DNA from: Nocardia vinacea
GTDB lineage: Bacteria > Actinomycetota > Actinomycetes > Mycobacteriales > Mycobacteriaceae
Assembly (NCBI RefSeq): GCF_035920345.1
Contig: NZ_CP109149.1
Span: 7,750,001 to 7,814,000, forward strand
Reading direction: 5' to 3'
Length of the DNA stretch: 64,000 nt
The notes under the pieces are model-generated. The model worked only from the letters and a program-made list of their open reading frames with translations, ran no database searches and was not told the DNA's origin. Below are positions 1 through 64,000 of the stretch, one piece after another (position 1 is the stretch's first letter; each line of letters opens with the position of its first letter). The translations under genes were made by a program, and so were the position numbers.

Positions 1-808
1 CGACTCCTATGCGGCCGCGGTCGCCCTTGCCGGCGCGCGGCGGCGCACGGCGCACCTCGTCGCCGACGGTGACCGCTTCGTCCTCGACCTGGACAGTCTG
101 CGCGCCGCCATCACGCCCGCGACCAGGATGCTGATCGTCAATTCACCGCACAACCCGACCGGCACCGTACTCGACCGCGCCGATCTGACCGCGATCGCCG
201 AAATCGCCTGCGAGCACGGCCTATTGGTGCTTACCGACGAGGTCTACGAACACCTCGTCTACGACGGCAACCAGCACATCAGCCTCGCCACCCTGCCCGG
301 TATGGCCGAGCGAACCATCGTGGTGTCCAGCGCGGCAAAGACTTTCAGCGTCACCGGTTGGAAGACCGGCTGGGCGCTCGGTCCGGCCGAACTCATCGAC
401 GGTGTGCTCGCGGCCAAACAGTTCCTGACCTTCGTGGCAGGTGGGCCGTTCCAACCGGCCGTCGCGCACGCGCTGAACAACGAACTCGACTGGGTCGCCG
501 CACTGCGAGACACACTGTCGGACAAGCGGCTCCGCCTTGCCGCCGCGCTGAAGGACACCGGCTTCGGGGTGAAGGAGAGTGCGGGCGGCTATTTCATCTG
601 CGCGGATATCACCCCGCTCGGCGCAACCGACGGCTTGGCCTTTTGCCGGGAACTACCGGCTCGGCTGGGTGTCGCAGCCGTGCCGCTCATCGCCTTCGCC
701 GACCACGTCGAGGCGTGGAATCACCTGGTGCGCTTCACATTCTGCAAACGCGACGAAACCCTCGACGAGGGCGTGCGCCGACTTCGCGCGGGTGTTCGAG
801 TGGGCTAG
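1..808 (+). CDS. PLP-dependent aminotransferase, DapC-like (5' truncated by window edge)
   Basis: C-terminal part of a fold-type I, class I/II aminotransferase. The frame is open from base 2, so the start lies outside the window. Visible family features are NSPHNPTG, which contains the conserved Asn of the PLP site, the DEVYEHLVYD strand, and SSAAKTFSVTGWK with the Schiff-base lysine. It resembles the mycobacterial N-succinyldiaminopimelate aminotransferase (Rv0858c type, lysine/peptidoglycan branch), and the XPB helicase nearby fits that synteny. The exact substrate is an inference; a cysteine-S-conjugate or kynurenine-type aminotransferase is possible. The TAG stop overlaps the stop of the convergent TRIC gene. 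Confidence 0.85.
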   Translation, partial: DSYAAAVALAGARRRTAHLVADGDRFVLDLDSLRAAITPATRMLIVNSPHNPTGTVLDRADLTAIAEIACEHGLLVLTDEVYEHLVYDGNQHISLATLPGMAERTIVVSSAAKTFSVTGWKTGWALGPAELIDGVLAAKQFLTFVAGGPFQPAVAHALNNELDWVAALRDTLSDKRLRLAAALKDTGFGVKESAGGYFICADITPLGATDGLAFCRELPARLGVAAVPLIAFADHVEAWNHLVRFTFCKRDETLDEGVRRLRAGVRVG

Positions 809-1455
809 GCCCGGTCCTGTGGGCGACGTCGCGCCTGTGGTGCGTGCCAGTCATACCGCATCGCGAGCAGGCGAAATACGATTGCGCCGAGCGCGGCGCA
901 GGCACCGGTGATCGGGTTGTAGGCGTTGAAATGCAGTAGCGTCGCAGTCGCCGTGGCACCGACAAGTGCTGGTACCGCATAGATCTGCTCGGGTATCAGC
1001 ACACTCGGCGTCTGTCCGCCGAGCAGATCGCGGATGACTCCGCCGCCGATCGCGGTGACCAATCCGAGCAGTGTGGCCGAGGGCGCGCCGAGACCGTGGT
1101 TGTAGGCGATCACCGTGCCGGTCACGCAGAAGAGCCCCAGCCCGAAGGCATCGGCCACGCCGAGCGGACCGCCGGTCACGCGCGGCGACGGATGCCAGAA
1201 GAAGATGACCGCGGCCGCGAGCAGCGCGGTCCACAGGTAACTGAGATCGACGAACGACGCGGGTGGTGTCCGGCCGATCACCAGATCCCGAATGACACCG
1301 CCACCGAGCGCCGTGCTGCAGGCGAGCACCACGATCCCGAATACGTCGAATCCGCGCCGTACCGCGAGCAGCGCACCCGAGGTCGCGAAGGCGAAGACGC
1401 CGAACAGCTCCCCGACATGCTGCGCGGTATTCACCGCCGAATCGAAATGCGCCAT
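805..1455 (-). CDS. Trimeric intracellular cation (TRIC) channel family protein (UPF0126)
   Basis: About 216-residue integral membrane protein with the duplicated three-helix unit of the UPF0126/TRIC family. Both halves carry the glycine-rich signature: ALGGGVIRDLVIGRTPP in the first and AIGGGVIRDLLGGQTP in the second. Bacterial members are trimeric cation channels. I chose the ATG giving MAHFDSAVNTAQ because the hydrophobic core starts directly after it; longer upstream reading is arginine-rich and not membrane-like. It converges on the aminotransferase, with stop codons overlapping in CTAG. In M. tuberculosis fadA/fadB are expected here instead, so this is a local difference in gene content. 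Confidence 0.88.
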   Translation of the reverse strand: MAHFDSAVNTAQHVGELFGVFAFATSGALLAVRRGFDVFGIVVLACSTALGGGVIRDLVIGRTPPASFVDLSYLWTALLAAAVIFFWHPSPRVTGGPLGVADAFGLGLFCVTGTVIAYNHGLGAPSATLLGLVTAIGGGVIRDLLGGQTPSVLIPEQIYAVPALVGATATATLLHFNAYNPITGACAALGAIVFRLLAMRYDWHAPQARRRPQDRA

Positions 1456-1641
1456 GCGCACACGATCACATATCCAGCGCCGAGCAGGCCGAGCGCACCG
1501 ACCCGGCCGCGCATCGACGCGGCCACTCGCACGATGTGTAGAGGCGATTACATCCGTCGAGCGCACGGTCGAGGTGACTCGATCCGCCGGGTGTATCGAG
1601 GTCTGGGACTGGGCAGTCGGCCCACACGAAGCCGGGCACGT

Positions 1642-2286
1642 TCAGGCAGGTATCGGCCGAGCGCGGTCCGTGGCAAGCAGAACGGCGATCCCGCCGAGCA
1701 TCGTGCCCATGACGTAGCGTTGGACCCGCAGCCACAGCGGCCGCCCGGTCAGGAAGGCGGCGATCCCGCCCGCGCCGAGCACGATCAGGCCGTTCACTGT
1801 CAACGCCACCGCGATCTGCACCGATCCGAGGCACAGACTCTGCAACCACACCCGGCCGTGCTCGGGTGCCACGAACTGCGGAATCAACGCCATGTACATG
1901 ATCGCGATCTTCGGATTCAGCAGATTGGTGACCAACCCCATGGTGAACAATCGTCGCGTCGGATCCGCGGGCAGCACGGCAGGCGCGAACACCGAGGTCC
2001 CACCGGGCCGCACCGCCTGCCAGGCCAGCCACAACAGGTATCCGGCGCCCGCCAACTTCATCGTCAGGTACAGGCCGGGCACGACTGCGAACACCGCGGT
2101 GATCCCCGCCGTGGCCGCCGCCAAATACACCCCGAACCCCGCCGCGACACCACCGAGCGACACCAATCCGGCCCGCCGCCCCTGCGAAACGCTGCGCGAC
2201 ACCAGGTACATCATGTTCGGTCCCGGCGTGAGCACCATTCCCAACGCGGCCGCCGCCACTCCCAGAATCGCCGCAGTTTCGATCAT
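1642..2286 (-). CDS. LysE family amino-acid exporter
   Basis: 214-residue membrane protein of the LysE/RhtB superfamily. The N-terminus has the diagnostic LTPGPNMMYLVSRSVSQGR, followed by a glycine-rich segment (GLVSLGGVAAGFGVYL) and the mid-protein GLVTNLLNPKIAIMYMALIPQF, where NPK(A/I) is the family signature. About six hydrophobic helices are expected. Family members export basic amino acids, threonine or homoserine; the substrate cannot be read from the sequence. The ATG giving MIETAAILG was chosen because it starts immediately before the first helix. A second, distinct LysE protein lies at 5150-5785. Confidence 0.9.
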   Translation of the reverse strand: MIETAAILGVAAAALGMVLTPGPNMMYLVSRSVSQGRRAGLVSLGGVAAGFGVYLAAATAGITAVFAVVPGLYLTMKLAGAGYLLWLAWQAVRPGGTSVFAPAVLPADPTRRLFTMGLVTNLLNPKIAIMYMALIPQFVAPEHGRVWLQSLCLGSVQIAVALTVNGLIVLGAGGIAAFLTGRPLWLRVQRYVMGTMLGGIAVLLATDRARPIPA

Positions 2287-2587
2287 GCTCCCGATACTCA
2301 CGCACACGCGCCGCGCTCGTCTCGGGCCAGTGGGGTGGTAGTGGACTGGTGTCATCGCCCATTCGTGGCTCGATCCCGCGGTATCCGGATGAGAATGGGC
2401 GGTCAGTGCATCGTCCCGGAACAAAATAGGCCGCTCGCACGCTGTATGTGCGAAGCCGACGCGAGCTACGCCCGTCGGGGGGCAGGATCGATGCCGCATC
2501 CGATGGGTTGTCGGTGGCGTCGGGGAGAATGGGCCGGAGTCGCACGAGCGATCCGATAATGCCGGACGCCGTATACGAGGAGAGATC
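2287..2587. other. Intergenic region upstream of the XPB operon; no gene seen
   Basis: Divergent spacer between the LysE gene and the XPB operon. I see no convincing coding sequence. Near its right end a GATAAT hexamer could serve as a -10 element, and a strong purine-rich ribosome-binding site (GAGGAGAG, about 2577-2584) sits just before the GTG of the first short repeat peptide at 2588. The XPB transcript therefore probably starts here and is translated first through the two small peptides. Confidence 0.4.
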
Positions 2588-2668
2588 GTGACCGAGCGCA
2601 GCGAGGGAACCATAGGCACAGCACCTGCGGTCGCAGCGGAGCCGAGCGCTAGCGAGGCGCAGCTGTGA
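2588..2668 (+). CDS. 26-residue repeat peptide, copy A (coupled leader ORF)
   Basis: Short ORF of 26 codons. It starts VTERSEGT, ends EPSASEAQL and has GTG as start. A strong GAGGAGAG lies 3-10 bases upstream. Its TGA is embedded in GTGA, whose GTG starts copy B, so translation should be coupled. The same peptide, with substitutions, recurs on the minus strand at 14269, 16159 and 25275, always next to a gene junction. Amino-acid conservation with the frame preserved in every full copy argues that the frame matters, but whether a stable peptide is made cannot be told. The function is unknown. Confidence 0.6.
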   Translation: MTERSEGTIGTAPAVAAEPSASEAQL

Positions 2669-2741
2669 CCGAGCGCAGCGAGGGAACCATAGGCGCAGCA
2701 CCTGCGGTCGCAGCGGAGCTGAGCGCTAGCGAGGCGGAGCT
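2588..2741 (+). repeat. Two tandem copies of a dispersed 77-bp element
   Basis: Two head-to-tail copies with a period of exactly 77 bases (2588, 2665), ending at the GTGA of the helicase start at 2742. Related copies occur at 14272-14349, 25278-25355 and, more diverged, 16159-16233 and 29821-29865, all in reverse orientation. Each full copy is bounded by GTGA on both sides, as if a 77-bp unit had been inserted or duplicated at a GTGA stop/start overlap. Confidence 0.9.
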
Positions 2742-2745
2742 GTGA
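2665..2745 (+). CDS. 26-residue repeat peptide, copy B (coupled leader ORF)
   Basis: Second tandem copy of the element, differing from copy A at only a few bases (ACA/GCA, CCG/CTG, CAG/GAG codons). It starts at GTG 2665, inside the stop of copy A, and its TGA lies within the GTGA that supplies the GTG start of the XPB helicase at 2742. AGCGAGGCGGAGCT places a GAGG about seven bases before the helicase start, so this copy carries the ribosome-binding site for the downstream gene. The three frames form a chain of four-base overlaps. Confidence 0.6.
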   Translation: MTERSEGTIGAAPAVAAELSASEAEL

Positions 2746-4400
2746 CCGACGGTCCGCTGATCGTTCAGAGTGACAAGACGCTGCTCTTGGAGGTCGACCA
2801 CGAGTTGGCCGGGGTGGCGCGGCAGGCTATTGCGCCGTTCGCGGAATTGGAGCGGGCGCCGGAGCATGTGCACACCTATCGGGTGACGCCCCTGGCGCTG
2901 TGGAATGCGCGGGCCGCGGGGCATGACGCCGAGCAGGTGGTGGATGCCTTGGTCAGCTACTCGCGGTATGCGGTGCCGCAGCCGCTGCTGGTCGACATCG
3001 TGGACACCATGGCCAGGTACGGCCGGTTGCAGCTGGTGAAGCATCCGGCGCACGGGTTGATGCTGGTCAGTCTGGATCGCGCGGTGCTCGAGGAAGTGCT
3101 GCGGCACAAGAAGATCGCCCCGATGCTCGGCGCCCGCATCGATGAGGACACCGTGGTCGTGCATCCGTCCGAGCGTGGCCGGATCAAGCAGATGCTGCTG
3201 AAGATCGGCTGGCCGGCCGAGGATCTGGCGGGCTATGTCGACGGGGAGGCGCATCCGATCGAGCTGGATTTCACCGGCGGCCAGTGGCATCTGCGCGACT
3301 ACCAGGAGATGGCGACCGATTCGTTCTGGGCCGGTGGTTCGGGTGTCGTGGTGCTGCCGTGTGGTGCGGGCAAGACGATGGTCGGCGCGGCCGCGATGGC
3401 CAAGGCGCAGGCCACGACGCTGATCCTGGTCACCAATACGGTGGCCGGACGGCAGTGGCGGCGTGAGCTGCTGGCCCGAACCTCGTTGACCGAGGACGAA
3501 ATCGGCGAATACTCCGGCGAGCGCAAGGAGATCCGTCCGGTCACCATCGCCACCTATCAGGTCATCACCCGCCGCACCAAGGGCGAATACAAGCACCTCG
3601 AACTCTTCGACAGCCGCGATTGGGGCCTGGTCATCTATGACGAGGTGCACCTACTGCCCGCACCGGTCTTTCGGATGACCGCCGATCTGCAATCGCGGCG
3701 CAGGCTCGGTCTCACCGCGACCCTGGTGCGCGAGGACGGCCGCGAGGGCGATGTGTTCTCGCTGATCGGACCCAAGCGTTACGACGCGCCGTGGAAGGAT
3801 ATCGAGGCCCAGGGTTGGATCGCGCCCGCCGACTGCATCGAGGTTCGGGTGACCCTCACCGATGCCGAGCGGATGGCCTACGCCACCGCCGAGCCCGAAG
3901 AGCGCTACAAGCTCTGTTCGACCGCGCGCACGAAAATTCCTGTGGTGGAATCGATTCTGGCTCAGCACAAGGATGCGCCGACCTTGGTGATCGGCGCGTA
4001 TCTGGATCAACTCGACGAACTCGGCGTCGATCTCAATGCGCCGGTAATTCAAGGTTCGACGAAAACCAAAGAGCGCGAAGAACTTTTCGATGCCTTCCGG
4101 CGCGGTGAGATTCCGGTGCTGGTGGTGAGCAAGGTCGCGAACTTTTCCATCGATTTGCCCGAAGCCTCTGTCGCGGTGCAGGTTTCGGGAACATTCGGTT
4201 CGCGTCAGGAAGAGGCACAACGGCTCGGTCGACTGTTGCGACCGAAACACGATGGTGGCCAAGCCCACTTCTATTCGGTCGTCGCACGTGACACCCTGGA
4301 CGCCGAATATGCCGCGCACCGGCAGCGTTTCCTCGCCGAACAGGGTTACGCGTATCGCATTACGGATGCCGATGACTTGCTGGGGCCGGCCATCGGATAA
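2742..4400 (+). CDS. DNA repair helicase XPB (Ercc3/Rad25 type)
   Basis: 552-residue superfamily 2 helicase, homologous to archaeal/eukaryotic XPB and to M. tuberculosis Rv0861c, acting as a 3'-5' DNA-unwinding repair enzyme. An N-terminal damage-recognition-like region (about 1-180) precedes helicase domain 1, with Walker A LPCGAGKTMV near residue 208 and DEVH near residue 300. VREDGREGD contains the XPB-specific RED motif. Domain 2 carries QEEAQRLGRLLRPK (motif VI). The GTG start overlaps the stop of the upstream repeat peptide by four bases. DUF3239 and LysE genes follow within about 40 bases each and may be co-transcribed. Confidence 0.95.
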   Translation: MTDGPLIVQSDKTLLLEVDHELAGVARQAIAPFAELERAPEHVHTYRVTPLALWNARAAGHDAEQVVDALVSYSRYAVPQPLLVDIVDTMARYGRLQLVKHPAHGLMLVSLDRAVLEEVLRHKKIAPMLGARIDEDTVVVHPSERGRIKQMLLKIGWPAEDLAGYVDGEAHPIELDFTGGQWHLRDYQEMATDSFWAGGSGVVVLPCGAGKTMVGAAAMAKAQATTLILVTNTVAGRQWRRELLARTSLTEDEIGEYSGERKEIRPVTIATYQVITRRTKGEYKHLELFDSRDWGLVIYDEVHLLPAPVFRMTADLQSRRRLGLTATLVREDGREGDVFSLIGPKRYDAPWKDIEAQGWIAPADCIEVRVTLTDAERMAYATAEPEERYKLCSTARTKIPVVESILAQHKDAPTLVIGAYLDQLDELGVDLNAPVIQGSTKTKEREELFDAFRRGEIPVLVVSKVANFSIDLPEASVAVQVSGTFGSRQEEAQRLGRLLRPKHDGGQAHFYSVVARDTLDAEYAAHRQRFLAEQGYAYRITDADDLLGPAIG

Positions 4401-4441
4401 GCGGAGGATTTATCTCCGATACATGTGCTAGGAATTGAGAC

Positions 4442-5110
4442 GTGCGACGCTTCGAATTCGCGGTGGACCGGCAGCACGCCCATGCGGTCAACGAAGTCTT
4501 CGCCGACTTGCGACGACTGCGCGTCATGGCGGTCGCGGCCGCCGTCATCGCCGCGACCGGCACCGCGTATCTGATCTGGCTCAACCATCCGTGGGCCTAT
4601 CTGCTGGCGATCGCATTCGCACTCGGCGCGGTCGTCGCGCTGTGGGTGGCGTTTTGGACACCGCACCGTTCCAGCATCGACAAGCTCTATGCCGACGGTG
4701 AACTGGTTGCCGCGGTCGTCTCCGAAACGCATCCGAGCGGGGTCGTGCTGCTCGCGCTGGTCGATGTCTCGAGACCGGAGACTCCCGATCCACGCTATGC
4801 GCTGGTCATCAGGAAGGTCAGGGATCTGCCGGGGCATGAGAAGCGCGCGGGTGAGCGGGTGCCGTCGGTCGCGGTGCGCACCGATCGGGCGCCGCATCAG
4901 GTCGGCGAGCGCTGGCAGTCGGTCAGCGCCATGCCGATCGCCTGGGGCACCCGCGACGGCACTGTCATCGATCGGGCGCGCGCGGCCATCAGCGAGGTCG
5001 AATGGCGGTTGCTCGCCGATAATCTGGAACTCGCCGACAAGGTGCGGCGCACCTCTGCCAAACGGTTGCTGCTCGACCCGCACCAGCTCCCCGGCGACCT
5101 GGGGTCCTGA
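4442..5110 (+). CDS. Membrane protein, DUF3239-like
   Basis: 222-residue protein with two adjacent hydrophobic helices (about residues 28-48 and 52-72), followed by a soluble domain of about 145 residues rich in charged and aliphatic residues. The architecture and the stretch ALVDVSRPETPDPRYALVI resemble the DUF3239 family known from Corynebacteriales; no function is established. The start is GTG 4442, 41 bases after the helicase stop. The C-terminal domain probably faces the cytoplasm. The family assignment is from memory of similar proteins and is moderately sure; the membrane topology is read directly. Confidence 0.6.
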   Translation: MRRFEFAVDRQHAHAVNEVFADLRRLRVMAVAAAVIAATGTAYLIWLNHPWAYLLAIAFALGAVVALWVAFWTPHRSSIDKLYADGELVAAVVSETHPSGVVLLALVDVSRPETPDPRYALVIRKVRDLPGHEKRAGERVPSVAVRTDRAPHQVGERWQSVSAMPIAWGTRDGTVIDRARAAISEVEWRLLADNLELADKVRRTSAKRLLLDPHQLPGDLGS

Positions 5111-5149
5111 TCAGCCGAATTCCCTTGCGCCGCCGAATAGACTCGGTAA

Positions 5150-5785
5150 ATGGTTCCGGCGTCCAACCTGCTGGCTTTCATCGCCGCATCGATTGTCATC
5201 ATCGTCATCCCCGGACCGGGCGTGCTATTCACCATCGGCCGGGCCCTCGCGCTCGGCCGCCGCGCCGCCTTGGTCTCGGTATTCGGTCATTCCGCGGGCG
5301 TTTTCATCGCGCTACTGCTGGTCTCGGTGGGCCTGGGCACCCTGCTCGCGGCCTCGGCGCTCGCACTCACCCTGGTCAAGTTCGCCGGTGCGCTCTATCT
5401 GATGTACCTCGGAATCCAGGCGATCCGCGAGCGCAAGGCGTTGCGGGCGGCGCTGAACGCGCAGCTCGACCCCGCCGATGCCAAGGTTTTTCGGCAGAGC
5501 GTCCTCGTCGGGCTGACCAATCCCAAGGCGATCGTCTTCTTCTCGGCGGTACTGCCGCATTTCGCCGAACCGTCGGCGGGTTCGCTGCAGTTGCAATTCC
5601 TGATCCTCGGCTCCATCTTCCTGGCGATCGCATTGGTCTCCGATAGCGCTTGGGGCCTGCTCGCCGCATCGGCTCGAACCTGGTTCGCGCGTTCGCCGCA
5701 ACGACTGGAGGCGGTCGGCGGTGCGGGCGGTGCGATGATCTTCGGGCTCGGCGCGTCGGTGGCGCTCAGCGGTAGCGCCGACTGA
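5150..5785 (+). CDS. LysE family translocator
   Basis: 211-residue, six-helix exporter of the LysE/RhtB superfamily. It has IPGPGVLFTIGRALALGRR in the first helix-loop and SVLVGLTNPKAIVFFSAVLP in the middle, where TNPKA is the family signature. It lies 39 bases downstream of the DUF3239-like gene on the same strand, so it may be the last gene of the XPB transcript. The substrate is unknown; homologues export amino acids or derivatives. It is clearly a different subgroup from the LysE protein at 1642-2286, so this is not a recent duplication. Confidence 0.9.
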   Translation: MVPASNLLAFIAASIVIIVIPGPGVLFTIGRALALGRRAALVSVFGHSAGVFIALLLVSVGLGTLLAASALALTLVKFAGALYLMYLGIQAIRERKALRAALNAQLDPADAKVFRQSVLVGLTNPKAIVFFSAVLPHFAEPSAGSLQLQFLILGSIFLAIALVSDSAWGLLAASARTWFARSPQRLEAVGGAGGAMIFGLGASVALSGSAD

Positions 5786-5838
5786 AGCGGCTACCATCCA
5801 CCGAGGTCAGGTGGGGCCGTGAAAGGGGTGGTGGTGGT

Positions 5839-7230
5839 ATGAGGTGGTCCGGCTGGTTGTGTGCGGCCGTGGTCGGCGCACTTCTCGCCGCCCCGGTTCC
5901 GGTGAACGCCGATCCGCTCGTCGGCGCGCCGGGTCTGGACGATCCGTACTACCCGCTGGACGGCAATGGCGGCTACGACGTCGGCCACTACGAGGTCACC
6001 ATCGACTACGACCCGCCGAGCCATCAGCTCACCGGCACCACCACGATCGATGCCACCGCCACCCAGCCCTTGCGGATGTTCAATCTGGACTTCAACGGCC
6101 CGAACGTTCGCATGGTCTCGGTGAACAACCTGCCCGCCGCCTTCGACCGCAACGGCGAGCATGAACTGACCGTGACCCCGCTGCTGCCGCTGCTGCCCGG
6201 CCTGCCCTTCACCGTGACCGTCGACTACGCCGGGGAAGCCAGGAACACCGAGGGCGAGGGCTGGACCTATTCACCCAGCGGCGGCGCCTTCGTCTCGGGC
6301 GAACCGCATTCGGCCACCACCTGGTATCCGCTCAACGACACCCCGCTGGACAAGGCCACCTTCACCCTGCACGCGTCGGTTCCCGCGGAATGGGAGGTGG
6401 TTTCCAACGGTGTGCGCACCGAGAACGCGGTCGCCGGTGCGAAGCGCGACGTCACCTGGGAGTCGCATCAACCGGTACTCGGCTACCTGACCACGGTCGC
6501 AATCGATCACTACAGCTTCCTCGAACAGACCCGCCCCAACGGAACCCCGCTGATCAGCGCCTTCGCCCCGAATGCGGAGCGCAATAGGGAAACCGAGCAG
6601 CGCCTGCCCGAAATCATCGACTTCGAAGAGGCGCTCTACGGTCCCTATCCGTTCGACGCCGCGGGTGGCATCTACGTCGACGCGGATCTGGAGTTCTCGC
6701 TGGAGACCCAGACGCGTCCGATCTACGCACCGTGGACCGACCTGCCGACCGCGGTGCACGAAATAGCGCACCAATGGTGGGGTGATTCGGTTTCGGTGCG
6801 GCAATGGTCCGATATCTGCCTGAACGAATGCTTCGCCAGCTACACCGCCGACTATCTGTGGCCGGAGCGGATGGAGGGCAAGGACGTCGACGCGGCCTAC
6901 CGCGAGACCATTCGGAAACATCGTACCGACCCGAAATTCTGGGATATTCCGCTGGAAAACCCGGGCGTCGGAAATGAATTCACCTCCGTCTACTATCGCG
7001 GCCCGTTGTTCCTGCACGCCTTGCGCAAACAACTCGGCGACGATGTGTTCTTCACGGCCGTCCGGGAATTCAATGCCGCCCATGCCCATGGCAACGCCTC
7101 GATGCCGGAGTTCCGCATTTTCATGCAGTCGAAATCCCTGACCGATCTGACCGGCTTCTTCGACGCCTGGTTGAACCGCACCACAATGCCCCCGGACGAG
7201 TATCTCTTCCCCGGCGCACTGCGCGGCTGA
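5839..7230 (+). CDS. Secreted M1 family metallopeptidase
   Basis: 463-residue gluzincin aminopeptidase. An N-terminal Sec signal (MRWSGWLCAAVVGALLAAP...) with cleavage near NADPL indicates export. The zinc site is complete: HEIAHQWW at residues 307-314, with His307 and His311 as ligands and Glu308 as catalytic base, and the distal ligand Glu330 in CLNECFASY. The usual N-terminal beta saddle precedes it; the protein is short for the family because the long C-terminal helical domain is missing. ATG 5839 follows a GGTGGTGG purine tract. It ends three bases before the convergent coiled-coil gene. Confidence 0.93.
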   Translation: MRWSGWLCAAVVGALLAAPVPVNADPLVGAPGLDDPYYPLDGNGGYDVGHYEVTIDYDPPSHQLTGTTTIDATATQPLRMFNLDFNGPNVRMVSVNNLPAAFDRNGEHELTVTPLLPLLPGLPFTVTVDYAGEARNTEGEGWTYSPSGGAFVSGEPHSATTWYPLNDTPLDKATFTLHASVPAEWEVVSNGVRTENAVAGAKRDVTWESHQPVLGYLTTVAIDHYSFLEQTRPNGTPLISAFAPNAERNRETEQRLPEIIDFEEALYGPYPFDAAGGIYVDADLEFSLETQTRPIYAPWTDLPTAVHEIAHQWWGDSVSVRQWSDICLNECFASYTADYLWPERMEGKDVDAAYRETIRKHRTDPKFWDIPLENPGVGNEFTSVYYRGPLFLHALRKQLGDDVFFTAVREFNAAHAHGNASMPEFRIFMQSKSLTDLTGFFDAWLNRTTMPPDEYLFPGALRG

Positions 7231-7233
7231 CGT

Positions 7234-8049
7234 TCAGTCGACGCGTTCGCGGGCCTTTTCCACCCAGCGCTCTGCCCGATCGAGTTGTTTCCGGGCCGCG
7301 CGTAGTTGGTCCTGTGCACCGCGATCGGCGGTGCGGGCGAATTGCTTCTGCTGTTCGGCGTGCGCAAGCTCTTCGCGCAGTGCCTCGATGCGGGATTCGC
7401 TCTCGGTCAATCGGTTTGCCGTCTCTTCGGCCTCCGCCTGGGCTGAATCCATTGCCGCACGGGCAGATTCGAGGGCTTCGACTGCGTCATCGAGTTCTTG
7501 GCCCGCATTGTCTTCCGCGGCGGGTTCGGTGGATTTCTTTGTGCCCGTGCCGCTTACCGAGGTGAGTGCGGCACCGGTCGGTCCGAAACCCGCATAACTC
7601 GCCGATGTCACCAGTGTCCCGCTGCGCACCTGCTCGGCGACCGCGTCATCGGCCAGCGCCGCCGTAAGCGTCTGTCCGACCTCACGCAGTACCCCCTCGG
7701 TGACCGGATGCCCGCGATCTGCGGCCAGTGCGCCCGCCCGCTTGGCAAGGGCATTGACGACTTGCTGCCGCTGCGTGGTCAGCGCGCGCAACTGATCGCC
7801 GGACAATTCTCGTTGCGCCGTACGCAGCGCGGTCCCGAGTTGCAGCAGCGCATCGACATCATCGGGCGCCACACGGGCCAGCAGGTTCACCGTCCAGGCG
7901 ACCACCGTCGGCTTACGTAGCTTGCCCACGGCGGTCGCGAGTTCCTTATCGCCCGCGTCCTTGGCCTCGGCGACGCGTGCCGCCCTGGCGGCGATGAACT
8001 CACCAGGGTCGAGTCCGTACAAGTCGACGGCGACCTCTTCGAGCCTCAT
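7234..8049 (-). CDS. Conserved actinobacterial coiled-coil protein, function unknown
   Basis: 271-residue cytoplasmic protein. The N-terminal half (about 1-140) has YGLDPGEFIAARAARVAEAK and LRKPTVVAWTVNLLAR, stretches I recognise as typical of an uncharacterised actinobacterial family. The C-terminal third (about 185-271) is an Ala/Glu/Arg-rich heptad-like region, strongly predicted to form a coiled coil. I chose ATG 8049 because upstream reading from an earlier ATG is unrelated in composition. No enzymatic motif is visible. It is convergent with the M1 peptidase gene. Confidence 0.75.
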   Translation of the reverse strand: MRLEEVAVDLYGLDPGEFIAARAARVAEAKDAGDKELATAVGKLRKPTVVAWTVNLLARVAPDDVDALLQLGTALRTAQRELSGDQLRALTTQRQQVVNALAKRAGALAADRGHPVTEGVLREVGQTLTAALADDAVAEQVRSGTLVTSASYAGFGPTGAALTSVSGTGTKKSTEPAAEDNAGQELDDAVEALESARAAMDSAQAEAEETANRLTESESRIEALREELAHAEQQKQFARTADRGAQDQLRAARKQLDRAERWVEKARERVD

Positions 8050-8141
8050 ACTTTCCAAGCGTAACGACCGGGACTCCGGAAGCGACAGAGTGCACATACT
8101 GGACAAACGTCCATGGGTTCGTGATGCGAAAGGCATTGATA

Positions 8142-8237
8142 GTGAACAGTTTAGGTCTCATGGTCCTCGTCAACCTGATCCCGAAATTCGTCAACCTCGC
8201 ATTGGTAGGCCTGACCGGACTGATGGGCCAGTACTGA
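8142..8237 (+). CDS. Possible 31-residue hydrophobic small protein
   Basis: In the spacer between the coiled-coil gene and the lipoprotein gene a GTG-started frame encodes 31 residues: VNSLGLMVLVNLIPKFVN followed by LALVGLTGLMGQY. An AAAGG purine run lies eight bases before the GTG; an internal ATG at 8160 gives a 25-residue version. The peptide is almost entirely aliphatic, with one lysine and a proline, and could form a single membrane helix or an amphipathic surface helix. I recognise no family. Its composition is unlike random GC-rich DNA, which would be Arg/Ala-rich. Confidence 0.4.
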   Translation: MNSLGLMVLVNLIPKFVNLALVGLTGLMGQY

Positions 8238-8354
8238 CCCGCGCCGCGGATTTGGTCGGTCGTCCGAACTGCTGATGCGGTTCGGGTGACCGTGACGGTA
8301 TCCTCACCGCGTTCACATCTGTCGTGAACGCGTTCGGTGAGAGAGGGTTTCACG

Positions 8355-8882
8355 TTGAAGTTCCCAGGAATGAGGCTGCTGGCACGCATTGTGCTCGCCC
8401 TCCTGGCGGTGGGCGCATTGGTGGCCGTGGTGACCGGTTGTTCGGCGCTCGACAATGCAAGCAAGTCCGACACCGCCAAGGCGAAGGTCGGTGATTGCAT
8501 CAATGTCACCGACAGTTCGTCATCGGCCACCAAGTCCGAGCCGGTCGACTGCTCGTCGCCGCAGGCGGTTTACAAGGTATTCCAGACCGCGGACAAGAAG
8601 ATCGAATGCGCGGCCGAATACACCACCTACACCGAGGACCTGGTCAGTGGCGGCCAGGCCTACATGTGCCTCGCGCCGAACTTCAAGCAGGGCAGCTGCT
8701 ACGCCGACGTCGGCACCAACCCGTACAAGTACGTGGACTGCTCCTCTTCCGAAGCCACCTTCAAGGTGGTGCAGCGCATCGACGGTCAGGCCGACGAATT
8801 GCAGTGTGGTGCCGACGCGACCAGCTTCGTGACCGTCCCGGACCCGAAGGTCACCTTCTGCCTCGGCGCAGCCAAGGGCTGA
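8355..8882 (+). CDS. Cys-rich lipoprotein, LppU-like
   Basis: About 175-residue exported protein. A signal peptide (ARIVLALLAVGALVAVVTGC) ends in a lipobox-type VTGC, so it is probably lipid-anchored on the outer face of the membrane. The mature part contains two similar modules with paired cysteines (VGDCINV / VDCSSPQAVYKVF and SCYADV / VDCSSSEATFKVV), suggesting internal duplication with disulfides. It resembles the LppU group of actinobacterial lipoproteins. The start is uncertain: TTG 8355, with GAGAGGG at a good distance, is preferred over ATG 8370, which lacks a spaced ribosome-binding site. No binding partner is known. Confidence 0.75.
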   Translation: MKFPGMRLLARIVLALLAVGALVAVVTGCSALDNASKSDTAKAKVGDCINVTDSSSSATKSEPVDCSSPQAVYKVFQTADKKIECAAEYTTYTEDLVSGGQAYMCLAPNFKQGSCYADVGTNPYKYVDCSSSEATFKVVQRIDGQADELQCGADATSFVTVPDPKVTFCLGAAKG

Positions 8883-11174
8883 TTACTCGAGTAGTGCGAC
8901 CGACGCGATCCGGTGCAAGGTGAAATGCCGGATCGCGCCGGTTACCGGGTCCAGTGCGTCGAGCTGGCCGTTGCCGACCTTCAGCGGTTCGACCACGCGC
9001 TGTGACGCGACGCCCTGGGCGTCGACATAACCGATATTGACCGACCGCCGCACCCGCGCCGCCAATTGCAGCAGCGCCAGGGTTGCGGCGGTACTGGTTC
9101 TGGTGCCGTCGGGGCGCACCGCCTGGCCGTTGCGGGCGCTGGCGGCTCGCTCACCCGCGCGCAGCTCCGCTACGAGCAGTGTCAGCTGTTCGGTGCTCGG
9201 CGGCGTCGGGCGATACGGCTGCCTGGCATGCGGGCGCACCGCGATCCGGGCGCCGCGTGGGCGCAGATCGACAATGGTGCCAGCGGAATCCTCACCGGCC
9301 GGGGCGAATCCGGCCGCGCGCAACCGTTCGAGCAATTCGCCGAGCGGGGCCTGGGCAATGGCGACGGTGGGTGCGATGGCCCGCAGCGCGAGTTCGCTCG
9401 CCACCGGCGAGCTCAGCACCTGCGCGAGCAGTGCCGGATCGTCACTGCGGACGAACGACTGAGCCATACCGGCCCGTAGTTGGCCGTGTCTGCGCGCGAC
9501 GTCATCGATCAGATAGGACAGCGACTGCGGGATCGGTGTGCGGGAATGCGTGGTGAACAGCGTATGCAGTTCGGCCGCGGTCATCCCGGCATCCAGCGCA
9601 CGTCGCACCGATGTGTCGCTGATCCGGTAAACCGTTGCCGCACCGGCGGATTCGATATCGGCCACGAGTGCCACCCGGCTCTGTAACTCCGGCGTCAGCG
9701 GACCGGGCGCGATGACGGTCAGATCCGCCTGGACCAGTACATGATCGATGGGCTCGGGCAGCGCCGATTCCATCTCGGCCTCGGCATCGGACACGCTGGT
9801 CGGCGAGCCGTGCAGCAACGCCCGCGCCGGTGAGGCGAGCGCACCGCGTCCGACGAAACCGAGCGCCGCGGCCTCTTCCAGCGTGTGCTCGACCGCCTCG
9901 GCGCGAAAGTGCCTGCGCCAACGCGGTTGCCGCCAGGCCAGCAGTCGGCCGATATCGGTGGGGGCCAGTGCGGTGCCGGTCGGATATTCGGCGAGCAGAT
10001 TCAGCATCGTACGACGGTCGCGGGGCGCGTGCGGGGTGCGCAGTTCGATCGACAATGCCGCCAGCGGTTTGTCATTGGCATCGCGCATGCCGATCATCCA
10101 CGGCATGCGGTCCAGGTCCAGCCAGGCCTGTGCCAGCGCCACCCAGCGGCGCGCGGGCGGTGCGTCGCGCCAGCCGTCGGCGGCCGGTGTGGGCGCCCAG
10201 AAGTCGTCGGTGGAGTCGAATTCCGGTGGCGGGTCCGGCATACCCTTCTCGACGAGTTTGGCCGCGGCGAGCAGTTCGGCGAGCAGTCCGGCGCGCGGTT
10301 CGTCGATACCGGTCTGTTTGGCGATGCGGCGCAACTCCCGCACTCCGAGCCCACCCGCGCGCAATGCGGGCGCGGGCGCCTGGCCGAGCGCCTCCAGAAT
10401 GTCGGCGCAGTGCCGCAGTAGCTCGCCCACTTCGCCCGCCGCGACTGCATTCACTTCGGTGGGACTGTGCTTGGTCGGTGTCGGCTCCGGCGGTTTCAGC
10501 GCGTGCGGATGGGTCACCGGCTCCCTGCGCAGCACCTGACCGACGGTGACCGGGAGTTCGACCGTCTCCTCGTCGATCCAGTGCAGTAATCGGCGGCCGA
10601 GCAGTTGCTGGATCGGGCGGTCGGCCGGTGTGCCCGGAGCCGCGTCCCTGGTGCGTCCGCGCGGACCCGTGGTGGCCAGCTTGTCCAGCAGCGCGCGTTC
10701 GGCGGGGGAGATGGCCGCGAGGGCCGCGATCACCTCGGGCTCGGTCAGGGCATCCGGAATTTCGGTGGTGCTGCCGATCGGCCACGGCAGCGCCTCGGCG
10801 GTGGCCGGGATCAGATGTAGGTCGTCACCGTCGTTCCAGACCAGCGCGCGATCGGATAGGCGGGCCAGCGCGGCATCGATCGCCGCGACCTTCACCCGAT
10901 CTTTCAACTGCACGCGCAATGCCTTGCGACTCATCGGCCTTCCGCCCGAACCCGTCGCCCGATGCACCGCAAGGGTTTCCACGATCGCGAACTCGAGTGT
11001 GTCCAGGTCATCGGTGGCACGCAGGACCGACGCGCGCTGCTCGGCGCGGGCCGCGAGCACCGCCATGGAGGAGGGCAGTGGCACGGCCAGATCGGGCCGG
11101 AGTTCGAGCAGGGCCACCAGCTGCGCATCGCTGCGGGCCGCGAGCCACCCGGCCAATGAATCGGTCGCAGTCAT
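8883..11174 (-). CDS. Helicase-like protein with C-terminal WYL-type domain (Rv0862c-like)
   Basis: 763-residue protein. The N-terminus (DSLAGWLAARSDAQLVALLE, then RP(D)L) and the long middle region match the actinobacterial family annotated as helicase C-terminal domain-containing, the counterpart of Rv0862c. I see no Walker A, so it is not an active helicase by itself. The last 60 residues (VNIGYVDAQGVASQRVVEP through FTLHRIASVALLE) look like a WYL sensor domain. In mycobacteria the gene is adjacent to the XPB helicase, suggesting a role in the same DNA repair response; here six genes and the small ORF at 8142 separate them. ATG 11174 was chosen because the upstream extension is non-homologous in character. 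Confidence 0.82.
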   Translation of the reverse strand: MTATDSLAGWLAARSDAQLVALLELRPDLAVPLPSSMAVLAARAEQRASVLRATDDLDTLEFAIVETLAVHRATGSGGRPMSRKALRVQLKDRVKVAAIDAALARLSDRALVWNDGDDLHLIPATAEALPWPIGSTTEIPDALTEPEVIAALAAISPAERALLDKLATTGPRGRTRDAAPGTPADRPIQQLLGRRLLHWIDEETVELPVTVGQVLRREPVTHPHALKPPEPTPTKHSPTEVNAVAAGEVGELLRHCADILEALGQAPAPALRAGGLGVRELRRIAKQTGIDEPRAGLLAELLAAAKLVEKGMPDPPPEFDSTDDFWAPTPAADGWRDAPPARRWVALAQAWLDLDRMPWMIGMRDANDKPLAALSIELRTPHAPRDRRTMLNLLAEYPTGTALAPTDIGRLLAWRQPRWRRHFRAEAVEHTLEEAAALGFVGRGALASPARALLHGSPTSVSDAEAEMESALPEPIDHVLVQADLTVIAPGPLTPELQSRVALVADIESAGAATVYRISDTSVRRALDAGMTAAELHTLFTTHSRTPIPQSLSYLIDDVARRHGQLRAGMAQSFVRSDDPALLAQVLSSPVASELALRAIAPTVAIAQAPLGELLERLRAAGFAPAGEDSAGTIVDLRPRGARIAVRPHARQPYRPTPPSTEQLTLLVAELRAGERAASARNGQAVRPDGTRTSTAATLALLQLAARVRRSVNIGYVDAQGVASQRVVEPLKVGNGQLDALDPVTGAIRHFTLHRIASVALLE

Positions 11175-11260
11175 CCGATCCAGCCTACGGTGCACGATAT
11201 TTATCTGCTGGTCTGACTCGGCACATCGAATTCGCGACGTGACGACTGATTTCGTCGGCA

Positions 11261-11374
11261 CATGGGAAACTCGTCGGGAAAGCCCAAGATCGGAGCAGAC
11301 AACTGACCGCCGGCCCGCGACGTGGATTTCTTTGCACCTACGACCGACAAAAGGCCCGGGGAGGCGGGGGAGCG
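11261..11374. repeat. Dispersed ~115-bp element, copy 1
   Basis: Shares with 54686-54800 a left block CATGGG(A/T)AACTCGTCGGG, shorter matches (CCGCCGG, GCACCTA.G) and an exact right block CCGGGGAGGCGGGGGAGCG, with left-to-right spacing of 95 versus 96 bases. Here it fills the spacer between the divergent helicase-like gene and the 61-residue protein gene. Conserved ends with a diverged middle suggest an old mobile or structured RNA/DNA element. Confidence 0.6.
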
Positions 11375-11403
11375 AGTATGCAGCGCGTTAGCATGTGGAC
11401 GTG

Positions 11404-11589
11404 GTGAACAAATCGAAGAAACCCTATGTCGACCATGGCTGGCCCTCGGTGGAGGACGGTGGCCATGCGGTCACCGAACTGTCGTCGACTCGTTCCGGTG
11501 GGCTCTCGCCGTTCGGTGAGGACACCGAGTTTCCGGTTCCGGCCGATCAGCTGCCTTACATGCACCCGAATACGGTGATCAACCGCTGA
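11404..11589 (+). CDS. Small conserved protein (Rv0863-like)
   Basis: 61-residue acidic, proline-containing protein beginning [20 protein letters not shown] and ending [11 protein letters not shown]. No membrane segment, signal or metal motif is seen. Its position between the Rv0862c-like gene and rpfA, and its size, match M. tuberculosis Rv0863, a conserved hypothetical. GTG 11404 is the likeliest of three in-frame GTG codons (11395, 11401, 11404); none has a strong ribosome-binding site, so the start is approximate. It ends about 40 bases before a perfect bidirectional terminator. The function is unknown. Confidence 0.75.
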
Positions 11590-11628
11590 GCGGCGCACCG
11601 CTCGGTACCCGGACGGAAAACCCGCGGA

Positions 11629-11673
11629 TACGAAGAAGGTCCCCGCATCCTTGATGCGGGGACCTTCTTCGTA
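11629..11673. terminator. Bidirectional hairpin terminator, perfect 20-bp stem
   Basis: Arms 11629-11648 and 11654-11673 pair perfectly over 20 bases around a 5-base loop (CCTTG). It lies between the convergent Rv0863-like gene and rpfA and can terminate both. The A-rich AAGAA and T-rich TTCTT ends of the stem supply weak U tracts. Confidence 0.9.
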
Positions 11674-11692
11674 CGGTCTGCGTTGTGACGAC

Positions 11693-12496
<804 letters not shown>

Positions 12497-12630
12497 TCAC
12501 TATTTGGTAACCGGCGGGTCTGAATGGGTCTCGGACTGGTATTGGTTGCGGCCGAGAGGCTTCCGCGCAGCTGAGAGATGGTGCGGACGGGCCGGTCGGG
12601 AGCGGCTGCCGCCCCGTTACCGCGCTGTTA

Positions 12631-12646
12631 TGTGACGAGGATCACA
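12631..12646. promoter_or_regulatory. CRP-type operator upstream of rpfA
   Basis: TGTGACGAGGATCACA is a perfect TGTGA-N6-TCACA palindrome, the consensus bound by cAMP receptor proteins. It sits about 315 bases before the rpfA start and about 140 before the riboswitch-like leader, where a promoter would lie. M. tuberculosis rpfA is a known target of CRP (Rv3676). Confidence 0.75.
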
Positions 12647-12682
12647 CTGGCGGTTCGGTAACGATTAGCAGGGGTAACCGGT

Positions 12683-12925
12683 TTATCGCGATCGTCGGCC
12701 GGACCACAGTGCGAAGACGATCGCGCAGAGGAAGCCGAGCGGCGCCAACATCGCCAGCAGATACAGCCACAGGCCCGGGTCGGAATCGCTGAGGATCGGT
12801 GTCAGAAATATGGCGACGATCGCAAGCAAGCCGATCGCGAACAGACCGAGTGCCACGTACAGCAACCGGTCGCCCGCGCGGCGTGGCGAGCGGTTCGGAG
12901 GCGGTGGCGCGGATGGGTTCGTCAC
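12683..12925 (-). CDS. Small two-helix membrane protein (Rv0870c-like position)
   Basis: 80-residue protein from GTG 12925: a Pro-rich cytoplasmic N-terminus (VTNPSAPPPPN), then two hydrophobic helices (RLLYVALGLFAIGLLAIVAI and GLWLYLLAMLAPLGFLCAIV) and a basic tail (WSGRRSR). It is divergent from cspB and upstream of rpfA on the same strand, the position held by Rv0870c in M. tuberculosis. An ATG 39 bases upstream would add 13 residues. The function is unknown. Confidence 0.7.
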   Translation of the reverse strand: MTNPSAPPPPNRSPRRAGDRLLYVALGLFAIGLLAIVAIFLTPILSDSDPGLWLYLLAMLAPLGFLCAIVFALWSGRRSR

Positions 12926-13125
12926 TGCTCGACCGTAAAACTGATGTGCTTGCGTTATTCGCACCGGGGTAGACTCGGTGCAATCGCGTCCTGCACAGCT
13001 GTGGGGCGCGTTCTTTTCGCAAACTGACAGGAGCTGTCCGAGGCGGTATGCCGGACGAGCACCTGGGCAGACGGATGTGCTCGGGCCAGTGCGGCCCGAG
13101 TTTCGATGATGAACGGGTGAGTGCA

Positions 13126-13551
13126 GTGCCGACCGGCAGGGTGAAGTGGTACGACGTCGAAAAGGGCTTCGGCTTCCTTTCCCAGGACGAGGGTGAGGAT
13201 GTCTATGTCCGTTCGTCCGCGCTGCCTGCCGGCGTCGATGGGCTCAAGCCCGGTCAGCGTGTCGAATTCGGCATGGCCGCCGGTCGCCGTGGGCCGCAGG
13301 CGCTGAGTCTGAAGGTGCTCGAATCGCCGCCCTCGGTCCGTCAGGGCCAGGAGCGCGATCGCGGTGCGCACAAGGAACCGGCCGCGCGCAAGCACACGCC
13401 GGACGAGCTGCACGGGATGGTCGAGGACATGATCACCCTGCTCGAGGCCAAGGTGCAGCCGGATCTGCGCAAGGGCAGGTATCCGGATCGCAAGACCGCG
13501 CAGCGCATTTCGGAAGTGGTGCGGGCGGTCGCGCGCGAACTCGATCACTGA
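13126..13551 (+). CDS. cspB: Cold-shock protein with C-terminal extension (CspB type)
   Basis: About 141 residues. The N-terminal cold-shock domain ([20 protein letters not shown]...) has RNP1 KGFGFL and RNP2 VYVRSSAL, so it binds single-stranded nucleic acid. Unlike 67-residue CspA proteins it has an extension of about 75 residues (basic linker, then [20 protein letters not shown]...), as in mycobacterial CspB (Rv0871). The start is taken at GTG 13126, to begin at the conserved [10 protein letters not shown] equivalent; GTG 13117 is an alternative. A strong hairpin terminator follows, then four 34-bp repeats. Confidence 0.88.
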
Positions 13552-13571
13552 CGTTCGCGGATAACGAATTA

Positions 13572-13603
13572 CGCGCGCTGCCCGGCTTACCGGGCAGCGC
13601 GCG
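13572..13603 (+). terminator. Rho-independent-like terminator after cspB
   Basis: Perfect 14-bp stem (13572-13585 with 13590-13603) with a CTTA loop, followed by AATCGTTTT. It lies 20 bases after the cspB stop. Confidence 0.85.
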
Positions 13604-13631
13604 AATCGTTTTCGGGCCGACCGTCGCTGCC

Positions 13632-13768
13632 GATCTTTTCGAGCGGCCTGCAAGCAGTCGCTGCTGACCTTTTCGAGCGGCCTGCAAGCAGTCGCTGCTG
13701 ACCTTTTCGAGCGGCCTGCAAGCAGTCGCTACTGACCCTTTCGAGCGACCTGCAAGCAGTCGCTACGG
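13632..13768. repeat. Four tandem copies of a 34-bp hairpin repeat
   Basis: Units begin near 13636, 13670, 13704 and 13738 with an exact 34-base period: TTTTCGAGCGGCCTGCAAGC then AGTCGCTGCTGACC. The core GCGACCTGCAAGCAGTCGC folds into a stem with one bulge (GCGAC/GTCGC plus TGC/GCA, loop AA). Single related copies occur at 37916-37948 and 40876-40904. They lie between the cspB terminator and the 3' end of the DUF2771 gene. There is no spacer diversity, so it is not CRISPR. Confidence 0.85.
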
Positions 13769-14272
13769 CGAGGTACTGATCGACCAAGCCGCGTGCGGCA
13801 CGTAGAACTCGCGGCCGGTTTCGTCGCGCGCGAGGATCGGCAGCTGCAATTCGATACCGACGAGCCGCAATTCGGGCTCCGGCTTCGAATCGATGGTGAC
13901 GGCGAGTGCGCCCTCGGGGTAGTCGTTGCGGCTCACTACCCGGTCCACCTTCTCGCCGGTAGGCATGGCGTAGACCAGCTGCGCCAGCCAGGGCGCGTCG
14001 GCGATCTTCTTCGGGAGCGACAGCTGCAGCGGGTATCCGGCGGGGACGTCCAGGGTGACGGTCTCGCCGTACTTGCAGTCCTCCATTTTCACTGTGCAGT
14101 ACAGGAATGGGGACACCGTGACGGTCTTGCCGTGGGCGTATGCGGTGACGGTCGGGTCGGGGTGGTCCGCGTTGCGGACGAACACCGTCAACACGCCGAC
14201 GAAGGCGACGGTGAACACCAGTAGGGCCGCCACACATAGCGCGACGACGGTGCGGGTACTCGGCTTGCTCAC
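13763..14272 (-). CDS. Exported DUF2771 protein (Rv0875c-like)
   Basis: 169 residues. A short basic N-terminus and one hydrophobic helix (RTVVALCVAALLVFTVAFVG) are followed by an extracytoplasmic domain with two cysteines (SPFLYCTVKMEDC), probably a disulfide. It belongs to DUF2771, restricted to mycolate-type actinobacteria; the role is unknown. The GTG start at 14272 overlaps by four bases the stop of a repeat peptide that itself overlaps the end of the MFS gene, so the three frames are translationally linked. Neighbour order equals Rv0876c-Rv0875c. The 34-bp repeats reach its 3' end. Confidence 0.85.
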   Translation of the reverse strand: MSKPSTRTVVALCVAALLVFTVAFVGVLTVFVRNADHPDPTVTAYAHGKTVTVSPFLYCTVKMEDCKYGETVTLDVPAGYPLQLSLPKKIADAPWLAQLVYAMPTGEKVDRVVSRNDYPEGALAVTIDSKPEPELRLVGIELQLPILARDETGREFYVPHAAWSISTSP

Positions 14273-14349
14273 GACTGCGCCTCGCTGGCGCTCGGCTCCG
14301 TCGCTAGCAAAGCTGCTGTGTCTTTGGTTTGTTCGCTGCGCTCACTCAC
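14269..14349 (-). CDS. 26-residue repeat peptide, copy C (coupler between MFS and DUF2771 genes)
   Basis: Same element as copies A and B: VSERSEQT at the start, EPSASEAQS at the end, 26 codons from GTG. The GTG lies eight bases inside the end of the MFS gene, and the TGA lies in the GTGA that starts the DUF2771 gene. GAGG in GCGAGGCGCAGTC sits seven bases before that start. Its middle differs from copies A/B (KDTAALLAT versus IGTAPAVAA) without frameshift. Confidence 0.6.
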   Translation of the reverse strand: MSERSEQTKDTAALLATEPSASEAQS

Positions 14350-16102
14350 AGATCGCGTCTCCTGTGCCTCGTTGCATGTGCTTAGTGTCGCTACCGCGCT
14401 CCTTGCCGCGTTGCGCGGCTCGGTCGGCGTCGGTGTGTCGGGTTGTCGCGACCTCCTGCTCGGCATGTTCGGGGCGATGGCCGCCGAGGCCGGGCAGCAG
14501 GGAGTGGCCGCGGTCGCTGATGAAGGTCTGCAGCAGCCCGAACAGCAGGATCGCGGAGATGAACGCGAAACCCTGCCAGTAGGTGGTCGGCATCAGCACG
14601 CCCGCCGCGCCGCCGAGAACCCAGCTGAGCTGCAGTACGGTCTCGGACCGGCCGAAGCCGGACGCGATCGATTCCGGCGGCAGATCGTCCTGGATGGAGG
14701 CGTCCAGCGATACCTTCGCCAGCGCGCTCGCACCCGCCGCGACCAGGGTGGCCAATGCGGCGCCGAGCAGATTGTCGAGGAAGACCGCGAGCAGGGCGAC
14801 CGCGCAGCAGGCCGCGGTGCAGCCCAGCACGATCAGTGACGGCTTGCCGAGTTCGATCCGGGCGCCGGTCGCATTGCCGACGAAATTGCCGATCGCCGCG
14901 GCCACGCCGACCACGCCGAGCATGGCGGCCTGCTGCCAGCCGCCGTGTTCGGTTGCCTTGGCGACGAAGGCCACATAGAACGTCAGGAAGCCGGTCAAGA
15001 CGCGAATGGCGCTATTGCCCCACAGTCCGGTCACGACCGCGCGGCCCAGCGGCTGCCTGCGCTTGCGCGGCGGAACCGTGGCTTCGGTTGCCGGACTGAA
15101 CACTTCGGTTTTCGCGTGATAGCTGAGGGTCGCCGGGACCTCGCCCTCGGTGACCTCGACCCAACGTGGGATGCGCAGGCTCAGGAAAGTTCCCGCGATC
15201 GCGATCGCGGCCGCCAGCACCAGTGCGCCATTGGAGCCGGCGATCGCGGCGGCGAGTGCGGCGACCGCGCCCGCGCCGATGGTGCCGCCGACCAGACCGA
15301 ATACGGTGAGCCGAGAGTTGGTGCGCACCAAGTCGATTTCGGGTGGCAGTACGCGTGGCGTCACCGCGCTCTTGAGCACCGAGAACGATTTACTGCCGAT
15401 CATCATGCACAGGGCGAGCGGATACAGCGCCCAGCTGTCGAAGGCGATGATCAGCACCACCGCGACCACCACGCGCAGAGCGAAGGAGGTAGCGAGTGCG
15501 AGGCGGCGGCCGCGCTGTAGTCGGTCCAGCATCGGTCCGATGAGCGGGGCGATCACCGCGAACGGGGCGATGGTAATCAATAGGTACAGCGCGACTTTGG
15601 TCTTGCTCTCCGCGGTCGCGCTGGCGAAGAACAGTGTGTTGGCCAGGGCCACCGCGATCGCGGCGTCCAAGGCGAAATTCGCCATGGTGGCGTAGGTCAG
15701 CGCGGTGAGGCCGGATTTGTCGGCGCCGTCGGCCTTGGCGGCGCGCTGGAAGGTTGCCACGCCGCGGGAGGTGAGTTCACGGCCGCGCATGGCGGCGACC
15801 CGGGTGACGGTCAGCTTGCGCGGAACGCGCTGGGGCTCGGCCGGGATTTCGGTCTCCGGCGGCGGGTCTGCCGGTTTCGCGGATCCGCCGGGCAGCGGCT
15901 TGGTCGGCGGTGCTTCGCGGCGTTGCGGTGGTTCGGGTCGCAGGGGCGGTAGCGAGGACCGGTGGGGCGGGTTGTGGGGTGGCGGGTAGCGGTCGTAACC
16001 GGGGTGACGCTGGATCGGTGGGGACTCCTCGCCATCCCACGGACCGCGGTCGGAACCGGAGGGATCGCGGGGAGTAGTCACAACCTCAATTCTGTCGTAC
16101 AT
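14342..16102 (-). CDS. MFS transporter with long Pro-rich N-terminus (Rv0876c-like)
   Basis: 586 residues. The first 110 or so are hydrophilic and Pro/Arg-rich (PPHNPPHRSSLPPLRPEPPQ), a probable disordered cytoplasmic tail. After that about twelve hydrophobic helices follow, beginning FALDAAIAVALANTLFF, with an APLIGPMLDRLQRGRR loop of the MFS type. It corresponds in position to Rv0876c; the substrate is unknown. ATG 16102 and GTG 16081 (VTTPRDPSG) are both possible starts. It is the middle gene of a minus-strand run from the cyclotransferase to DUF2771, with a repeat peptide at each junction. Confidence 0.88.
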   Translation of the reverse strand: MYDRIEVVTTPRDPSGSDRGPWDGEESPPIQRHPGYDRYPPPHNPPHRSSLPPLRPEPPQRREAPPTKPLPGGSAKPADPPPETEIPAEPQRVPRKLTVTRVAAMRGRELTSRGVATFQRAAKADGADKSGLTALTYATMANFALDAAIAVALANTLFFASATAESKTKVALYLLITIAPFAVIAPLIGPMLDRLQRGRRLALATSFALRVVVAVVLIIAFDSWALYPLALCMMIGSKSFSVLKSAVTPRVLPPEIDLVRTNSRLTVFGLVGGTIGAGAVAALAAAIAGSNGALVLAAAIAIAGTFLSLRIPRWVEVTEGEVPATLSYHAKTEVFSPATEATVPPRKRRQPLGRAVVTGLWGNSAIRVLTGFLTFYVAFVAKATEHGGWQQAAMLGVVGVAAAIGNFVGNATGARIELGKPSLIVLGCTAACCAVALLAVFLDNLLGAALATLVAAGASALAKVSLDASIQDDLPPESIASGFGRSETVLQLSWVLGGAAGVLMPTTYWQGFAFISAILLFGLLQTFISDRGHSLLPGLGGHRPEHAEQEVATTRHTDADRAAQRGKERGSDTKHMQRGTGDAICE

Positions 16103-16158
16103 CGGCGACTTGGGTTCAATTGCCGCTCCAAGCCGTCCGGAAAGGTGACCCGGCTCGC

Positions 16159-16233
16159 CTATGCCTCCACCTCGCCGGCGCTCGGTTCCGGCACGAGCGA
16201 GTGCTCGGCTGTGTTCCTGGTTCGCTCGCTCAC
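16159..16233 (-). CDS. Repeat peptide, copy E (degenerate, 24 residues)
   Basis: Diverged member of the 26-residue family (VSERTRNTAEH... to PEPSAGEVEA). GTG 16233 overlaps the TGA of the cyclotransferase gene by four bases as in other copies, but the frame ends in TAG, and the next gene (MFS) starts 57 bases further on, so downstream coupling is lost. Two codons shorter than the full copies. Confidence 0.5.
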   Translation of the reverse strand: MSERTRNTAEHSLVPEPSAGEVEA

Positions 16234-17003
16234 TCCGGTACGAATCGGACCTCGAAGATGGTCGGCCAGTATTTGCCGGTGATCAGGAAGCGGTCCGTGC
16301 CGGGCAGTTGGGCGATGCCGTTGAGCACATCGGTGCCCGCGCGCACGGTCGCGGGCAGCAGTCCGCTCGCGTCGATGACCGCGAGGACACGGCCGGTTTC
16401 GGGATCGATGTGCAGGATCTCGTCGGTGGGATAGGAATTGGCGTAGACGGAACCGTCGGCGGCACAATCGAGTTCGTTGAGGTGGGTGCGGTTTCGGGTG
16501 CTGAGGGTGACCGTGCCGGTCGCGGCGAAAGTGACCGGATCGCGGAAGGTGAGGGTGTCGGTGCCGTTGCTCATCACCAATTTGCCCGCGCGGGTGCACA
16601 GACTCCAGCCCTCACCGTCGTAGGACGCCCTGGCGCGTTCGGTCAGTGTGCCCGGATCGCGGGCGATCGCCACCCGGTCCTTCCAGGTGAGCTGCCAGAG
16701 GGTGGCACCGGCTTTGGTGACGCCCTCGCCGAAGTAGGGCGCGGGCAGTTCGACTCTGGTCAGTTCCTCGCCGGTAGTCAGATCGGTGGCGCGCACGCCC
16801 GACGCGCCCGGCATGCCGGTGGCTTCGTAGAGCACGGTGCCGTCGACCTCCAGCCCCTCGGTAAACGCCCGTGGATCGTGCGGACGGGTGCCGACCACCT
16901 CGATATGCAGTCGCGGCGGATCGTCGTCGGAGCCGCCACACCCGGTGATTCCGAGCAGGCTGACCAGGACAACGACGGCCAACGAACGCCGATTGCGCTC
17001 CAT
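16230..17003 (-). CDS. Lipoprotein glutaminyl-peptide cyclotransferase
   Basis: 257 residues. The signal peptide SLAVVVLVSLLGITGC ends in a lipobox Cys followed by GGSDDD, so it is an outer-membrane-face lipoprotein. The body matches the plant/bacterial-type glutamine cyclotransferase (five-bladed beta-propeller): FTEGLEVDGTVLYEATGMPG, YFGEGVTKAGATLWQLTWKD and NELDCADGSVYANSYPTDEI-like repeats. It would convert N-terminal Gln of exported peptides to pyroglutamate. It is divergent from the DUF3027 gene by 17 bases, so the promoters must overlap the coding starts. ATG 17003 is the only reasonable start. Confidence 0.87.
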   Translation of the reverse strand: MERNRRSLAVVVLVSLLGITGCGGSDDDPPRLHIEVVGTRPHDPRAFTEGLEVDGTVLYEATGMPGASGVRATDLTTGEELTRVELPAPYFGEGVTKAGATLWQLTWKDRVAIARDPGTLTERARASYDGEGWSLCTRAGKLVMSNGTDTLTFRDPVTFAATGTVTLSTRNRTHLNELDCAADGSVYANSYPTDEILHIDPETGRVLAVIDASGLLPATVRAGTDVLNGIAQLPGTDRFLITGKYWPTIFEVRFVPE

Positions 17004-17020
17004 ACGGCAAAATGTAGGCC

Positions 17021-18934
17021 GTGAGCGCAGTATCTGTTTCGCAGTCCGGCGTGCGGCCGATCCTTGCCGATGCCGTCGACGTCGCCCGCCGTGCGCTCCT
17101 GGAGCTGGAGCCGACCGGCGTCGGCGCACATATCGGTGTCACCGCCGAGGACGAATCCGCGGCGACCCACCGGTTCGAGGCCGCACTGCCCGGTTACCGC
17201 GGCTGGCAGTGGGCGGTCGTGGTGGCGGCCCCGCCCGGCGCGCAATACGCGACGGTGAGCGAATCGGCGCTGCTGCCCGGCCCGGACGCGCTGGTCGCAC
17301 CCGATTTCGTTCCGTGGGAGCAGCGCGTACGCCCCGGCGATCTGGCGCCCGGCGACCTGCTCGCCCCGCGCACTGATGATCCCCGGCTGGTGCCCGGCTA
17401 CGTCGCGAGCGGCGATCCGGCCGTCGACGAGGTTGCGCTGGAAATCGGCCTGGGCCGCACCAAGGTGCTCAGCCGCGAGGGCCGCGAAGAAGCCGCCGAA
17501 CGCTGGTACTCCGAATTCGGCCCCGAAACCGATATGGCCAAGGCCGCCCCCTCCACCTGCGGCCGCTGCGGCTTCTACCTCCCCCTCGCCGGCGCCCTCC
17601 GCTCCGCCTTCGGCGTCTGCGGCAACGCCATGGGCGCCGACGGCCACGTAGTCCATGCCGAATACGGCTGCGGCGCGCATTCGGACGTAGAAGTCCCGAC
17701 CGGTGGGGGATCGCCGCTGTACGAGGCGTATGACGACGCGGCTTTCGATGTGATCCCGGTTGAGGCGTTGCGCAAGCCCGCCGCACCGGACGCGGTGGCC
17801 GGTGCCGAGAGTGCCCCGGGGACAAGCGATGCTGCGACTGCCGCCGAACCGACCACGGTCGAGCCGAGCGACCGTGCCGCATCCGATACTGCCGCCGAGC
17901 CGAGCGACGCGGCTCCGGGCGATGCGACGGCTGAGTCGCCCAGCGCGGTGGAGTCGACCGCTCTCCCGTCGGATGACGTTGTGGTTGAGCCAGGCGCCGA
18001 AGCTGCTGTGTCGCAGTCGGAATCGGATCTTGGTGTCGCTACTGGGGTGGCCGCTGCGAGTGATGCTGCCGGTGCGGCGATTCACGGGGCGTCGGCAATC
18101 GGTGCAGAGGGTGGCGTCGCTGGCGGCGAGTCGAGCGTCGACGAGGCTGTGTCCGAATCTTCGGGTGCTGCTCCGGCATCGGACGTCGACCGCGTGGCTG
18201 AGTCGGTCGTCGATGCGGCGGTCGAAACTGACGCCGTGGTGACTGAACCGGGGATCGAAGCTACTGAGGCGCAGCCGGAATCGAATGCAGGCGCGGCCGG
18301 TGCGGCGGCAGCCTTCGTAGGCGAAGCTGAAGTTCCAGGTGATGAAGCTTCCTCCGTTCGAGGCGAGGCGGCCGACGCGCACGCCGTGAGTGCGGACGCT
18401 GATGGCGGCGCTGTCGATGCCGGTACAGCTGGCGCTGATGGCGAGGTGGCCGGCGCAGGCAGTGCGAGTGTGGACGTCGCTGGTGGCGTTGCGCGCGCTG
18501 ACAGCGAGACCGCGGGTGCTGATGGCACGGCCGTCGACTCTGTCGGTGGGGATGCCGAGCTCGATGGCGGCGTTGCTCACGCTCGCAGTGAGACCACGGG
18601 CGTTGATGACGAGGGCGCCGATGTTGGCGGTGCGAGTGCGGATGTCGACGGTGGTGTTGCGCGTGCTGACAGCGACACCGCCGGTGCTGATCGCGGGGCA
18701 GCCGACAGTGCGACTGCGGACACTGATGGTGGGGAGATCGGAACTGATGGCGGGGCCTCGGCTGTTCGTGGCGAGGTAGCCGGTGCTGACGGTGCTGTGG
18801 CGGACGATGACGGTGGGCACGCAGACGCTGACGGCGGGGTCGCGGGTACTGATGGTGAGGCTGCTGACAGTGCGGGTGGGAGTGGGCCCGGGGCTGCGGC
18901 TCGGCCGGAGTTCGGGTCATCGCTGCAGGGGTGA
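17021..18934 (+). CDS. DUF3027 protein with long acidic Ala/Asp/Glu tail (Rv0877-like)
   Basis: 637 residues. Residues 1-255 form the conserved DUF3027 domain (about 262 residues in M. tuberculosis Rv0877), containing CGRCGFY and GVCGNAMGADG/YGCGAHS, a probable zinc-binding Cys cluster. The remaining 380 residues are low complexity, mostly Ala, Asp, Glu, Gly, Ser and Val, with irregular repeats such as GADG(G/E)VA and RADS(E/D)TAGADG. The tail is strongly acidic and likely disordered. Base composition there differs from neighbours (GAT/GCT/GTG repeats). The TGA overlaps the GTG of the ATPase gene by four bases. The function is unknown. Confidence 0.82.
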   Translation: MSAVSVSQSGVRPILADAVDVARRALLELEPTGVGAHIGVTAEDESAATHRFEAALPGYRGWQWAVVVAAPPGAQYATVSESALLPGPDALVAPDFVPWEQRVRPGDLAPGDLLAPRTDDPRLVPGYVASGDPAVDEVALEIGLGRTKVLSREGREEAAERWYSEFGPETDMAKAAPSTCGRCGFYLPLAGALRSAFGVCGNAMGADGHVVHAEYGCGAHSDVEVPTGGGSPLYEAYDDAAFDVIPVEALRKPAAPDAVAGAESAPGTSDAATAAEPTTVEPSDRAASDTAAEPSDAAPGDATAESPSAVESTALPSDDVVVEPGAEAAVSQSESDLGVATGVAAASDAAGAAIHGASAIGAEGGVAGGESSVDEAVSESSGAAPASDVDRVAESVVDAAVETDAVVTEPGIEATEAQPESNAGAAGAAAAFVGEAEVPGDEASSVRGEAADAHAVSADADGGAVDAGTAGADGEVAGAGSASVDVAGGVARADSETAGADGTAVDSVGGDAELDGGVAHARSETTGVDDEGADVGGASADVDGGVARADSDTAGADRGAADSATADTDGGEIGTDGGASAVRGEVAGADGAVADDDGGHADADGGVAGTDGEAADSAGGSGPGAAARPEFGSSLQG

Positions 18935-21900
18935 GCGCGGTATCGGCAGCGGATCCGTTCGGGACCTCGGGGCTGCGGGCGGCGGTTCTTGCGGCTTGGC
19001 GTGATTCGCCTACTCGGCTGCGGGAGGATGCGGCGACCGAGGCTGATCTGGTGCGGGCGGGGTATCGGGATCGGCTGCTGACCGAATTGGCGCAGAACGC
19101 CGCGGATGCGGCGACCAAGGCCGGCGTCCCGGGCCGAGTGGTGGTGCGTCTCGTCGACGGTGCCGTGTACATCTCGAATACCGGTGCACCGCTGGATCTT
19201 TCGGGTGTACACGCGTTGACCGCACTGCGTGCTTCCGGCAAGGCTGATCCGGCCGCGAGCGTCGGCCGCTTCGGCGTCGGCTTCACCGCCGTACGCACGG
19301 TAAGCGACGAGATCGAGGTCCGATCGACCACCGGCTCCATACGGTTCTCCCACGATCTCACCTGGAAAGCCCTGCGCGACAACGCGATCACCGTCCCGGA
19401 CCCGGCCGAAACCTTCACCCCACCCGTCCTCCGCCTGGCCTGGCCGACCGACGCCACCCCGCCACCAGACGCAGACACCGAGATCGTCCTGCGCCTGCGC
19501 CCGGACATCGACCCCCAATCCCTACTCGCCGCAATGCGCGCTGAAGCCGTCGACCTCCTCCTGGAACTGCCCGCCCTGCAGAGCATCCAAATCGGCGAGG
19601 ACGAGATCACCAGCACGGTCACCGATCTGCCCAACGAACGTCCGCACCGGCACGAGCAACCCCACCTCGCGCAGGTCAGTGCGGATTTCGGCGCCGGCGA
19701 TTCGTATCCGCATGGTCGACAAGGCCCGTCAGACGGCAGTGGTAGTGCTGGGCAAGCGGACCGGATCGGGCCGCAGGACACCCGCGACGTCGAATTCGGC
19801 GGCACCGATGCAGATCTGAGCACCGGCCGATCCGCAGGGCTAGGGCTCAGGGAACTGCGCATCGACGGCCCCGGATCGGAGCGACGGGTTTGGTGGGAGT
19901 ACCGAACGGCGCGGGCGCGCTGGTTGCTGCCGGTGCGGGATGGCAGGCCGGTACCCGCCGCACATGATGTGCTGCGCGCACCCACGCGATCCGACGAGGA
20001 ACTGTCGCTACCGGCTCTACTGATCGCCGACATTCCCATGCAGCCGGACCGCCGACGCGTCCTACCCGGTGCCCGCCTTGCCGAATTCGCCGAGGGCTAT
20101 GCCGATTTCGCGCGTGCACTTCCGCCGCGTGACCGGCTCGTCGTGGTTCCCGCACCGGGTTTCGCCCGCAGCGAGATCGACGGCATCCTGCGTGAGGCGC
20201 TGATCCGCGAACTGCAGACCCATCCTTGGCTACCGGTCGTAACCGCTCGTCCGAAAACCTCTGGTGAAACGACCGCACTTTCGGGACCAGCCGGTATCAA
20301 CCCGGCCGACTCAGCTGCGGACCAGGTCTTTTCGGGACCCATAGTAGTCGGGAGCGATGCCGATCGTCATGGTTCGCTTGCGAATGCCGGTGCGTCGGAA
20401 ACCGAGGATTGGTCTGCGGGCCTGCCCGGTGACGCGCGTTCATCCGTGCTCCAAGCAATCCGTGACGCAGTGCCTACCCGAGCGAGCGTATTCACCGGTC
20501 TGAGTCGGGAATTGGCCGACCTGCTCGATGACATCGTCGGACCGCTGGTGGTGCCCGAGTTATCCGGGCGCGCACAGAGCGAGGCCCTGGGTGTGCTGGA
20601 TGTGCACAGATTGGGACTTGCTCGGCTGGCGGAACTTTCGGGCGGGCTGGAGCGGTCGCCGAAGTGGTGGCACTCGCTGTATGCGGCGTTGGAGTCATAC
20701 GTTGTCGATCCCCTGGCGGCCGAGGAACTCGGCGCGCTCGCGGTACCGCTGGCGGACGGTCGGCTGGTAACCGGCCCGCGCACAGTAGTTTTGGATGACC
20801 AGCTCGACGTCGCCATACCGGTGCACTGGGCGCGTTTGGTGCATCCCGAGGCAGTTCATCCGCTCCTCGCGCGACTCGGCGCACGTTCGGCCACTGCCGA
20901 GGATCTATTGAGCGATCCCGGATTACGCGCGGAACTGGAGGACCAGCCGGGCGATCCCGATACCACCGACGCTGTGCTGCGGCTCGCCGCACATGCCGAT
21001 CCGTCGGCACTACCCTCCTGGCTGGGCCTGCTCGAATTACCCGACACGACCGGAGAATCGCTCCCCGCCGACGAATTGCTGCTCCCCGACGCACCGCTGA
21101 GCTCATTACTCGTGCCGGATTCGCCATTCGGCACCGTCGCATCGGATCTGGTGGACCGCTACGGTGCCGAAGCGCTGCGCGCGTTAGGCGTCGGCTGGGA
21201 TTTCAGCATTGTTGTCGAAACCGATCCCACCGGCCCCGACCACCACCTGGACGACGAGGAGCGCTGGTGGTCGGGCCTGCCCGAGGATCCACCGGAACTG
21301 GCCGCCGTGCGCGACCTCGACCTCGTCGACGAGTCAGCCTGGTCGGCGGCCTTGCGGCAGTTGGCATCCAGTCCGCGTACCCGCGAACTGCTCACCGATC
21401 CCGACGGCTATACGGCCTGGTGGTTGCGCAGACACGCGCGCGTCGACGGCACACCCCTGGGCCTGTTCCGCCACCCTGCCGATACCGAATTCGCCGGCCT
21501 ACTTCCCGAATTCGAGCACCCGGACCTGGATTCCGAAGCCTTACGCGCAGTTCTGGCGAATCCGAATGCCATCACCCAGGAACTGGCCGCCGCACTACTG
21601 GACGCCCTCGCCGATCCATCGAAAACCCCTACACCCGAGGTGGTTTCCCGAACTCACGCCCGCCTTGCCGCCGCCGTGGCTCACCTCGACCTGACCGAAC
21701 TCGAACTCCCAGACCGCGTGCGCACCTTGTCTTCGGCAGTCGTCGACCCCGACGACGCCTGGGTGCTCGACCAGCCGTGGTTCGGCCTCGCCGTTCCCGC
21801 TGATCACCTGGTAGCGGGCGATACCGCCACGGCATCCGCCCTCGCGACCTTGCTCGATCTCCCCATGGTCTCCGATGTGATCACCGCTGAGGTGACGAGC

Positions 21901-22104
21901 CAGGGCCGCCACACCACGTGGTCCGCCGAACCACTGGGAATCGTTCTCCGCCAACTCTTCACCCTGCTCGATCAGCAGGGCGACCTGGTTCTCCACGACG
22001 ACCTCCAGATCCGCCTACGCGGCGCCCTCGAAGCCACCATCTCCGTCCCCTGGTGGCGCGACAACACAACCACCCACATCCAAACCCCCCACCCCTCCCC
22101 CTAA
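18931..22104 (+). CDS. Hsp90/sacsin-type ATPase-domain protein
   Basis: 1057 residues. The N-terminal 200 residues form a GHKL ATPase fold: ELAQNAADAA (N box with the Mg-binding Asn), VYISNTGAPLDLSGV (G1, with Asn-Thr-Gly in place of Asp-x-Gly) and VGRFGVGFTAVRTVSD (lid glycines). This arrangement is typical of sacsin N-terminal/Hsp90-like actinobacterial proteins. The remaining 850 residues are soluble, Leu/Asp/Pro-rich and unrecognised. Coupling to the DUF3027 gene (GTGA overlap) implies a joint function, possibly chaperone-like; this is inference. Confidence 0.8.
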   Translation: MSAVSAADPFGTSGLRAAVLAAWRDSPTRLREDAATEADLVRAGYRDRLLTELAQNAADAATKAGVPGRVVVRLVDGAVYISNTGAPLDLSGVHALTALRASGKADPAASVGRFGVGFTAVRTVSDEIEVRSTTGSIRFSHDLTWKALRDNAITVPDPAETFTPPVLRLAWPTDATPPPDADTEIVLRLRPDIDPQSLLAAMRAEAVDLLLELPALQSIQIGEDEITSTVTDLPNERPHRHEQPHLAQVSADFGAGDSYPHGRQGPSDGSGSAGQADRIGPQDTRDVEFGGTDADLSTGRSAGLGLRELRIDGPGSERRVWWEYRTARARWLLPVRDGRPVPAAHDVLRAPTRSDEELSLPALLIADIPMQPDRRRVLPGARLAEFAEGYADFARALPPRDRLVVVPAPGFARSEIDGILREALIRELQTHPWLPVVTARPKTSGETTALSGPAGINPADSAADQVFSGPIVVGSDADRHGSLANAGASETEDWSAGLPGDARSSVLQAIRDAVPTRASVFTGLSRELADLLDDIVGPLVVPELSGRAQSEALGVLDVHRLGLARLAELSGGLERSPKWWHSLYAALESYVVDPLAAEELGALAVPLADGRLVTGPRTVVLDDQLDVAIPVHWARLVHPEAVHPLLARLGARSATAEDLLSDPGLRAELEDQPGDPDTTDAVLRLAAHADPSALPSWLGLLELPDTTGESLPADELLLPDAPLSSLLVPDSPFGTVASDLVDRYGAEALRALGVGWDFSIVVETDPTGPDHHLDDEERWWSGLPEDPPELAAVRDLDLVDESAWSAALRQLASSPRTRELLTDPDGYTAWWLRRHARVDGTPLGLFRHPADTEFAGLLPEFEHPDLDSEALRAVLANPNAITQELAAALLDALADPSKTPTPEVVSRTHARLAAAVAHLDLTELELPDRVRTLSSAVVDPDDAWVLDQPWFGLAVPADHLVAGDTATASALATLLDLPMVSDVITAEVTSQGRHTTWSAEPLGIVLRQLFTLLDQQGDLVLHDDLQIRLRGALEATISVPWWRDNTTTHIQTPHPSP

Positions 22105-22156
22105 CCACCCCCCAGCCCCACGGAATCCAACCACCACCCACGCCACCCGGCTGGAC

Positions 22157-22226
22157 AAATGATCACGTGGAAACCATTGCGGCAAAACGCGAGAACCCCC
22201 CGCCATCAGTGCCACCTGATCTTGAT
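22157..22226. repeat. Inverted-repeat element, copy 1 (left arm decayed)
   Basis: Right arm CCACCTGATCTTGAT (22212-22226) and a degenerate left arm ending ATCACGTGG at 22170, with a 41-base spacer. Arm sequence, spacer length and part of the spacer match the element at 30808-30878. It sits between the convergent ATPase and TetR genes and could act as a terminator. Confidence 0.65.
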
Positions 22227-22232
22227 CGCCGG

Positions 22233-22859
22233 CTACGCCGCGTAGTTGGCGACCATATCGCTGAGGAGGTCCAGTTGGGTGCGCACGCTTTCGCTGTCGT
22301 TGTCGACCAACCAGCGCAGCACGACTCCGTCGATCACATTCAAGGTGAAGCGGCTGAGCGTCGGCACCGGCACGGACCACCGGCAACCGGTGGCATCGCG
22401 CGCATGGTCGAGGATGTCGGCGACCGTGGTGTCGTTGAATGCGTACTGTTCGCGCGCGATCGCGAGTTTTGCGGGAGTCGATTCCCCTTCGCGTAGCGCA
22501 TATGTCGTGGTTTCGTATGTGAGCAGTTGTCGTTCCGGTGTGGCTTCAATGTTGAGCCACATCAGTTCGAGTCCTGCGCGCACCAATTTTTGAAGCGCTT
22601 CTTTTCCACTTCCGACGTCTTGCCAAACTGTTTCGTTGGCATCGACAGAATCGCGTAATTCCATCGACAACGCCTTGACCAGCTCGGTCATCAGCGCGTC
22701 CTTGTTTTCGAAACAGTAATGCACCACACCGAGCGAAACACCAGCTGCCTGAGCGACATCGCGCGTGGTCACGCCCGCGACGCCCTTTTTCTCGGCAAGG
22801 CCGATGGCTGCCTCGATAAGGTGGGCCCGTCGTTCTTCGACGCTCAATCGGGAGGACAC
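22233..22859 (-). CDS. TetR/AcrR family regulator
   Basis: 208 residues. The N-terminal helix-turn-helix (VTTRDVAQAAGVSLGVVHYC followed by FENKDALM) is typical of TetR, and a C-terminal ligand domain ends NVIDGVVLRWLVDND, similar to BetI/TetR_C_6-like members. It is divergent from the ceramidase gene, and an 18-bp palindrome lies between them, so it most likely represses the ceramidase and/or itself, with a lipid or sphingoid base as a plausible inducer (inference). The start is GTG 22859. Confidence 0.9.
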   Translation of the reverse strand: MSSRLSVEERRAHLIEAAIGLAEKKGVAGVTTRDVAQAAGVSLGVVHYCFENKDALMTELVKALSMELRDSVDANETVWQDVGSGKEALQKLVRAGLELMWLNIEATPERQLLTYETTTYALREGESTPAKLAIAREQYAFNDTTVADILDHARDATGCRWSVPVPTLSRFTLNVIDGVVLRWLVDNDSESVRTQLDLLSDMVANYAA

Positions 22860-22916
22860 CCAAGCGAGTTAAGTCCGCAACTCCGTCACAGTCAATTCGC
22901 AGGGCCGAAAATCTCG

Positions 22917-22934
22917 ACTGGACGATTGTCCAGT
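22917..22934. promoter_or_regulatory. Palindromic operator, likely TetR site
   Basis: ACTGGACGATTGTCCAGT: perfect 7-base arms around GATT, 40 bases before the ceramidase start and 58 from the TetR start. Typical size and place of a TetR dimer site. Confidence 0.7.
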
Positions 22935-22974
22935 TGTGTGGTTCGCTTCAGCACGGGATCGAAGGGAGACGCGT

Positions 22975-25032
22975 ATGCCGGTGTCACGCAGAAGGGTGCT
23001 GGCCCGAACCGCAGCGGGTTCCGCCGCGCTCGCGACAGCGGCCGCGGTGCCAGGTCTGACTTCGGCGCTCGGCGCACCGGCCGCCGCGGCTCCCGAATCA
23101 GGTGACTACCTCATCGGACTCGGTCTTTCCGATATCACCGGTCCGGCCGCCGAATGCGGAATGATGGGCTATTCACAGTTCGAGCAGCAGACGGCGGGTA
23201 TCCATCTGCGCCCGCGTGCTCGTGCATTCATCATCGACAGTGGTGCGCGCCGAATCGTGTTCGCGGTCGCGGAGAACGGCATGATTTTCCAGTCCGTGCA
23301 TCGCGGCGTCATGCTCGAACTCGCCCGCCGCTTCGGTGATCTGTACACCGAACAGAACGTCGCGCTCACCTCGACGCATTCGCATGCGACCTGTGGTGGC
23401 TCCAGCAACGATTACGCGTACAACCTGTCGATTCTGGGTTTTCAACAGCAGGTATACGACGCCGAGGTGAACGGCATTGTGGAGGCGATCGCCGCCGCGC
23501 ACGCCGATCTCGGACCGGGCACGCTTTCGCTGGGTCGCGCCGAACTGCACGACGCGAGCGTCAACCGATCGCGAGTTGCCTTCGAACGCAATCCGGATGC
23601 GGATAAACAGCACTTCCCGAATGCCATCGACCCGGCGGTCACCGCACTGTCATTCGTCAAGGGCGGCAAACAAGTCGGCGCAATCACCTGGTTCGCCACG
23701 CACAACACGTCGATGACCAACCAGAACCGACTGATCAGCGCGGATAACAAGGGTTACGCCTCGTTCTCCTATGAACACACCGAGCATGGCGTTCGCTATC
23801 TCGAGGGCCCGGCCGATTTTGTCGCCGCGTTCGCGCAGACCAACGCGGGGGATATGTCCCCGAATCTCAATCTGCAACCCGGTTCGGGACCGACCGAGAA
23901 CGAGTTCGAGAACACCCGCATCATCGGCGAGCGTCAGTACCGCGCGTCGAAAACCGCATTGTCCGGCGCACGGTCCATCAGCGGTCCGGTCGATTCGATG
24001 CTCTGTTATATCGACCTGGCCGATACCGCCGTCGACGGCAGATTCACACCTGATGGCCAACCGCGCCACACCGCGCCCGCCGCCGCGGGCGTCTCGCTCA
24101 TCGCGGGCAGCGTCGAGGATGGTCCCGGCCTGCCCGGAATCCCGATACCCGAGGGTGTGCGCAATCCGTTCATCGATGCGCTCGGCGATCCGCGCCGGCC
24201 TGCACCGTCCTGGCTTGCGGATGCGCAGGCCCCCAAAGCGATCATCGTGCCGCTCGGGCTGTTGCCGCCGGTGCCGTGGGTGCCGAATGTGGTGCCGATC
24301 CAGATCGTTCGGATCGGTGAGCTCTACTTGGCCTGCGGCGGTGGAGAATTCACCATCGTCGCCGGACTGCGCATCCGGCAAGCTGTTGCCGCCGCGCTCG
24401 GCATTCCGCTGGCGCAGGTGCTGATGCAGGGCTACGCGAACGCGTACCACGAATACGTCACCACTCCGGAGGAATACGACTCCCAGCAATACGAGGGCGG
24501 CTCAACCCTCTTCGGCCGCTACACATTGCCCGCCTACCAGCAGGAGTTCACCCGTCTGGCAACGGCTTTCGCCGCCCGTCAGCAGGTCCCGCGCGGACCG
24601 GCGCCGCGCGACATATCCAACCTGCAGCCGAACTTCCAACCCGCACCCGGCCCGGACACCACACCGTCGGGTCGTGGATTCGGCGATGTCCTGACCCAGC
24701 CCGCCGCTTCGTACGCGCCCGGTACCCAGGCCGTCGCCGAATTCGTCTCCGCCCACCCGAAACACAACCCCCGTCGCAACGGCACCTTCCTGGAAGTGCA
24801 GCGCCGCAACGCATCCGGCGACTGGGTCCGCGTCGCCAACGAGGGCGAATGGGCCGTCCGCTTCTACTGGAGCAAGCGTGGACCGGCCGAATCCGTGGCC
24901 CGCTTCACCTGGGACATCCCGACGGACGCCATCCCAGGCACCTACCGCATGCAACACTTCGCCGACAGTCTGAGTTCCGACGGCACCCTGCATCCCTTCA
25001 CCGGTATCACCAACGAGTTCGAAGTGAGCTGA
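22975..25032 (+). CDS. Neutral/alkaline ceramidase, Tat-exported
   Basis: 685 residues. A twin-arginine signal (SRRRVLARTAAGSAALATAA) is followed by the neutral ceramidase catalytic domain. Recognisable are LSDITGPAAECGMMGYSQFEQ, zinc-site histidines in TSTHSHAT and WFATHNTSM, the latter carrying the catalytic Ser of NTSMTNQN, and the C-terminal Ig-like domain (about 560-685). The enzyme hydrolyses N-acyl sphingosine. Actinobacteria generally lack sphingolipids, so host or environmental ceramide is the likely substrate. GAAGGGA gives a good ribosome-binding site before ATG 22975. Confidence 0.93.
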   Translation: MPVSRRRVLARTAAGSAALATAAAVPGLTSALGAPAAAAPESGDYLIGLGLSDITGPAAECGMMGYSQFEQQTAGIHLRPRARAFIIDSGARRIVFAVAENGMIFQSVHRGVMLELARRFGDLYTEQNVALTSTHSHATCGGSSNDYAYNLSILGFQQQVYDAEVNGIVEAIAAAHADLGPGTLSLGRAELHDASVNRSRVAFERNPDADKQHFPNAIDPAVTALSFVKGGKQVGAITWFATHNTSMTNQNRLISADNKGYASFSYEHTEHGVRYLEGPADFVAAFAQTNAGDMSPNLNLQPGSGPTENEFENTRIIGERQYRASKTALSGARSISGPVDSMLCYIDLADTAVDGRFTPDGQPRHTAPAAAGVSLIAGSVEDGPGLPGIPIPEGVRNPFIDALGDPRRPAPSWLADAQAPKAIIVPLGLLPPVPWVPNVVPIQIVRIGELYLACGGGEFTIVAGLRIRQAVAAALGIPLAQVLMQGYANAYHEYVTTPEEYDSQQYEGGSTLFGRYTLPAYQQEFTRLATAFAARQQVPRGPAPRDISNLQPNFQPAPGPDTTPSGRGFGDVLTQPAASYAPGTQAVAEFVSAHPKHNPRRNGTFLEVQRRNASGDWVRVANEGEWAVRFYWSKRGPAESVARFTWDIPTDAIPGTYRMQHFADSLSSDGTLHPFTGITNEFEVS

Positions 25033-25041
25033 GGCGGGCGG

Positions 25042-25278
25042 TCAAAGTCCGGTTTGCGCGCCTTTGTCGCCGCGGCGGGCGCCCCGGCGCTGGATCGCGA
25101 AGATCGTATAGCCGAGCAGGCCGACGGCCATACCCATCAGACACACCGGGCGGGCGGATTCCCAGCCGTCGATGGTCCACACGACGACGGTGGCGATCAG
25201 CCAGAGGGCGCTGCCGACCGCGAGGACCGGCCGTGGATCGGTGAAGCGCGGCGGGATCTGCGGGACATGCTGGGTCAC
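25042..25278 (-). CDS. DUF2530 membrane protein (Rv0879c-like)
   Basis: 78 residues with two transmembrane helices (PVLAVGSALWLIATVVVWTI and VCLMGMAVGLLGYTIFAI) and a basic C-terminal tail (QRRGARRGDKG). It matches the small DUF2530 family and stands next to the MarR gene as Rv0879c does to Rv0880. The GTG start is inside the stop of repeat peptide copy D. The function is unknown. Confidence 0.8.
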   Translation of the reverse strand: MTQHVPQIPPRFTDPRPVLAVGSALWLIATVVVWTIDGWESARPVCLMGMAVGLLGYTIFAIQRRGARRGDKGAQTGL

Positions 25279-25355
25279 AGCTGCGCCTCACTGGCGCTCG
25301 GCTCCGCTGCGACCCAGGGTGCTGTGTCTTTGGTTCTCTCGCTACGCTCGATCAC
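25275..25355 (-). CDS. 26-residue repeat peptide, copy D
   Basis: Full-length member: VIERSERT at the start, EPSASEAQL at the end. The TGA overlaps the GTG start of the DUF2530 gene by four bases, with GAGG seven bases before that start. Here the element lies at the 5' end of a divergent promoter region rather than between two collinear genes, so it is the first frame of the DUF2530 transcript, as copies A/B are for XPB. Confidence 0.6.
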   Translation of the reverse strand: MIERSERTKDTAPWVAAEPSASEAQL

Positions 25356-25418
25356 GATCACAGCGTAGCTGCGGGAAGAGGCGGTCACCGGCCAGCATGT
25401 CCCGTATCGTTCTGCTCT

Positions 25419-25856
25419 GTGACAACGCCATCGGATGTTCGAGCTCTCGCCGGTGAGCTGTCGCTCGCGGTGGTGCGCTTGACGCGACATCTGCGGGGGC
25501 GGCGCACCGACGCGCAGATTTCGCTGACGCAGCTCTCCGCACTCGCCACCCTGCATCGAGAAGGGGCGATGACGCCGGGCGCGTTGGCCGCCAAGGAGCG
25601 CGTGCAGCCGCCTTCGATGACGCGCGTGATCGCCTCGCTCTCCGATCTGGAATTGGTGGAGCGCAAGCCGCATCCGACCGATGGCCGCCAGATCATCGTG
25701 TCGCTCTCGGATGCGGGTCGCGCACTGATCGCCGACGAAACCAGCGCCCGCGAGGCCTGGATGACCGAACAGCTCTCAACCCTCACCGACGAACAACTGG
25801 TCGTGCTGACGCGCGCCGTCGGCATCATGAAGCAACTCGTCGACGACTCGGAGTAA
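25419..25856 (+). CDS. MarR family transcriptional regulator (Rv0880-like)
   Basis: 145 residues. The winged helix lies at about residues 38-95, with QISLTQLSALATLHREG, recognition helix QPPSMTRVIASLSDLELV and wing KPHPTDGRQIIVSLSDAG. The start is GTG 25419. It is divergent from DUF2530, as Rv0880 is from Rv0879c. Rv0880 is reported as a MarR-type regulator influencing lipid and drug-response genes; whether this holds here is not visible. No clear operator palindrome was recognised. Confidence 0.9.
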   Translation: MTTPSDVRALAGELSLAVVRLTRHLRGRRTDAQISLTQLSALATLHREGAMTPGALAAKERVQPPSMTRVIASLSDLELVERKPHPTDGRQIIVSLSDAGRALIADETSAREAWMTEQLSTLTDEQLVVLTRAVGIMKQLVDDSE

Positions 25857-26044
25857 CCGGACCCCTCCCGGGTCGCTGCTGGTGCCCCGTCCAGATAGGT
25901 TGCTTCGCTATCAGGTCCAGCTGCGCGCCGCGCGTAGTCGAAAAGTGGCTCGCGACGCCGTCCGACACCGCAATTCGACTGCGCTCGACGGGATGGTGCC
26001 AAACCAGAGACTCGGTAACGCGCAGCAGCTAATCGGACGAGGCG

Positions 26045-26473
26045 CTAGCGAGGTACGTAACCACCGCGGGCGTATTGGGCGCCGAATGGTTGGTCGCTGT
26101 CTACAATTTCGCGGCCGAGGGGGAACAGGGAGATCGGGATGAGTTTGAGGTTCGCCCAGCCGAAGGGGATGCCGATGATCGAGATGAACAGGGGGATGCT
26201 GGTGAGCAGGTGGCCGAGCGCCAGCCACCAACCGGCGACGATGAACCAGATGATGTTGCCGATCATCGATCCGACACCCGCGGAAGGCTTTTCGACTGTC
26301 GTGCGTCCGAACGGCCAGAGCACATAGGTCGCGATCCGGAACGAAGCGATACCCCACGGGATCGTGATGATCAGAACGCAGCAGATGATGCCGGCGACAA
26401 TGTAGCCGAGCGCCATCCAGAACCCCACGAATACGAGCCACAGGATATTGAGCACCAGCTGAATCGGCTTCAT
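26045..26473 (-). CDS. YccF domain inner-membrane protein
   Basis: 142 residues. It contains two copies of the YccF module: NILWLVFVGFWMALGYIVAG followed by IPWGIASFRIATYVLWPFG, then NIIWFIVAGWWLALGHLLTS followed by IPFGWANLKLIPISLFPLG. Four membrane helices are expected. Ends DSDQPFGAQYARGGYVPR. The family function is unknown. ATG 26473 was chosen because it starts directly at the first helix; the longer reading adds a non-homologous stretch. Confidence 0.9.
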   Translation of the reverse strand: MKPIQLVLNILWLVFVGFWMALGYIVAGIICCVLIITIPWGIASFRIATYVLWPFGRTTVEKPSAGVGSMIGNIIWFIVAGWWLALGHLLTSIPLFISIIGIPFGWANLKLIPISLFPLGREIVDSDQPFGAQYARGGYVPR

Positions 26474-26839
26474 GAATCCAGCATGCCAGCCCACCTCGCC
26501 TCCGTACATCACTCCGGAGTACGAGGTCGGCTCAGGGATATCCCCGATCAGCTGACCCAGCGCCCTGACCAGCCGCCTCGGCGCAGAACGGCGGTCATCA
26601 CGGATTCGGCCGCTCAGAACTGCTCGGTTCGGCAAACCCAGGCAGTCTCAGGCCTAGAGGCAGCCCGGCGCAGAAAGGCCCCGAAACTGCGGCTGGTCGA
26701 CCCGAGCCCGGCTCACACATTCAGCTCGACCAAGAACCAGTCGTACGGCGGAGACAACCCAGCTCCGCGGGAGCAGACCGGCTGGCGGGACCAGCCCCGA
26801 TTCGGCGGGACCGGGCTGGCCCAACACAGACAGCCCAGC
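26474..26839. other. Intergenic region, no gene seen
   Basis: Between the YccF start and the Eis stop. No coding frame resembles a protein. It contains a perfect 10-bp palindrome ACTCCGGAGT at 26511-26520 upstream of the YccF gene, possibly regulatory, and CAGC/GCTGG-rich sequence with several short inverted pieces downstream of eis. Confidence 0.35.
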
Positions 26840-28045
26840 TCAGAAAAACCAGCCGAGTACTGCTTCTCGTTCCGCGCCGAATGCCTCGTCGAGGGCGCGT
26901 AGCTGTGCGGCGTCCTTGGCCTGCAGGCGGTTGGCGGCTGCGAAGACTCGGGCCGGGTAGGCACCGAGGTACACGGAGGCCAGGACGTCGATGCCGAGTT
27001 CGAAGTCGGGTGGGCGAGTGGTGGGTGTGCATTCGGCGATGCCGTCGCGCACCGTGAGTGCGAAGGTGCCGCCCGCGTTGCGGAATGGATCCTGCACTGC
27101 GAGAACGACATCGAGGTCACGCAGGTATGAGCGAGCGGTCAGCGCCGCAGGGACATCCATGAGCCGCAACCACAAATCGTCGAAGCGCGCCTTCGTGCGT
27201 ACCAGTCGGAGATCGGTGAGCAGATACGGGAGCGGATCGTTGTCGGTGATCGCCGCCTCGACGTGACTGCACAGCTCCAACCCGAATAGCGCCCGCCACA
27301 ACGCGATTTGCGCTTCCGGGGTCACCGCGCGCATCTCCTCGACCACCGCAGACTTGCCTTGTTCGCGACGGTGGTAGCGGTACAGCACATAACCGTCCGG
27401 GTGCAGGAATACGAAGAGCTCGGTGCCGCCGTCGCGGAACGCGGGCGAATCGGAGAGGTCCATCTGCCAGCGGGCCTCGGGACGTGCCTGCGCACCAGGC
27501 ACCAGGCGCCGCCACCGGTCGTAGATCGCGCGCAGTTGTTCGCCCGCATCGGCCACGGTGCTGAGCACCACGCCGCCCGGATCGGGTGCGGACGGCAGGA
27601 ATTCGACGAACCGCCGGTCGATCGAGACCGCATTCTGCCGAATCGTCGGCCCGTACCCGAACCGGCCGTAGATGGCGCCCTGACTCGCGGTGAAGATGGT
27701 CAGCGGAAGCCCCGCCGCCTCGGTGCGCTGATGTTGTTCGGTGTAGATGGCCCGCAGAATCCCGCGCCGCCGGTGCGTCGGAGCGACTCCGACCCCGGCG
27801 ATTCCGCAGGCCTCGACCGTGCGCTCCCCGGGCACCGTCAGCGTCATCCGAGTGGACCTGGCATGTCCGACGACACGCCCGTCATCGATCGCGACGATCG
27901 CCTCCTCGGTCGGAAAGACCTGCGCCCGCGATTCCGCATACTCCGGTTCGCTGCGCATCCCGAACGAGGTGTCGCCGAGCAACTGAATGGCGGCCACGTC
28001 ATCGTCTGTGGCCGACCGAATGGTGATGCCGGGTATCAGCGTCAT
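26840..28045 (-). CDS. eis: Eis-type GNAT N-acetyltransferase
   Basis: 401 residues with the Eis architecture: an N-terminal GNAT domain with the acetyl-CoA loop GVGVAPTHRRRGILRAI, a second GNAT-like fold, and a C-terminal sterol-carrier-like domain ending in GWFF, where the C-terminal carboxylate acts as catalytic base in Eis. FTASQGAIYGRFGYG is characteristic. The family acetylates amines at several positions, including aminoglycosides, and in M. tuberculosis modulates host responses. Substrate breadth here is unknown. ATG 28045 follows the divergent-looking upstream region. Confidence 0.9.
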   Translation of the reverse strand: MTLIPGITIRSATDDDVAAIQLLGDTSFGMRSEPEYAESRAQVFPTEEAIVAIDDGRVVGHARSTRMTLTVPGERTVEACGIAGVGVAPTHRRRGILRAIYTEQHQRTEAAGLPLTIFTASQGAIYGRFGYGPTIRQNAVSIDRRFVEFLPSAPDPGGVVLSTVADAGEQLRAIYDRWRRLVPGAQARPEARWQMDLSDSPAFRDGGTELFVFLHPDGYVLYRYHRREQGKSAVVEEMRAVTPEAQIALWRALFGLELCSHVEAAITDNDPLPYLLTDLRLVRTKARFDDLWLRLMDVPAALTARSYLRDLDVVLAVQDPFRNAGGTFALTVRDGIAECTPTTRPPDFELGIDVLASVYLGAYPARVFAAANRLQAKDAAQLRALDEAFGAEREAVLGWFF

Positions 28046-28689
28046 CCCTCGACGATCGCACGCCACCTGACCCGCCCGCACCCGAATTACCGCCACTTCG
28101 CACGGATCGATGTTCGCACGGACCGGACCGCAGATGTCCGGTCCGTACAGCCCATCGACGACGTTGACCTGCGTTCTTGCCGAGTTGGACGCCGGCAGGC
28201 GTTGCCGATCGAGAGCCGGGTGCGGGCTGTTTTTCGGCTGCGCCGTCGGGGGGCGATTCGACGAGCCGCGCTCGCCGAGGATGGCCCGACGCATCCCGCG
28301 CTGGTGGTTGCGGTGGTGTCGGCGAAGTTCGTTTCGCTCGGACGGGCGATCGATGAGTCGCGGCGCGGTCATCACTGTCCGGACCGGACTCGCAAATCAG
28401 CCGATCTAGCTGCGCGAAGGACGAGTCAGGTGCGTGGTGCTCGGATCGACGCACCGTTCGATCGGTGACTTCGGCCAGGTCCACGAGAGTCCCGGCTACC
28501 AACTGCTGGAGGCTTTGTCCGCACTGTCGTGGCACAGTCAGCCGACCCGGTACTCGCTTCCAGTTCATGCTGCTGACGACGCGCCCGCAGCCCTGAAGGT
28601 CATTCTGGTCTCGGAAATCTCGGCGAAGTGTGTCCGCCGATGATGGATCCGATTGTGGTTGGGCGGGGTTGGCGCGGCAGGATGATGTC
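28046..28689. other. Intergenic region of about 640 bases, no convincing gene
   Basis: Several frames are open but all are Arg/Ser/Pro-rich in the manner of GC-rich non-coding DNA, and none resembles a known protein. A plus-strand frame of 69 codons at 28434-28643 has a more ordinary composition (GYQLLEALSALSWHSQPTRY) and could be a remnant or small gene, without further support. The shared promoters of eis and the SpoU gene should lie here. Confidence 0.35.
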
Positions 28690-29493
28690 GTGGCTGATGT
28701 GATCGATATCGACGATCCCGCCGATCCGCGTGTCGATGACTTTCGCGATCTGAAGTCGGCGGATCGTCGGCCGGATCTGCCGGGGCGCAAGGGGTTGGTG
28801 ATCGCGGAGGGGGTGGTGGTCGTCCAGCGGATGTTGGATTCGCGGTTTCGGCCCAGTGCGCTGCTCGGGGTGGAGAAGCGGCGGGTGGAACTCGCGGAGG
28901 ATCTGGCGCGGATCGATGTGCCGTATTACCGGGCGAGTGCCGAGGTGATGGCGGAGGTGGTCGGATTCCATCTCAATCGCGGGGTGCTCGCGGTGGCGCG
29001 CAGGCCCGCGGAGTTGACCGTGGACGACGTCATCGAGCGGGCCCGCACGGTCGCGGTGTTGGAGGGCGTGAACGATCACGAAAATCTCGGCTCGATGTTC
29101 CGGAATGCGGCCGGACTAGGCGTCGAGGCGATTCTGTTCGGCGGTCGGTGTGCCGATCCGCTGTATCGGCGGTCGGTGCGGGTGTCGATGGGGCATGTGC
29201 TGCGGGTGCCGTTCGCGCAACTACCGAAGTGGCCGGAGGGGCTGGATGTATTGCGGAGCAAGGGATTCCAGATCATCGCGCTCACCCCGAACCCGGCCGC
29301 GGTGAATTTGGCGACGGCGATGACGGGGGAGCGGGTGGCGCTGCTGCTCGGCGCGGAGGGACCCGGATTGACCGAGGAAGCCATGCGGGCCACCGACATT
29401 CGAGCCCGCATCCCGATGTCACCCGGCACCGATTCGCTCAATGTGGCGACGGCGGCCGCCATGGCGTTCTATGAACGGGTGAGGACGTCGTGA
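28690..29493 (+). CDS. SpoU-family rRNA/tRNA 2'-O-methyltransferase (Rv0881-like)
   Basis: 267 residues. An N-terminal substrate-binding domain (RKGLVIAEGVVVVQRMLDS) is followed by the SPOUT knot with the three family motifs: NDHENLGSMFRNA, LLLGAEGPGL and IPMSPGTDSLNVATA. It methylates ribose 2'-OH in RNA using SAM; the target base is not readable. GTG 28690 (VADVIDIDDP) is the preferred start. Its TGA overlaps the GTG of the DUF2537 gene, so the two are coupled, as Rv0881-Rv0882 are adjacent. Confidence 0.92.
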   Translation: MADVIDIDDPADPRVDDFRDLKSADRRPDLPGRKGLVIAEGVVVVQRMLDSRFRPSALLGVEKRRVELAEDLARIDVPYYRASAEVMAEVVGFHLNRGVLAVARRPAELTVDDVIERARTVAVLEGVNDHENLGSMFRNAAGLGVEAILFGGRCADPLYRRSVRVSMGHVLRVPFAQLPKWPEGLDVLRSKGFQIIALTPNPAAVNLATAMTGERVALLLGAEGPGLTEEAMRATDIRARIPMSPGTDSLNVATAAAMAFYERVRTS

Positions 29494-29801
29494 GCTATTT
29501 CCCGAACGGGGCGTACCGGCCCTACCAGCCGTACCAGGACCCGACTCCGTGGGCTGCCGGACTCACCGTCGCGACCATGGTCGCACTGCTGACGGCCGTC
29601 GCGGTGTACGCATTCGGCTCGGCCCTGGCGGAGGTCCATCCGCTGCTCGCGATCCTGGTCAACCTCGTCGCGGTCGGTGGCGCCGCACCCACGGCCTGGC
29701 GTTGGCGCCTGGCACCGGTGACCCGCTGGGTCATCGGTGGCGGCGCCGCCGGTGTATTGCTCGGCTGGCTGGTCCTGATCATCGGTGGCCTGTCGAGTTA
29801 G
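29490..29801 (+). CDS. DUF2537 membrane protein (Rv0882-like)
   Basis: 103 residues: a Tyr/Pro-rich N-terminus (YFPNGAYRPYQPYQDP), then three hydrophobic helices (GLTVATMVALLTAVAVYAFG, LLAILVNLVAVGGAAPTAW and WVIGGGAAGVLLGWLVLIIG). It matches the small DUF2537 family of mycolata. Its start is in a four-base overlap with the SpoU gene. The function is unknown. Confidence 0.8.
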   Translation: MSYFPNGAYRPYQPYQDPTPWAAGLTVATMVALLTAVAVYAFGSALAEVHPLLAILVNLVAVGGAAPTAWRWRLAPVTRWVIGGGAAGVLLGWLVLIIGGLSS

Positions 29802-29820
29802 CAGACCTCGCCGGACCCGA

Positions 29821-29865
29821 TCACGACTCCGCCGCGCCGGCGTTGGGCTCCTGACGCTCGCTCAC
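29821..29865 (-). pseudogene. Repeat peptide, copy F (14-codon remnant)
   Basis: VSERQEPNAGAAES followed by TGA. GTG 29865 overlaps the TGA of the DUF6928-like gene by four bases, and the stop again reads TCGTGA as in copy C, but the middle of the peptide is deleted and no gene starts at the end. It reads as a decayed copy of the 77-bp element. Confidence 0.45.
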
Positions 29866-30605
29866 GAGACGCGATCCTTGCCGCGCAGCCAGTTGAGCAG
29901 ACCTCGTCTCGTTTTCGCGTCGCCGTTGTGCTCCTCCCGCGGGATCAGGTCGTCGGGGTCGGGGGCCTGGCCCTTCGGGTAGAGGGTGAATCCGCAGACC
30001 GCGATATCGCCTGGTACCAGGGCGCCTTCGGGGGCGGGGGAGCGGTAGTGGAAGCCGAGCCATTCGTTATTGGCGGCGTCGGCGAAATCGGGTGGGTCGA
30101 AGGGGAGGGTTTGCGGGTCGGGTAGTTCCCCGGCCTGCCACCGCACCGGATGATCACCGGCCCAATAAGAACGCTCCCACACCAGCGGAAGGCCCTCGTC
30201 CTCCAGGATGTTCACCCGCGTCGAGCTGAACGAGCGCCGGAATTCGCCACGCTCCCAATGGGCGAACGCGCCCCAGCCGTGATGCGCGTCGAACGAGATC
30301 AGATAGGTGTGCTCCGAGGCGAGCGGGCGAACCAGCAACTCCGGCAGCGCCGTCGGATGCGCCCGCGCGGCCTGTGCCGAGCACACCACCGTGACCCCGG
30401 GATAGCAGCCGATGTACACCTCGTCGGCATCCGGTCCGGCGCAACCGCCCAGCGTGCCGACCATGATCGGCATGACATCACGGTCCGTGTGCAGTTGTTT
30501 CGCCAGCGCAAGCGCGGCTTCTGGGTCCGGATCGTGGTTCGCGCGGAGTACCGCCAACGGATCCTGTGCGTCGACGTACCAGAGAGACGAAGCCTTGGAC
30601 AGCAT
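29862..30605 (-). CDS. Conserved actinobacterial protein, DUF6928-like
   Basis: 247 residues, soluble. It starts MLSKASSLWYVDAQDPLAVL and contains VYIGCYPGVTVVCS, HTYLISFDAHHGWGAFAHWE, AGDHPVRW and WLGFHYR. These remind me of the DUF6928 family (WY-D start, aspartate/histidine-containing core), whose function is unknown. I take ATG 30605 because the preceding codons are Arg-rich without homology signs. It ends RGKDRVS, overlapping remnant F. Confidence 0.65.
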   Translation of the reverse strand: MLSKASSLWYVDAQDPLAVLRANHDPDPEAALALAKQLHTDRDVMPIMVGTLGGCAGPDADEVYIGCYPGVTVVCSAQAARAHPTALPELLVRPLASEHTYLISFDAHHGWGAFAHWERGEFRRSFSSTRVNILEDEGLPLVWERSYWAGDHPVRWQAGELPDPQTLPFDPPDFADAANNEWLGFHYRSPAPEGALVPGDIAVCGFTLYPKGQAPDPDDLIPREEHNGDAKTRRGLLNWLRGKDRVS

Positions 30606-31249
30606 TTCCGGCACCTCCCGATGGTTGCACCAAACAGCTCCGCAAACTTCGAGCAACCCACGGCGTCCTCTAGCAACTCCCGCTACCGTGAACCGCCCAC
30701 GTCGACTCATCAAGTCGACGACACACCGAAAATCTACCCGCACTGCCGCGTCAACGTCGGCCCTTCCGCATTCGAACACGCCAGCAGCCCTCAGAAATTC
30801 GAAGCAAATCAAGATCAGGTGGAACCCATGGCGGCATCGCCCGAGAAGCCCCCGCCACCATTACCACCTGATCTTGATCGGGGGTGGATGCGCGCCGGGT
30901 GCATCCAGGTTTGGCAGACCGATTGTTGATGAAGATGCTTGATACCCCGGCTGCGCTCCAACTGGCGGCCTGAAGTTGGGGTATGTCCGAATGACTTGGC
31001 GACCTGGAGGCGCAGGTCTCCGGACCTGACTGTTCCCGAATAGGTCGACTAGTGCCTGAGAACCCACCACTCCGGATGTGCCGACCACGCCCTCGGAACC
31101 CCTGCTCCAGGAAGGCCGACCATGCCCTCGGAACCACTCCCGATGTGCCGACCATGCCCCCGGAAGCCCCGCTCCCGAAAGTCGAGATTGCCCTGAATCT
31201 CCACCGCCTCCGGAGCCTTCGCCCCGAAACTCCTACGCAGGAACGAAAC
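30606..31249. other. Repeat-rich intergenic region, no gene seen
   Basis: Between DUF6928-like and sepH genes, both on the minus strand. It holds the inverted-repeat element at 30808-30878, an ATACCCC/GGGGTAT and CCAACT/AGTTGG nested inverted repeat around 30940-30990, and three degenerate direct repeats of CCGACCATGCCCTCGGAA type at 31081, 31116 and 31148. No frame reads as a protein. Confidence 0.5.
30808..30878. repeat. Inverted-repeat element, copy 2 (perfect 15-bp arms)
   Basis: ATCAAGATCAGGTGG (30808-30822) and CCACCTGATCTTGAT (30864-30878), perfect complements around a 41-base spacer. The spacer shares GG(A)AACCCATGGCGGC-like and GAGAA.CCCCCGCCA sequence with copy 1 at 22157. The size and arms suggest a MITE-like insertion or a strong hairpin. 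Confidence 0.8.
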
Positions 31250-32368
31250 TCAGTGTCCCGAGCTACGCACCCCGAGCAATACATCCTCCCAGGACGGCAT
31301 CGGTGCCTTCCCCCGCTTGTTCCGAGCCGCCTTCGCAGGCGCCTTCTTCGCCGCTTCCTCGGAAGCAGCGGGCTTGGCGGCAGGCTTGGCCGGGGCAGCG
31401 GGGGGCGCGGCCGGGGGGGTGCCCGCACCAGCCGGAGCGCCACCGGCGGCCGGAGCCGTATTCGTTCCGGCGGTGACCGAAGCGGAACCGCTCGCGGCCG
31501 GAATGGCATTCGTGCTCGCGGCGGCCGGAATCGCGGCCGCCGCACCACCCGCGCTGACCGGCGTACTACTACCGCCGGCCGCGACGGAACGCTGCTCGTA
31601 GTACTCGTCCAGCGTCGGCTGGGTTCGCGCCGCCGGACGCGCCGGTGCCGCTGCGGGCTCGCGCGCCGGACGCGTCTCTACCGGAAGAGTTTCCACCGGC
31701 AGGGTCTCTACCGGCGGTTCGGGCGCCGCGGGCGCCTCGATCTCCGCCTGCGGCGGCAGGATGGTGGCGAGCCCACGTAGGGCACGGCCGAAGTCGGGAT
31801 CGATCAGATCCGAGGCCGGATCGTCGAGCGGGGAAACCGAGCCGCCGTGCGCGTCGGGCTGGTAGCGCCAATGCGCGGCGATCTCGGAACGGCCGTTCTG
31901 CCACTGCAATTGCGCGACCCAGAAGCCCTTTTCGTCCTTCCAGGCATCCCACTCGGCATTCTCGAGTGTGTGCCCGCGCTCGGTGAACGCGGCGGTGACG
32001 ATATCGATGAGGATTTCCACGGCCGGACCGTCGGCGCGCACCGGATGCGCCTTCTGCGCGAGTTCGGCGGCGCGGGCCCGCTCCAGCAGCACCGGATAGG
32101 CGAATCGCTCCACGCGACTCAGCGGCATACCGGATTCTTCGGTGACCTGTTCAACGGATGCCCCGGCACGGATACGAGCTTGAATATCGCGGGGACGCAT
32201 AGTTGCTTCCATCTCGATCTCAATCTGGCCGAATCGGGCAAGGTCTCCGCGTGCTGCGGCTCGAAGCTTGTCGTCGGCGGGCAGCCGGTACTTGTTGCCG
32301 GTCTCGGTGTCGATACACACGATGTGCGTGGAGTCGGGCGTCACCCCGATCACTCGAAGTTCACGCAC
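31250..32368 (-). CDS. sepH: Septation protein SepH (DUF3071)
   Basis: 372 residues. The conserved N-terminal domain (VRELRVIGVTPDSTHIVCID) includes a helix-turn-helix-like segment (SVEQVTEESGMPLSRVERFA, about 75-95). A long Ala/Pro linker (about 215-345) separates it from the short C-terminal motif PMPSWEDVLLGVRSSGH. SepH binds FtsZ and promotes its assembly in Streptomyces and mycobacteria. A near-perfect AAGGAGGTAAC precedes GTG 32368. It lies downstream of serC, as Rv0883c follows Rv0884c. Confidence 0.93.
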   Translation of the reverse strand: MRELRVIGVTPDSTHIVCIDTETGNKYRLPADDKLRAAARGDLARFGQIEIEMEATMRPRDIQARIRAGASVEQVTEESGMPLSRVERFAYPVLLERARAAELAQKAHPVRADGPAVEILIDIVTAAFTERGHTLENAEWDAWKDEKGFWVAQLQWQNGRSEIAAHWRYQPDAHGGSVSPLDDPASDLIDPDFGRALRGLATILPPQAEIEAPAAPEPPVETLPVETLPVETRPAREPAAAPARPAARTQPTLDEYYEQRSVAAGGSSTPVSAGGAAAAIPAAASTNAIPAASGSASVTAGTNTAPAAGGAPAGAGTPPAAPPAAPAKPAAKPAASEEAAKKAPAKAARNKRGKAPMPSWEDVLLGVRSSGH

Positions 32369-32568
32369 CGTTACCTCCTTATCGCGTCGGCTCGCGACAC
32401 TGCCCACTTTCCGAAACAGTAGTGCACTACTGATGATCTCGAGGCAAGACACGCGGGGCGGAAATCTGCGAAAGACCCTCCGCGCCCCGCTAATCTGCTC
32501 TATTCAACTCGCAGCGCCACAAGATCCGGCGTGTCGAAAGTGGGCGTGTCGCAAGGACCGAGCTCGAT

Positions 32569-34477
<1,909 letters not shown>

Positions 34478-34485
34478 TGCTAGTG

Positions 34486-34510
34486 CGGCGGCTCGGTATT
34501 CGAGCCGCCG
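34486..34510. terminator. Hairpin terminator between convergent genes
   Basis: Stem CGGCGGCTCG (34486-34495) with CGAGCCGCCG (34501-34510), perfect 10 bp, loop GTATT, followed by TTT. It serves the gene at 33758 and, from the other side, the conservon GTPase. Confidence 0.85.
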
Positions 34511-34515
34511 TTTCG

Positions 34516-35106
34516 CTAACTCTTGGCTTTCACCCGCGCCAGCGCATGTCCGGTCAGTGCGATGAGCGCGGTCTTGGCGGATTCCCGGTCCCTGGCGTCG
34601 ATCATCATCACCGGAACATCGGCGGATAGCGAGAGGGCATCCCGGATGGCCTCCTCGGGAAACTTGGGGGCGCCTTCGAATTCGTTGACCGCGACCAGGA
34701 ACGGTAGGCCGAGTTCTTCGAAATAGTCGACCGCGGCGAAACTTTCGTCCACCCGACGGGTATCGACCAGCAGGATCGCGCCGATCGCGCCGAGGCTGAG
34801 GTCGTCCCACATGAACCAGAACCGGTGCTGCCCGGGCGTACCGAACAGGTACAGCACCAGATCGTCGGACAGGGTGATCCGGCCGAAATCCATGGCGACT
34901 GTGGTGGTCGTCTTATCCGGGACCGCCGAGGTGTCGTCGATTTCGGAACTCAGATCGGTCATCAGCGCTTCGGTTTTCAGCGGAACGATATCCGAAACCG
35001 CGCCGACCAGCGTAGTTTTGCCGACCCCCATCTCGCCGGCTATCACGATTTTCGCCGAGACCGCGCGGGACGAGGTCTCGGGTGGTGCTTGTTCAGGTGC
35101 GGTCAT
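34516..35106 (-). CDS. Conservon GTPase (CvnD-like)
   Basis: 196-residue small GTP-binding protein. It has P-loop GEMGVGKTTLVGAVSD (about 24-39), LFGTPGQHRFWFMWDD (switch II, G3-like) and NEF in place of NKxD. This is the ATP/GTP-binding D component of actinobacterial conservons, which work with a sensor kinase, a roadblock protein and a DUF742 protein as a G-protein-like complex on the inner membrane face. Its ATG overlaps the stop of the kinase gene (ATGA). The B and C partners are absent here. It is highly similar to the D protein at 62667-63269. Confidence 0.9.
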   Translation of the reverse strand: MTAPEQAPPETSSRAVSAKIVIAGEMGVGKTTLVGAVSDIVPLKTEALMTDLSSEIDDTSAVPDKTTTTVAMDFGRITLSDDLVLYLFGTPGQHRFWFMWDDLSLGAIGAILLVDTRRVDESFAAVDYFEELGLPFLVAVNEFEGAPKFPEEAIRDALSLSADVPVMMIDARDRESAKTALIALTGHALARVKAKS

Positions 35107-37823
35107 CGAACATCCTCGGCTGCAAGGGGTTTCAACTTACCAGTGGCTCTTCCGTCACGTACCCCCCGCTGATACCGGTTCAATCCTGTGCGGATCGTTT
35201 CCGGGTCGCGGCGCGTGCTCGCCGCAGATTCCGTTGCCGCCGACCCCGACTCGGCCCCACCCGGCACCAACTGATTCCCTGGATCTCGTTTCGGTAGCCC
35301 GGACGTTGTCCTTTCCGTGATTGTCGGATCCGCTGCCCGCTCTGCCGCAGACCAGCCTTCATCCGCCGCCGAATGCCAATTCGTCAAAACCGGTAGCTCC
35401 CCCGTAGTCGGATCAGCCAACCACGCCGACATCATGCCGGCGAAAATCGGCGTTGCCGCTTCCCTCTCGGCGGGCTGCGTCGATCCGTTCGAAGCAGACC
35501 CGTTCGAAGCGGATTCGACGGTCTCCGCCGAATCCCCCTCTTCGGATTGGAAGAACGAGGTCGTCTTCACCACCCGCTCCTGCGGCCCGGTCGGGGGACC
35601 CGAATCGGCCACGCTAGCGGACTGCGGTGGCGCGCCGGCCGCCGCGGTGGTGCTCGGCGGCTTCGCAGCAGCCCCGCCCGCTTTGCGACGACCCTTTCGG
35701 TTGACTCCCGGAACCCGTTTCGGCAGACCATAACTGGTGATCACCGGCGGTGCCGCGGGCGTATCCACCGCAGGTTCCGCGGGCTTGGGCGCGGCCGACG
35801 GCGGCGCACCGATCCGACGTGCCGCGGGTTCTGCCTTGGCAACAGGAGTGACCGCCTTGGCCGTGGGTTCGGCAACACCCGCGCCCGCCTCGGCCGTCGA
35901 CTTGGTGCCGAGCGTGTCCCGATGCACCGGAATGACCGGCTTCAGCGTCGCCGGATCCTCCGCATCCTGCGACGGCACCTCGATCAAGGCGGGCGGAATG
36001 TGCAGGCTCGCGGTGATTCCCGGACTGAGCGCGCGATCGTGCGTCCGGCGCAGTCGAACCGTGATGCCGTGCCGCTCGGCGAGTTTGCCGACCACGAACA
36101 TGCCCATCTGCCGCGTCGTCGCGACGGTGACCACGGTCGGCGTCGCCAACCGCTCGTTGATCTCGTTCAGTTCGTTCGCTGTGATGCCGATGCCCTCGTC
36201 GATGACCTCGATGAGCAGGCCGCCCTCGGAGGTCCGGCTGTAGGCGAAGGTGACATCGCTGTCGGGCGGTGAGGCCCGCAGCGCGTTCTCCAGCATCTCC
36301 GCGATCAGATGCACCACATCGGTGGCCGCGATGCCCGCGACCCAACCGTCCGGTGTGGCACCGGATTTGACCCGCTGATAGTCCTCGACCTCGGAGACCG
36401 CGGCGCGCAGAATATCGCGCACCTGGACCGGTCCGGACCGATCGTGGCGCGACCGTGTTCCGGCCAGCACCAGCAGATTCGCGCTGTTGCGCCGCATGCG
36501 CGCGGCCAGGTGGTCGAGTCGGAAGAGGTGGCCGAGCCGCTCGGGATCCTTCTCCTCGAATTCGAGCGCCTCGATCATGCTGAGCTGGCGATCCACCAGC
36601 GTCTGGCTGCGCCGCGCCATGGTCTCGAACATGTCGTTGACCTGATCGCGCAGCAGTTGCTGCTGTGCGGCGAGTTTGAGTGCCTGGGTGTGCAAACCGT
36701 CGACGGTGCGGGCGATTTCGCCGATCTCCTCACCGGTGTGCACCGGCACCGGTTTCACCTCGATGTCCTCGAGTTGGGCGCCGCGCATGATCCGTTCGAC
36801 CTCGCTCGGGAGGTCCTTCTCGGCGAGTTCGCTGGCACCCGCCCGCAGCCTGCGTAGCGGCTGCAGCAGCGAGTGCGCGACCCACAGCGCGAGCGCGAGC
36901 GCCGCGATCACGGTCCCGAGCACCACCAGGGAGGCCTGCACGGCCGCGGATCGGGCCTCGGCGACCTTGTCATCGACATCGTGGATGACGCCCTGCACGA
37001 TCTCGCGCGACAATCCGGTGAAGACATCGCGGGATTCGATGGCCAGCCGCCGCAACTCCACCAGGTCGACGATGTGCGTGCGCATCGCGACCTCGATCAT
37101 GTCCTTGAGTACGGCGTTATTTGGTTGCACCACCCGATCGAGGTCGGGCTTGGCCGCGGGCATTACCCGTTCGATCGCATCGCCCATGGCCAGGATGCGT
37201 CCCTGCGCGGTATGGAAATTCTCAGCCTGAGACGGCTGTTGGATCGCCGTCATGGCCGCCATCAGCCAGTTGAAGCCCTCGACCTTAGCGGCCAGCACAT
37301 CGGAGAGCTGTGCCTTCGCGGCCACGACCGAGGCGATGCCGATCGGGGTGAGCAACTTGTCCACGGTGCCGATGGCATCGGTGACGATCGCGTTGTTGAG
37401 CTCGACAGCCTTCACCGGATCGCCGCCGCCCTTACCGCCGGAGCGGATGACCTCGCTGGTCGCTGTCATCTGCTTCAGCGCCCTGGCGACCGTCGCATCG
37501 ATGCCTTTGCGTTTCGCGCGCACCGTGGCTTCGGTAATAGCCGTTGACAATTCCACCAGGTCTTGGTCGGTGGTGGTGCCGTAGACCTGCCCGCCTGCGA
37601 CGGTCGAGGCCGCCGATTCGAGTGCGGTGATCGCCGGAATATCGGAGATGCGATCGGCCGCATTGTCGTATTCGGAGTAGTCACGGAAGAAGACCGTCAG
37701 GCGCAGACCGCCGAGCAGAATGGCCGCAGCCAGCGGAAGTGCAACGGCCGCGCCGACTTTCCAGCGGACTCGCCATTGCTCGAGATTCCGCCATCGAGTG
37801 TGCGCCAAGATTCCCTGCGCCAC
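35103..37823 (-). CDS. Conservon sensor histidine kinase (CvnA-like)
   Basis: 906 residues. TM1 (about 21-42, WKVGAAVALPLAAAILLGG), a nitrate-sensor-like extracellular helical domain, TM2 (about 300-323), HAMP, an atypical kinase core lacking a clear H box, and a GHKL ATPase with [18 protein letters not shown] (N box near 511) and DEGIGI. A Pro/Ala-rich tail of about 280 residues ends in a conserved module (TPIFAGMMSAWLADP ... GLPKRDPGNQLVPGG ... [16 protein letters not shown]) shared with the kinase at 57692. GTG 37823 was chosen; upstream reading enters a 34-bp repeat copy. Only the D gene follows. Confidence 0.88.
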   Translation of the reverse strand: MAQGILAHTRWRNLEQWRVRWKVGAAVALPLAAAILLGGLRLTVFFRDYSEYDNAADRISDIPAITALESAASTVAGGQVYGTTTDQDLVELSTAITEATVRAKRKGIDATVARALKQMTATSEVIRSGGKGGGDPVKAVELNNAIVTDAIGTVDKLLTPIGIASVVAAKAQLSDVLAAKVEGFNWLMAAMTAIQQPSQAENFHTAQGRILAMGDAIERVMPAAKPDLDRVVQPNNAVLKDMIEVAMRTHIVDLVELRRLAIESRDVFTGLSREIVQGVIHDVDDKVAEARSAAVQASLVVLGTVIAALALALWVAHSLLQPLRRLRAGASELAEKDLPSEVERIMRGAQLEDIEVKPVPVHTGEEIGEIARTVDGLHTQALKLAAQQQLLRDQVNDMFETMARRSQTLVDRQLSMIEALEFEEKDPERLGHLFRLDHLAARMRRNSANLLVLAGTRSRHDRSGPVQVRDILRAAVSEVEDYQRVKSGATPDGWVAGIAATDVVHLIAEMLENALRASPPDSDVTFAYSRTSEGGLLIEVIDEGIGITANELNEINERLATPTVVTVATTRQMGMFVVGKLAERHGITVRLRRTHDRALSPGITASLHIPPALIEVPSQDAEDPATLKPVIPVHRDTLGTKSTAEAGAGVAEPTAKAVTPVAKAEPAARRIGAPPSAAPKPAEPAVDTPAAPPVITSYGLPKRVPGVNRKGRRKAGGAAAKPPSTTAAAGAPPQSASVADSGPPTGPQERVVKTTSFFQSEEGDSAETVESASNGSASNGSTQPAEREAATPIFAGMMSAWLADPTTGELPVLTNWHSAADEGWSAAERAADPTITERTTSGLPKRDPGNQLVPGGAESGSAATESAASTRRDPETIRTGLNRYQRGVRDGRATGKLKPLAAEDVR

Positions 37824-37915
37824 CCTACATACCGCCTTCCGCTCGGATCGGGCCGATCCGGTCACCTCGCGCTGGCGAAATGCCCGGTGCACGGCCGCAA
37901 TCCGTCTCACCTTTG

Positions 37916-37948
37916 TTTTTTCGAGCGACCGGCAGGCGGTCGGCTGAC
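37916..37948. repeat. 34-bp hairpin repeat, single copy
   Basis: TTTTTCGAGCGACCGGCAGG followed by CGGTCGGCTGAC, aligned with the tandem units at 13632-13768. It lies about 95 bases upstream of the conservon kinase start. Confidence 0.65.
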
Positions 37949-38108
37949 ATCGGGACACCGGTCAGCATCGGTACCATACTGGCTTGCCGCCGAGGGTTGC
38001 GCGTTATTGGCGCGATCCCGGGGGCGTGCACGCCATACCGTAATAATTGCACCCCGCGGCTCACCGGCACGATGGCGTGCCGAACCCGACTACGGGCGGC
38101 AACGGTGC

Positions 38109-38981
38109 TCAGAGATGGACAAAGGTGAACCCCGCTGATCGCAGCGCGGGCAGCGCCGCCGTCATGCCTGCGGCCGTTCCGGAATTCGGCCGGTGCATAT
38201 GCGCCAGCGAGATCGCACCGGGTGCGGCGGCTTTCATCGCATTCTGGACCTGCGCCGCGCTCGCGGTGGCGCCGTAGTCGGCATTGATGCTGAAACCGAC
38301 CGGCCGCTCACCCAATTCGTTGACGATCGCGACCGCGACATCGTCATAGTGCGCGGTACCCGCGCGGAAGAACCGCGGCGGTTTACCGAGCAGGGTGGTG
38401 AGCCGTTCGTGATTGGCCCAGACCTCGTCGGCGGCCTCCTGCGGCGAGCCGGTGCCCGGGATTTCGTAGGCGGCCCGGCCGGTCACCGAGAGCGGCTTGT
38501 GTGCCACACCGTGATTGGCCAGCTCGAACAGCGGGTTGGCGGCCAATTGCGCGGCACGACCGGGATTCGCATCGATCCAGCGTTTGTTGAGGAAGAGTGT
38601 GGCCGGAATCTGCTGGGAGATGAGCAGATTCAGCAATGTCTCATCGATATCGTTATTTCCGGGCCCGCCGCACGCGTCGAAGGTGACCGCCATTTGTTTG
38701 CCGGTCGCCGCGAAAGTGCTTGTGATGCCGTCCATCTTCATGCCCCACAGCGTCGGCTGCGCACCCGCGTGCCGGGCGGCCGCCGCCGCTGGGGAGTTGG
38801 CCGCGGGCGCCTGCTGCAACGGGGATCTCGGAATGGCCTGCACGTCAACGGCGTTCGCGGCGGTCGTCGTTCTCGATTGCGCGGCAGTCGTTTTGCCCTT
38901 GTCGGTACTGCAACCAGCGACGAAAGCCGCAGTCGCGGCACCGAATCCGATCAGCCGCCGCCGCGACACATTCCTATCCAT
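38109..38981 (-). CDS. Polysaccharide deacetylase family lipoprotein
   Basis: 290 residues. The N-terminus RNVSRRRLIGFGAATAAFVAGC combines a twin-arginine pattern with a lipobox (VAGC), so it is probably exported and lipid-anchored. The catalytic NodB-like domain starts near residue 95: VTFDACGGPGN (catalytic/metal Asp), LANHGVAHKPLS (metal His motif), FFRAGTAHYDD, and the terminal AHMHRPNSGTAAG. It would deacetylate or hydrolyse an amide in cell-wall or extracellular glycan. The Ala/Thr-rich linker (about 25-75) is disordered. The downstream 700 bases hold the 138-bp array. Confidence 0.9.
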   Translation of the reverse strand: MDRNVSRRRLIGFGAATAAFVAGCSTDKGKTTAAQSRTTTAANAVDVQAIPRSPLQQAPAANSPAAAAARHAGAQPTLWGMKMDGITSTFAATGKQMAVTFDACGGPGNNDIDETLLNLLISQQIPATLFLNKRWIDANPGRAAQLAANPLFELANHGVAHKPLSVTGRAAYEIPGTGSPQEAADEVWANHERLTTLLGKPPRFFRAGTAHYDDVAVAIVNELGERPVGFSINADYGATASAAQVQNAMKAAAPGAISLAHMHRPNSGTAAGMTAALPALRSAGFTFVHL

Positions 38982-39113
38982 CCAGCATTCCCCGTTAACT
39001 CTTTCTCCACAAGCGTCCCCCGGATGCTACGCGGTGTTATTGGCCGCGCGGGCGCGGCGTGTTCGCGGCCCCTGGTGTCTCGCGTCCGAGCCGTCGAGAC
39101 TCGCGACTTCGTC

Positions 39114-39605
39114 GCATGCGCTTCGACGGCTCGGACGCGAGACGGGCCGCGAACGGTCGCTCGTAAGACTCGCTCCGTTGTGGTCACTGATGGCAGGTCG
39201 TTCAGCACCCAATGCACACGCGCCCGATGGTCGAGCCCCGCGCGTGCGGCGCATGCGCTTCGACGGCCCGGACGTGAGACGGGCCGCGAACGGGTCGCTT
39301 GTAAGACTCGCTCCGTGGTGGTCGCTGATGGCGGATCGTTCAGCACCCAATGCACACGCGTCGGATGGTCGAGTCACGCGCCTGCGGCGTATGCGCTTCG
39401 ACAACTCGGACGCGAGACGGGCCGCGAACGGGTCGCTTGTAAGACTCGCTCCGTGGTGGTCGCTGATGGCGGATCGTTCAGCACCCAATGCACACGCGTC
39501 GGATGGTCGAGTCACGCGCCTGCGGCGTATGCGCTTCGACAACTCGGACGCGAGACGGGCCGCGAACGGGTCGCTCGTAAGACTCGCTCCGCAGTGGTCG
39601 ATTGT
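39114..39605. repeat. 138-bp tandem repeat array (three units plus a partial)
   Basis: Units begin at 39114, 39251, 39389 and 39527 (spacing 137, 138, 138). Units 2 and 3 are nearly identical; unit 1 is more diverged and the last is cut near 39605. Just before, 39076-39143 forms a large inverted repeat (GTCTCGCGTCCGAGCCGTCG and its complement). 138 is a multiple of three, so several frames remain open across the array; I take these as by-products rather than genes. It lies between the deacetylase and citA. Confidence 0.9.
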
Positions 39606-39692
39606 CGGGCGATGTCGCTGCAATAGCCGGTCACTGTGGCGGGCAACGGATCCCACCACGGTGACCGGCGACTGGCCGAGCAACTCGTGGGC

Positions 39693-40841
39693 TTACACGT
39701 GCGCGATGGCGGACCAGCCTGCGACGTCCTGCGGCCGGCGCGGGCCGGGGCCGATGTAGATGGCGGCCGGGCGGACCAGCTTGCCCAACTGCTTCTGCTC
39801 CAGGATGTGGGCACACCAACCGGCGGTGCGGCCACAGGTGAACATCGCGGGCATCATGTGCGCAGGTACCTCGGCGAAGTCCAGGATGACCGCCGCCCAG
39901 AATTCCACATTGGTCTCGATGGCGCGGTCCGGACGACGCTCGCGCAGTTCGGCGAGCGCGGCCTGCTCCAGCGCGGCGGCGACCTCGAAACGCGGGGCGT
40001 TCAGGCGCTGCGCGGTGGCGCGCAGTACGCGGGCACGCGGATCCTCGGCCCGGTACACCCGGTGGCCGAAGCCCATCAGCTTTTCCTTGCGGTCCAGGAT
40101 GCCCTTGACCAAAGCGCGTGCGTCACCGGACTTTTCGACGGCCTCGATCATCGGCAGCACGCGCGCGGGTGCGCCGCCGTGCAGCGGACCCGACATCGCG
40201 CCGATCGCACCGGACAGCGCCGCGGCGACATCGGCGCCGGTCGAGGCGATGACTCGCGCGGTGAAGGTGGAGGCGTTCATGCCGTGCTCGGCCGCGGAAA
40301 CCCAGTAGGCGTCGATGGCCTCGGTGTGCCGCGGATCCGGGTCGCCCTTCCAACGGGTCATGAACCGTTCGGTCACCGTGGTGCACTCGTCGATCTTCTT
40401 CTGCGGCACCGCGGGCTGGTAGATGCCGCGCGCGGACTGCGCGACATAGGAGAGCGCCATCACCGAGGCGCGCGCCAGATTCTCCCGCGCGGTCTCGTCG
40501 TCGATATCCAGCAGCGGCTGGTAGCCCCAGATCGGGGCGAGCATGGCCAGTCCGGCCTGCACGTCGACGCGCACGTCACCGGTGTGCACCGGCAGCGGGA
40601 ACGGCTCCGCGGGCGGAAGGCCGCGACCGAATTCGCCGTCCACCAGTAGTGCCCATACGTCGCCGAAGGTCACCTGCGAGCCGACCAGGTCCTGGATATC
40701 GACGCCGCGGTAGCGCAGAGCGCCGCCGTCCTTATCGGGTTCGGCGATATCGGTGGTGAATGCCACCACGCCTTCCAAGCCACTGACGAAATCAGGGGGT
40801 ACGGCGGTCTGCCCACTGGGCACCGCATGGCTGGTAGTCAT
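39693..40841 (-). CDS. citA: Citrate synthase 2 (CitA type)
   Basis: 382-residue citrate synthase-like enzyme condensing acyl-CoA with oxaloacetate. Catalytic His in AEHGMNASTF and His/Arg in MGFGHRVYRAEDPRA are present, and the Asp/Glu region is TNVEFWAAVILDF. It corresponds to Rv0889c in position. The window also has gltA2, so two citrate synthase paralogues coexist; CitA-type enzymes may prefer other acyl-CoAs (for example in the methylcitrate cycle), which is not decidable here. ATG 40841 is clear. It is divergent from pdxH with a 34-bp repeat copy between. Confidence 0.94.
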   Translation of the reverse strand: MTTSHAVPSGQTAVPPDFVSGLEGVVAFTTDIAEPDKDGGALRYRGVDIQDLVGSQVTFGDVWALLVDGEFGRGLPPAEPFPLPVHTGDVRVDVQAGLAMLAPIWGYQPLLDIDDETARENLARASVMALSYVAQSARGIYQPAVPQKKIDECTTVTERFMTRWKGDPDPRHTEAIDAYWVSAAEHGMNASTFTARVIASTGADVAAALSGAIGAMSGPLHGGAPARVLPMIEAVEKSGDARALVKGILDRKEKLMGFGHRVYRAEDPRARVLRATAQRLNAPRFEVAAALEQAALAELRERRPDRAIETNVEFWAAVILDFAEVPAHMMPAMFTCGRTAGWCAHILEQKQLGKLVRPAAIYIGPGPRRPQDVAGWSAIAHV

Positions 40842-40875
40842 TCTGTGACTCTCCTTGCACTTCGGTTCGTTCCTT

Positions 40876-40904
40876 GGCGACTGCTTGCAGGTCGCTGGAA
40901 AAGG
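40876..40904. repeat. 34-bp hairpin repeat, single copy (inverse orientation)
   Basis: GCGACTGCTTGCAGGTCGC followed by TGGAAAAGG is the reverse complement of the 13632-13768 unit core. It lies in the citA-pdxH divergent promoter region. Confidence 0.7.
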
Positions 40905-40995
40905 CCTGTTCTCGTCGATGAGGGGTGTGGCTCGCCGAGCACATGCCGATCAACAAAACCTTAGCTCCCTGCTACCGCGGAGTAACGTCTGGCCC

Positions 40996-41736
40996 ATGCG
41001 TGACCTGGACAATTCATCTCTCGGTCAGGAAATGGCCGCAAATGATCGGGTTCTTTTCCCGGCGACCGATTTGGCCGCCATGCGAGTCGACTACGGCGGC
41101 ATGCCGTTCGGCAGCGGTGAGGACACCGATCTGGACGAAACCTGGCTGGCAGGCGGCTGGGAGCCGCTGCTCCGGCACTGGGTAGAACAGGCCACCGCGG
41201 TCGGCATTCCCGAGCCCAATGCCATGGTGGTCGCCACCGTCGCACTCACCGATGTCGGGCCGCGTCCAGTCGCACGGACGGTGCTGTGTAAAGGCCTCTC
41301 TCCGGAAGGTGTGACCTTTTACACGAATTACGACTCGGCCAAGGGCAACCAATTGGCCGGCGTTCCATTCGCAGCCGCTACCTTCGTCTGGCCCGCGCTG
41401 GGTCGACAGGTTCACGTGCGTGGGCCGGTCGAGCTGGTCTCCGCCGAGACGACCGCGGTCTACTGGCGCTCCCGGCCACGCGATTCGCAGCTGGGTGCCT
41501 GGGCCTCGCGCCAGTCCCGGCCGATCGCCTCGCGCGCGGAACTCGATCGCACCCTGGCCGAGACCACCGCACGCTTCGCCGACATCGACGAGATCCCGGT
41601 GCCGCCGCACTGGGGCGGCTATCTGATCCGCCCCGACGAGGTGGAGTTCTGGCAGGGCCGCCGGGGTCGGTTGCACAACCGGATCCGGGTGCGTATCAGC
41701 GGCGACACCATGACGGTCGACCGACTACAACCCTAG
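40996..41736 (+). CDS. pdxH: Pyridoxamine 5'-phosphate oxidase
   Basis: 246-residue FMN-dependent oxidase producing pyridoxal 5'-phosphate. Recognisable: [46 protein letters not shown], the [20 protein letters not shown] signature and [14 protein letters not shown] at the C-terminus. The N-terminal 35 residues are variable in the family. ATG 40996 ([10 protein letters not shown]) was chosen as the first with a sensible N-terminus. The gene is divergent from citA. Confidence 0.95.
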
Positions 41737-41844
41737 AAAGCCCACCCGTCACCCGACCACCACCCTCATCGAATCGCTCGGCGGTGTTGATCGTCGATCC
41801 CCCAACATTGTTGGGCTATTGACCGACTCATTACGCTGCGGTCG

Positions 41845-43146
41845 GTGAAACTGCTCGCCGACACCACCCCGCTGCGCTATCCCGATTTCCGACGGTTGTG
41901 GACCAGCAACATCGTCACTGTCGTCGGTTCGCAGTTGGCCGTGGTGGCCGTCCCGCAGCAGATATTCGAGATCACCGGCAGCTCCGGCTATGTCGGCCTG
42001 GCCGGTCTGTTCGGCCTGGTCCCACTGATCGTGTTCGGTCTGTGGGGCGGTGCGCTGGCCGATGTGATGGACCGGCGCAAGCTCATGCTCATCACCAACT
42101 GCGGTACCGGCGTGACCGCCGTCGCCTTCTGGGTGCAGGCCGCGGTCGGACTCGACAACGTCTGGATCGTGCTCGGACTTTTCGCCGTGCAGCAGGCGCT
42201 CTTCGCGGTGAATCAGCCGACCCGCAGTGCCGCCATCCCGCGGTTGCTGCCCACTGAACATCTCGCGGCGGCCAGTGCGCTCAGCATGACCGTGCAGCAG
42301 ACCGGTGCCATTGCCGGGCCGGTGCTCGCAGGTGTACTGATTCCCGTCGTCGGCCTGTCCACCCTGTATCTGATCGACGCGATCGCGCTGCTCGCCACCA
42401 TCTGGGCGGTGTGGCGGCTGCCCGCCATCCCACCGACCGGGACCGCGCGCAAGGCCGGATTCCGCACCGTCCTGGACGGTTTCGCCTATCTGGCGACGCA
42501 GCGCATCCTGCTCGCCTCCTTCGTAGTCGACGTGATCGCCATGGTGTTCGGCATGCCGCGCGCGCTATACCCGCAGATCGCGCACGAGACCTTCGGTGAT
42601 CCGGCCGGCGGCGGCGTCGCGCTCGGCTTGCTGTTCGCTTCCATCTCGGTCGGCGCGGTGCTCGGCGGAGTCTTCTCCGGCTGGATCTCGCACGTGCGAC
42701 GCCAGGGTCTCGCGGTGGTGGTCTGCATCGCGCTCTGGGGAGTGGCCATGGTCGGCTTCGGCATCGCCGTCGGCTGGACCGGTCACGGCCTCGGCCTCGG
42801 GCCGGGGCTGTGGATCGCTTTGGCCTGCTCGGCCTTCGGCGGCGCGGTCGATATGGTTTCCGCCGCGCTGCGCATCGCCATGCTGCAGGCGGTCACCACC
42901 GACGAGATGCGCGGCCGCTTGCAAGGAGTGTTCATCGTGATCGTCGCGGGTGGCCCGCGCATCGGTGATGTTGCCCACGGTTTTGCTGCGGCGAGCCTGG
43001 GTACCGCGGTTGCCGCGGCGGGCGGCGGCGTGCTGGTCGTTATCGGGGTGTCGCTGGCTGCGCTCGTGTTCCCGGCCTTCATGCGCTATCGCGTCGCCAG
43101 GACGCACTCGGTGCCGGTGTCGGACAGCGCGACAAACCTCACCTGA
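41845..43146 (+). CDS. MFS exporter, EntS-like family
   Basis: 433 residues with about twelve helices. Conserved features: FRRLWTSNIVTVVGSQLAVV at the N-terminus, the loop GGALADVMDRRKLML (motif A), QQALFAVNQPTRSAAIPRLLP and VTTDEMRGRLQGVF. This combination is typical of the MFS_3 (enterobactin exporter EntS-like) group used for siderophore or drug efflux. No siderophore genes are adjacent, so the substrate is open. GTG 41845 start. The downstream gene is gltA2, about 140 bases away, probably separate. Confidence 0.9.
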   Translation: MKLLADTTPLRYPDFRRLWTSNIVTVVGSQLAVVAVPQQIFEITGSSGYVGLAGLFGLVPLIVFGLWGGALADVMDRRKLMLITNCGTGVTAVAFWVQAAVGLDNVWIVLGLFAVQQALFAVNQPTRSAAIPRLLPTEHLAAASALSMTVQQTGAIAGPVLAGVLIPVVGLSTLYLIDAIALLATIWAVWRLPAIPPTGTARKAGFRTVLDGFAYLATQRILLASFVVDVIAMVFGMPRALYPQIAHETFGDPAGGGVALGLLFASISVGAVLGGVFSGWISHVRRQGLAVVVCIALWGVAMVGFGIAVGWTGHGLGLGPGLWIALACSAFGGAVDMVSAALRIAMLQAVTTDEMRGRLQGVFIVIVAGGPRIGDVAHGFAAASLGTAVAAAGGGVLVVIGVSLAALVFPAFMRYRVARTHSVPVSDSATNLT

Positions 43147-43284
43147 CGGGAAGTTGTTTGTGAGGTCGACCGGTGGGCACCCTCGTTCTCGGGCCGTGCG
43201 AGCAACGACTAGCGTCTAGGTGAGTGCACCGCCGTGCCGACCGCACCCCGATGCCGACGGTCCTAGCCTGAGAGGGATCCTTCC

Positions 43285-44589
<1,305 letters not shown>

Positions 44590-44631
44590 TTTCTGTCCGC
44601 AACATCATCACCTATCAGAGGGGATAGCCGA

Positions 44632-44991
44632 ATGACCAAGCCGGAGATCGAATTCCAGGCGGGCCCAGCGCCCACCGAGCTGGTTATCAAGGACATCGTC
44701 GAGGGCGAGGGCGCCGAGGCCGTGCCCGGCGGCACCGTCGAGGTGCACTATGTCGGCGTGGAATTCGAATCCGGCGAGGAGTTCGACTCGTCCTGGAACC
44801 GTGGCGAAGCCATCAGCTTCCCGCTGCGCGGCCTGATCCAGGGCTGGCAGGACGGCATCCCCGGCATGAAGGTCGGCGGCCGCCGCCAACTGACCATCCC
44901 GCCGCATCTCGCCTATGGCCCCGCCGGCTCCGGCCACAAGCTTTCCGGCAAGACCCTGGTCTTCGTGATCGATCTGCTCAACGCCAACTGA
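44632..44991 (+). CDS. FKBP-type peptidyl-prolyl isomerase
   Basis: 119 residues, a single FKBP domain accelerating proline isomerisation in folding. Features: VEVHYVGVEFESGEEFDSSW, FPLRGLIQGWQDGIPGMKVG and PPHLAYGPAG followed by LVFVIDLL. No signal peptide, so it is cytoplasmic. The ribosome-binding site GAGGGGAT is close to ATG 44632. A perfect terminator follows 13 bases after the stop. Confidence 0.96.
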   Translation: MTKPEIEFQAGPAPTELVIKDIVEGEGAEAVPGGTVEVHYVGVEFESGEEFDSSWNRGEAISFPLRGLIQGWQDGIPGMKVGGRRQLTIPPHLAYGPAGSGHKLSGKTLVFVIDLLNAN

Positions 44992-45004
44992 GCTGAAAAC
45001 CCAA

Positions 45005-45047
45005 CTGCGGCCCGTGCTTCCACTCCGGTGGGTGGCACGGGCCGCAG
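45005..45047 (+). terminator. Terminator after the FKBP gene
   Basis: CTGCGGCCCGTGC (45005-45017) pairs perfectly with GCACGGGCCGCAG (45035-45047), followed by TCGTTCCCTTCT. Confidence 0.85.
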
Positions 45048-45138
45048 TCGTTCCCTTCTCTCACGAGGGCTCGGACGCCGGGTCCGCGGCGGGGGTCTCC
45101 TCGCGCCCTTCGCGCAGACCACTCGTCTCGAACACGAA

Positions 45139-45197
45139 AACCGGTCCGGGAGTGCGGATGACGGCTGCTGCCACCGTCACGCATTCCCGGACCGGTT
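45139..45197 (-). terminator. Long hairpin downstream of the LprG-like gene
   Basis: AACCGGTCCGGGA (45139-45151) with TCCCGGACCGGTT (45185-45197), perfect 13 bp, extended by a near-matching GTGCG/CGCAT pair. It lies 16 bases beyond the lipoprotein stop on the minus strand. Confidence 0.7.
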
Positions 45198-45212
45198 CGC
45201 GGTATCTGTGTC

Positions 45213-46043
45213 CTACTTCGGCGGTGCGGTGACCTTGACCGGCTTACCCCATGCCGACAGGGTCACCTTGATGGTGCCCGGATCCCGTTTCACGACAGCC
45301 TGAACCAGGTTCGGGCCGTTGCCGGGGGAGGCGGCGGTGGACGGCAGGGCCGATGCCGAACCCGACGGCGGCGCGACATCCGCGATCCACAGGGTGATCG
45401 GGAACGTGCCGGCCGGGTCACCCGACTTGGGCACGATGGGGTCGATGACCGTGGAGTCGATGGTTCCGGTCAGCTTCACGGTGTCGGTGCCGTCGATCTT
45501 CTCCCGGCCCTCCACCTTCGGGTTCTTCACCTGGGCGATGAGGTTGGCCAGACCCTTGTCCTTGTCGAGGATGACGCCCGGGTCGTAGATCTGTTCCGCC
45601 GGACCGATTTTGGCGTAGGCGGAGGAGCTGCCGGTCTGCGCGTACATTTCCTTGTCGACGACCAGGAACTTGGCCTGGATGAAGTCGGCCTCGGGCTTGG
45701 TACGGACCTTTGCCTCGCCGATCGCCTGACCGGCGCCCTGCGGCTGGTTGGTCACATCGGCCGAGACGCTCTCGACCGGAAGGGTGGTGAGGTTGTCCAC
45801 CTTCAGATTCAGGTGTACGGCCTGCAGGGTCTGGGTGGTCCTGGCGGACTCCTGCACGATCTGCGCGGCATCGGGCAACTGCCCCGAGGGCGGCGCGGAC
45901 GAGGTGGTCTTGGAGTCGGAGCTGGAGTCGCAGCCTGTCACCAGTGCAGCGAACATCGACGCCGCGACCACGGCGGGCACGAGACCCGGTCGGCGAAGAC
46001 GGATTCGGTGCGAGGTGCGTGCTCGCGCTGTCAGATCACTCAA
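45213..46043 (-). CDS. LprG/LppX-family lipoprotein
   Basis: 276 residues. A basic N-terminus and hydrophobic stretch end in a lipobox (ASMFAALVTGCDSS). The mature domain (about 55-270) has the LprG/LppX pattern: IVQESARTTQTLQAVHLNLK, DFIQAKFLVVDKEMYAQ, DPGVILDKDKGLANLIAQVK and GTDTVKLTGTI. These proteins form a hydrophobic half-barrel that carries triacylated glycolipids across the periplasm to the mycomembrane. In mycobacteria lprG sits with the P55 exporter; no such gene follows here. Confidence 0.88.
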   Translation of the reverse strand: MSDLTARARTSHRIRLRRPGLVPAVVAASMFAALVTGCDSSSDSKTTSSAPPSGQLPDAAQIVQESARTTQTLQAVHLNLKVDNLTTLPVESVSADVTNQPQGAGQAIGEAKVRTKPEADFIQAKFLVVDKEMYAQTGSSSAYAKIGPAEQIYDPGVILDKDKGLANLIAQVKNPKVEGREKIDGTDTVKLTGTIDSTVIDPIVPKSGDPAGTFPITLWIADVAPPSGSASALPSTAASPGNGPNLVQAVVKRDPGTIKVTLSAWGKPVKVTAPPK

Positions 46044-46477
46044 TGTTCTGCCCCCAGAAGAGTGCGAGGTCGGGTACGACCCGGGTGGTTTGACGAGGAC
46101 AGCTGGTGCTGCCGCCCGGTGTAGTGCAGCATTTCGCTCGCCAGATTAGCCTGTCCCACACGCCAACTCGACCCGGCTGTGGGAAGGCGACCCTTGACCG
46201 AATCGCGCATGCTGCGGGGGCTGACGTTACCCTTGGTTCGGTCTTCTCGCAGAGATCGGGGGGAATCCGACGCGAAAGTTACCGGGTTAAGGGATTGTTT
46301 AGTGAGATGTAAGGCGCTGCAAGCACGATGCTGTCACGAAGGCTCAGGCAGTGTGTGTGACTTTGGGGGGACATCCGGTTCGCCGGATGAAGCGCCCCCG
46401 CGCCTGTCCGCGATACACGCCATAACCCCGGGGCCGACAACGGCCACCGAACCGCGGATCAGACACGGAGGAATGCG
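46044..46477. other. Divergent promoter region before the desaturase/PKS cluster; no gene
   Basis: 434 bases between the LprG-like gene and the desaturase gene. No frame is convincing. A hairpin CATCCGG-TTCG-CCGGATG (46372-46389) sits inside a larger GGGGGG ... GCCCCC fold about 90-115 bases before the desaturase start, a possible attenuator or regulator site. AAGGCGCTGC/TTGTTTAG sequences could hold a promoter. A clear ACGGAGGA ribosome-binding site precedes ATG 46478. Confidence 0.45.
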
Positions 46478-47950
46478 ATGACGAACAGCCGACCGGAAGC
46501 GGAGGAGCGGGACTTCCGTAGACCGCCCGGCCCGCCTCCTGGTGGTGGCCCGCAACTCTCGAATGTGTGGGTTTACAACGGAAAAGCCTACGATCTGAGC
46601 GACTGGATCTCCAAACATCCCGGCGGCGAGTTCTTCATCGGGCGAACGAAAAATCGCGATATCACCTCCATTATCGGGTCCTACCATCGCGATCCCGAGC
46701 GAATCGGACGAATGCTGGAGAGATATGCGGTGGGGCGCAACGCATTACCCGAGGACATCCATCCGAAGGCCAACGCACCCGACTTCCTCTTCAAAGAGGG
46801 TTTCGACAGTTGGCAGGACACTCCGAAGTACCGATTCGACAATAAAGACGATCTGCTGCACAAGGTCAAGGCGCGGCTGAAAGAGCCCGAGCTGGCCGCA
46901 CGATTGCGGCGCATGGACACGATCTTCAACATCGTGGTCGCGGTGCTGGCCGTCGCGTACTTCGCGGTGCAGGGTCTGCGCCTGTTCGAGCGCAGCTGGA
47001 TGCCGCTGCCCGTCTTCGTCATCCTGATGGTGCTGCTGCGCAGCTCGCTTGCCGGATTCGGCCACTACGCGATCCATCGCGCGCAAAAAGGCCTCAACAA
47101 GATCTATACGAATACCTTCGATTTCAATTACGTCGCACTGGCTTTCGTCACCGCAGACGGACACGCGCTGCTGCACCACCCGCATACCCAGAGTGAAGTC
47201 GATATCAAGAAAAACGTCTTCACCATGATGATGCGGGTGCCGCGGCTGTATCGAGTGCCGATTCACACCCTCCACAAATTCGGGCACACGGTGACCGGCA
47301 TGACCATTCGACTCCTCGATGTCTGCCGCCTCACCCGCAAAGTCGGCATCAAAGATATGTACGGAACCTGGGGCGGTGCGCTGCCGCACTTCATCGGTTC
47401 GTTCGGGGTGCGCGCGCTATTGCTCGGCGAGTTGGTGGTATTCACGCTGGCGGGCGACTTCTGGGCCTGGGCACTGCAATTCGTGGTGACGCTGTGGATC
47501 AGTACCTTCCTGGTCGTCGCGAGCCATGATTTCGAGGTGGAGGCCGAGGAACTCCCGGACTCCGATACCGAGGACTGGGCCGTCAATCAGGTGGAGCAGG
47601 CCTACGACCTGAAGGTGATCGGAAACCGTTATATCGACTGCTTTCTCGCGGCCGGTTTGAGTTCGCACCGCGTCCATCACGTACTGCCGTTCCAGCGCAG
47701 TGGTTTCGCCAATATCGCCACCGAGGACGTATTGCGTGAGGAGTCAGCGAAATTCGGCGTCGAGTGGCTGCCGGCGAAGAGTTTCTTCACCGATCGTTTC
47801 CCGAAGCTCTGCCGCACCTACCTCTTGTCGCCCTCGCGCGAAGCCGAGGAACGGAATTGGGGCTTCATCCGCGAGCACTGCTCGCCCGGGGCGCTGAAAA
47901 CCTGTGCGGTCTACACAGTGCAGGGATTCACCGGAATCGGCACGGTCTGA
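46478..47950 (+). CDS. Cytochrome b5-fused membrane fatty acid desaturase
   Basis: 490 residues. The N-terminal cytochrome b5 domain (about 28-95) has WVYNGKAYDLSDWISKHPGG with heme ligand His near 47 and the second His in GSYHRD. The C-terminal desaturase (about 145-470) has membrane helices and three histidine clusters: GHYAIHRAQ, HALLHHPHTQ and SSHRVHHVLP. Fused front-end-type enzymes use the b5 domain as electron donor for O2-dependent desaturation or hydroxylation of acyl chains. Collinear with the PKS and transporter genes, so the substrate may be a polyketide-linked or exported lipid. The reaction is inferred. Confidence 0.88.
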   Translation: MTNSRPEAEERDFRRPPGPPPGGGPQLSNVWVYNGKAYDLSDWISKHPGGEFFIGRTKNRDITSIIGSYHRDPERIGRMLERYAVGRNALPEDIHPKANAPDFLFKEGFDSWQDTPKYRFDNKDDLLHKVKARLKEPELAARLRRMDTIFNIVVAVLAVAYFAVQGLRLFERSWMPLPVFVILMVLLRSSLAGFGHYAIHRAQKGLNKIYTNTFDFNYVALAFVTADGHALLHHPHTQSEVDIKKNVFTMMMRVPRLYRVPIHTLHKFGHTVTGMTIRLLDVCRLTRKVGIKDMYGTWGGALPHFIGSFGVRALLLGELVVFTLAGDFWAWALQFVVTLWISTFLVVASHDFEVEAEELPDSDTEDWAVNQVEQAYDLKVIGNRYIDCFLAAGLSSHRVHHVLPFQRSGFANIATEDVLREESAKFGVEWLPAKSFFTDRFPKLCRTYLLSPSREAEERNWGFIREHCSPGALKTCAVYTVQGFTGIGTV

Positions 47951-48032
47951 GCCGATTCCGGAGATCGACCGATCGAACCGCTGGTCAACTGCGGCGCCGA
48001 TCACCATTTTTCACAAGAACGGGGAGAATTTC

Positions 48033-49220
48033 GTGTCAATCACTATCGATGAGGGAACGTCGGCGGCTCGTCAGGGGGACGAGCACGGCCACGGCCTCGT
48101 GCAGCACGGGCTGCCGCCCGCGCCGCCGACCACGGTCGGGGTGATCGAGAGCATCGCGACCGGTGCGCCGAGTCAGCTCGTCGACCAGGCCGGCGCCGCC
48201 GATCGGGTGGCCGAGCTGTTCACCGATCCGCAACAGCGGGCCCGGATTTCGCGGATCTACCAGAAGACGAAGATTGACAGCCGTCGTCTGGTCGTCGATC
48301 CGCTGGATCCTGAATTCCTGCAGTTCGGCCGGGAGCGCGGCACGATCCGGGACCGGATGAATCTCTTCTACCGCCACGCAGTGCCGCTGGCCGTCGATGT
48401 CGCTGGTCGTGCCCTCGCCGGTATCGAGGACGCGGCGGCGGAGATCGGCTTGCTGGTCTTCGTGACCAGCACCGGTTTCATCGCGCCGGGCGTGGATGTC
48501 GCGGTAGTGAAGCAGCTCGGGCTTTCGCCGTCGGTCGGGCGGGTCGTGGTGAACTTCATGGGCTGCGCGGCCGCGATGAACGGCATTCGGACTGCCGTGG
48601 ATTATGTTCGGGCGCATCCGGATAAGAAGGCGATGGTCGTCTGCATCGAGCTGAGCTCGGTGAACGCCGTCTTCGACGACAACATCAACGATGTGATCAT
48701 CCACAGCCTGTTCGGCGACGGCTGCGGTGCGGTGGTCATCGGCGCCGGTCAGGTCCAGCAGCCGCTGGCACCGGGCAGCGTGGTGATCCGGGACAGCTTC
48801 AGCCAGCTCCTCGACGGTGCCGAGGACGGCATCGTGCTCGGTGTCAATCAGAACGGCATCACCTGCGAGCTGTCGGAGAATCTGCCCCAGTACATCTATA
48901 CCGGGGTCGATCCCGTGGTCACCGAGGTCCTGGGCCGCAATGGATTGCAGAAATCCGATGTCGATCTGTGGGCGATCCACCCGGGTGGGCCGAAGATCAT
49001 CGAGGAGTCCGTGCATTCGCTCGGTATCGCGCCGGAGCGGGCGGCGCTGAGCTGGGATGTGCTGGCAAGGTTCGGCAATATGCTGAGCGTGTCGCTGATT
49101 TTCGTGCTGGAACAGATGATTCAGCAGGAAGCGGCGGAGCCGATCTCGACCGGAGTGGCGTTCTCCTTCGCGCCGGGGGTCACCCTCGAAGGCATGATCT
49201 TCGACATCATTCGCCGGTAA
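48033..49220 (+). CDS. Type III polyketide synthase
   Basis: 395 residues with the chalcone/stilbene-synthase fold. The catalytic triad is readable: Cys in VVNFMGCAAAMNG, His in LWAIHPGGPKI and Asn in ARFGNMLSVS. It makes pyrones, resorcinols or related phenolics by iterative malonyl-CoA extension of an acyl starter. The N-terminal 30 residues are variable. GTG 48033 follows GGGGAGA at good spacing. It lies 82 bases after the desaturase and 47 before the exporter. Resemblance to acyl-resorcinol or pyrone synthases is expected, but starter size cannot be judged. Confidence 0.95.
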   Translation: MSITIDEGTSAARQGDEHGHGLVQHGLPPAPPTTVGVIESIATGAPSQLVDQAGAADRVAELFTDPQQRARISRIYQKTKIDSRRLVVDPLDPEFLQFGRERGTIRDRMNLFYRHAVPLAVDVAGRALAGIEDAAAEIGLLVFVTSTGFIAPGVDVAVVKQLGLSPSVGRVVVNFMGCAAAMNGIRTAVDYVRAHPDKKAMVVCIELSSVNAVFDDNINDVIIHSLFGDGCGAVVIGAGQVQQPLAPGSVVIRDSFSQLLDGAEDGIVLGVNQNGITCELSENLPQYIYTGVDPVVTEVLGRNGLQKSDVDLWAIHPGGPKIIEESVHSLGIAPERAALSWDVLARFGNMLSVSLIFVLEQMIQQEAAEPISTGVAFSFAPGVTLEGMIFDIIRR

Positions 49221-49267
49221 TAGCACCGGTCTCAGCCAAATCCGCCCGTTGAGGGAGCGCAGCAACC

Positions 49268-51100
49268 ATGCAACTCATCCGATTCCTCATCTCGATCTCC
49301 TGGATGCGGATCGCGGCCGTCATTGCCGCGGGCCTCATCTGCGGTGTGGCCAATACCTATCTGGTGACCCTCATCAGGGGTGTGGTGTCGCCGGAACCGC
49401 ATCCGCACGTCAACATCCAGAGCTTCGCCCTGACGGGCCTGGTCATCCTGGTCAGTGGTGTGGTGTCGCAGGTGCTACTGATTCGCCTTGCCCAAGAGGC
49501 GATCTACCGACTGCGCGCGGATCTGAGTTCCGGGATCGTCTCGGCGCCGCTCGAGCATCTGGAACGGCTCGGCATGCACCGTCTGATGGCCACGCTGACC
49601 GAAGATGTGCGCTCGCTGTCACAGGCAGTGACCGCCATTCCGAGCATCTGCATCGATGTGGCCACCATCGTCGGCTGCTTCGTCTTCCTGCTCGCGGTGT
49701 CGGGTCCGCTGTTCGCGGTGACCGTGGCGGGCACACTGCTCGGGATCGCCTGTGTCGAGCTGATTCTCGAGCGGGTGCGCAATATCTATCGCGAGGCGCG
49801 GGAGAACGAGGACGCGCTGTTGCGGTCGTACCAGGCCGTGACCCTCGGCATCAAAGAGTTGAAGCTGCATCGGGGGCGCCGCCGCGATTTCATGCAGCGG
49901 CATCTGCTCGGTTCGGCCGCGACGCTGCGTGCACAGAATGTCGATGCCGGATCCAAATTCTCGGTGGCACAGGGATTCGGGCAGGCGCTGCAGCTCGGCA
50001 CCATGGCACTGATCCTGTTCGTGCTGGTCGCGCCGCTGGATCTGTCGCGCGATGTGATGGTCGGGTATGTCCTGGTGACGACGTTCCTGGCGATGCCGAT
50101 GCAGAACTTCATGCACCGCATCCCGGATCTGCTGCGCGGTGATGTGGCGCTGGCGAAGATCCGCGCGATGAATCTGTCCATGGAGACCATGCACGACGAG
50201 GAGCGGTTGCCGTTCACGGACCGTCCCGCCGTCGACGTGGCGCGGCTGGAGCTGACGAATGTCACCTACAGCTACCGGATGGAGCCGCCACCGCCGTTCC
50301 CGCCGGGTCCCGGCGGGCCGCCGCCTGGTCCAAGAGGCGGCGCGCATCCGCCCGGTCGGGGTCCACGTCCCGGCGGGCCGCGACCGGATGTCAACGGTCA
50401 TCGGATCATCGACCACAGCGGACACGACAACCGGCCGATGCCGCTCGGCCCGCCACCCGAGAAGAACAACGACGAGTCCGGATTCCGGCTCGGCCCGCTC
50501 GATCTGGTCTTCGAGCCCGGGCAGATCACCTTCATCGTCGGCGGCAACGGCAGCGGCAAATCCACGCTGGCCAAGCTGATCACGGGACTGTATGTGCCGC
50601 AGACCGGCGCGCTGTCGCTCAATGGCGAGCCGATCGACCACGAGAATATCGAGTGGTTCCGGCAGAACTCCTCGGCGATCTTCACCGACTTCCACTTGTT
50701 CGATGAGTACCTGGGCTTCGATCGGCCCGGACTCGACGGTGAGGTGCGCCGGTATCTCGAGGAGTTGCAGATCGCGCACAAGGTGACGGTGCAGGACGGA
50801 CGGCTGTCGACCGTCGATCTGTCGCAGGGACAACGCAAACGGCTCGCGCTGTTGACCGCGCTGCTCGAGGACCGGCAGATCTATGTCTTCGACGAGTGGG
50901 CCGCCGACCAGGAACCCAAGTTCCGCGACGTTTTCTATCAGGAAATCCTGGCCGAGCTCAAACAGCGCGGGAAGACCGTCATCGTGATCACCCACGACGA
51001 TCGCTACTTCCACCACGCGGACCAGCTGGTCAAACTCGATTTCGGCCGGGTGGTCGAGGCGACGCGGACCGAGGAGCCCACCGGCGCCGACCTCTCCTAA
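49268..51100 (+). CDS. Cyclic peptide/siderophore export-type ABC transporter (SyrD/PvdE family)
   Basis: 610 residues, a half transporter with TM domain (about 1-300) and ATPase domain (about 325-600). The ATPase has Walker A VGGNGSGKSTLAK, signature VDLSQGQRKRLALL and Walker B IYVFDEWAADQEP, where the Glu-Trp-Ala-Ala-Asp-Gln-x-Pro form is typical of the cyclic-peptide export family. An unusual Pro/Gly-rich insertion (about 338-400, PPPPFPPGPGGPPPGPRGG type) splits the first strands of the ATPase domain. It likely exports the product of the adjacent synthase. Confidence 0.92.
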   Translation: MQLIRFLISISWMRIAAVIAAGLICGVANTYLVTLIRGVVSPEPHPHVNIQSFALTGLVILVSGVVSQVLLIRLAQEAIYRLRADLSSGIVSAPLEHLERLGMHRLMATLTEDVRSLSQAVTAIPSICIDVATIVGCFVFLLAVSGPLFAVTVAGTLLGIACVELILERVRNIYREARENEDALLRSYQAVTLGIKELKLHRGRRRDFMQRHLLGSAATLRAQNVDAGSKFSVAQGFGQALQLGTMALILFVLVAPLDLSRDVMVGYVLVTTFLAMPMQNFMHRIPDLLRGDVALAKIRAMNLSMETMHDEERLPFTDRPAVDVARLELTNVTYSYRMEPPPPFPPGPGGPPPGPRGGAHPPGRGPRPGGPRPDVNGHRIIDHSGHDNRPMPLGPPPEKNNDESGFRLGPLDLVFEPGQITFIVGGNGSGKSTLAKLITGLYVPQTGALSLNGEPIDHENIEWFRQNSSAIFTDFHLFDEYLGFDRPGLDGEVRRYLEELQIAHKVTVQDGRLSTVDLSQGQRKRLALLTALLEDRQIYVFDEWAADQEPKFRDVFYQEILAELKQRGKTVIVITHDDRYFHHADQLVKLDFGRVVEATRTEEPTGADLS

Positions 51101-51163
51101 TCATCTGCGGCCCTTACGGAATTCTCAGAGTTCAGCCAATTCGGAGTTCTAGGGTCGGCAGAC

Positions 51164-52336
51164 GTGGCTGGAAATCGCGCCCGCTGGGCCCTGCTCGCCG
51201 TTGCCGTTGTCATCGCCGGGGCGCTCGGTGGCGCCGTCACCGCTTGCTCGAGATCATCCAGTTCACCCGGCGGTATCGCATTGGTGAACGCCGATACCGG
51301 GCCGACGGGTGCGCGCATCGCACAGGGGCTGCAGCAGGACGGCGGTGGATACGAATGGACCGTCGGCAAGCCGGGTGAACTCGACGCGGATGACTACGCG
51401 GCCGTGATCACCCTGCCCGCCGATCTCACCGAATCCATGGGCACACTGGCGAGCGCGCAGCCGAAACGGGCCAAGGTCACCGTGGATACGCATAAGGGCG
51501 CGGATGCGGATGTGGTGAACGGCGCGGTGAATACGGTGACGCACCGGATCGGCGCATCCGGTGTCGATGCCGCCCTGGCCGCGGTCGCGCAGGCGCGCAC
51601 CCAGATGACCTCGGTGCAGTTCACCACCCAGCTGCTCAATGCCGGAGTGAATGCCGCGGCCGCAGGTGCCGATCAATTCAGCTCAGGCGCGGATCAGCTG
51701 CTCGGCTTCCTGACCTACGCCAAAGCGGGTTCGGCACAACTGACTTCGGCCATCGCGCTGCTGAACTCGACCGTCTCCGGTGCTGCCACACAAGCGAATC
51801 AACTTGCCTCGGCATTGGATTCGACCGGCATCACGATCGGACAGGTGCAGCAGACCGCGAATACGGTGAGCGGCGGTCTGGATCAGATCCTGCCGCTGAT
51901 GCGTGCGCTGTCCTTCGCGGGCGATCCACAAGTCGCCGATATCATTGCGAAACTCGAAGGGCTACGAAATGTTTCAGGCCAGGCCGGATCCCAGCTGACC
52001 GATCTCGGCGATCTGGTCGGCAGCGCCGTCGATCCGAGCACTGACCTCGGCACGCTCCTGCGCACAGTTGTGGACCGATTGACCGGCGCCAGTGCGCAAT
52101 TGGCCGAGGGCGCGAAACTCGCCGAAGGTCTGCCGCAACTGGCGGACCAGGGCGGTGCTCAATTGGTCAGCGCCATAAGCCAACTCACTGGCGGCGTCAC
52201 CCAACTCCAGCAAATCGTGACCAACCTCAGCACCCAAACCGACAAGGCCGTCGCAGCGCTACCCCAGCGCAGCACTGCCCAGCAGTCCGCACTGGCGCTT
52301 GCGTTGACGGACCCGGTCGAGGTGGTCCGCAACTGA
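51164..52336 (+). CDS. Exported lipoprotein with YhgE/Pip-like N-terminal domain
   Basis: 390 residues. The signal peptide (ALLAVAVVIAGALGGAVTAC) ends in a lipobox. The following GGIALVNADTGPTGARIAQG and DDYAAVITLPADLTESMGTL match the start of the YhgE/Pip extracytoplasmic domain. The rest is Ala/Gln/Leu-rich with helical repeat (QLTSAIALLNSTVSGAATQA). Unlike full YhgE/Pip proteins, no C-terminal membrane region is present. It follows the ABC gene by 63 bases and may act with it as a periplasmic accessory (inference). Confidence 0.72.
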   Translation: MAGNRARWALLAVAVVIAGALGGAVTACSRSSSSPGGIALVNADTGPTGARIAQGLQQDGGGYEWTVGKPGELDADDYAAVITLPADLTESMGTLASAQPKRAKVTVDTHKGADADVVNGAVNTVTHRIGASGVDAALAAVAQARTQMTSVQFTTQLLNAGVNAAAAGADQFSSGADQLLGFLTYAKAGSAQLTSAIALLNSTVSGAATQANQLASALDSTGITIGQVQQTANTVSGGLDQILPLMRALSFAGDPQVADIIAKLEGLRNVSGQAGSQLTDLGDLVGSAVDPSTDLGTLLRTVVDRLTGASAQLAEGAKLAEGLPQLADQGGAQLVSAISQLTGGVTQLQQIVTNLSTQTDKAVAALPQRSTAQQSALALALTDPVEVVRN

Positions 52337-52542
52337 TTCAAAGCTTCGGACTGCCGCACGCAACAGTTTGCCGCTATACACGACGAATCCGAAAGATTTC
52401 ACCGGCCTAGAGGAGCTCGTAACGATCGTTGCGGTTACCCGACCCGACGGTGCGACCGGCTGACCGACGGCCCACGCTGGAGAAGCAACTGCAATCCGTT
52501 GCGTAAAATGATAAGAACCGTAGGCCGCAGCGGCTTTTCGGG

Positions 52543-53916
52543 TCAGGAAGTCCGGCGCTCCGGAAGATCCAGTACCAGGCGCACACCACCGAGCGGACTG
52601 TCGTCGAAATAGGCTCGGCCACCGTGTAATTGAGCCTGTTGGGCGACCAAGGCGAGGCCTAGTCCGGAGCCGCCCTTGCTGGCTTGGCTGCCGCGAAAGA
52701 AGCGTTCGAAGACGGCGGTGCGTTCTTCGGCGGGGATGCCGCGGCCGTTGTCGTCGACGGTTATCAGTATGTGTCCGTTGGGGATTCGGTGGGCGGAGAC
52801 CACCGCCTCGGTGGCGCGGCCGTGTTTGACGGAGTTGGTCAAAGCGTTGTCGATCGCGAGCCGCAGTCCGGCGGGAAGGCCGCGGGTGATCAGTTCGGCG
52901 TCGGTATCGATGCGGACGGTTACGCCGGGGAAGTGTCGCATGGCGTCGTGGGCGGCTTGGTCGCACAGGTCGCCGACGTCGGTGTCGACGTGATCGCGTT
53001 CGTGGGTGAGGTCGCCCGAGGCGAGGCGTTCCAGTGCGGCCAAGGTGGTTTCGACGCGGCCCTGGCTGCGTTGCAGGTCGGCAAGGATTTCGGCGCGTTG
53101 GGCCTCGTCCAGGTCGAGGGTGCGCAGCACCTCGAGGTCGGTGCGCATGGCGGTGAGTGGGGTGCGCAGTTCGTGGGCGGAGACGGCGGCGAAATCGCGT
53201 GCGGTCTCCAGTGCGGCGGCGGTTTCGGTCTGCGCCTGATCCACCCGTTGCAGCAGGGTGTTCACCGCCTCGGCGAGTTTTTCTGCCTCTCTGACTCCGG
53301 AGCCGTCGACCGGCGGCTGTGGATTGTCCGGATCGCGGTAGCCGCTGCGCGTGCCGACCTGTCGGGTGAGATCGACGATCGGGCGGACGGCACGGCCCGC
53401 GAGCAGCCAGCCGAGTGCGGCGGCGGTGGCGATCGCCAGTCCGGCTCCGGCGAGCACCCAGCGCTGTTGTTCGGCGGTGGTGCGTGCCGCCTCAGTCGAT
53501 GGAATGCCAAGGGACACAACTCGTCCCGCCGGTTGGTTCTCGGTGGTGGTCAGCACACGGAACGGGGTGCCGTTCACGGTGACGGTATGCGATCCGATCG
53601 GCTGTTCGGGCAGGCGGATCGGTGTGCTCGCCACGATCGTGTTGTTGTCGCGGACCGTCACTGCCATGTCGTAGGTCGGACCGACCAGTCCGAGCACACC
53701 GACGGCCAAAACCGAATCGATGAGCACCAATCGCGACGCGATGGCCAACTGCTGGTCGGTCTGGGCCAGGTTGTTGCGCTCGATGGCCTGTGAGGAGATC
53801 ACACCGATGATCGTGACGATGATGATCGCGCCGACCGCGGCGGCACCGGCCACCCGGGTGCGAAGGGAGAACGTGCGCCGCCGCCGTTTCCGGGAAGCCG
53901 GGAGCTGCGGCGTCAT
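52543..53916 (-). CDS. prrB: Sensor histidine kinase PrrB
   Basis: 457 residues. An N-terminal TM helix, a short extracytoplasmic domain and TM2 (WVLAGAGLAIATAAALGWLL) are followed by HAMP. The dimerisation domain with phosphorylated His in SAHELRTPLTAMRTDLEVL and the ATPase domain (NALTNSVKHG, DDNGRGI, GGSGLGLALV) follow. It matches M. tuberculosis PrrB in order and sequence character. It lies downstream of prrA with seven bases between. ATG 53916. Confidence 0.95.
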   Translation of the reverse strand: MTPQLPASRKRRRRTFSLRTRVAGAAAVGAIIIVTIIGVISSQAIERNNLAQTDQQLAIASRLVLIDSVLAVGVLGLVGPTYDMAVTVRDNNTIVASTPIRLPEQPIGSHTVTVNGTPFRVLTTTENQPAGRVVSLGIPSTEAARTTAEQQRWVLAGAGLAIATAAALGWLLAGRAVRPIVDLTRQVGTRSGYRDPDNPQPPVDGSGVREAEKLAEAVNTLLQRVDQAQTETAAALETARDFAAVSAHELRTPLTAMRTDLEVLRTLDLDEAQRAEILADLQRSQGRVETTLAALERLASGDLTHERDHVDTDVGDLCDQAAHDAMRHFPGVTVRIDTDAELITRGLPAGLRLAIDNALTNSVKHGRATEAVVSAHRIPNGHILITVDDNGRGIPAEERTAVFERFFRGSQASKGGSGLGLALVAQQAQLHGGRAYFDDSPLGGVRLVLDLPERRTS

Positions 53917-53923
53917 CGCCAAC

Positions 53924-54631
53924 TCACTTGGGTGCTCGCAGCACGAATCCGACGCCGCGGACCGTGTGCAGCAGCCGCGGCGTGCCCTCGACCTCCAGCT
54001 TGCGCCGCAGGTATCCGACGAAGACATCGACCACATTGGTGTCGGCGGCGAAGTCGTAGCCCCACACCAATTCCAGTAGCCGCTCGCGGCTCAGCACCAC
54101 GCCCACATTGCGGGCCAGGGTGGACAGCAGCTCGAATTCGCGCTTGGTGAGATCGATTTCGCGGCCGTTCAGCACTGCGCGGTATCCGGCGACATCGACC
54201 TCCAGCGGGCCGACCGTGATCGCGCCCGGCGTGGCGGCGGCCGGAACGTCCGAGCGGCGGCGCAGCAGTGCCTTGATCCGCGCCACCAATTCGGCGAGGA
54301 CGAACGGCTTGGTCAGATAGTCGTCGGCGCCGGACTCCAGTCCAGAGATCCGGTCGTCGACGGAGGCGCGGGCGCTGAGCACACAGATCGGGACTTCATT
54401 GCCCAAGGCCCGAAGTGCCGTTACCACGCCCGCACCGTCGAGCAGCGGCATATTCATATCGAGCACCACCGCGTCGGGCACCTGCTCGGTCACGCTGCGC
54501 AGCGCTTCGGCGCCGTCGCGGGCGACCCGCACCTGGAAGCCGGACAGGCGCAGGCCGCGCTCGACCGACGCGAGCACGTCCTCGTCATCGTCGACGACAA
54601 GGACGGTCGGGTTAGAAGTCACGTCATCCAT
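53924..54631 (-). CDS. prrA: Response regulator PrrA (OmpR family)
   Basis: 235 residues. The receiver domain contains [20 protein letters not shown] (acidic pocket), phosphorylatable Asp in [15 protein letters not shown], and Lys in DYLTKPF; a winged-helix domain follows with [11 protein letters not shown] and [14 protein letters not shown]. It is the partner of PrrB; PrrA is essential in M. tuberculosis. A roughly 115-bp dispersed element sits directly upstream, so it may carry regulatory sequence. Confidence 0.96.
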
Positions 54632-54685
54632 TGTGCCGCCACTCGGAAACGGAATCGGTTAGGCAACCGACTGATTTCGGAAGTG

Positions 54686-54800
54686 CATGGGTAACTCGTC
54701 GGGGACGGGCTGACCCATCTACCGCTTATCCGCCGGTCGCCGATGCTGCGTTCGTGGCACCTAGGTCTGGCGCCTGAATATCCGGGGAGGCGGGGGAGCG
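54686..54800. repeat. Dispersed ~115-bp element, copy 2
   Basis: CATGGGTAACTCGTCGGG (left) and CCGGGGAGGCGGGGGAGCG (right) with 96 bases between block starts, matching 11261-11374. It lies between prrA and the hemophore-like gene. In both places it stands within 100 bases upstream of a minus-strand gene start (prrA here, the helicase-like gene there). Confidence 0.6.
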
Positions 54801-54801
54801 C

Positions 54802-55188
54802 TCAGTAGCTGTGGCAGGTTTCGGCCACGGTGCGGATGGTCTCGGCCAGCCCGGACGCACGCGGGTCGTTCTCGGCGTCCTGCGCGGCGCTCGGGTTCTC
54901 GTCGATGGCGGCCTGGAGTTCCGCGCGACGCTGTTCGACCGGCTGATCGAACTTGCGCTGCAGTTCGGCCTTCTGGGTCGGGTTCGCGTCGAGCATGGCC
55001 GCCAGCTGCGGTGCCTTGGCGTGCAGCGCCGCGTCGACCTGGGCGAAAGAGCAGTCGGAGGTCAGCAGCGGCCCGGCCAGCGTCATCGGATCCGCGGCTG
55101 CGATGGCCGGGGAGAGCAACACGGCCACACTGGCCATGCCGCCTGCGGCGAGAGCGGCGACGGCCGGGCGACTGTGGAAGAGCTTCAT
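54802..55188 (-). CDS. Exported hemophore-related protein
   Basis: 128 residues. Signal peptide about 1-32 (AALAAGGMASVAVLLSP, cleavage after AIAAA). The mature protein has a conserved Cys near 45 (LLTSDCSFAQVDAAL) and the C-terminal Cys in TVAETCHSY, likely a disulfide, and helical repeats (KAELQRKFDQP, RRAELQAAIDEN). It fits the actinobacterial heme-binding Rv0203-like/hemophore-related family that scavenges or relays haem outside the membrane. No heme ligand is certain. Confidence 0.75.
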   Translation of the reverse strand: MKLFHSRPAVAALAAGGMASVAVLLSPAIAAADPMTLAGPLLTSDCSFAQVDAALHAKAPQLAAMLDANPTQKAELQRKFDQPVEQRRAELQAAIDENPSAAQDAENDPRASGLAETIRTVAETCHSY

Positions 55189-55332
55189 GGTGTGTGCCTC
55201 CAGATTTCGAGGGTCATGCTGCTTCGAGGGTGCTGTGGATCCAGCGCCCTAGACGCTATTGCCCCGCACTGGCGCATGTGTGAACTATCCCTGAGGATTC
55301 TCTAAGGAGTGAAACGCAATGCAATCGCAAAG

Positions 55333-57372
55333 TTATGACGGCACAATCGGATCGCCGTTGGGTGCAACGACTTCCGGGCCGGGCCCCTGCGGGCGGCTGG
55401 CCCGGATCTGGACCTCCAGTGCGGCGAGCACCGAAGCATCTTCGATGGTGGATGGCACTTCGTAATGATCGCCCGCGGTGATCTGGCGGATCGTCTTGCG
55501 CAGGATCTTGCCCGATCGGGTTTTGGGCAGCGCGGTGACGACGACAGCATCGTGCAGGGTGGCGATCGCGCCGATCTGCTCGCGCACCCGGGCGATCAGT
55601 TCGTCGCGCAGGCGGTCCGGATCGATCTCGACGCCGGACTTGAGCACCACGTAGGCGATCGGCCGCTGGCCCTTGAGTTCGTCGGGCAGGCCGATCACCG
55701 CGCATTCGGCGACGGCCTCGTGTCCGGCGATGGCGGCCTCGATGCTGCCCGCCGACAGCCGGTGTCCGGCCATATTGATCACATCGTCGCTGCGGCCGAG
55801 CACGTAGAGGTACCCGTCATCATCGAAGTATCCGGAGTCGCCGGTGAGGTAGTGGCCGGGAAACGCCGACATATAGGAGCGTTGGAAGCGGCCTTCGTCG
55901 CGCCATAGTCCGGTTAGTGTCCCTGGCGGTAGTGGCAGGCCGATGACGATATTGCCCTCGGTGCCCGGTGCGACCGGATTGCCCTCGGCATCGAGCACCC
56001 GCAGCCGGAAGCCGGGCACCGGCACCGACGCCGAACCCGCCTTGATCGGAAGTTGCTGCAGGCCGAGCAGATTCGCGCAGATCGGCCAGCCGGTCTCGGT
56101 CTGCCACCAGTGGTCGACCACCGGGCAGTCGGGCCGATCGGCGAGCAGGGTTTCGTTGGCCCACTCGTAGGTTGCCGGATCCAGGCGCTCACCGGCGCAG
56201 AACAATGCGCGCAGCGAGGACAGGTCGTGGCGGTGGGCGAGTGCGGCATCCGGATCGGCCTTGCGGATGGCGCGCAGCGCCGTCGGCGCGGTGAACAGCA
56301 CCCGCACGTTGTGCTCGGCCACCACCCGCCAGAACGCGCCCGCATCCGGTGTCCCGACCGGTTTGCCTTCGTAGAGCAGCGTGGTCGCGCCGACCAACAG
56401 CGGCGCGTAGACGATGTACGAATGTCCGACGACCCAGCCGACATCCGAGGCGGCCCACATCACCTCGCCCGGACCGACGTCGTAGATATTGCGCATGGAC
56501 CAGGACAGGGCGACCGCATGTCCGCCGTTGTCGCGGACCACGCCCTTGGGCTTCCCGGTGGTGCCGGAGGTGTAGAGGATATAGAGCGGATCGGTCGCGG
56601 CGACCGGAACCGGATCTGCGGGTTGCGCATCGCGCACCGCGTCTTCCCAATCGAGCCACTGCGCCGCGACGGTCTGTGTGGAACTCGGCAGTGAATCGGT
56701 GGCGGGCTGCGGCGCGGGGAAGTGGATGGTCGGAAATTGCGGCCGCTGCTTGACGATCACGTGCCGCGGCGCGCTCGTCTCGGCGAGGTCGAGGGCCTGC
56801 AACACGATCGGCGGGTAATCGATCGTTCGGCCCGGCTCCAGTCCGCCCGAGGCAGTGATGATCAACACAGGTTCGGCATCATCGATGCGGGCGGCCAACT
56901 CGGGTGCGGCGAAGCCGCCGAAGACCACCGAATGCACCGCGCCGATACGGGCGCAGGCCAGCATGGCGATTACGGCCTCGGGGATCATGGGCAGGTAGAT
57001 GACCACGCGGTCACCCGCGGCGACACCCAAACGTGCCATCGCACCGGCGAACTCGGCAACCTCGGCGAGTAGTTCGGCGTAGGTGAAAACGCCTCTGGTG
57101 CCGGTCATAGCGGAGTCGTATATTAGGGCGGGCTGATCGGCCCGACTCGCTTCGTCCGGAGTGTCGCCGCCGTGCACATGCCGGTCGAGGGCGTTGAAGG
57201 AGGTATTGAGGCGAGCGTCCGGAAACCATCTGGCCATCGAGCGGGCCGTGGTGTCGACGATGTGGGTCGGCGGGGTCACCCAATCGATCGCCTCGGCCGC
57301 CTCGGCCCAGAACTCAGCGGGATCGACCAAGCTGGTCTGATAGACCGGCCGGTACGTCTGGTTCTCACTCAA
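55333..57372 (-). CDS. prpE: Propionyl-CoA synthetase PrpE (acyl-CoA synthetase)
   Basis: 679 residues of the ANL superfamily. Features: the AMP-binding P-loop LYILYTSGTTGKPKGVVRD, DHWWQTETGWPI (acetate/propionate-type), the GDSGYFDDDGYLYVLGRSDD hinge and PKTRSGKILRKTIRQI with the acetylatable Lys. The N-terminal FWAEAAEAIDWVTPP is typical of PrpE. It makes propionyl-CoA, feeding methylmalonyl or methylcitrate metabolism. The start codon is TTG 57372 with an upstream AGGGAG; GTG in another frame is excluded. Divergent from the conservon. Confidence 0.92.
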   Translation of the reverse strand: MSENQTYRPVYQTSLVDPAEFWAEAAEAIDWVTPPTHIVDTTARSMARWFPDARLNTSFNALDRHVHGGDTPDEASRADQPALIYDSAMTGTRGVFTYAELLAEVAEFAGAMARLGVAAGDRVVIYLPMIPEAVIAMLACARIGAVHSVVFGGFAAPELAARIDDAEPVLIITASGGLEPGRTIDYPPIVLQALDLAETSAPRHVIVKQRPQFPTIHFPAPQPATDSLPSSTQTVAAQWLDWEDAVRDAQPADPVPVAATDPLYILYTSGTTGKPKGVVRDNGGHAVALSWSMRNIYDVGPGEVMWAASDVGWVVGHSYIVYAPLLVGATTLLYEGKPVGTPDAGAFWRVVAEHNVRVLFTAPTALRAIRKADPDAALAHRHDLSSLRALFCAGERLDPATYEWANETLLADRPDCPVVDHWWQTETGWPICANLLGLQQLPIKAGSASVPVPGFRLRVLDAEGNPVAPGTEGNIVIGLPLPPGTLTGLWRDEGRFQRSYMSAFPGHYLTGDSGYFDDDGYLYVLGRSDDVINMAGHRLSAGSIEAAIAGHEAVAECAVIGLPDELKGQRPIAYVVLKSGVEIDPDRLRDELIARVREQIGAIATLHDAVVVTALPKTRSGKILRKTIRQITAGDHYEVPSTIEDASVLAALEVQIRASRPQGPGPEVVAPNGDPIVPS

Positions 57373-57691
57373 TCCCGTGACTCCCTAGCCTCGCCTCGAT
57401 GCCCGCCTCGATAGATCAGCACGATTGTGGCAGACTTCACGCGACGCCCGGGTGGGTGCCGCGACCTCTGGTTTTGCCAATTATCGGCAGGTCAAGGCCC
57501 GTAACTACACTCAACGTCACCCAAGCTGTTATTGATCCGTTAGAATCTGATGTCACTTATTTGGGCCGTCGTAGACGCAATTTCTCGGCCAGCCGCAGTT
57601 CCTCGGCCAGCTCTGCCTGTCGAGCCAGCATGCGATTGTCTAGGTTCGCTGATGGCACGTGGTTGGGGCCAGTTTGGAAAGTGAGTGGGAG
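57373..57691. other. Divergent promoter region between prpE and the conservon; no gene
   Basis: 319 bases. The stretch at 57500-57560 is markedly AT-rich for this genome (TGTTATTGATCCGTTAGAAT), probably with the promoter of the conservon (TAGAAT as -10). The 5' leader to ATG 57692 would then be about 145 bases. No repeat element seen. Confidence 0.5.
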
Positions 57692-60600
57692 ATGCGTGAC
57701 GCCGCAAGGTCCGGCAGCAAACGCTGGGCGCTCGGCAACTGGGACCTGCGCTGGAAGGTTACGGCGGTCCTGGCCGTTCCGCTGGCAGTCGCGGTTGGGC
57801 TCGGCGTGTCCAGGATTACCACCGAGTTCGCCGACGCGAACCGACTGGACGCTGCCGCGAAGAACATCGAGACGATTCCCGCCGTCACCGCGCTGAGTGC
57901 GCAGACGGCGACGACCGCCGCTTCGCAGATGATTTCGATCATGCCGAACGTGTCGATCGTGTCGGACAAGAACCTGGCCGACCTCGACAAGGTCATCGCC
58001 GATGCCGAACAGTCGGGCGGCAAGCTCGACGGTGTTGCCGGTGCACGCGCGTCGCTGGACAGCATGATCACCCAGGCCAAGGCCATTCGTGCCCAGGGCA
58101 AGAACGTCACGACGCAGACACCGGCCGAAGTCATCGGGATGATCGACCAGGTCCGCAACGACAGTGTGCACATCGTCGAGACGACGGTCGGCCAGGTCAG
58201 CGACCAGGCCATCGAACAGTCGAAGCTGCGGCTGGTCGACTCGCTGAACACCCGTGCCGCACTGGTCGGTGAGGTCGCCGCATTCCCCGAGGTGCTGCGC
58301 GGTTCGGCGGCTGGCGTGCAGAACGCGATCACCGCGGCCAATACCGAGCGGGCGATGCTCAACGTGCTCGCCCACCGCTTTTCCGACGGCGACACCTCGA
58401 TCGCCGATCTGCGGGCTGGTATCGATAACCGGATCTCGCTGCTGACCAGCCCGGAGGCGCAGTCCGGCAAGATCCCGGTCGGTGATCTGAAGAATTCGCT
58501 CACCGGCAGCCTCGATGTCTACGAGCGCGTGGTCAACAAGTCCACCAAGGACATCGACACGGCGATGAGTTCGCTGGTGTCCAACGCCAATACCGGCGCG
58601 TGGACCTATACCGCAGTCGTTATCGCGACCATTCTCGCCGCGCTTTTGCTCGCGGTGTTCGTCGCGCGCTCGATGATCGTGCCGCTGCACCGGCTGCGTC
58701 TGGCCGCGCTGCGTGTGGCCGAGAGCGATCTGCCACACGAGGTCGCCCAGCTGCGTAACGGCGCGTCCCCCGAGGATGTGCCGCTGGAGCCGATGCCGAT
58801 CCGCAGCCACGAGGAAATCGGTCAGCTGGCCCGCGCCGTCGACGATATCCACGGCCAGGCGCTGCGTTTGGCCAGTGACCAGGCGCAGATGCGTGCCCAG
58901 GTCAACGACATGTTCGAAACCCTGGCCCGGCGCTCCAAGTCGCTCGTCGACCATCAGCTCAGTTTGATCGAGGCGATGGAGTACGACGAGAAGGATCCAC
59001 GCCTGCTGGAAAACCTGTTCCGGCTGGACCATCTCGCGGCTCGTATGCGCCGTAACGGTGACAACCTGCTGATCCTCGCCGGTACCCGGCAGCGGCGCAG
59101 CAAGTCCGCGCCGGTCGAGATCGCGGACGTGCTGCGTGCGGCGATCTCCGAGGTCGAGGACTACGAGCGCGTGAAGCTCGGTGCGACACCGCGTGGTTCG
59201 CTGGTCGAGCCCGCCGCCTCGGATATGGCGCACCTGTTCGCCGAGCTATTGGACAACGCGCTACGCGCGTCGCCGCCGGAGACCGACGTGAAGTTCACCT
59301 TCGCGCAGGGACACGACCAGGGCATGCTCATCGAGGTCGCGGACCGCGGCATCGGTATGCCGCCGAGTGAAATGGCCGACATCAACCGGCGGCTCGAGCA
59401 GACCGCCGAACCGGGTCCGGACACCGCGCGGCACATGGGTCTTTTCGTGGTCGGCCGATTGGCCGAGCGCCACGGACTCACCGTGCGCCTGCGCCCGACC
59501 TTCGATACCGCACGGGACCCCGGCGTCACGGTCACCGTGCAGGTTCCGGCCAATCTGATCGTGCTCGGACAGGGCCAGACCACCGCGATGCCGCAGGCGG
59601 CACCGCAGGTCGCCGCTGGGGCTCCGCAACGGCCGTCGGCCGCGGCGTCGATGCAGACGCGTGCGATCACCAGGACGCCCGGTGGCAATGTCATGGTCAC
59701 CGTCGATCCCGGTGTGAGCGGACCGATTCCGATGAGCAGTCCGGCACCGGCTGCGGGCAGCGGTCCGATTCCGTCGGCGGGCGGGCTGCCACAGCGTTCG
59801 CCCGGCTCGACCATGTCCTCGGGTGCCTCGGGGCTGCGTCAGGAACCGGCGCAACCGAATCCGACCCTGCGCCCATCGGCCGGACAGCCGCCGAGCGGTC
59901 CGCAGCGCGGCAAGCTCGCCGCGGCGAATCTGCCGAGACGCAATGTCACTCCCGGCGGTCCGCCGCCGAGTCGGCCAGGTGCCGAGCCGACGGTTTCCGG
60001 CGGTGGTCTGCCGCCTCGGAATCTGAATTCCGGTGGGCTGCCGCAGCGTCAGCCCGGCACGAATGGTGTGCCGGAGGGCGGTCAGCCGAGTGGCGGTCTG
60101 CCGCAGCGTCAGCCGGGCAGCAACGGTGCACCGCAGCGCGAGGGCGCGGGTGGTATGCCGCAGCGTGCGTCGGGGCTGAACGGTCTGCCGCAGCGCGAAC
60201 CGGGTGCCGGTGGTGTGCCGCCGCGCGATACCGGGGCGAGCCTGCCGCAGCGTGATGCGTCGGGTGGACTCCCGCAGCGGGAGCCTGGTTCGACCGGACT
60301 GCCGCAACGGGATTCGGCCGCCGGTGGCCTGCCGCAGCGGGATTCGGCCGCCGGTGGCCTGCCGCAGCGGGATTCGGCCGCCGGAGGGCTGCCGCAGCGG
60401 GAGCCGGGTGCTACCGGTCTGCCGCAACGTCAGTCGCCTGCGAGCGGTCTGCCGCCGCGGGAAACGCCGAACGGTTTGCCGCAGCGTGAGAGCACGGGCG
60501 GTCTGCCACAGCGTGAGAGCGCTAGTGGTCTGCCGCAGCGTGATGCTTTGGGTGGTCTGCCGCAGCGCGAACCCACCGGTGGTCTGCCGCAGCGTGAGAG

Positions 60601-61894
60601 CACCGGTGGTCTGCCGCAGCGTGAGAGCGCCGGTGGTCCGCCGAAGCGTGATCCGTTGCGTGATCCGTTGAGCAGTCTGCCGCAGCGGGAAACCACGGGT
60701 GGTCTGCCACAGCGTGAGAGCACGGGCGGTTTGCCGCAGCGCGAAAGTGCCGGTGGCTTGCCGCAGCGTGAGAGCACCGGCGGTCTACCGCAACGGGATT
60801 CCGCATCGAATGGTCTGCCGCAACGTGAGTCCGGTCTGGCCGGTATCCCGCCGCGCGACACCGGTTCGGGCTTGCCGCAGCGGGATTCCGCTTCCGGTGG
60901 TCTGCCGCAGCGTGATGCGCTGGGTGGTTTGCCGCAGCGGGAAAGCACCGGTGGTTTGCCGCAGCGTGAGAGCACCGGTGGTCTGCCGAAGCGTGATCCG
61001 TTGCGTGATCCGTTGAGTAGTCTGCCGCAGCGGGAAAGCACGGGTGGTCTACCGCGGCGCGATTCGGCCTCGAACGGCCTGCCGCAGCGGGACACCGGTT
61101 CGGGCTTGCCGCAGCGGGATTCCGCTTCCGGTGGCCTCCCGCAGCGGGAGGCGGGTGCTACCGGTCTGCCGCAGCGTCAGTCGCCCGCGAACGGCCTGCC
61201 GCAGCGTCAGTCGGGTGCGCAGCCACCGAGCGGCCTGCCCCAGCGCGACGGTCTGCTACCTTCCCGCGACAGCCTGCCGCAGCGGGAGTCGGCTGCTACC
61301 GGCCTGCCCCAGCGCGATCCGGGAGCGACCGTACTGCCGCGCAAGGAAGTTCCGCCGGGTGTCGGTCTGCCGCGACGGGATCGTGGTGCGGCCCAGCCCG
61401 CGGCCAGCGGTGAGACACCCGCGATGTCCGAGAGCGGGGCGACGACCGCACCGCGCGATCCGGGCCGGCACAGCTTCAAGCCCGATCCGGAGAAGGCGGC
61501 ATCGTTCTTCCAGACCAGGTTGCAGCCCGCGGCCGACTCTGATTCGGTGATGGGCGGGACACCGATCTTCGCCGAAATGATGTCGGCGTGGCTATCGGAT
61601 CCCAACCAGGACCGGTCCCAAGTTGCTGCCTCCTTCGAATCACCCGGCGACGAGGGCTGGCAGGCGGCCCGCCGCGCCAGCGAGGCCCAGGCCGAAACAA
61701 AGACGGCCGCCGGGTTGCCTCAACGCAATCCGGGCGGGAGGCTGGTCCCCGGCGGTGTCACCGGCAACGCCGATCGCACGACGCGTCGCGATCCAGAAAC
61801 GATCAGGTCCAGCTTGAGTCGTCACCAGCAGGGCGTCCGGGATGGCCGCGCAATGAAGGCAATGAACCTAACCGGAGATAAAGGAGACCGATGA
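57692..61894 (+). CDS. Conservon sensor histidine kinase (CvnA-like) with GLPQR repeat tail
   Basis: About 1400 residues. TM1 (about 21-41), an extracellular nitrate-sensor-like domain, TM2 (about 304-327), HAMP to about 380, and a GHKL ATPase with [18 protein letters not shown] near 518 and DRGIGM. Residues about 697-1232 are about fifty repeats of (G)GLPQRE/D-type units. A conserved C-terminal module follows: [45 protein letters not shown] and [16 protein letters not shown]. The start is uncertain (ATG 57692 or an upstream GTG/TTG). The TGA overlaps the ATG of the roadblock gene. Confidence 0.92.
59780..61390 (+). repeat. Coding tandem repeat, GLPQR type
   Basis: About fifty copies of a short unit with consensus (G)GLPQR(E/D/Q)S(x1-4), period about 30-36 bases, within the conservon kinase gene. 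Spacing and residues vary, and internal segments such as [16 protein letters not shown] are duplicated, suggesting repeated unequal exchange. The other conservon kinase (35103-37823) has only two GLPKR motifs. Confidence 0.9.
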
Positions 61895-62304
61895 ACCCCG
61901 ATCTAGGTGGTACGAATCGTCAGCTGGATTGGCTGGTTTCGAACTTCGCCAACGAGGTTCCTGGCGTAGCTCATGCCGTCCTGGTCTCGGCTGACGGCCT
62001 ACTCATGGCGGCGAGCGCGCAGCTGCCGGTGGACCGTGCCGAACAGCTCTCGGCTGTTACCGCCGGACTGGCCAGCCTCTCGGTAGGCGTCTCGAATCTA
62101 TTCGAAGGCGGCACCGTGCTGCAGTCGGTGGTCGAGATGGAGCACGGCTATCTGCTACTCATGGCAGTCGGCGACGGCTCGTATCTTGCGGTGCTGACGA
62201 ATACTTCCTGCGATATCGGCCAGGTGGGCTACGAAATGGCCCTGTTGGTCGAGCGTGTTGGCCAGACGGTACAGGCCACGCCACGCGTCACGATGGGTTC
62301 CTGA
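61891..62304 (+). CDS. Conservon roadblock/LC7 protein (CvnB-like)
   Basis: 137 residues, the roadblock/longin-like fold: [52 protein letters not shown] and VERVGQ. B components form a scaffold with GTPase D. ATGA overlap with the kinase; 7 bases separate it from the DUF742 gene. No catalytic motif expected. Confidence 0.95.
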
Positions 62305-62311
62305 TGGTGGG

Positions 62312-62686
62312 ATGGACATAGACGATCACCGCATGGGGAGCGCCGAGCCGAGTCTCGTTCGCCCGTACTCCTTGACTGCGGGCCGAACCAGGCCCGCGGT
62401 CGAGTTGGCGTTGGAGGCACTTGTCGCATCGCATCCGGTCGCCCTGGAGCGGCAGTTCGAACTGACCAACATCGAGACGTCCATCGTGGAGTTGTGCAGA
62501 GAATCGCCGTCCGTTGCTGAAGTAGCGGCGCGTTTGGGTATCCCCATCGGGGTGGCCCGCGTGCTCGTGGCCGACCTCATCGAGGCCGGGCATGTGCGAG
62601 TTTCGGCGACTTTGAAAGACGATTCCAGCGACGATGAACGTCGCGAGCTGATCGAAAGGGTTCTCAGTGGACTCCGGCGTATTTGA
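62312..62686 (+). CDS. Conservon DUF742 protein (CvnC-like)
   Basis: 124 residues with the DUF742 core: SLVRPYSLTAGRTRPAVELA and ESPSVAEVAARLGIPIGVAR (a helix-turn-helix-like segment), ending VLVADLIEAGHVRVSA. It belongs to the C component of conservons. ATG 62312 (MDIDDHRMGS) follows the roadblock stop by seven bases and overlaps the next gene by 20 bases at its end. Confidence 0.95.
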   Translation: MDIDDHRMGSAEPSLVRPYSLTAGRTRPAVELALEALVASHPVALERQFELTNIETSIVELCRESPSVAEVAARLGIPIGVARVLVADLIEAGHVRVSATLKDDSSDDERRELIERVLSGLRRI

Positions 62687-63269
62687 TTCGACGGCACAGG
62701 TCGATACCCGCACCAGCAAACCGACTTCGGCAAAGATCGTGGTCGCTGGCGGCTTCGGTGTCGGTAAGACCACGTTGGTGGGTGCCGTCTCGGAGATTGT
62801 TCCGCTGCGCACCGAGGCGTTGGTGACCAATGCCAGTACCGGAATCGACAATCTGACCGGTATTCCGATGAAGTCGACCACCACGGTGGCGATGGACTTC
62901 GGCCGGATCAGCCTCGCCGACGATCTGGTGCTGTACCTGTTCGGTACGCCGGGCCAGTACCGCTTCTGGTTCATGTGGGACGACCTGATCCGCGGCGCCA
63001 TCGGCGCCGTGGTGCTGGTCGACACCCGCAGGCTCGAGGACAGCTTCGCGGCCGTCGACTACTTCGAAGCGCGCAATCTACCGTTCCTGGTTGCGCTCAA
63101 CGAATTCGACGACGCACCGAGGTATCCGATCGAGGACATCCGTCAGGCCCTCGCGGTGCCTGCGGATGTGCCGATCCTGTCCATCGACGCCCGTCGGCGC
63201 GAACCCGCCAAGCAGGCGCTGGTCTCGCTCACCGAGTACGCCCTACGCAAGGTCATGCAGGGCTACTGA
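62667..63269 (+). CDS. Conservon GTPase (CvnD-like)
   Basis: 200 residues. P-loop GGFGVGKTTLVGAVSEIVPL, switch region LFGTPGQYRFWFMWDD, and NEFDDAPRYP. GTG 62667 lies inside the end of the DUF742 gene (20-base overlap), completing a tightly coupled A-B-C-D operon. It is about 70 percent identical by eye to the D protein at 34516-35106. Confidence 0.95.
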   Translation: MDSGVFDSTAQVDTRTSKPTSAKIVVAGGFGVGKTTLVGAVSEIVPLRTEALVTNASTGIDNLTGIPMKSTTTVAMDFGRISLADDLVLYLFGTPGQYRFWFMWDDLIRGAIGAVVLVDTRRLEDSFAAVDYFEARNLPFLVALNEFDDAPRYPIEDIRQALAVPADVPILSIDARRREPAKQALVSLTEYALRKVMQGY

Positions 63270-63362
63270 GCGTTCGCGACTGTCGCGTCGGCCCCGAATC
63301 GAGTGGCTGAGCCTTACCCACCCCGCCGGCTCTGCTGGCTGCCATCCCCCTAGGCTCGCTCG

Positions 63363-64000
63363 GTGAGGATTTCGGCGCGGGAGTTGCTCGGGCAACTGCT
63401 CGACTCGGACTCGTTTATCAGCTGGGACCGGCCATCGGTGACGGTGGCCGTATCCCCGCGATACCGCGCGGATCTGCACAAGGCCGAGCTGGCGGCAGGT
63501 ACAGATGAAGCGGTGCTGACCGGTGAAGGTCTGCTGCGTGGTCGACGCGTGGCCGTAATCGCCTGCGAATTCGGATTTCTGGCGGGTTCGATCGGGGTGG
63601 CCGCGGCCGAGCGCATCGTCTCGGCGGTCGAGCGCGCCACCGAACTCGGCCTGCCCCTGGTCGCGTCGCCGACCTCTGGCGGTACCAGAATGCAGGAGGG
63701 CACAATCGCTTTCGTGCAGATGGTGAAGATCGCGGGTGCGGTCGCGGTGCACAAGGCGGCCGGGCATCCGTATCTGGTCTATCTGCGCAATCCCACGATG
63801 GGCGGCGTCTTCGCGTCCTGGGGTTCGCTGGGGCATATCACCTTCGCCGAACCCGATGCACTCATCGGGTTTCTCGGTCCGCGCGTCTATAAGGCGTTGT
63901 ACGGCAGGGATTTTCCGGAGGGTGTGCAGGTCGCGGAGAATCTGTACCGCAGCGGCGTGATCGATGGGGTGCTGCCCGTTTCGGTGTTCCGTCGGATCGC
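63363..64000 (+). CDS. Acetyl-CoA carboxylase carboxyltransferase subunit, AccD3-like (3' truncated by window edge)
   Basis: The 212 codons present begin VRISARELLGQLLDSDSFIS and continue with the crotonase-fold carboxyltransferase: GRRVAVIACEFGFLAGSIGV, LVASPTSGGTRMQEGTIAFV, QMVKIAGAVAVHKAAGHPYL and TMGGVFASWGSLGHI with the oxyanion-hole glycines. It transfers CO2 from carboxybiotin to an acyl-CoA. AccD3 (Rv0904c) follows prrA in M. tuberculosis, so the match is positional too. GTG 63363 was taken as start. The end is outside the window. Confidence 0.9.
   Translation, partial: MRISARELLGQLLDSDSFISWDRPSVTVAVSPRYRADLHKAELAAGTDEAVLTGEGLLRGRRVAVIACEFGFLAGSIGVAAAERIVSAVERATELGLPLVASPTSGGTRMQEGTIAFVQMVKIAGAVAVHKAAGHPYLVYLRNPTMGGVFASWGSLGHITFAEPDALIGFLGPRVYKALYGRDFPEGVQVAENLYRSGVIDGVLPVSVFRRI

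Follow-up and report, generated by a model that had tools for sequence, protein, structure and literature searches.

A repeated element at an XPB-type helicase gene

In the window (the whole stretch of 64,000 nt analysed here), a gene for an XPB/ERCC3-type helicase is directly preceded by two tandem copies of a short element, copies A and B, which are 96% identical (Table 1). A GTG opens the frame of each copy, and each frame ends in the GTGA that starts the next one, as an earlier note on this DNA had described for two 26-codon units; the GAGG that it placed 7 bases ahead of the last GTG is likewise found in the sequence. The 3' hairpin predicted for copy A pairs an arm at 2631-2637 with 2662-2668 (GCTGTGA). 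The SD-like gaggagag ahead of the first micro-ORF is probably the SD of the original XPB gene start, and in relatives where this gene start is uninterrupted (such as G084 and G083) an identical or near-identical gaggagag precedes it. At this locus two copies are present in the genome under study (G000), one in G117, and none in G084, G083, G105, and G057.

Further copies lie on the minus strand of the window. Copies C and D, which the earlier note had read as having the same design, are full copies, and copy E, which it had called decayed, is indeed shortened and has ATAG in place of its 3' RTGA. The MFS-type open frame that follows copy E ends just inside copy C. The reading of copy F as a decayed copy stands in part: both RTGA ends and an open frame can be recognized by eye, but its score (12.5 bits, E 0.33) is not significant alone. 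Similarly, ends of GTGA and a unit of 77 bp hold for many copies, but the ends are RTGA (R being G or A) and the length is variable. Units are commonly 77 or 80 nt, in arrays of up to 4 units in the own genome, and copies with both ends measure mostly 81 and 84 nt with the ends included (range 64-93). Rfam families gave no match above the gathering score in the window and four loci.

Table 1. Element copies, associated signals, and neighbouring genes in the window
Feature	Position	Strand	Evidence
SD-like gaggagag ahead of the first micro-ORF	2577..2584	+	read from sequence
Copy A, RTGA to RTGA, 26-codon micro-ORF	2588..2668	+	covariance model, 98.9 bits
Copy A 5' hairpin, RTG within the stem	2588..2610	+	covariation, helix 1
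Copy A 3' hairpin, enclosing GAGG and the next start codon	2631..2668	+	covariation, pairing counts
Internal SD-like GAGG, 7 bases 5' of the next RTG	2654..2657	+	read from sequence
Copy B, sharing a GTGA with copy A and another with the XPB start	2665..2745	+	sequence and covariance model
XPB/ERCC3-type helicase gene, starting at the 3' GTG of copy B	2742..4400	+	PF16203, E 1.3e-41
DUF2771 gene, starting at the 3' GTG of copy C	13763..14272	-	PF10969, E 1.4e-37
Copy C, full	14269..14349	-	covariance model, 91.2 bits
MFS-type transporter open frame 3' of copy E (start tentative)	14342..16162	-	PF07690, E 1.6e-17
Copy E, shortened, 3' RTGA lost (now ATAG)	16159..16233	-	covariance model, 60.1 bits
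DUF2530 gene, starting at the 3' GTG of copy D	25042..25278	-	PF10745, E 9.1e-34
Copy D, full	25275..25355	-	covariance model, 93.1 bits
Copy F, possible 45-nt remnant, both RTGA ends and an open frame (by eye)	29821..29865	-	covariance model, 12.5 bits, E 0.33

Other repeats were also seen in the window. A tandem array of about four 137-138-bp units occupies 39093-39600, each unit weakly matching the element model on the minus strand (13.8-20.8 bits). Four copies of a 34-bp unit, the last of them diverged, lie at and just behind the end of the DUF2771 gene that follows copy C (13623-13792). Dense direct repeats of 27 and 30 bp, with a period that is a multiple of three, fill 60005-61374 and perhaps belong to a repeat protein. 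A 364-nt inverted repeat (34551-34914 and 62871-63234, 28 kb apart, 78% complementary) perhaps reflects paralogous genes.

Copy number and distribution

A BLAST search with the two units found 43 places in the own genome of 10.36 Mb. A covariance model (R1), built from 58 copies (57 distinct) after a profile from fetched places, raised this to at least 139 places at E <=0.01, with 150 candidates scored. Both numbers are far beyond chance and bear out the description of the element as dispersed. For 136 of the 139 places the sequence was fetched; DTGA stood at both ends of 107 (hereafter two-ended copies), and the 29 without one or both DTGA ends were left out of the frame and target counts.

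The genus-wide search that the earlier note had proposed scored about 38 candidates in each of 118 sampled genomes and returned a match at E 1e-4 in at least 111 of them. Across the family, with 15 candidates scored in each genome, a match at E 0.001 was found in at least 26 of 301 genomes and 3 of 31 genera. Diverged relatives of the element were seen in two other genera (g13 and g16; loci L353-L366). Nine of 11 fetched regions of g13 could be parsed; each has RTGA at both ends and a 9-base arm for which full pairing with the 3' end is possible when G-T counts as a pair and the best of 14 offsets is taken. Plasmids or phages as vehicles of spread were considered and rejected, as neither collection gave a match at E 0.001 to one 158-base query.

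On the 10.36 Mb chromosome, 81 of the 136 fetched copies lie within 2 Mb of dnaA (7146523), as a raw count. With respect to replication, 71 of 117 array-first copies are on the leading strand, again as a raw count.

Position at gene starts and stops

Genes around the copies were recognized with a codon model trained on 268 frames, which superseded one with 63 training frames that, at a strict threshold, had placed 48 of the 107 two-ended copies in frame with a gene downstream. A gene runs in frame from the 3' RTG in 79 of 93 array-last copies, and the best frame is on the opposite strand in 1 of the 93, while random RTGA at the same loci gave an in-frame gene in 469 of 1940 cases and a gene on the opposite strand in 812 of 1940. 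Among 91 array-first copies, 47 have a 5' TGA that is precisely the stop codon of a gene; for random RTGA this is 82 of 1940. The placement at gene junctions that had been proposed from the window is thus also seen across the genome, and placement follows gene starts rather than being scattered. GAGG at -7 from the 3' RTG is present in 89 of the 93 array-last copies, and only 33 of the 91 array-first copies have an SD-like sequence ahead of the 5' RTG.

A conserved frame with a free peptide

Length is divisible by three in 91 of the 107 two-ended copies, and one open frame is present in 90. An open frame was found in 71 of 79 copies at gene starts but in only 8 of 14 elsewhere (Fisher p 0.006). 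Seventeen two-ended copies have no open in-frame micro-ORF, and 8 of these stand before a gene. Frames are therefore mostly kept, and the frequent frameshifts that would have spoken against a coupler were not found among these copies.

The earlier note had held that the peptide frame is kept despite substitutions. This is true of the frame, but the peptide itself varies, and variability is flat over the codon positions, at 0.82, 0.75, and 0.85 bits for the 81-nt class and 0.83, 0.89, and 0.78 bits for the 84-nt class. One common class has an additional base in the 5' block that is compensated elsewhere in the unit, and part of the peptide is therefore read in another frame. The frame is kept and the peptide is free, which is how a translatable spacer would look. 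A functional peptide is unlikely, all codon positions being equally variable.

Covarying hairpins enclose both start codons

Two hairpins were proposed from folds of single sequences and counted on an alignment (A1) of 57 distinct sequences. Paired cells amount to 92.0%, against 84.2% when shuffled, a figure that leans toward the proposed structure because the structure was drawn from the same sequences. The covariation score was 0.343 against 0.193 for shuffled alignments, with none of 500 shuffles as high and slid versions of the structure at or below 0.096. Changes on both sides were found at 12 of 18 pairs, including 5 of 6 pairs in helix 1, where 93.8% of cells are paired. Only 25 of the 57 sequences form the pair proposed as outermost (columns 52 and 89). 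In the stems, 75 G-T pairs stand against 11 A-C, and this excess of G-T indicates that the coding strand is also the folding strand. Steps of GA/GA between pairs can be read from the sequences in both hairpins.

Together the two hairpins enclose both start codons and the internal GAGG, with the GAGG and the next start codon in the 3' stem. Of the 57 distinct sequences, 39 have C-G and 18 have U-A at the pair that includes the initial base of the 3' start codon; C-G or T-A is found there in 102 of the 107 two-ended copies. These covarying hairpins are an addition to what the earlier note had observed.

Empty sites in relatives

To read the state of the loci without the element, orthologous loci for 26 insertions were taken from five relatives (G117, G009, G045, G084, and G054). 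These 26 include all 16 single copies with G in the 5' and A in the 3' RTGA, the one A/G copy, and the one with T. A clean empty site, in which xxxRTGA is directly followed by the gene, was read by eye in a relative for 20 of the 26. This comparison, another that the earlier note had suggested, shows the element to be an inserted unit, and insertion at RTGA is well supported by the sequences compared.

Another 26 single copies with G at both ends were treated in the same way. Sixteen had a readable empty site, with R = G in all 16, though at one of these a close relative has GTGC and at some the position is a few bases off; one more readable site comes from the XPB locus. The ten loci left out were filled or held a remnant (4377606, 3107630, 6112106, 3253504, 4872481, and 5333466), yielded nothing (379531 and 7356697), or lacked RTGA at the place (4725714, with CTGA, and 6181485).

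The two ends of a copy do not always agree. The first base of RTGA is unlike between the ends in 32 of 133 copies (29 G/A, 2 A/G, and 1 T/A), and an empty site could be read for 11 single copies of the G/A kind (5' G, 3' A). At four of these loci (590344, 3419429, 8965563, and 25723) the empty site has G, and the 3' A would have arrived with the element. At the other seven (6882601, 7638559, 1276488, 9680585, 7158543, 3161405, and 9812998) it has A, which would make the 5' G the new base; at 7638559 both filled genomes have a 5' G and both empty ones A. Some of the relatives used at discordant loci are distant, and their flanks near the junction differ. Judging by the empty sites at 6078775 and 8279453, the odd base there arose later, in the own genome. 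With four empty sites of G and seven of A, neither end is simply that of the target. GTGA at both ends had been put forward as a possible 4-bp target duplication, and in its simple form this does not hold, as the ends differ in 32 of 133 copies and the empty site agrees with the 5' base at four loci and with the 3' base at seven.

An arm of the element predicts the first base of the target

The partner of the 3' R in the arm is a C or a T in nearly every copy. We compared the arm base facing the 5' R in 87 array-first copies of the own genome (the 107 two-ended copies minus 16 that are not array-first and 4 with fewer than 5 arm pairs) and found G-C in 41, A-T in 26, G-T in 18, T-T and G-G in one each, and A-C in none. 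In other genomes, where 5 of 66 loci could not be parsed and 15 of the remaining 61 copies were not array-first, 46 copies gave 20 G-C, 14 A-T, 11 G-T, and one A-C; at least one of these (L051 in G045) is apparently orthologous to copy D. Overall, the 5' R and the arm can pair in 130 of 133 copies; 5000 shuffles within each set averaged 111.9 and never exceeded 122.

The empty site is a better test of this rule because the 5' R is not always that of the target. C-arm insertions have empty sites with G in 19 cases and A in none, and T-arm insertions have G (a wobble pair) in 5 and A in 13, the letters having been read by eye (Fisher p 2.4e-6). Restricted to relatives with at least 90% identity, the counts are 18:0 and 4:10 (p 1.6e-5). 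The additional 26 loci in the C-arm set were picked by their G/G ends, which mark the arm, and blind to the empty site. We would like to note that both the shuffle and the test values overstate significance because the copies are related. In seven T-arm insertions the empty site has A and the filled 5' RTGA has G, an ATG to GTG shift at the start of the micro-ORF.

Flank and element also share the same base more often than in shuffles at -1 (88 against 75.5), at -2 (51 against 36.3), and at +5 (100 of 122 against 84.1), with a weak rise at +6 (83 against 75.2) and no clear one at -3. The choice of target probably involves pairing with the arms of the element. That an arm inside the element appears to predict the first base of its target is new here; pairing with wobble would explain the rule, and annealing during template switching would explain it too.

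Proposed mode of insertion and coupling

Positions, orientation, frames, covariation, empty sites, and the arm-target rule were all established by computation. Taking these together, we consider it likely that the element belongs to the MIRU kind of small, non-autonomous mobile repeats, that it inserts at the RTGA of start codons, and that its micro-ORF is coupled to the following gene by the 3' hairpin. Insertion would take place at the RTGA that is the start codon of the gene and often also the stop of the preceding gene. The element would then lie between two RTGAs, the first starting a micro-ORF of usually 26-27 codons that stops in the second, which is the start of the gene, with a -4 overlap. 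The RNA would fold into two hairpins, the 3' one holding the GAGG and the start codon of the gene. With both inside this hairpin, the gene should be translated mainly via re-initiation: a ribosome reading the micro-ORF would open the 3' hairpin and then re-initiate at the gene. Insertion would thereby be nearly neutral for the gene. This would account for a frame that is kept while the peptide is not, for the tolerance of tandem copies, and for an orientation that follows the gene.

Translation, coupling, the effect of the hairpin, and the chemistry of insertion are what we infer from these sequences. Of the portable translational coupler proposed in the earlier note, the inserted unit with its own start, SD-like GAGG, and overlap stands as found, and the coupling is suggested by position and frame. 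A wider reading, which we hold to be plausible and just short of probable, is that the hairpin arms read the target (about NNRTGAN) by pairing with wobble, that insertion has no need of a Y1 transposase, that the start of the gene stays hidden until a ribosome on the micro-ORF opens it, and that MIRUs are distant or convergent members of the same class.

We also weighed whether the hairpins have any role in expression. The same mobile repeat might carry hairpins and RTGA pairings that serve transposition only, as structures of single-stranded DNA with no regulatory role, the frame being kept as broken copies harm the gene. The unconserved peptide, the position of both junctions inside hairpins, and the arm-target rule would all fit, and we regard this as quite possible, though we lean against it. 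The GAGG at -7 within the stem in 89 of 93 copies speaks against it, such a sequence being what an initiation site requires, an argument that is weak because GAGG is also part of the stem. A micro-ORF that makes a functional peptide or a sensing leader peptide would account for the conserved open frame, but third codon positions do not exceed the others in variability and the first half is read in different frames among the length classes, which makes such a peptide very improbable.

The means of movement offers other choices. Replication might spread the element by template switching or microhomology, in which a strand with NNRTGA at its end would jump to a donor copy and back, with no dedicated enzyme. 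Such a process would agree with the raised likeness of flank and element from -2 to +5, with tandem arrays of near-identical units, with there being no candidate transposase, and with the arm-target rule, as a G-ending target strand on an A-type donor makes a G-T pair. The return jump, however, would need an A-C mispair at 4 of the 11 discordant loci, unless TGA alone is used, and we find this course rather unlikely. Less likely again is an element of IS200/IS605 type for which a Y1 (TnpA) transposase acts in trans. Such an element would have subterminal hairpins, insert at a tetranucleotide, and carry an arm that predicts the target, as is seen here, and the own genome has two nearly identical IS605-like copies. 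Nevertheless, the Y1 transposase (PF01797) is found in 20 of 118 genomes of the genus and is absent from 24 of the 29 genomes with at least 30 listed copies, many of them drafts, and the end of the resident IS605 bears no likeness to the element by eye. With its presence uncorrelated in the genus, the Y1 transposase was rejected as the mover, although a Y1 gene may have been present in the past or may have dropped out of draft assemblies. A MITE was rejected as well, since the element has no terminal inverted repeats; it starts with RTGANNGA and ends with RTGA, which by eye are not complementary. The two IS605-like copies (L045 and L046) lie 5.7 Mb apart, share 852 bp at 99% identity, and contain a Y1 transposase and a frame that by eye is TnpB-like.

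If the coupled reading is right, the element amounts to a natural repeated experiment on coupling, in which the same module stands before dozens of genes with its frame kept and its peptide free. Its tandem arrays might also serve as typing markers outside Mycobacterium.

Comparison with known systems

MIRU repeats are used to type tuberculosis strains, and their life style has reportedly been known since 1997. PMC12548453, citing Supply et al. 1997, describes the MIRU as apparently mobile, inserting at start codons, and carrying an ORF coupled at -4. Other papers give MIRUs as short repeats of 46-101 bp (PMC3914561), report that the 77-nt 5' UTR of a gene in one mycobacterium consists wholly of a MIRU, the gene being leaderless in another (PMC4128351), and report less mRNA of a gene when the repeat length before it is shorter (PMC2734929). 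The MIRUs of one intergenic region are said in PMC4213456 to occur only in M. leprae and the tuberculosis complex; in contrast, we saw MIRU-type units (L237-L316) in many mycobacterial species.

These units came from a scan of named genomes with a MIRU core as query, which gave at least 116 stretches; 77 of the 80 with a listed title are from Mycobacterium or Mycolicibacterium, 36 are untitled, and a few may be from other actinobacteria. DTGA stands at both ends in 95 of 155 usable matches among these stretches. Among the matches listed, 46 distinct ones outside tandems include 33 of in-frame length and 30 with an open micro-ORF, and their ends match the flank at +5 (37 of 46 against 20.0) and +6 (25 of 46 against 14.2), with no clear match at R (31 against 27.0; 8 G/A and 4 A/G). 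R1, run on 60 of the at least 116 stretches, gave 27 weak matches, the best at E 0.014.

The element and the MIRU are alike in length class, dispersal, DTGA at both ends, tandem arrays, start-codon insertion, -4 overlap, a micro-ORF, and an SD-like sequence before the second start. The element meets this description with many short, partly tandem units, an in-frame gene start at 79 of 93 copies, and an open frame in 90 of 107. Where MIRU copy number at one locus varies between strains, the element was seen to vary between species, with two, one, or no copies at the XPB locus. Its sequence matches that of the MIRU weakly at best on the 60 stretches compared, a short GAGCGNAGCGA core being common to both by eye, and its host genus differs. 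By eye, RTGA is inside the 3' stem in the element and adjoins the stem in the MIRU. The R rule is not clearly seen in the MIRU, whose ends match the flank at +5 and +6. With a shared life style, weak sequence matches, and no clear R rule in the MIRU, we describe the element as working like a MIRU and do not file it as one.

A search of the open-access literature found no paper on such a repeat in Nocardia, and none of the titles and abstract beginnings covered gives an account of pairing-guided MIRU insertion; neither result is proof of absence. The family, its covarying hairpins, and the arm-target rule were thus not found in the open-access literature searched, and the kind itself is known from mycobacteria.

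TnpA-REP is a Y1 protein, and REPs are not known to be built around start codons. As short structured repeats in many copies, REPs with TnpA-REP (PMC8266576) resemble the element, whereas here 98 of 118 genomes lack Y1. IS200/IS605 elements such as IS608 (PMC5934647) share with it subterminal hairpins and, as the statistics of the arm-target rule suggest for the element, a tetranucleotide read by pairing. The element differs from them in having no transposase gene inside and in that Y1 is missing from most copy-rich genomes. The models of RNA unfolding and re-initiation in PMC12548453 have, like the element, a start codon in a stem opened by the ribosome and a -4 overlap; the difference is that the presumed coupling module here rides on a mobile repeat.

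The literature searched offered no explanation for the spread of MIRUs and their siting at start codons. The element would be a second family beside the MIRU. Its insertions are many, empty sites can be read in close relatives, and a rule relates element to target; taken together, these make the mechanism of insertion testable.
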